A DNA stretch of 22,438 bases from Xanthomonas translucens pv. translucens DSM 18974 (GTDB lineage Bacteria > Pseudomonadota > Gammaproteobacteria > Xanthomonadales > Xanthomonadaceae). Where the stretch lies: positions 1 to 22,438 of the forward strand of contig NZ_CAPJ01000228.1 of assembly GCF_000331775.1 (NCBI RefSeq), read 5' to 3'. Under the pieces are notes generated by a model. That model worked only from the letters and a program-made list of their open reading frames with translations, was not told the origin of the DNA and did not search any database. Positions 1 through 22,438 of this stretch are shown here, piece after piece. Positions within the stretch are counted from its first letter, which is position 1; every line of letters begins with the position of its first letter. A program made the translations under genes and the position numbers.

Positions 1-2
1 CG

Positions 3-134
3 GTCGCCGAACCCGCCGCCAACGGTGCCAGCACCGCGCCCATGCAGGCGCCGCCGCAGACGCCGCCGCAGCAGGGCTTCCAGCCGGTGTCCGAAGGCGA
101 GATCCGCACCGAGTCGCTGGACGGCAACCACTAG
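3..134 (+). CDS. C-terminal end of an unidentified protein (5' end outside window)
   Basis: An open frame runs from the window edge to a TAG stop at 132-134. The visible 43 residues are rich in Ala, Pro and Gln (for example QAPPQTPPQQGF) and end in EGEIRTESLDGNH. This looks like a disordered, low-complexity tail, and I do not recognise the family. The frame assignment rests on the absence of stops over this short stretch and on its position just upstream of tatA, so it is moderately supported. The stop codon overlaps a TAGAAT that could be a -10 element for tatA. Confidence 0.5.
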   Translation, partial: VAEPAANGASTAPMQAPPQTPPQQGFQPVSEGEIRTESLDGNH

Positions 135-171
135 AATCGGCGGCACTGAACGCACCGCGGCGCGGTGCGTT
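131..171 (+). promoter_or_regulatory. Possible -10 box and 10-bp leader hairpin upstream of tatA
   Basis: TAGAAT at 132-137 resembles a sigma-70 -10 element, but I see no good -35. The same CTAGAATCGG string occurs just before tdk at 11469-11478. Immediately downstream is a perfect 10-bp inverted repeat, AACGCACCGC (149-158) and GCGGTGCGTT (162-171), with a 3-base loop. It is followed by ATCCTGCTTGTTCC, which is not a proper T-run. It could be a weak terminator for the upstream gene or a structured 5' end of the tat mRNA. The hairpin is certain as sequence; its role is inferred. Confidence 0.4.
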
Positions 172-209
172 ATCCTGCTTGTTCCTTACGACTTCTCTGC
201 GAGCGGATC

Positions 210-437
210 ATGGGCGGTTTTAGCATCTGGCACTGGCTTGTGGTGCTGGTGATCGTGCTGCTGGTGTTCGGCACCAAGCGGCTGACCAGCGGCGCCAAGG
301 ATCTGGGCAGTGCAGTCAAGGAATTCAAGAAAGGCATGCGCGACGAGGACAAACCCGCTGGCCAGCTCGGCGACGAGTCGCGCAGCGGCGAACAGTCCCA
401 CCAGACCCAGGCCGAACGCGATCGCGACGCGCGCTGA
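210..437 (+). CDS. tatA: Twin-arginine translocase subunit TatA
   Basis: This is a 75-residue protein, a normal TatA length. The N-terminus [20 protein letters not shown] is the single transmembrane helix, followed by the FGTKRL hinge and an amphipathic helix ([12 protein letters not shown]), then a charged, polar tail. TatA oligomerises in the inner membrane to form the pathway for folded Tat substrates. I chose ATG 210 because the longer in-frame reading from 165 would put about 15 unrelated residues before the conserved GGFSIWHW start. The Shine-Dalgarno is weak (GAGCGG). The gene lies 16 bp before tatB and is the first gene of tatABC. Confidence 0.95.
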
Positions 438-453
438 ATAGGAAGCCGTCGGC

Positions 454-936
454 GTGTTTGATATCGGATTCAGCGAACTGCTGCTGATCGCAGTAGTGGC
501 ATTGGTGGTGCTCGGCCCGGAACGCCTGCCCAAGGCCGCGCGCTTCGCCGGCCTGTGGGTGCGCCGCGCGCGCGCGCAGTGGGATTCGGTGAAACAGGAA
601 CTGGAGCGCGAACTGGAAGCCGAGGAGCTCAAGCGCAGCCTGCAGGACGTGCAGGCTTCGCTGCGCCAGGCCGAATCGCAGCTGCGCGACAGCGGCCAGC
701 AGCTGCAGCGCGACACCGACGCGCTGCGCCGCGAGATCGACCCGACCGGGCCGGAACCGCTCGCCGACGCCGCGCCTGCCGCCGCAGTGCCGGCCACCGC
801 AGCGGCGGCACCGGCACCGGCAACGCATGCGCACGTACCAGCGGACGCAACGTCACCCGCCGCACACCATCCGGCCCCCGCACCGCCGGCGCCTGGCGCC
901 GCACCGCCCAACGCCGATCCTGAGCCGCCGCGATGA
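454..936 (+). CDS. tatB: Sec-independent translocase subunit TatB
   Basis: This is a 160-residue protein starting at GTG 454 with AGGAAG at 440-445 as ribosome binding site. MFDIGFSELLLIAVVALVVLG is the membrane helix with the conserved Glu at position 8, followed by the GPERLPKAAR hinge typical of TatB. Residues of about 35-95 are charged and probably helical (LERELEAEELKRSLQDVQAS). From about 105 to the end the protein is Ala/Pro-rich and probably disordered. TatB forms the substrate receptor together with TatC. Its last codons overlap the tatC start by 4 bp (ATGA), which suggests translational coupling. The low-complexity tail is the only variable part. Confidence 0.95.
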   Translation: MFDIGFSELLLIAVVALVVLGPERLPKAARFAGLWVRRARAQWDSVKQELERELEAEELKRSLQDVQASLRQAESQLRDSGQQLQRDTDALRREIDPTGPEPLADAAPAAAVPATAAAAPAPATHAHVPADATSPAAHHPAPAPPAPGAAPPNADPEPPR

Positions 937-1673
937 ATCCGGAAGCCGAAAGCAGCCTGATCGAGCATCTGGTCGAATTGCGCGCGCGCCTGGTGCGTGC
1001 GCTGCTCGGCCTGGGCGTGGTGGTGCTGGTGCTGCTGCCCTTCTCCAAGCGCATCTACACCTGGCTGGCCGCGCCGATGCTGGCCCAGCTGCCGATCGGG
1101 CAGAGCGTGATCGCCACCCACCCGGCCGGCGCGGTGTTCGCCCCGCTCAAGCTGACCTTCTTCGTGGGCGTGTTCATCGCCGTCCCGTGGCTGCTGTACC
1201 AGGCCTGGGCGTTCGTCGCCCCGGGCCTGTACCAGCGCGAGAAACGCCTGGCGCTGCCGCTGCTGGCCTCGGCGGTGCTGCTGTTCTACGTCGGCTGCGC
1301 CTTCGCCTATTTCCTGGTGCTGCCGGCGGTGTTCCACTTCCTGACCACGTTCAAGCCGGACATCATCCAGCTCACCCCCGACGCCGGCGCCTATCTGGAT
1401 TTCGTGCTGGCGATCTTCTTCGCCTTCGGCGCCAGCTTCGAGCTGCCGGTGGCGCTGGTGATCCTGGCACTGCTCGGCTGGGTCACCCCGCAGCAGCTGC
1501 GCGAAGGCCGCGGCTACGCGGTGGTCGGCATTTTCGTGCTGGCCGCGGTGTTGACCCCGCCGGACGTGGTCTCGCAGCTGATGCTGGCGATCCCGATGTG
1601 CCTGCTGTACGAGATCGGCATCATCGCTGCCAGTGCGGTGACCAAGAAGCCGGGAATCGAGGCCAGGGAATAG
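933..1673 (+). CDS. tatC: Sec-independent translocase subunit TatC
   Basis: This is a 246-residue multi-spanning membrane protein, a normal TatC length. It opens with SLIEHLVELRARLVRAL, the conserved cytoplasmic N-terminus (HLxELRxRL) that contacts the twin-arginine signal. Later family signatures include APLKLTFFVGVFIAVPWLLYQ, FVAPGLYQREKR and FAFGASFELPVALVIL, where the Phe-Glu pair is the conserved E170-type position. Six membrane segments can be followed by hydrophobicity. The start overlaps the tatB stop. OpgD, coded later in this window, carries a Tat leader and is a likely client. Confidence 0.97.
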   Translation: MNPEAESSLIEHLVELRARLVRALLGLGVVVLVLLPFSKRIYTWLAAPMLAQLPIGQSVIATHPAGAVFAPLKLTFFVGVFIAVPWLLYQAWAFVAPGLYQREKRLALPLLASAVLLFYVGCAFAYFLVLPAVFHFLTTFKPDIIQLTPDAGAYLDFVLAIFFAFGASFELPVALVILALLGWVTPQQLREGRGYAVVGIFVLAAVLTPPDVVSQLMLAIPMCLLYEIGIIAASAVTKKPGIEARE

Positions 1674-1750
1674 GGAATGGGAACGGCGTGATGCGTCGGG
1701 GCCGAAACCCTTCCGCAGCAGCCGCAGGATCGTGCCCGCACATCACACGC

Positions 1751-1777
1751 AAAAAAGAAGCGGCCCCGAAGGGCCGC
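1751..1777 (-). terminator. Intrinsic terminator of the minus-strand membrane protein gene
   Basis: Read on the minus strand, GCGGCCC-TTCG-GGGCCGC (1777 to 1760) forms a perfect 7-bp stem capped by a stable C(UUCG)G tetraloop. It is followed directly by TTCTTTTTT (1759-1751). It lies 24 bp after the stop of the gene ending at 1801. On the plus strand the hairpin has no T-run, so any effect on tatC transcription would be weaker. Confidence 0.9.
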
Positions 1778-1800
1778 CTGCTGTTACCGATTCCCGGCCC

Positions 1801-2700
1801 TCAAGCCGCAAACACATTCGAAGGCGGCGGCGGCACCGCCGGCGCGGCATCGCCGCCGTGCACGAACATCTGCTTCCACGCCGCGTACACCGCGCCGGCC
1901 AGGGTCGGCATCGCCAGCGCCATCAGCAGCAATTGCGCGATCAAGGCGGCGATGTTCGCCCCGGCCAGCGCCTGCACCAGCAGCACCACCAGCGCCAGCA
2001 CGAAATACAGCGCGAACATGGCGATGAAGGCGAGCAAGAAGAACACCAGCATCGCCGGCACGTTGTGCAGGCAGGCGCGCAGGCTGTTGCGCATCGCCGC
2101 CAGGCCGTTGCGGCCATCGAACATCACCTGCGGGGCGAACACGAACAGGGTCAGCGTCACCGCCACGAAGCCGACGAACACCAGCAGCAGCCACAGCAGA
2201 ATGCGCATGGCCGGCAGCGTGGCCACCAGTTGCTCAACCTGCGCCGGATCCGGCTGGGCGCTGGACTGGCCGAGCTCGTTGAGCTTGTTCATCACCGTGC
2301 CCAACTGCTCCCAGCCGCTCTGGCCGACCACCACCAGCGCCAGCGCGCCCAGCCCCAGGCCGACCAGCACCTGCGGCAGCAGCGCCACCAGCAGGCGCGG
2401 CGCGCGGCCGTCGTGCAGGCCCTGCAGCAGGTGCGCCGGCTGCGCGGTACGGCCCTGGTCCACCTCGCGCACCGCCCACACCAGCCCGCCGAACAGCAAC
2501 GGCCCGGCCAGGCCCAGCAGCAATTGCGCGAGCATGCCCAGGTTCGGATTCAGTGCGCCCAACAGCAACGCCAGCAACGCCGTCAGGCCCCAGATCACGC
2601 CCAGCAGGCCCAACGCCAGCGGCGCGCGGCGCAGCAGCGCAATCCCGCTCAACAGCCATTCCGCGCCGGCCGAAGCCGGCAGCTTGCGAATCTCGATCAT
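1801..2700 (-). CDS. Multi-pass inner membrane protein, BPSS1780-like
   Basis: This is a 299-residue integral membrane protein of unknown function. After a short N-terminus (MIEIRKLPASAGAEWLLSG) come about six hydrophobic segments: near residues 20-50, 58-78, 103-125, 165-190, 210-240 and 245-275. The C-terminus is short and Pro-rich (PAVPPPPSNVFAA). The N-terminal pattern of a small conserved cap, then GIALLRRAPLALGLL, and the arrangement of helices match the group annotated as BPSS1780 family membrane proteins, for which I know no function. The start at 2700 excludes upstream sequence that belongs to other frames. A strong terminator follows the stop. The amidotransferase gene upstream ends 47 bp before this start, so both could share a transcript. 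Confidence 0.8.
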   Translation of the reverse strand: MIEIRKLPASAGAEWLLSGIALLRRAPLALGLLGVIWGLTALLALLLGALNPNLGMLAQLLLGLAGPLLFGGLVWAVREVDQGRTAQPAHLLQGLHDGRAPRLLVALLPQVLVGLGLGALALVVVGQSGWEQLGTVMNKLNELGQSSAQPDPAQVEQLVATLPAMRILLWLLLVFVGFVAVTLTLFVFAPQVMFDGRNGLAAMRNSLRACLHNVPAMLVFFLLAFIAMFALYFVLALVVLLVQALAGANIAALIAQLLLMALAMPTLAGAVYAAWKQMFVHGGDAAPAVPPPPSNVFAA

Positions 2701-2747
2701 TGCCAATCCGAAGTGGGGGACGCCGTACAAGGCGGCGCGTGTACAGA

Positions 2748-3497
2748 TTATCGCGGTTTTGCCTGGCCGCCGGCGGTTTGCTGGCCGCGCGCGTGCTGAA
2801 CGAAGCGCCGCAACAGCTTGCGCGCCAGCGGCGCGGCGCTGACCTCGCGGGCGATGGTACGGGCACAGCGTCCGGAGCTGCGTAGACACTCGGCGCGGGC
2901 GTGCACGTAGCCGCGCATGTGGTGGGTGGCGAATTCCGGGTGGAACTGCACGCCCCAGGCGGCCTCGCCCCAGCGGAAGGCATGGCACTGGTCCTGCGCC
3001 GAGCGCGCCAGCACGGTGGCCCCGGCCGGCGCGCGCAGCACCGTCTGCAGGTGCGTGGCGTGGGCCGGGAAGCGTTCGGGCAGGCCGGCGAACAACGGGT
3101 CGTCGAACGCCGGCGGGTGCAGATCGATGTGCACGGTCCCCGATTCGCGCCCCGCCGGGTTGTAGGCAACCTCCCCGCCCAGCGCATGCGCCAGCAGCTG
3201 GTGGCCGTAGCAGATGCCCAGCAGCGGGGTGCCGGCGTGGGCGGCCTCGCGCAGCCAGTCTGCCGAGCGCTCGCTCCAGTCGGCACGGTCGGTGACGAAG
3301 GCGGCCGAGCCGGTAACGATGATCCCGGCGAAGCCGTCGCGCGCCGGCAACGCGGCGCCGGCGGCGACATCGGCCACCACCGTGTCGCGCGCGGCCAGGC
3401 CGGCGGCGACACGGATCCAGTGCGGAAAGCGCCCGTAGCGCCGCATCGTCGCCACCGGCTCGCCGGTTTCGAGGATCAGGAAGGGCGCAGGCGTCAT
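2748..3497 (-). CDS. Class I glutamine amidotransferase (GMP synthase-like domain protein)
   Basis: This is a 249-residue stand-alone GATase domain. The nucleophile elbow is GICYGHQLL with Cys96, and the catalytic His-Glu lies in GVQFHPEF (His186, Glu188). The oxyanion region GIIVTGSAAFVTD sits near residues 58-70. Such proteins hydrolyse glutamine to supply ammonia. There is no synthase domain and no obvious acceptor enzyme beside it, so the substrate is unknown. Members of this GuaA-like group are variously annotated as GMP synthase or as peptidases acting on gamma-glutamyl compounds, and the sequence cannot decide between these. The C-terminal 40 residues are Arg-rich. The catalytic triad is intact, so it is probably active. 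Confidence 0.88.
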   Translation of the reverse strand: MTPAPFLILETGEPVATMRRYGRFPHWIRVAAGLAARDTVVADVAAGAALPARDGFAGIIVTGSAAFVTDRADWSERSADWLREAAHAGTPLLGICYGHQLLAHALGGEVAYNPAGRESGTVHIDLHPPAFDDPLFAGLPERFPAHATHLQTVLRAPAGATVLARSAQDQCHAFRWGEAAWGVQFHPEFATHHMRGYVHARAECLRSSGRCARTIAREVSAAPLARKLLRRFVQHARGQQTAGGQAKPR

Positions 3498-3720
3498 CGG
3501 CAGGCGGCAACTCGGTTGGGGATAAACCGATTGTAGTCAGACCTTCGCGGCTTTTTCCAAGCCGGCAGCGCACTGCGCCACGATCGCGCGTCGCAATTCA
3601 GCTGCACGACAGTCGTTCGCGGCCACCGGCCAGCGAACACGGCATGCGTGACCGGCCCGCACGCTGGCGCCTGGCGTGCCCGGTGCGAGGACGGCATCGG
3701 GGCGGCAAGACGCGCACGCC
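3498..3720. other. Intergenic stretch with one imperfect hairpin
   Basis: I see no credible gene in these 223 bases. An inverted repeat at 3615-3638 has arms GTTCGC and GCGAAC enclosing GGCC-ACC-GGCC, with one unpaired A. It has no T-run on either strand. It lies past the 3' end of the minus-strand ATPase gene and might slow or end its transcript, but this is only a guess. Confidence 0.5.
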
Positions 3721-5541
3721 TCACTCGCGCGGCGGCAGCACCGACAGCACTTCTTCGATGGTGGTCAGGCCGGCGGCGACCTTTTCCAGCCCGGCGCGGC
3801 GCAGGCTGCGCACGCCCTCGGCCTGCGCGGCGTGGCTGAAGCCGGCCAGGTCCATGTCGGCGCGGATCAGCGTGCGCAGGCGCGGCGTCACCGGCAGCAG
3901 TTCGTACAGGCCGACCCGGCCCAGATAGCCGGTGCGGCGGCATTCCAGGCAGCCGACCGGGGCGTGCACCTGCAGCTCCTCCGGCAGCGCTTCGCCCGGC
4001 GCGCGCAGCGCGTCCCATTCGATCTCGCTGAGCGTGTGCGGGCGCTTGCAGTGGCTGCACAGCGTGCGCACCAGGCGCTGCGCCAGCACGCCGTTGAGGG
4101 TGGAGGCGACCAGGTAGTGCGGCACGCCCAGGTCGAGCAGGCGGGTGATCGCCGAGGGCGCGTCGTTGGTGTGCAGGGTGGACAGCACCAGGTGCCCGGT
4201 CAGCGAGGCCTGCACCGCCATCTGCGCGGTCTCCAGGTCGCGGATCTCGCCGATCATGATGATGTCCGGGTCCTGCCGCAGCAGGGTGCGCACGCCGCTG
4301 GCGAAGTCCAGGTCGATGTTGGTCTGCACCTGCATCTGGTTGAACTCCGGCGCGATCATTTCGATCGGGTCCTCGACGCTGCACACGTTCACGTCCGGCG
4401 TGGCCAGGCGCTTGAGCGTGGAGTACAGCGTGGTGGTCTTGCCCGAGCCGGTCGGGCCGGTGACCAGCACGATGCCGTGCGGGCGTTCGACCAGCGCCTT
4501 CCAGCCGGCCGCCTCCTGCACGCTGAAGCCGAGCTGGTCCACGCTCTTGAACGCCGCGTCCGGGTCGAAGATGCGCATGACGCACTTCTCGCCGAACGCG
4601 GTGGGCATGGTCGACAGGCGCATCTCGGTCTCGCGCCCGCCCGGGGAGCGGGTCTTGATGCGCCCGTCCTGCGGGCGCCGGCGCTCGGCCAGGTCCATGC
4701 GCCCGAGTACCTTGATCCGGCTGACGATGGCGGTCATCACCGCCGGCGGCACTTCCAGCACTTTGTGCAGCACGCCGTCGATGCGGAAGCGCATGCGCCC
4801 AGCCTCGCGCCGCGGCTCCAGGTGGATGTCGCTGGCGCGCTGCTCGTAGGCGTACTGCAGCAGCCAGTCGACGATGTGCACGATGTGATGGTCGTCGGCA
4901 TTGACGTCGCCGCCGCGGCCCAGTTCCACCAGCTGCTCGAAGCTGGGCAGGCCGCTGCTCTGCTCGTTGCGCCCGTCCTTGGCGCCGCGCACCGAGCGGG
5001 TCACGCCGAAGAATTCCATCGTGTAGCGGTGCAGGTCCAGCGGGTTGACCACCGCGATCTCGATCCGGCGCCGCGCCAGGTGCTGCACGTCGGCCAGCCA
5101 GTCCAGCGCCAGCGGCTCGCTGGTCGCCACCAGCAGGCGTTCGCCGTCCAGCGCCAGCGGCAGGATGCGGTGGCGGCGCGCATAGGCATGCGAGACCACG
5201 GCGGTGACCGCGGCCACGTCGACCCGGGTCGGGTCGATGCGCAGATAGCGCAGGCCGCAGCGCTGCGCCAGCCACTCGGTCAGCCGCTCCAGGCCCAGCT
5301 CGCTGCCGGGCGGGCGGGTCGCGGCCAGTTTCAGGTTGGACAGCAGCACCAGCGGATGCACGTCGCTGACGGTGCGCACGGACTGCGCCGAGAACTGCAT
5401 GCGGCTGCGCTCGGCCGGCGCGACCAGGCCGTCGGCGAGCAGCGCCGCGGCCACGCGCTCGAAACTCAGCCTCCCGGGCGGCAGCGACACCATGGCGGGT
5501 ACAGGCACGGCGGGCGGCTGCGCGGCAGGTCGCGTATCCAT
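3721..5541 (-). CDS. GspE/PulE-type secretion or pilus-assembly ATPase, stand-alone
   Basis: This is a 606-residue member of the type II secretion / type IV pilus ATPase family. An N-terminal MshE/GspE N-domain spans about residues 25-180. The motor domain holds SDIHLEPR (237-244), Walker A GPTGSGKTT (362-370), Asp box VEDPIE (389-394), Walker B DPDIIMIGEIRD (424-435) and the His box GHLVLSTLHTND. The four-Cys zinc motif CSHC (495-498) and CLEC (531-534) is complete. All catalytic motifs are intact, so the protein should hydrolyse ATP and drive pseudopilus or pilus assembly at the inner membrane. No other secretion or pilus gene lies nearby, so its partner machinery must be coded elsewhere. 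It is divergent from glyQ, with 75 bp between the starts. Calling it xpsE, gspE or pilB would go beyond the evidence. Confidence 0.93.
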   Translation of the reverse strand: MDTRPAAQPPAVPVPAMVSLPPGRLSFERVAAALLADGLVAPAERSRMQFSAQSVRTVSDVHPLVLLSNLKLAATRPPGSELGLERLTEWLAQRCGLRYLRIDPTRVDVAAVTAVVSHAYARRHRILPLALDGERLLVATSEPLALDWLADVQHLARRRIEIAVVNPLDLHRYTMEFFGVTRSVRGAKDGRNEQSSGLPSFEQLVELGRGGDVNADDHHIVHIVDWLLQYAYEQRASDIHLEPRREAGRMRFRIDGVLHKVLEVPPAVMTAIVSRIKVLGRMDLAERRRPQDGRIKTRSPGGRETEMRLSTMPTAFGEKCVMRIFDPDAAFKSVDQLGFSVQEAAGWKALVERPHGIVLVTGPTGSGKTTTLYSTLKRLATPDVNVCSVEDPIEMIAPEFNQMQVQTNIDLDFASGVRTLLRQDPDIIMIGEIRDLETAQMAVQASLTGHLVLSTLHTNDAPSAITRLLDLGVPHYLVASTLNGVLAQRLVRTLCSHCKRPHTLSEIEWDALRAPGEALPEELQVHAPVGCLECRRTGYLGRVGLYELLPVTPRLRTLIRADMDLAGFSHAAQAEGVRSLRRAGLEKVAAGLTTIEEVLSVLPPRE

Positions 5542-5581
5542 GGTCAGGTCCGGTGCGCGGAAGTCCCCGCAAGTCGGTCGC

Positions 5582-5587
5582 TATACT
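5582..5587 (+). promoter_or_regulatory. Possible -10 box for glyQ
   Basis: TATACT, 30 bases before the glyQ start in the short divergent spacer, fits the sigma-70 -10 consensus at five of six positions. No clear -35 lies 16-18 bases upstream (GGAAGT is the best), so the assignment is tentative. Confidence 0.35.
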
Positions 5588-5616
5588 AGCGCACCCCCTT
5601 TGCCGGCCTTTGCTGC

Positions 5617-6525
<909 letters not shown>

Positions 6526-6536
6526 GGCTGCGGCCG

Positions 6537-6797
6537 ATGCGGCCAAACAGCGAACTGTTCCTGGTTCTGGGCTGGCTGTGGTCGGCGCCGCTGGCGTTCG
6601 GCTATTTCTGCGCCTGGTGGGCGCAGCAGCGCGGACGCAGCGCGGTGGGCTGGTTCCTGTTCGGATTCCTTTTGCTGCCGGTGGCTGGGCTATGGCTGCT
6701 GGCGATCAATGGCGACGACCGCGATGGCCGCGGCAAGTCGAAAGACAAATCGATTGGGCGCAGCGACCTGCTGGCGACCCGTAAGGACGTGATATGA
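6537..6797 (+). CDS. Small membrane protein between glyQ and glyS
   Basis: This is an 86-residue protein with two hydrophobic segments (about residues 7-28 and 37-57) joined by a short charged loop (QQRGRS). A hydrophilic, Lys/Asp-rich tail follows ([13 protein letters not shown]). I do not recognise a named family. It begins 11 bp after the glyQ stop, and its stop overlaps the glyS start by 4 bp (ATGA at 6794), so it is probably translated as part of the glyQ-glyS message. Its position argues that it is real; its function is unknown. Confidence 0.75.
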
Positions 6798-9034
6798 GCA
6801 TGCACCCCCTGCTGATCGAACTGGGTACCGAGGAATTGCCGGTCAAGGCGCTGCCGGGCCTGGCGCAGGCCTTGTTCGATGGTGTGATCGCCGGGCTGGA
6901 GAAGCGCGGCATCGCGGTCGAACGCGGCGACGCCAAGCCGCTGTCCACCCCGCGGCGGCTGGCGGTGCTGCTGCCGGGCGTGGCCGCGGAGCAGCCGGAG
7001 CAGCGCTCGGAAGTGCTCGGCCCCTATCTCAACATCGCCCTGGACGCCGACGGCCAGCCGACCAAGGCGCTGGCAGGCTTCGCCGCCAAGGCCGGCATCG
7101 ACTGGACCGCGCTGGAGCGCACCAGCGACGCCAAGGGCGAGCGCTTCGTGCACCGTGCGGTGACCGCGGGCGCGCAGACCGCCGCGCTGCTGCCGGAGAT
7201 CCTGCGCGAAGCGATCGCGGCGATGCCGATCCCCAAGCCGATGCGCTGGGGCGACCACGACTACGGTTTCGCGCGGCCGGTGCACTGGCTGGTGCTGCTG
7301 TTCGGCAACGACGTGGTGCCGGTGCAGCTGTTCGGCGTGCAGGCCGACCGGGTCAGCCGCGGCCACCGCTTCCTGCACGACGCGCCGGTCGCGCTGGCCC
7401 AGCCGGGCGACTACGTGGCCGCGCTGCAGGCGGCGCAGGTGCTGGTGGACCCGGATGCGCGCCGCGCGCGCATCGTCGCCGAGGTCGAACAGGCCGCGCG
7501 CCAGGCCGGCGGCAGCGCGCGCATCTCCGACGACAACCTGGAGCAGGTGGTGAACCTGGTCGAATGGCCGTCGGCGGTGCTGTGCCATTTCGAGCCGGCG
7601 TTCCTGGCGGTGCCGCAGGAAGCGCTGATCGAAACGATGGAGAGCAACCAGAAGTTCTTCCCGGTGCTCGACGATGGCGGCAAGCTGACCGAGCACTTCA
7701 TCGGCATCGCCAACATCATCTCGCGCGACGTGGCCGAAGTGGCCAAGGGCTACGAGCGGGTGATCCGCCCGCGTTTCGCCGACGCCAAGTTCTTCTTCGA
7801 CGAGGACCTCAAGCAGGGCCTGGTCGCGATGGGCGAAGGCCTGGCCAGCGTGACCTACCAGGCCAGGCTCGGCAGCATCGCCGACAAGGTGCAGCGCGTG
7901 GCCGCGCTGGCCGAGGCGATCGCGCCGCTGGTCGGCGTGGATGCCGCGCAGGCACGCCGCGCCGCTGAGTTGAGCAAGAACGACCTGCAGTCGCGCATGG
8001 TCAACGAGTTCCCCGAACTGCAGGGCATCGCCGGGCGCCACTACGCCAAGGCCGCCGGCGAGGCGGGCGAGATCGCGCTGGCGATCGACGAGGCCTACCA
8101 GCCGCGCTTCGCCGGCGACGACATCGCGCTATCAAAGCTGGGCAAGGTGCTGGCGATCGCCGAGCGTCTGGATACGCTGGCCGGCGGCTTCGCCGCGGGG
8201 TTGAAGCCGACCGGCAACAAAGATCCGTTCGCGCTGCGGCGCAATGCGCTGGGGTTGGCGCGGACGGTGATCGAGAGTGGGTTTGATGTGGATGTGCGCG
8301 GGTTGCTTGATCAGGCATTGGATGCTGTCGCGTTTGCAAAGAGCCGACAAAAGGACAAGCAGGCTGAAACCGCTGCCGCAACAGCACGCGCTTCGGGCGC
8401 GGATGCCAATGCTGTTCCGAACGTAGGTGGCACCACGCTTGCCGAGCTTCACGAAATCTTCGATTTCATTCTCGACCGCCTGCGCGGCTACTACGCCGAC
8501 AAGGGCGTGCCGGCGACGCATTTCAATGCCGTGGCGGCGCTGTTCTCAGTCGCGGCTGAAGCCGCTCCTACAGGGAGCGCGGCGGTTTCTGTAGGAGCGG
8601 CTTCAGCCGCGACCGCCACCCACGGATCGCTCTACGACTTCGACCGCCGCATCGAGGCGATCGGCCTCTTCGCCACGCTGCCCGAGGCCGAGGCGCTGGC
8701 TGCGGCCAACAAGCGCATCCGCAACATCCTGCGCAAGGCCGACGGCGCCATCCCGGCGCAGATCGACCCGACCCTGCTGCGCGAGCCAGCCGAAAGCGCA
8801 CTGGCCGAAGCGGTGGAAGCGGCGATCGTGGAAACCGATGGCGCGCTGCGTCAGCACGACTACGTCACGGTGCTGAACTTCCTGGCGCGGCTGCGGCCGC
8901 AGGTGGACGCGTTCTTCGACGGGGTGATGGTCAACGTCGAGGACCCGGGGATCCGCGGCAATCGCCTGGCCCTGCTCAAGCGCCTGGGCGACCGCCTCGG
9001 CAGCGTCGCCGCGATCGAGCATCTGTCGTCGTAA
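6794..9034 (+). CDS. glyS: Glycine--tRNA ligase beta subunit, with a translated REP insertion
   Basis: This is a 746-residue beta subunit, which binds tRNA-Gly and is required with GlyQ for aminoacylation. Family signatures are clear: [18 protein letters not shown] at the start, [57 protein letters not shown] sequence, [41 protein letters not shown] and the C-terminal LYDFDRR...[12 protein letters not shown]. The family is usually about 690 residues long, so this protein is some 50 longer. Two segments look inserted. One is a Lys/Ala-rich linker at about 515-550 with AT-richer, atypical codons. The other is an Ala/Ser stretch at 585-609, coded by two inverted REP palindromes (8549-8571 and 8591-8613). 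The frame stays open through both, so the gene is probably functional. Confidence 0.97.
8549..8571 (-). repeat. GTAG-type REP palindrome inside glyS (inverted copy)
   Basis: This 23-base element, read on the minus strand, begins GTAGGA and folds on the stem GCGGCT-TC-AGCCGC. It is an exact reverse complement of 8591-8613. In the glyS frame it codes for VAAEAAPT. It matches the GTAG-headed REP type known as SMAG in this family of bacteria. Confidence 0.92.
8591..8613 (+). repeat. GTAG-type REP palindrome inside glyS (direct copy)
   Basis: This is the partner of 8549-8571, identical in reverse complement, separated from it by 19 bases. It is translated as VGAASAAT within glyS. The same 23-base sequence occurs outside genes at 13187-13209 and, with one change, at 13300-13322. 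The family resemblance therefore comes from a mobile repeat and not from the gene. Confidence 0.92.
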
Positions 9035-9061
9035 GACGCGCGGCGGATGAATGCATGTAGA

Positions 9062-9087
9062 GGCTGCGAAAGCAGCCCCTGCTTTTT
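9062..9087 (+). terminator. Intrinsic terminator after glyS
   Basis: GGCTGC (9062-9067), loop GAAA (9068-9071) and GCAGCC (9072-9077) form a 6-bp stem with a GNRA-type loop. TTTTT follows at 9083-9087 after a 5-base spacer. It lies 28 bases after the glyS stop. The stem is short but GC-rich, so it is a likely end of the glyQ-glyS transcript. Confidence 0.7.
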
Positions 9088-9089
9088 CT

Positions 9090-9130
9090 GTGGGAGCGAC
9101 TCTGGCTGGCCTTGGGCCATCAGTCGCGAC
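9090..9130 (+). repeat. REP-like element with an enlarged loop
   Basis: The element has a GTGGGA head, then stem arms GCGACT and AGTCGC, ending in GAC, as in the other REPs. Instead of a 2-base loop it carries about 20 extra bases that contain their own hairpin, TGGCC-TTG-GGCCA. The sequence just after it, GAACGAAGCC, also follows the REP at 13187-13209, which supports common origin. It is the first half of an inverted pair with 9167-9188. Confidence 0.75.
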
Positions 9131-9166
9131 GAACGAAGCCAGCGATCCCGCAGCCAAGTGAAAGTA

Positions 9167-9188
9167 TCGGGACTGAAGTCCCTCCCAC
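9167..9188 (-). repeat. REP element, second subtype (GGGACT stem)
   Basis: Read on the minus strand it has a GTGGGA head and the stem GGGACT-TC-AGTCCC, then GA. The flank ACAGTGCACC recurs after the element at 13245-13267. With 9090-9130 it makes a two-REP unit in opposite orientation between the convergent genes glyS and rep. Confidence 0.85.
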
Positions 9189-9369
9189 AGTGCACCTGGC
9201 CGGCTATCGGCGAGTGCCAGCCAATCGGCTGCACTTGAAAAAGCCGCAGCCTCCCCCGAAAAGGGGGCCGTGGTCCCGGTGGGAGAAGGGAGATGCAAGG
9301 ACGCGCTTCACTCAGGCCTGCCACGCACCGCATACGCGCAACCGCCGCTACGAATCCCCACTCCCCGCC
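9189..9369. other. Remainder of the glyS-rep intergenic region, with a weak candidate rep terminator
   Basis: I see no gene in these 181 bases. On the minus strand CCCCC-TTTTC-GGGGG (9267 to 9253) forms a 5-bp stem. TTTTT occurs only at 9242-9238, after a 10-base GC-rich spacer, so it is at best a weak terminator for rep. Confidence 0.4.
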
Positions 9370-11346
9370 TCAATCAAACAACGCCTGGATCGCCGCCAGC
9401 CCGGCATTGGCGCGCTCCTTCTTGCGTTCGGCGTCGGCCACCGGGTCGGCGCCGTCGCGCTGCATCTCCTCGGCCGGGATCTCGGCGAAGAAGCGGCTGG
9501 GCTTGAGCCGGATGTGCTCGCCGAATTTGCGGGTCAGCTTGCTGTAGCTCATCCACAGCTGTTCCTTGGCGCGGGTGATGCCCACGTACAGCAGGCGCCG
9601 CTCTTCCTGCAGGTTGCCCTCTTCCAGGCTGACCTCGTGCGGCAGCACGCCGTCCTCGCAGCCGACGATGAACACGTAGCGGAACTCCAGGCCCTTGGAC
9701 GCGTGCATCGTCATCATCCGCACCTGGTTGCCGCCGTCGTCCTTGTCGTTGCGCGACAGCAGCGCCAGCTGCGCGGACAGGTCGCCGACGGTGGCGCCGC
9801 GCGGGCCGCCCTCGAACCATTTGGCCAGCTCTTCCAGATTGCCGCGGCGGCGCTGGAAGGTGGTTTCATCCTTGCACTGGCTGCGCAGTTCGCGGATCAA
9901 CCCGGACTGCTCGGCGAGCTGGCGCACCACGTCGGCCGAGGACAGGGTCAACGCCGCGGTGCGCAACTCCTGCAGCGTATCGACGAAATCGCTCAGGCCG
10001 TTGGCCGCGCGCGGCGGCAACTGCTGCAGCGCGCCCATCGACTCGGCCGCGCGCGACATCGGCAGATGCTTGGCCGAGGCCAGTTCCGCCAGCTTGGCCA
10101 GCGAGCTCGCGCCGACCTCGCGCTTGGGCGCCTGCACCGCGCGCAGGAACGCGGCATCGTCGTCGGGATTGACCAGCAGCCGCAGCCACGACAGCACGTC
10201 TTTCACTTCCTGCCGTTCCAGGAACGCGGTGCCGCCGGTGATGTGGTACGGCACGCCGGCGATCTGCAAGGCTTTTTCCAGCGGCCGCGACTGGAAGTTG
10301 CCGCGGAACAGGATGCAGAAATCGCTCCACGGCACCTGCTTGGCGGTACCCAGGTAGGCGATCTCGGCGGCGACCTTCTCCGCCTCGTGCTCGCTGTCGC
10401 GGCATTCCCAGACGCGGATGCGCTCGCCGTCGGCCTGGTCGCTCCACAGGGTCTTCAGGTGTTCGTGCGGGTTGTGCGCGATCAACGCATTGGCTGCGCG
10501 CAGCACGCAATTGGAACAGCGGTAGTTCTGCTCCAGCTTGACGATCTGCAACGCCGGATAGTCGCGCCCCATCTGCATCAGGTTTTCTGGGTTGGCGCCG
10601 CGCCAGGCGTAGATGCTCTGGTCGTCGTCGCCCACGCAGGTGAAGTTGCCGCGCGGGCCGGCCAGCATCGTCAGCAGCCGGTACTGCGCGTCGTTGGTGT
10701 CCTGGCTTTCGTCCACCAGCAGGTAGCCGATGCGCTCGCGCCAGGCCATCACGATGTCCTCGTTCTCCTCCAGCACCTGCACCGGCAGGCGGATCAGGTC
10801 GTCGAAATCCACTGCGTTGAACGTGCTCAGCCGCGCCTGGTAGCGCTCGTACAGGCTGGCCGCTTCCTGCTCGCGGTTGCTGCGCGCCGCGGCCATCGCC
10901 TGCTCCGGCGACAGCCCGGCGTTCTTGGCGCGCGAGATCAGGTTCTTGGCGTCGTCGATCGCATCGGGCTTGGCGCCGTGCATCAGGTCCTTGATCTGCG
11001 CGGCGGCATCGTCGGCATCGAAGATCGAGAAGCCGCGCTTCAGCCCGACCGCGGCGTGCTCGATCTGCAGGAATTTCAGCCCCAGCGCGTGGAAGGTGCA
11101 GATGGTCAGGCCGTCGGCGGCATCGCCCCGGATGCGCTTGGCCACGCGCTCGCGCATTTCCTTGGCCGACTTGTTGGTGAAGGTGATCGCGGCGATGCGC
11201 TTGGCCGGGTAGCGGCCGGTGGCGATCAGGTGCGCGATCTTTTCCACGATCACGCGGGTCTTGCCGCTGCCGGCGCCGGCCAGCACCAGCAGCGGGCCTT
11301 CGCAATGCAGCACCGCGGCGCGTTGGGGGGGATTGAGACCGTGCAT
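9370..11346 (-). CDS. rep: ATP-dependent DNA helicase Rep (UvrD/Rep superfamily 1)
   Basis: This is a 658-residue helicase, close to the length of E. coli Rep. It starts MHGLNPPQRAAVLHCEGPLL, the Q-motif region. Walker A is GAGSGKT (24-30), followed by IAAITFTNKSAKEMRERV (motif Ia), LLVDESQDTND (Walker B), CVGDDDQSIYAWRGA (motif III), LEQNYRCS (motif IV), MTMHASKGLEF (motif V) and EERRLLYVGITRAKEQL (motif VI). Rep is a 3'-5' translocase that clears proteins from DNA ahead of replication forks and helps restart. The Rep-like N-terminus and length favour Rep over UvrD or PcrA. Start 11346 was chosen because the longer reading to 12216 runs through tdk on the opposite strand. Confidence 0.93.
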   Translation of the reverse strand: MHGLNPPQRAAVLHCEGPLLVLAGAGSGKTRVIVEKIAHLIATGRYPAKRIAAITFTNKSAKEMRERVAKRIRGDAADGLTICTFHALGLKFLQIEHAAVGLKRGFSIFDADDAAAQIKDLMHGAKPDAIDDAKNLISRAKNAGLSPEQAMAAARSNREQEAASLYERYQARLSTFNAVDFDDLIRLPVQVLEENEDIVMAWRERIGYLLVDESQDTNDAQYRLLTMLAGPRGNFTCVGDDDQSIYAWRGANPENLMQMGRDYPALQIVKLEQNYRCSNCVLRAANALIAHNPHEHLKTLWSDQADGERIRVWECRDSEHEAEKVAAEIAYLGTAKQVPWSDFCILFRGNFQSRPLEKALQIAGVPYHITGGTAFLERQEVKDVLSWLRLLVNPDDDAAFLRAVQAPKREVGASSLAKLAELASAKHLPMSRAAESMGALQQLPPRAANGLSDFVDTLQELRTAALTLSSADVVRQLAEQSGLIRELRSQCKDETTFQRRRGNLEELAKWFEGGPRGATVGDLSAQLALLSRNDKDDGGNQVRMMTMHASKGLEFRYVFIVGCEDGVLPHEVSLEEGNLQEERRLLYVGITRAKEQLWMSYSKLTRKFGEHIRLKPSRFFAEIPAEEMQRDGADPVADAERKKERANAGLAAIQALFD

Positions 11347-11481
11347 GAAGACTTCCCTGGGCCGCGCATTGTAACGGGCGCCGGACGGCGCCGAGGACGG
11401 CGCCGCCGCGCGGGCGCTGAACGGGTTTTCCCGGGCGTATCCGGCCTGCGACGGGGCTGGCCGCCGCGCTAGAATCGGGCC
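11347..11481. promoter_or_regulatory. Divergent rep/tdk spacer; possible -10 box for tdk
   Basis: TAGAAT at 11470-11475, inside CTAGAATCGG, has the same context as the TAGAAT upstream of tatA. A start site 7 bases downstream would fall on the tdk ATG itself (11482). No Shine-Dalgarno precedes that ATG, so a leaderless tdk transcript is possible. The -35 is poor (CTGCGA). I see no clear rep promoter in the GC-rich remainder, which holds repeated GGCGCCG motifs. Confidence 0.35.
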
Positions 11482-12102
11482 ATGGCGAAACTGTATTTCT
11501 ACTATTCGGCGATGAACGCCGGCAAGACCACGACGCTGCTGCAGTCGGCGCACAACTATCGCGAGCGCGGCATGCGCACCGCGATCCTGACCCCGCAGCT
11601 GGACCACCGCGCCGGCAGCGGCGTGGTCGCCTCGCGCATCGGCCTGCGCGCCGATGGCAACACGTTCGTATCGGACACCGACCTGCTGGCGCTGCTGCAG
11701 GACGCCATCGCCCGAGACGGCGCGCTGCATTGCGTGCTGGTGGACGAGGCGCAGTTCCTCAGCCGCGCGCAGGTCTGGCAGCTCAGCGAGGTGGTCGACC
11801 GGCTGCGTATCCCGGTGCTGTGCTACGGCCTGCGCACCGATTTCCGCGGCGAGCTGTTCGAGGGCAGCCAGTATCTGCTGGCCTGGGCCGACGAACTGCA
11901 GGAAATCAAGACCATCTGCCACACCGGCAGCAAGGCGACGATGACCGTGCGTGTGGACGCCGACGGCCACGCCATGCAGGACGGTCCGCAGGTGGAGATC
12001 GGCGGCAACGAGCGCTACGTGTCGGTGAGCCGCGCCGAGTTCAAGAAGATCATGCGCGGCGAAGGCCGCATCGACCCGTTGCAGATCGCGCTGCCGCGGT
12101 AG
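11482..12102 (+). CDS. tdk: Thymidine kinase (type II)
   Basis: This is a 206-residue salvage enzyme that phosphorylates thymidine to dTMP with ATP. The P-loop is [12 protein letters not shown] (Lys15, Thr16), the catalytic Glu89 lies in [17 protein letters not shown] (114-121) fits the family, and the lasso region [13 protein letters not shown] (172-184) places the substrate. The usual zinc ribbon of the family is built from paired Cys (or His) residues. Here it is reduced to CHTG (146-149) and SRAE (183-186), so only one Cys remains and zinc is probably not bound. The active-site residues are intact. It is divergent from rep. Confidence 0.95.
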
Positions 12103-12328
12103 CGCAGCGCGGAGTCGGGCTGGCGTACGCAAGGATCGCCCGGTCCGCGTTGGCCAAGGCCTTGGCCTTGGCCTTGACCGCATGCGTAGGCGAGAACCGC
12201 CGCGAGCGCGATGCACTGATCTGGTGCGTACAACCGCCGCGTCCGCACGGCATAGGCCATTCGTCTATGGATCGCCGCCATAGCGCGCGGCTACACTCTG
12301 CGGCGATCGTACTCATGGAAAGAGAAAC
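12103..12328. other. Spacer with GGCCTT hexamer repeats and a small inverted repeat
   Basis: I see no gene in these 226 bases. GGCCTT is repeated three times in tandem at 12158-12175, just after a near copy, GGCCAA. CTATGG (12265-12270) and CCATAG (12278-12283) form a 6-bp inverted repeat. A TACACT at 12292-12297 could be the -10 box of the next gene, though no convincing -35 is visible. GGAAAGAG at 12315-12322 is a good ribosome binding site for the start at 12329. Confidence 0.4.
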
Positions 12329-13084
12329 ATGCATCAGTTCAAGGGATATGCCGCCGCCGGCTGCGCGGCGCTGGTCATTGCGGTTGCGCTGGCACTGTCC
12401 GGCCCGGCCGCCGCCGCCGACAACGCCCGTACGTTCGACGACATTCCGGCGCAGGTGATGACGGACGGGTTCCTCGAAGCGCACCTGGACCTGTTCTATC
12501 GCCGCGCCGGTATCCGCGCCGACAAGAAGGGCGAATTCGCCGAGGCAAAGAAGCACTATCTGCTCGCCGCGCGCTATGCCGACAAGCCGTCGCAGGCGCG
12601 GCTGGGCGAAATGTATTGGGAAGGCCAGGGCGTGGCGCAGGATCGCGCGCTGGGGTTCCTGTGGATGGCGCTGGCCTCAGAACGCGGCTACGACGCCTTC
12701 ACCACGCGCAAGATGGAGTACTGGAACAAGCTGACCCCCGAAGAGCGGCAGCGCGCGATCAAGCAGGACAAGAAGATGCTGGCCGAGTACGGCGACCAGG
12801 CGGCCAAGCCGCGCCAGGAAGCGGTGTTGCGGCGCGAAGCGGCGCGCAGCACCGGCAGCATGCTCGGCCACTCCGGCGCCTCCGGCGTGCAGATCAACGG
12901 CCCGCGCGGCGGCAGCATCGATCCGGAAGTGTTCTACGCCAAGGAATTCTGGGAACCGGCGGCGTACTGGAAACTGCAGGACCGGGTCTGGGACGGGCGC
13001 ACGCCGGGCCGCGTGGATATCGGCGATGTCGAGGACATCACCCAAGACACCGCGCCGAAGCCGCAGCAAGCGGCCAAGCCCTGA
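12329..13084 (+). CDS. Exported Sel1-like repeat protein
   Basis: This is a 251-residue protein with a classical signal peptide: MHQFKGYAAAGC, then a hydrophobic core ALVIAVALALS, with cleavage probably after AAA near residue 31. Residues 55-115 contain helix-turn-helix repeats of the Sel1/TPR kind, with KKGEFAEAKKHYLLAARYADKPSQARLGEMYWEGQGV and QDRALGFLWMALASERGY carrying the typical A-x-x-x-LG-x-MY-x-x-G spacing. The C-terminal half is polar with no domain I recognise (FYAKEFWEPAAYWKLQDRVWDG). It is probably periplasmic and may scaffold protein contacts, which is general for Sel1 proteins and not shown here. REP elements follow its stop. Confidence 0.75.
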   Translation: MHQFKGYAAAGCAALVIAVALALSGPAAAADNARTFDDIPAQVMTDGFLEAHLDLFYRRAGIRADKKGEFAEAKKHYLLAARYADKPSQARLGEMYWEGQGVAQDRALGFLWMALASERGYDAFTTRKMEYWNKLTPEERQRAIKQDKKMLAEYGDQAAKPRQEAVLRREAARSTGSMLGHSGASGVQINGPRGGSIDPEVFYAKEFWEPAAYWKLQDRVWDGRTPGRVDIGDVEDITQDTAPKPQQAAKP

Positions 13085-13132
13085 TGCCGCCGCAATGCGC
13101 GAAGCCGGTCTGCGCGCAGCATCGAGGAAAGC

Positions 13133-13155
13133 GTCGGGACTGAAGTCCCTCCCAC
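13133..13155 (-). repeat. REP element, GGGACT-stem subtype (unit 1)
   Basis: On the minus strand it has a GTGGGA head and the stem GGGACT-TC-AGTCCC, ending CGAC. It is the first of four REPs of alternating orientation, 49 bases after the Sel1-like gene. Confidence 0.9.
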
Positions 13156-13186
13156 AGCGCACCCAGCGCGTTGACCGCGCACCTCT

Positions 13187-13209
13187 GTAGGAGCGGCTTC
13201 AGCCGCGAC
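13187..13209 (+). repeat. REP element, GCGGCT-stem subtype (unit 1)
   Basis: It has a GTAGGA head and the stem GCGGCT-TC-AGCCGC, ending GAC. It is identical over 23 bases to the copy inside glyS at 8591-8613. With 13133-13155 it forms the first two-REP unit. Confidence 0.92.
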
Positions 13210-13244
13210 GAACGAAGCCGGTCACTGTGCAATTCCGCGAAAGC

Positions 13245-13267
13245 GTCGGGACTGACGTCCCTCCTAC
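13245..13267 (-). repeat. REP element, GGGACT-stem subtype (unit 2)
   Basis: On the minus strand it has a GTAGGA head and arms GGGACG and AGTCCC with one mismatch. It lies 112 bases after the corresponding element of unit 1. Confidence 0.9.
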
Positions 13268-13299
13268 AGTGCACCCAGCACCTCGGCCGCGCACCTCTT

Positions 13300-13322
13300 G
13301 TGGGAGCGGCTTCAGCCGCGAC
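13300..13322 (+). repeat. REP element, GCGGCT-stem subtype (unit 2)
   Basis: It has a GTGGGA head and the stem GCGGCT-TC-AGCCGC, ending GAC, and differs by one base from the glyS copy. It is 113 bases from the matching element of unit 1. The spacer between the two REPs of unit 2 also resembles that of unit 1 (GCACCCAGC and CCGCGCACCTCT shared), so the whole pair was duplicated. Confidence 0.92.
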
Positions 13323-13387
13323 CAACCAAGTCAGGTACTGCAAGCAGCGAGGCGCTGCCGCGCACAACGCGGCAGCCCCGGCTACGG

Positions 13388-14992
13388 TCAATACAGCTTG
13401 CGCTCGGCCGCCGGCGGCGGCGTCCACTGGTACAGCCAGGTTTCGGTCAGCGGCTTGCCGCCGGCGCGCAGGAACAGGCGGATGTCGATCTGCTGGGTGC
13501 CCTCGTCCGGCGGCACCACGTCGAACATGGCGCGGTAGCCGGAGAGTTCGTGCAGCGGCCGCGCCGAGACGATCTCGGTGCTGCCGCGGCTCAGCTGCAG
13601 CACCGCCTCGACCTTGGCGTCCTTGTCCTTGCCGAGCCTGGCCAACTCGCCGCCGACGAAGTCCACCGCGAAGCGCCAGGAGAAATAGCTGCGCTTCTGC
13701 CCGACCACACCGCCCAGGCCGGTGCGCGTGGCCACGCACTGCGCCAGCGGCGAGGACGCCGGCGGGCGCGCGCCCCAGTACAGGCGATAGCCGAACAGCA
13801 ATTCCTGTCCGGGCTGCGGCTTGTCCTGCGGATTCCAGAACGCGACGATGTTGTCGAAGGTCTCGTCGACGGTGGGAATCTCCACCAGCTGCACCGAGCC
13901 CTTGCCCCAGCCCTGCTTCGGTTCCACCCACAGACACGGGCGCTTTTCGTAGTACACGCCATCATCGTGGTAGTGGTCAAAGTTGCGGTCGCGCTGCAAC
14001 AGGCCAAAGCCGCGCGGATTCTCGTCGACGAACATATTGAAGCGCAGCTGCGGCGGATTGCACAGCGGCCGCCAGATCCATTCGCCGCCGCCGGTCCACA
14101 TCGCCAGGCCGTCGGTATCGTGGATCTCCGGGCGCCAGTCCCAGTCCATGCGGCGGTCGTTCTCGCCGACCTGGTACATGCTGGTGCACGGCCCCAGGCC
14201 CATGCGCTCGATGGTCTTGCGCGGGTACAGCGCGCTGTCGATGTCCATCAGCAGCACATCGCCATTGGTGATCGCGAAGCGGTAGGCCCCGGCCACGCTC
14301 GGCGAGTCCAGCAGCGCGTACACCACCACGGTGTCCGAGCCGGCCTTGGGCTGCTCCAGCCAGTAGGCGATGAAGTCCGGGAATTCCTCCGGCCCGCCGG
14401 TGCCGGTATCGATCGCCAGGCCGCGCGCGGACTGGCCGTACTGGCCTTCCTTGCCCACCGCGCGGAAATAGCTGGCGCCGAGGAACGCGGCGAAGTCGCG
14501 GTCGGTGTCCTGCTTGGTGTTGAGGCGGAAGCCGGCGAAGCCCAGCTCCTGGGGCAGGTGCTTGCCCTCCAGGCCGCTCTTGCCGTAATCGAACGCGGCG
14601 CCGTCGTAGGCCAGTTCCTGCGCCTGCCCGTCGACCAGGTCGAACATGTGCACCGGCGACTTGAAGTACAGGCCCAGGTGGAAGAACTTGGCCTGGAACT
14701 TCGAAGCGTTGTCCACTGCCCACAATGCATGGTCCTGGCGGTAGCGGATCGACTGATACTGGTCCCAGTTCAGCGCTTCCAGCGGTCCCGGCAGCACCCG
14801 CTTGTGGCTCTGGTAGGGCGCCTGGGCCATGGCCCGGGCGTGGCCCTTGAGCCAGGCGTAATCGAAGGGCTGCGGCTTGCCCAGCCGGCGCAGGCCGACC
14901 GCGGGGGCGGCCTGGCCGAGCATCGGCATCGCGGGCAAGCCCATGGCGGCGAAGGCGGCGGCGGCGTTCTTGAGGAAATCGCGTCGTTGCAT
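13388..14992 (-). CDS. opgD: Glucan biosynthesis protein D, Tat-exported
   Basis: This is a 534-residue periplasmic protein of the OpgG/OpgD family, involved in making osmoregulated periplasmic glucans and controlling their backbone. The N-terminus MQRRDFLKNAAAAFAAMG is a twin-arginine signal (RRDFLK) with a hydrophobic core and probable cleavage near GQA. Family signatures are dense: AQFFHLGLYF-type sequence, LGFAGFRLN, FLGASYFRAVGKEGQYGQSARGLAIDT, EEFPDFIAYW, GENDRRMDWDWRPEIHDTDGL, NPRGFGLLQRDRNFDHY, RPCLWVEP, WGKGSVQLVEIPT, LAQCVATRTGLGG and ETWLYQW. I chose ATG 14992 because it starts the Tat signal; the longer reading to 15031 adds 13 residues. The DUF4380-like gene upstream ends 58 bp before it. 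Confidence 0.94.
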   Translation of the reverse strand: MQRRDFLKNAAAAFAAMGLPAMPMLGQAAPAVGLRRLGKPQPFDYAWLKGHARAMAQAPYQSHKRVLPGPLEALNWDQYQSIRYRQDHALWAVDNASKFQAKFFHLGLYFKSPVHMFDLVDGQAQELAYDGAAFDYGKSGLEGKHLPQELGFAGFRLNTKQDTDRDFAAFLGASYFRAVGKEGQYGQSARGLAIDTGTGGPEEFPDFIAYWLEQPKAGSDTVVVYALLDSPSVAGAYRFAITNGDVLLMDIDSALYPRKTIERMGLGPCTSMYQVGENDRRMDWDWRPEIHDTDGLAMWTGGGEWIWRPLCNPPQLRFNMFVDENPRGFGLLQRDRNFDHYHDDGVYYEKRPCLWVEPKQGWGKGSVQLVEIPTVDETFDNIVAFWNPQDKPQPGQELLFGYRLYWGARPPASSPLAQCVATRTGLGGVVGQKRSYFSWRFAVDFVGGELARLGKDKDAKVEAVLQLSRGSTEIVSARPLHELSGYRAMFDVVPPDEGTQQIDIRLFLRAGGKPLTETWLYQWTPPPAAERKLY

Positions 14993-15020
14993 GGGCCGGA
15001 TCGAAGGGGAAAGGGCCTCC

Positions 15021-15026
15021 ATCATA
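15021..15026 (-). promoter_or_regulatory. Possible -10 box for opgD
   Basis: TATGAT on the minus strand, 29 bases before the opgD ATG in the 58-bp gap after the DUF4380-like gene, fits the -10 consensus at five of six positions. No clear -35 is seen, so opgD may have its own promoter or be read from the upstream gene. Confidence 0.3.
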
Positions 15027-15050
15027 AACAAGCGGCGTTAAACGCGAGAG

Positions 15051-16145
15051 CTACGGCGCGGCACACGCGCCGTCCAACACCAGCGCCGCGGCGTGCCGGC
15101 ACAGGAAGCTGCGCTGCTGCGCCGGGTCGTCGCCGCCGGCGTAGTCCAGCAACGTCCATTGCTCTTCGGCCTGCATGTTCTGGCCTGGCGCCAGGGTCCG
15201 GTATGGCGCGTGCACTTCCATTTCCAGCAGGCCGCCGCCCGGAGCGGAGGTCGGCGCATCCAGATAGAACTCGACCTGACCCTGCTCGGGATGGATGCGC
15301 GCAAGCGGCTGGTGGGCGAAGCGGATCACCCAGGCCTGGCCGCCGGAAAAGGCGGCGATCCAGCCCGCCGACGGCTGCAGCAGCAGCTTGCCGCGTTGTC
15401 CGGCGCTGCCCGGCGGCGCGGCCGCCAGCGCCATCAGCCCGTCCTGCAGCACGTACTGCGGCGGCGCGTAGCCGGCGCCATCGCTGGGCTGCACGCGGAT
15501 GTCGGCGGCCGCCGCGACCGGCACCAGCACACGCGTGGCCGCGCTCACCCGGGTGTTGAACCACAGGTCCCAGGCTACCGCGGTCTTGCGCACGTTCTGC
15601 GCCTGCACCTGCAGCCGCACGCTATCGGCGCGCTGCGGCGACACCGCGAAGGTCTTGCGCAGCCGCACGCCGCTGACCGGGCTGTCCACGCCGCGCAGTT
15701 GCAGGCGCTGCGGCGCGCGCGCGGTGACGGTGGTGGTGGCGAAGCTCAGGTACGGATCCGGCGGCCAGTTCGCATGCGCCGCACGCCGCGCCGGATTGGC
15801 GTGCTGGTGCTGCCACCACGCGCTCTGCGGCCCGACCCAGACATCGTGGCCGAAATACGGAATGTCGTCGGCCGCCGCGCTGACCGTCGGCAGCGGCTGG
15901 CGCTGCACCGCCTCGCCGACCTTGATCAGGTTCGGCCCACCGCTGCGCTGGAAGCCCAGCACGCGCCCGCCCAGGGTCGGGGTGACCGTGAGCCGGACCA
16001 CGCCGTTGTCCATGACCCACGGCACGTTCGCGTCGGCATTGGTGGGCATTGCCGGTGTCGCGGCCCTGCCGGTCGTGTCTGCGCCCGCCAGCGCGAGCAA
16101 GAGCGCGCACGATTGCCACCGCACATTCTGCTTGTCGGTACGCAT
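15051..16145 (-). CDS. Exported DUF4380-like protein
   Basis: This is a 364-residue protein with a probable signal peptide: MRTDKQNVRWQSC, hydrophobic ALLLALAGA, cleavage perhaps near GRAATP. The mature part begins WVMDNGVVRLTVTPTLGGRVLGFQRSGGPNLI, a pattern seen in DUF4380 and aldose-epimerase-like beta-sandwich folds. It continues with VWVGPQSAWW, WDLWFNTRV and the C-terminal LLEMEVHAPYRTLAPGQ, which are consistent with DUF4380. Binding or processing of a periplasmic carbohydrate is plausible from fold similarity but not shown. Its position before opgD on the same strand suggests a link with glucans. The frame is open upstream to 16361, but that part derives from a kinase gene remnant, so I start at the signal peptide. 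Confidence 0.75.
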   Translation of the reverse strand: MRTDKQNVRWQSCALLLALAGADTTGRAATPAMPTNADANVPWVMDNGVVRLTVTPTLGGRVLGFQRSGGPNLIKVGEAVQRQPLPTVSAAADDIPYFGHDVWVGPQSAWWQHQHANPARRAAHANWPPDPYLSFATTTVTARAPQRLQLRGVDSPVSGVRLRKTFAVSPQRADSVRLQVQAQNVRKTAVAWDLWFNTRVSAATRVLVPVAAAADIRVQPSDGAGYAPPQYVLQDGLMALAAAPPGSAGQRGKLLLQPSAGWIAAFSGGQAWVIRFAHQPLARIHPEQGQVEFYLDAPTSAPGGGLLEMEVHAPYRTLAPGQNMQAEEQWTLLDYAGGDDPAQQRSFLCRHAAALVLDGACAAP

Positions 16146-16268
16146 GACGGACCTGCGATCGAGGAAGGGAGCCCGATTGTGGCGACTGCACGGCCGTGGC
16201 GACAGTGAGCCGGTGCAGGCCGCGAAATCGCTGCGGCCGGCGCCGCCGCGGCACATCGTGCTGCGTGG

Positions 16269-16361
16269 CCAGTGCGCCAGCGGCGCCGCGCGCGCCTCCG
16301 CGGTCAGCTCCAGCAATTCGTCGAGCAACAACGACAGGCGTTGCCACTGCAGCGCGTCCAT
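16269..16361 (-). pseudogene. Remnant: first ~31 codons of a serine/threonine kinase gene
   Basis: The reading MDALQWQRLSLLLDELLELTAEARAAPLAHW resembles the N-terminus of the serine/threonine kinases that follow ECF sigma genes in Xanthomonadaceae (WQRLS...LLDxLLEL...ARxAxL). Nothing after residue 31 looks like kinase, and no kinase motif is present. The remnant begins 18 bases after the old stop of the sigma gene, the spacing expected of an intact sigma-kinase pair. It happens to stay in frame with the DUF4380-like gene downstream. Confidence 0.6.
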
Positions 16362-16379
16362 GCGGTGCTCCGGTCGGTC

Positions 16380-16672
16380 CTAGTGATCCTGCATCGGCGC
16401 CAGACCACGCTGCGCATCGCCGAGGCGGCGTAGGCGAAGAAGTGCGCGCGGCCGTCGAAGCGGGCCATGCCGTGCGCGCCGAGCAGCTTCAGATAGGACT
16501 CGTGGACCAGCGAGGCCGCATCCAGGGTCTGCGCCTGCTGCCCGGCCAACTGGCGCCGGGCCATGCTGTGCAGTTCCTGGTAGAGCGTGCTGAGCACGCG
16601 ATCCAGCGCCGCGCGGTCGCCGCCGCGCGCGGCATCCAGCCACACGGTGATCTCGGGGGCGGTCTCTACCAC
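16380..16672 (-). pseudogene. Broken ECF sigma factor gene, lacking its C-terminal half
   Basis: From GTG 16672 about 90 residues match the N-terminal half of the ECF sigma group with the LYQELHSMARRQLAGQ...LDAASLVHESYLKLLG...FDGRAHFFAYAASAMRSV pattern (region 2 and the following linker). After AMRSV the frame no longer matches. Another frame reads APMQDH and stops at 16380, which looks like the original C-terminus. The simplest reading is an internal deletion that removed the rest of region 2 and the region 4 DNA-binding helices and shifted the frame. Intact relatives are about 185-190 residues long. The product cannot act as a sigma factor. Confidence 0.75.
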
Positions 16673-16741
16673 GGCGGTCTTTCCTCCGGCCGGGAGTCGC
16701 GCGGTCTATAGCGCGCGTCGGCGGCCAGCGGCTGCCGTCCG

Positions 16742-17554
16742 TCAGCGCTGGCAGCTCCCGCACCAGACGCTGGCGCGCTGGCCGATGCTGGCGTGGCGCA
16801 GCGGCCGCCCACAGCGCTTGCAGGCCTCGCCCTCGCGGCCGTAGACCGCCAGTTCCTGCTCGAAATAGCCGGGTGCCCCGTCCGGACTGATGAAGTCGCG
16901 CAAGGTGGTGCCGCCGCGGCCGATGGCATAGCCGAGGATCGCCTTGGCCGCCTCGGCCAGGCGCGCATAGCGTGCCCGCGAGACCTCCCCGGCCTCGCGC
17001 AGCGGACTGATTCCTGCCTGGAACAGGCTTTCGGCGGCATAGATGTTCCCGACCCCGACCACGACGCGTTGGTCCATCAAGAACGTCTTGACCGGCGCAC
17101 TGCGACCACGGCTGCGCTGGAACAGATAATCGCCGTCGAAATCGTCCGACAGCGGCTCCGGCCCCAGCGCCTCCAGCAGCGGGTGGGTCTGGCCCGGCGC
17201 CTGCCACAGCAGACAGCCGAACCGGCGCGGATCGTTGAAGCGCAGCACGCGCCCGTCTTCCAGGCTGATATCGACATGATCGTGCGCCCGCGGCGGCGTG
17301 TCCCCGAGCAACACCCGCAGGCTGCCCGACATGCCCAGGTGCAGCAGCGCGCTGCCGGCGGCGGTGTCCATCAGCAGATATTTGGCGCGGCGGCGGATGC
17401 CATCGATACGCTGCCCCGGCAGCTGCTGCGCCACCTCCGGCGGGATCGGCCAGCGCAGGTCCGGCCGCCGCAGGATCACGCCATGGATGCGCCGCCCCAG
17501 CAGATGCGGCTCCAGGCCGCGCCGGGTGGTTTCTACTTCGGGGAGTTCGGGCAT
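16742..17554 (-). CDS. mutM: Formamidopyrimidine-DNA glycosylase
   Basis: This is a 270-residue base-excision enzyme that removes 8-oxoguanine and formamidopyrimidines and nicks the abasic site. The start [18 protein letters not shown] exposes the catalytic Pro2 and Glu3 once Met is removed. RRRAKYL holds the conserved Lys58, [10 protein letters not shown] and DPRRFG bind DNA, and [18 protein letters not shown] is the helix-two-turn-helix. The C-terminal zinc finger is complete (Cys245, Cys248, Cys265, Cys268). The start at 17554 is fixed by the invariant N-terminus. The gene stands alone, 69 bp upstream of the sigma remnant. Confidence 0.97.
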
Positions 17555-17661
17555 GGGGGCTGGACTGCCGTGGCGTGCGATTGACAAGCTTAGCTGGCGC
17601 AATCCGACATTGTCGCCACAACGCAGAGCGCTATTGGACACCGGATGTGGGCGGCAGCCAG

Positions 17662-17695
17662 CCACGCTTGGTCAAGCGTGGTTTTGCGTTTTTTT
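17662..17695 (+). terminator. Strong plus-strand terminator with no evident plus-strand gene
   Basis: CCACGCTT-GGTC-AAGCGTGG (17662-17681) is a perfect 8-bp stem with a 4-base loop, followed by TTTTGCGTTTTTTTA. The T-run lies on the plus strand, and the last bases overlap the TAA of the minus-strand EF-hand gene (17694-17696). Read on the minus strand the hairpin is followed by CTGGCTGCC, not a T-run. Both neighbours are on the minus strand, so what it terminates is unclear. Confidence 0.8.
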
Positions 17696-18107
17696 ACTGC
17701 GGCGGCGCCGCCAACTCTCTTGCGCTGAGGTAGCCATCGCCATTGCTGTCCTGCTTGCGAAAGCGCGCAGTCAGTATGGCCTGGTGCTGGACTCGGCTGA
17801 TCGGCTTGCCGCGGCCGCCAGGCAGTTCCGCGGCGCTGAGCACGCCGTCGTGGTCGAGGTCGCGGGCGTCGAAGGCGTAGCTCATCCAGGCCAGGTATTC
17901 GTCCAGGCTGACGCGGCCGTCGCCGTCGCGGTCCATCCGTTGCAAATAGTTTCCGGTGGTATCGACGACCTGCGCGCTGGCGGCGGCGATCGCGCCGCTC
18001 AGCGCGGCCAGCAGGACCAGCAGCGCCGTGAACGACGAACGCCGCACGAGGCGGCGTTCGCGAAGCGGCTGCGGGAGCCTGCAGGTCATTGCGCCGCCTC
18101 GGGTCAT
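17694..18107 (-). CDS. Exported EF-hand protein, coupled to the desaturase gene
   Basis: This is a 137-residue protein with a basic N-terminus (RERRLVRRSS), a hydrophobic segment at about 26-42 and a likely signal cleavage after ASA (45). The mature part carries three complete 12-residue EF-hand loops: DRDGDGRVSLDE (59-70), DLDHDGVLSAAE (83-94) and DSNGDGYLSARE (120-131). Each has acidic residues at positions 1, 3 (or Asn/His variants), 5 and 12. It should bind calcium in the periplasm. Start 18107 gives an ATGA overlap with the desaturase stop, which suggests translational coupling; ATG 18089 is the alternative. Its role with the desaturase is unknown. Confidence 0.8.
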   Translation of the reverse strand: MTRGGAMTCRLPQPLRERRLVRRSSFTALLVLLAALSGAIAAASAQVVDTTGNYLQRMDRDGDGRVSLDEYLAWMSYAFDARDLDHDGVLSAAELPGGRGKPISRVQHQAILTARFRKQDSNGDGYLSARELAAPPQ

Positions 18108-19300
18108 GCCAGGGCGTAACCCTTCAAGCGCGCGGCGTAGGCCTGCAGGGCGGCGATGCCGCTGGACTCGGCGTCGTGGCACCAGGCCTGCAGTTGCTTC
18201 AGGCGTTCGTTGGCGTCGTGGCTGCGCGCTTCCAGCAGGGCCGCCAGGCGCGCGCGGTGTTCGACCAGGGTGCGCATGCGCGGGCGCTGCGCGACCCAGA
18301 GCTGCAGCTGTTCGCGCGCATCGGGCTTGAGCCAGCGGCCGTCGTCGACCAGGCCCTTGCGCAGGCGCCCCGGCAGCAGCTGACGCAGCTTGGCGCCGGC
18401 CTGCGCGGCCTCTTCCTTCAGCGCCGGGGTGAACACGTTGCGCTGGTAGTCGGTCATCGCCTGGAAGCGGTGCGAGAGCAATGCGCGCAGGGTATCGGCA
18501 TCGGGCACGGCGATGTTCGGGCGCACGTCCAGGGTCGGCGCCACGCGCAGGATCCTGGCCAGACGCAGCGCGGCCAGCGCGCGGATCGCGACCCAGCCGA
18601 TGTCCAGTTCCCAGCGCCGCATCGAGAAGCGCGCCGAACTCGGGAACGCGTGGTGGTTGTTGTGCAGTTCTTCGCCGCCGATCCACAGCGCCCATGGGGT
18701 GAGGTTGGTCGAGGTGTCGGCCGATTCGAAGTTGCGGTAGCCCCACCAATGGCCGAGGCCATTGACCACGCCGGCCGCCCAGAACGGGATCCAGGCCATC
18801 TGCAACGCCCACAGCGCGATGCCGGGCAGGCCGAACAGCAGGAAGTTGACTGCCAGCAACGCCACCGGACCCAAGTTCGCGCGCGGGGTATACAGGCGGC
18901 GCTCAATCCAGTCGTCAGGGGCGCCCTTGCCGTACTGCTCGATGTCGCCGCGCATGGCGCGCGCTTCGCGGTACAGCTCCACGCCGCGCCAGAACACGCG
19001 GCCGATGCCCTTGGTCTGCGGGCTGTGCGGATCCTCGTCGGTCTCGACCTTGGCGTGGTGCTTGCGATGGATCGCCACCCACTCCTTGGTGATCATCGAG
19101 GTGGTGAACCAGGTCCAGAAGCGGAAGAAGTGCGACAGCAGTGGATGGAAATCGACGCCGCGATGCGCCTGGCTGCGGTGCAGGTACAAGGTCACCGCGA
19201 AGATGGTCAGCTGGGTGAACACCAGCAGCACCGCCAGCATGCCCCACCAGCCGACGTCGAGCAGGCCGGTGCTGAGGAAGTCGAGGATCGCGTCGGACAT
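18104..19300 (-). CDS. Membrane fatty acid (acyl-CoA/acyl-lipid) desaturase
   Basis: This is a 398-residue di-iron desaturase of the DesA/delta-9 type. The three histidine boxes are HRSQAH (41-46), HRKHH (78-82) and HNNHH (213-217), with an extra conserved His184 in GLGHWWGYRN. Hydrophobic segments at about 15-40, 55-72, 142-162 and 165-185 give the expected inner-membrane topology. The enzyme adds a double bond to membrane acyl chains using O2. Beyond the core, residues of about 270-398 form a hydrophilic, probably helical C-terminal extension (LKEEAAQAGAKLRQLL and onward) without a recognised domain. It overlaps the EF-hand gene by 4 bp and is divergent from the ABC ATPase gene. Confidence 0.92.
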   Translation of the reverse strand: MSDAILDFLSTGLLDVGWWGMLAVLLVFTQLTIFAVTLYLHRSQAHRGVDFHPLLSHFFRFWTWFTTSMITKEWVAIHRKHHAKVETDEDPHSPQTKGIGRVFWRGVELYREARAMRGDIEQYGKGAPDDWIERRLYTPRANLGPVALLAVNFLLFGLPGIALWALQMAWIPFWAAGVVNGLGHWWGYRNFESADTSTNLTPWALWIGGEELHNNHHAFPSSARFSMRRWELDIGWVAIRALAALRLARILRVAPTLDVRPNIAVPDADTLRALLSHRFQAMTDYQRNVFTPALKEEAAQAGAKLRQLLPGRLRKGLVDDGRWLKPDAREQLQLWVAQRPRMRTLVEHRARLAALLEARSHDANERLKQLQAWCHDAESSGIAALQAYAARLKGYALA

Positions 19301-19441
19301 TGCCAGAACTCCAGGCCGGTGAAGGCATGCGCCAGGTTGATATGGAAGACATGATGGGGGCAGTGGCGGCAAACTTCACCCATCGCCTGCGTACGGTATT
19401 CAGCCGCTGCGCGCTCTTGATCTCAGAACGGTGTCACTTCC

Positions 19442-20284
19442 ATGTCCGTCGCCATTTCCGATGCAACTCTCATGCCGGCCGCCGCGCCGCTGATCGAACT
19501 GGACCGCGCCAGCGTGGTGCGCGGCCAGGTGCGCGTACTGCACGAACTGAGCCTGCGCATCGCGCTCGGCCAGCACACCGCGATCCTCGGCCCGAACGGC
19601 TGCGGCAAGTCCTCGTTCATCAAGCTGATCACACGCGAGCTGTATCCGCTCGCACGCGCCGGCGAAGCCGCGCCGGTGCGAGTGCTGGGCCAGAGCCGCT
19701 GGCAGGTGGACCGGCTGCGCAGCCAGTTGGGCATCGTCAGCGGCGACCTCAGCGTCAATCTCGCCGACATGCCCGGGCTGGACGTGGAGAGCGCGGTGCT
19801 GTCCGGCTTCTTCGCCAGCTATGTGGTGCCGCCGCATCGCGAGGTGACCCAGACCATGCGCGACCGCGCGCGCGAGGCGCTGCAGCTGGCGCATGCGTTG
19901 CCGTTGCTGCAGCGGCCGTACGCGGAGCTGTCGGCCGGCGAGACCCGGCGCGTACTGATCGCGCGCGCGCTGGTCAACCGGCCGCAGGCGCTGCTGCTGG
20001 ACGAACCCGGCACCGGGCTGGACCTGATCGCGCGCCAGCACCTGCTGGCGACGATGCGCGGCCTCGCCCGCCAGGGCATCACCCTGGTGCTGGTGACCCA
20101 CCACATCGAGGAGATCGTGCCGGAGATCGAGCGGGTGATCCTGCTGCGCGGCGGCCACGTGTATGCCGATGGCAAGCGCGAGGAACTGCTGGCCGATGCG
20201 CCGTTGTCGGCGGTGTTCGGCGGCCCGGTGCGGGTGCGGCGCGACGGCGTGAGCTATAGCGCGAGCGTGGCCGAGCCGGAGTGA
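19442..20284 (+). CDS. ABC transporter ATP-binding protein
   Basis: This is a 280-residue single nucleotide-binding domain. Walker A is GPNGCGKSS (50-58), the signature is LSAGE (163-167), Walker B is ALLLDE (183-188), and the switch His220 is in VTHH. The D-loop reads GTGLDLIA. All ATPase motifs are intact. The insertion VLGQSRWQVDRLRSQLGIVSGDLS and the VPEIERVILLRGG ending resemble the ModF/YlmA-like group of lone ATPases. No permease or binding protein gene is nearby, so its substrate, or whether it transports at all, cannot be told. A run of degenerate DNA follows its stop. Confidence 0.9.
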   Translation: MSVAISDATLMPAAAPLIELDRASVVRGQVRVLHELSLRIALGQHTAILGPNGCGKSSFIKLITRELYPLARAGEAAPVRVLGQSRWQVDRLRSQLGIVSGDLSVNLADMPGLDVESAVLSGFFASYVVPPHREVTQTMRDRAREALQLAHALPLLQRPYAELSAGETRRVLIARALVNRPQALLLDEPGTGLDLIARQHLLATMRGLARQGITLVLVTHHIEEIVPEIERVILLRGGHVYADGKREELLADAPLSAVFGGPVRVRRDGVSYSASVAEPE

Positions 20285-20580
20285 ATCGTGGGCGGACAGG
20301 CCTGCAACGGCAGCGCGGACCCACCACCGCTCAAGGCGCCAGCGGGCGATGGATCTCGGCGACGTAGCCGCGGGAATTCCACCACCGCGCTGCGCCGGTC
20401 TTGCGCGGCGAACGGGCGCCACCAGCGGCAGCAACGCGTGCGCGACCAGGCCTTCGCGCTACAGGTCGCGCAGGGGTCTGGGCGGCATGCGCTGCGCGAC
20501 ATCGATCGCCGCCCTGGCGCCCTGGGCGGCGCAACACGCGCTAGCCTTGCCAATCTGCATCATGGCGGTAGCCGCGGGCC
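20285..20580. other. Degenerate stretch with no intact gene
   Basis: No credible gene is seen in these 296 bases. On the minus strand short pieces that look protein-like are spread over different frames, for example VAHALLPLVAPF, RGYVAEIHRPLAP and ARAAIDVAQRMPPRPLRDL. This is what a gene with several frameshifts would leave. I cannot name the family. It may be the remnant of a regulator or enzyme lost together with the pseudogene downstream. Confidence 0.35.
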
Positions 20581-21120
20581 TGGTTCGGGCGGCACGGAGA
20601 TGCGTGGCGAACCAAACCAGACACCAACCTGCTGCACTGGACGCTCGCCGAAAGCGAAGACGACGACCGTTTTGCCATGGACGATGGCCACGGCTGGATG
20701 CGACGACTGATTGCGCTGCGCGATGAGTTGTTGCGTGGCGACATGCGACCGCTTTACCTAGGCTGGCTAGCCGGTATCGACACGCTGCGGGAAGACGCAC
20801 TGGAGCCGGAGCTTCCGCCTGGGCTGGCGGAACTGTCGCCCACACAGCAGGCGTTGGCCCAGTTCCTGGAGGTGGATCCGGATCTGTTGGAAGCTGCGGG
20901 CAGCGGTCGTCCCATCGCCTGAAGACGAAGCGCAGCGCATCGCTGCCTGACTGGATCGATGGCAGCCCGATGCGATGAAGGACGTGCTCAGGCGCATCGT
21001 GCTGGGACAGCGGCAGGACGCGGAGCGGCAGGTGAAATCACACTATGCTGCCTGGCTGAAGGCACGGCGTCCGGCATCCTCGGGTTCTCCCCGATGCCGC
21101 GTGGTCGACTATGCTCGGAA
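20581..21120 (+). pseudogene. Frameshifted, 5'-truncated remnant of a Xanthomonas-type hypothetical protein
   Basis: From 20581 an open frame reads NLLHWTLAESEDDDRF, then WMRRLIALRDELLRGDMRPLYLGWLAGI and LEPELPPGLAELSPTQQALAQFLEVDPDLLEAA. This resembles the C-terminal half of a hypothetical protein family I associate with Xanthomonadaceae (WL..L..LRxELLxGDxRxLYLxWL...PPGLxxLSxxxQALAxFLxxDPDLL); the match is from memory. Near 20897 the frame shifts. In the new frame it continues SPEDEAQRIAA, a TGA stop at 20948 where Trp is expected, then LDRWQPDAMKDVLRRIVLGQRQDAERQVKSHYAAWLKARRP. The N-terminal half is absent. A 5' truncation, a frameshift and a nonsense codon mark it as dead. The function of the intact family is unknown to me. 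Confidence 0.75.
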
Positions 21121-21236
21121 TGAAGGACGGCGGCGACCCACCGCGACGAATGCGTACGCGGTGATGCCGAGAACGCCCGCGTGGTCGGCCCAGCGGCAAG
21201 CGCATGACGTGGCAGGGCGAACGCCCGCGCCGCGCC
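21121..21236. other. Short spacer between pseudogene and mnmE
   Basis: I see no gene, repeat or clear terminator in these 116 bases. Confidence 0.5.
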
Positions 21237-22438
21237 TCACTTGCCGATGCAGAAGCTGGAGAAGATCCGCCCCAGCACGTCGTCGGCACTGAGATGGCCG
21301 ACGATCTCGCCCAGCGCGGCGTACGCCAGGCGCAGTTCCTCGGCAGCCAGTTCGAGCCGCTCGTAGCCCAGTTCGGCGGCCGCGGCCGCGGCGTGCTCTG
21401 CGGCGCGCTGCAAGGCCTCCACGTGGCGCGCGCGCGCGGAGAATTCGCCGTCGCTGCCATCGCCGGCAGCCTGCCCGGCGATCGCACGCAGGCATGCGTG
21501 CAGCCGTTCGAGACCGCTGCCGGTGCTGGCGGAAACGTACACGCTGTCGGCTGTGGACTCGGGCACCGCGTCGAGCAGGTCGCTCTTGTTGTGGATCCAC
21601 AGCCGCTGCGGCACGTCGGCGATGGCCTCGGCGATCGCGGCGCGGCCGGCGTCGGTAGCGCGCGCGTCGAGCACGATCAGCGCCAGGTCGGCGCGCTGCA
21701 GCTCCAGTCGCGCGCGGCGCATGCCTTCGCGCTCGATCGCATCGCCGCCATCGCGCAGGCCGGCAGTGTCGACCAGGGTCAGTTCGACGCCGTCCAGGCG
21801 CACGGTCTCGCGCAAGGTGTCGCGGGTGGTGCCGGCGATGTCGGTGACGATGGCGCGCTCGCTGCCGGCCAGCGCGTTGAGCAGCGAACTCTTGCCGGCG
21901 TTCGGCGGCCCCACCAGCACCGCATGCAGGCCGTCGCGCAGGCGCCGGCCGCGCTCCGCCTCCAGCAGCAGCTGCGCCAGGTCCGCGTGCGCCTGCGCCA
22001 GACCGGCGCGGACCTGGTCGCCGCCGAGCGTGTCCAGCGATTCGTCGGCGAAATCGATCGCCGCCTCGGTGTGGATGCGCAGCCGCAACAGGTGCTCGGC
22101 CAGGGCCTCGACCCGGCGCGAGAACACGCCGTCCAGCGACCTGCGCGCCGCGCGGGCCGCGCGCAGGTCGCCGGCGGCGATCAGGTCGGCGATGGCCTCG
22201 GCCTGGGCCAGGTCCAGCTTGCGGTTGAGGAACGCGCGCTCGCTGAACTCGCCCGGCCGCGCCGGCCGCGCGCCGAGTTCGCAGCAGCGCGCCACCAGTT
22301 GCCGCAGCAGTACCGGGCTGCCGTGCGCCTGCAGTTCCAGCACGTCCTCGCCGGTGAAGCTGCGCGGCGCCGGGAACCACAGCGCGATGCCGTCGTCGAC
22401 CGTTTGCCCATGCGCATCGCGAAAGCGCGCGTAGCGCG
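21237..22438 (-). CDS. mnmE: tRNA modification GTPase MnmE (N-terminus outside window)
   Basis: About 400 C-terminal residues are present; the N-terminal tetrahydrofolate-binding part is cut by the window edge. MnmE works with MnmG to place the (carboxymethyl)aminomethyl group on U34 of certain tRNAs. Visible signatures are [42 protein letters not shown], the G1 motif [16 protein letters not shown]2 IAGTTRDT, G3 [18 protein letters not shown]4 NKSD and a Ser-Ala-Ser G5. The C-terminus is [24 protein letters not shown] with the catalytic Cys of the CIGK ending. All motifs are intact. No gene partner is visible on its 3' side, only the pseudogene region. Confidence 0.97.

Follow-up and report, generated by a model that had tools for sequence, protein, structure and literature searches.

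The glyS gene of the Xanthomonas translucens window, by which we mean the whole stretch of 22,438 nucleotides analyzed here, carries a pair of inverted REP palindromes that is read in frame at a site that is polymorphic (filled or empty) within Xanthomonas. The pair is probably an old insertion of GTAG-class REPs that has been kept as a tolerated passenger. About 30 residues upstream of the REP loop, the same protein contains a hypervariable segment, HVR1, which looks like the stronger and more surprising result of the two.

The REP pair of glyS and its filled and empty alleles

The gene (6794..9034, + strand) encodes the beta subunit of glycyl-tRNA synthetase, a protein of 746 aa with matches to PF02092 and DALR_1. 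GlyS is the beta subunit of the heterotetrameric bacterial GlyRS, with tRNA_synt_2f and DALR domains and the fold of 7yse/7eiv, and the named proteins closest to that of the window belong to X. translucens and X. graminis. A small, membrane-protein-like ORF (6537-6797) lies between glyQ and glyS and shares an ATGA overlap with the glyS start; it is variably present, with tblastn matches in only 10 among 106 loci.

Both intragenic REPs are exact copies of GTAGGAGCGGCTTCAGCCGCGAC, a 23-mer with GTAG at one end of the palindrome, which is a feature of the GTAG REP superfamily. The left REP (8549..8571, - strand) is read in frame as VAAEAAPT and the right REP (8591..8613, + strand) as VGAASAAT, with a spacer of 19 nt between them (8572..8590, + strand). 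The original prediction of two 23-base REPs forming an exact inverted repeat in the glyS coding sequence is therefore confirmed, and each arm of the perfect inverted repeat is 25 nt long (8549-8573; 8589-8613). Four matches to GTAGGAGCGGCTTCAGCCGCGAC at up to three mismatches were found in the whole window and none in 100 shuffles, which rules out a chance palindrome. Two more copies of the glyS REP, one of them with 1 mismatch, form direct repeats at 13187-13209 and 13300-13322, some 113 nt from each other, and window positions 9160, 13127 and 13239 carry another type of REP-like repeat, GGGACTGAAGTCCCTCCCACAG with its variants.

The filled loop region between the conserved AVA and LYDFDRR (HVR2; 8537..8629, + strand, ends approximate) is short in empty-site relatives. 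From AV to DRR it measures 41 residues in the window and 16 at an empty site, a net in-frame gain of 25 residues. This is the gain that had been predicted, but the predicted position, residues 585-609, does not coincide with the REP pair itself, which by arithmetic codes for residues 586-607.

The analysis started from the window and 106 loci, and GlyS was extracted from 100 of these 107 (L036, L039, L040, L050, L051, L053 and L066 were left out). Across the family, the stretch from NAV to LYDFDRR takes either a short or a long form. The long form of group 1 Xanthomonas is VAAEAAPT...VGAASAAT where both arms are intact, that is, one REP in each orientation, while X. arboricola (L005), X. cucurbitae (L003) and X. 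cannabis (L068) have VAPEGAPA...VGAHLGAT or a variant, which corresponds to another REP type. The site is empty in Stenotrophomonas and in part of Xanthomonas, and in the DNA read the empty site is clean, without a scar. A tree of 193 rows was built after dropping L101-L106 (second matches of loci already included), P0101 (partial), and L072 and L077 (short). Its 133 Xanthomonas rows, which take in all remaining related proteins including some without a source name, comprise 87 filled and 46 empty sites when scored by loop length. On a tree of the flanking protein, the filled and empty states require 22 changes in these rows (33-44 in 200 shuffles), a count that is inflated by recombination or by the weak resolution of this quick tree. 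The 60 non-Xanthomonas rows divide into 50 empty, 6 long and 4 unscored, so that 50 of the 56 scored rows are empty; this rules out the insert as the ancestral state of GlyS. A sequencing artifact is likewise ruled out by the occurrence of the filled form in many separate records.

The glyS pair is thus located inside a functional ORF and absent from homologues, as defined for intragenic in-frame REPs. The original prediction held that a mobile repeat had been inserted in frame and tolerated, and this is borne out: relatives have empty alleles that lack the insert residues, and the REP is present in multiple copies in kin genomes. The GlyS protein P0005 (JGI source) has a tandem duplication, TGSAAVSTGSAAVS, within the REP-derived loop, which shows that loop length is still changing.

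In-frame GTAG REP dimers inside genes, with inserts of 20-30 residues, have been described before, including in X. oryzae tRNA synthetases, and the REPs present at roughly one position in recB differ between X. campestris and X. oryzae (Di Nocera et al., 2013, PMC3733652). An in-frame REP in a synthetase is accordingly less unusual than had been assumed. The glyS pair resembles these intragenic REPs in its GTAG-headed palindrome, its dimeric layout and its 20-30 in-frame residues, and the X. oryzae synthetase gene meant in that paper may or may not be glyS. Compared with the paper's passages on intragenic REPs, the glyS pair adds a filled/empty polymorphism, the decay of arms, a reach into Lysobacterales MAGs and an adjoining hypervariable cassette; insertions of this kind are known, and the reach of this one is unusual. 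Rickettsia palindromic elements, as described in the same paper, are also palindromic repeats translated in frame in likely functional proteins, but they are CGTC-class or longer elements and the likeness is one of behavior only (PMC3733652).

REP families, recurrence at the same site and the fate of the insert

At up to two mismatches, the kin genomes G001, G005 and G010 carry 524, 147 and 395 copies of the REP, and the small-genome kin G014 and G002, whose sites are empty, carry 1 copy each. Three Xanthomonas genomes, G013, G015 and G019, have 204, 585 and 663 copies yet empty glyS sites, so REP load alone is no predictor of filling. A generic REP pattern has 39-272 copies in nine filled-site genomes and 0 in G014.

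REPINs and BIMEs are inverted REP pairs mobilized by a RAYT. The inverted orientation and the short spacer give the glyS pair the same layout, and Y1_Tnp matches are found in G001 (one) and G005 (two, one of them below the cut-off), with none found in G014. The two stronger Y1_Tnp genes, which are the RAYT candidates of G001 and G005, adjoin REPs of types other than the glyS REP. The GGGACTGAAGTCCCTCCCACAG-type repeat of the window also adjoins the RAYT candidates of both genomes.

In G005, 45 exact REP copies are listed in 39 stretches including glyS. A heuristic combining open frame and GC3 scored one of the 38 other stretches as coding-like, with the REP in frame; it did not score glyS (L195), though this stretch is open on both sides, probably because HVR1 lowers its GC3. 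By this measure most copies are extragenic, which, like the high copy number, is a feature of the GTAG REP superfamily. The coding-like stretch is L188 (G005, near 3521839), which reads, from its sequence, as an E2-type acyltransferase; its REP sits in the Ala/Pro-rich linker and is accompanied by a degenerate copy in inverted orientation.

The filled state extends beyond Xanthomonas. Six non-Xanthomonas rows are long, and five of them, all Lysobacterales MAGs (L042, L043, L052, L055 and L058, three of which carry the name Lysobacter sp.), contain inverted pairs of REP-like sequences that agree with the Xanthomonas pair in glyS position, orientation and frame. An apparent second, tandem REP-like unit is seen in L055. 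The sixth row comes from the Lysobacteraceae MAG L017; its loop, AALF...GSL, is long but contains no REP, which suggests that a longer loop may predate the REP.

How the insert behaves in the protein can be approached from structure. AlphaFold2 models of two GlyS proteins that differ in their cassette both place the REP peptide between two helices and give it a pLDDT below 50 (587-609 in the window, 597-619 in P0010). Mapping the insert on a structure, which had been proposed as a check, thus places residues 587-609 in a predicted disordered loop. An alignment to the E. coli GlyRS chain puts the REP insert between its residues 551 and 559 and HVR1 between residues 508 and 521, and the piece between them aligns weakly (2.4 bits). 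The HD domain of E. coli GlyRS covers residues 341-540 according to the domain assignment in PMC8464048, and the HD and anticodon-binding domains are described as shifting as a whole when tRNA binds (PMC9908026).

We consider it likely that the pair is a passenger of this loop. A GTAG-class REP pair would have entered glyS in frame in the ancestor of much of Xanthomonas or earlier, just beyond the end of the HD domain and at the start of the anticodon-binding domain, where it would be translated as a disordered loop rich in Ala, Ser and Thr. It could have persisted there because the loop accepts length change and because the frames used by both REP orientations are stop-free and bland. We infer a single old insertion followed by turnover toward the local REP type, in which glyS alleles would have lost or regained the insert by homologous recombination, and an insert that may have no function.

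Two other histories have to be weighed against this one. REPs may have entered the same glyS position several times, each from the local REP family, at a site that acts as a target hotspot. The REP core at the site does vary by lineage (GCTTCAGC in group 1 Xanthomonas, CACCTGGG in L005, GCGCAAGC in L058 and ACGCAAGT in L052), and the right-arm types of L052 and L058 recur many times in their own genomes among the matches listed for these two. The right-arm 14-mers of L005 also recur within its own 14-kb locus, and the 22 filled/empty changes on the Xanthomonas tree point in the same direction. Recurrent insertion is nevertheless unlikely: Xanthomonas and the Lysobacterales MAGs share orientation and frame, which would not be expected of independent events, and they have in common the filled-side flanks AVAAL[FM]... 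and ...GSL. Shared orientation, frame and flanking residues favor one old insertion with later turnover.

Far less probable is a selected domestication, in which the pair would be kept because its peptide linker or the hairpin in its mRNA influences how GlyRS folds or how fast it is translated. The RNA of the window from 8540 to 8625 does fold into a single long hairpin of -61.9 kcal/mol (z -9.24; mean of 200 shuffles -33.2, sd 3.1), and the filled state is common among the Xanthomonas rows (87/133). However, among 21 Xanthomonas loci, 16 are filled, and under a strict match in which a single substitution counts as loss, both arms are kept in 3, the left only in 5, the right only in 6 and neither in 2; one or the other arm has thus decayed, exactly one being kept, in 11 of the 16. 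With both arms intact in only 3/16 filled loci, the hairpin does not look selected, and selection for it, as opposed to insertion and tolerance, is not supported. The drift of insert length and sequence, the coexistence of empty alleles within the genus and the predicted disorder of the insert argue in the same sense. A tolerated passenger remains our preferred account of the REP pair.

HVR1, a hypervariable segment upstream of the REP loop

HVR1 is a hypervariable, GC3-poor cassette covering GlyS residues 497-555 (8282..8458, + strand), directly upstream of the conserved FDFILDR helix. In the 25 Xanthomonas rows with a long HVR1 (L088 repeats L001), mean pairwise identity per 20-aa block is 0.21, 0.17 and 0.45 in HVR1, against 0.77-1.00 in the other GlyS blocks and 0.63 and 0.75 in the blocks of the REP site. 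The control gene glyQ, which encodes the alpha subunit (5617..6525, + strand), never falls below 0.88 in any block of the same rows.

HVR1 could be parsed in 202 of 206 distinct GlyS strings, partial second copies included (L045, L046, L064 and L076 were unparsed). Its length ranges from 12 to 80 aa, and the 202 proteins fall into 54 HVR1 families when grouped by a mean identity of 45%, and into 38 when single linkage at 40% is used; the 193 rows without partial copies form 53. Replacement is seen between close strains, with four cassette families among the proteins named X. translucens or X. graminis. The GlyS of the window (P0001) is 99, 98 and 96% identical to P0010, P0011 and P0017 in the N-terminal part, and 34, 31 and 33% identical in HVR1. 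As a control, the ends of HVR1 were kept and its inner part was shuffled: 133, 57 and 91 of 200 shuffles reach the respective HVR1 identities, and the inner parts are therefore without detectable similarity.

Cassettes are also shared between genera. A Stenotrophomonas cassette (L015) is 49% identical to that of L083, a MAG cassette (L032) 60% to that of L003 and a Pseudoxanthomonas cassette (L057) 58% to that of P0013, with N-flanks at 80%, and 5 of the 53 families include both Xanthomonas and non-Xanthomonas rows. Within one family, length is nearly always fixed and the alignment mostly ungapped across genera. On the flank tree, the distribution of 25 cassette types over the 133 Xanthomonas rows takes 65 changes, where 24 would be the minimum and 200 shuffles give 86-100; this number rests on the quick tree, and recombination or weak resolution inflates it.

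The composition of HVR1 differs from that of its gene. Across 47 loci whose HVR1 is 44 aa or longer, the GC3 of HVR1 is 0.571, compared with 0.891 for the body before it; HVR1 is lower than the body in 45/47, no body window of equal length is as low in 42/47, and no 60-codon window of glyQ from the same loci is as low in 45/47. Short forms (39 loci) have ordinary GC3 (0.857 vs 0.877). An order-level survey, in which 25 of 29 loci were parsed (L152, L160, L161 and L173 unparsed), found that, outside the family, HVR1 lies no more than 0.12 under the body in GC3 for 16 of the 18 loci parsed. The other two, from one genus of family f2, have dissimilar-looking HVR1s of 45 and 61 aa, with GC3 of 0.60 and 0.72 vs 0.78 and 0.84 in the body.

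Long HVR1 forms are mostly under purifying selection within a family. In all 17 within-family pairs, two of which are short forms, pN is below pS in HVR1; dN/dS is 0.10-0.41 in 12 pairs and 0.56 in one (L001/L086), and could not be computed in 4 because pS was saturated. Of the 13 usable pairs, 10 show a dN/dS for HVR1 that exceeds the body value, which indicates a weaker constraint than in the body. HVR1 pS is also higher than body pS in 17/17 pairs (e.g., 0.75 vs 0.21 for the window and L084), an excess that the lower GC3 of HVR1 partly explains.

We looked for a source of the cassettes. With a 51-aa query, the cassette of the window was found in 5 of 247 family genomes, once in each and always within glyS, and no silent copy was found in these genomes. 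Pfam and PHROG scans of ten HVR1 cassettes at E values up to 1 gave no convincing match; two weak Pfam matches (E 0.26 and 0.12) and one PHROG match (E 0.13) were taken as chance. The window's HVR1 had no match in plasmids, and in viral contigs, where the search reached close relatives only, 296 pattern matches yielded 0 confirmed. The full-length GlyS protein, as opposed to HVR1 alone, matches 15 records of a phage collection, all at less than 60% identity.

Balancing selection or weak constraint

HVR1 cassettes are replaced between close strains yet shared by different genera, they are constrained inside a family, and their composition is foreign-like; taken together, this makes HVR1 look like the product of long-term balancing selection on a housekeeping synthetase. 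Balanced cassette polymorphisms are known from surface antigens, toxin/immunity pairs and receptor loops. HVR1 resembles them in its unrelated alleles in near-identical backgrounds, its cross-genus sharing and its low GC3, but differs in lying within a cytosolic, essential aminoacyl-tRNA synthetase without a known partner. In the open-licence PMC literature, we found nothing relevant on a hypervariable region of glyS or on trans-species polymorphism of aminoacyl-tRNA synthetases.

We tentatively propose, as a possibility with a less than even chance of being right, that the GlyS of Xanthomonadaceae carries in its tRNA-binding HD domain an exchangeable specificity cassette. Negative frequency-dependent selection would maintain many old alleles, which recombination at the conserved flanks would carry from strain to strain and from genus to genus. 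Such a system would most likely be driven by a putative antagonist that recognizes GlyRS at this place, either a phage or interbacterial factor, or else a binding partner. The REP loop, which lies 30 residues further downstream, would then mark the same tolerant, recombining segment. It is somewhat doubtful, though conceivable, that HVR1 is instead a weakly constrained loop with fast turnover whose diversity is not selected. Residues 521-560 are poorly defined in the second structural model (pLDDT 51-63), and the 12 to 80 aa range of lengths and the elevated within-family dN/dS would fit such a loop. Relaxed selection in a GC-rich genome can also lead to low GC3. Weak constraint accords poorly, however, with the nearly fixed lengths and mostly ungapped alignments of families across genera, with a pN well under pS in every pair and the dN/dS values given above, and with families common to several genera.

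Aminoacyl-tRNA synthetases are textbook slow-evolving genes and are used as markers. At the REP site of glyS, alleles that are filled, in decay or empty form a natural series, and the site shows that an essential synthetase can hold an in-frame mobile repeat over long evolutionary times. If the cassette reading of HVR1 is true, this part of glyS would be an unsafe marker for typing and phylogeny in the family, and a balanced polymorphism shared across genera in a synthetase would point to an unseen biological conflict over translation.
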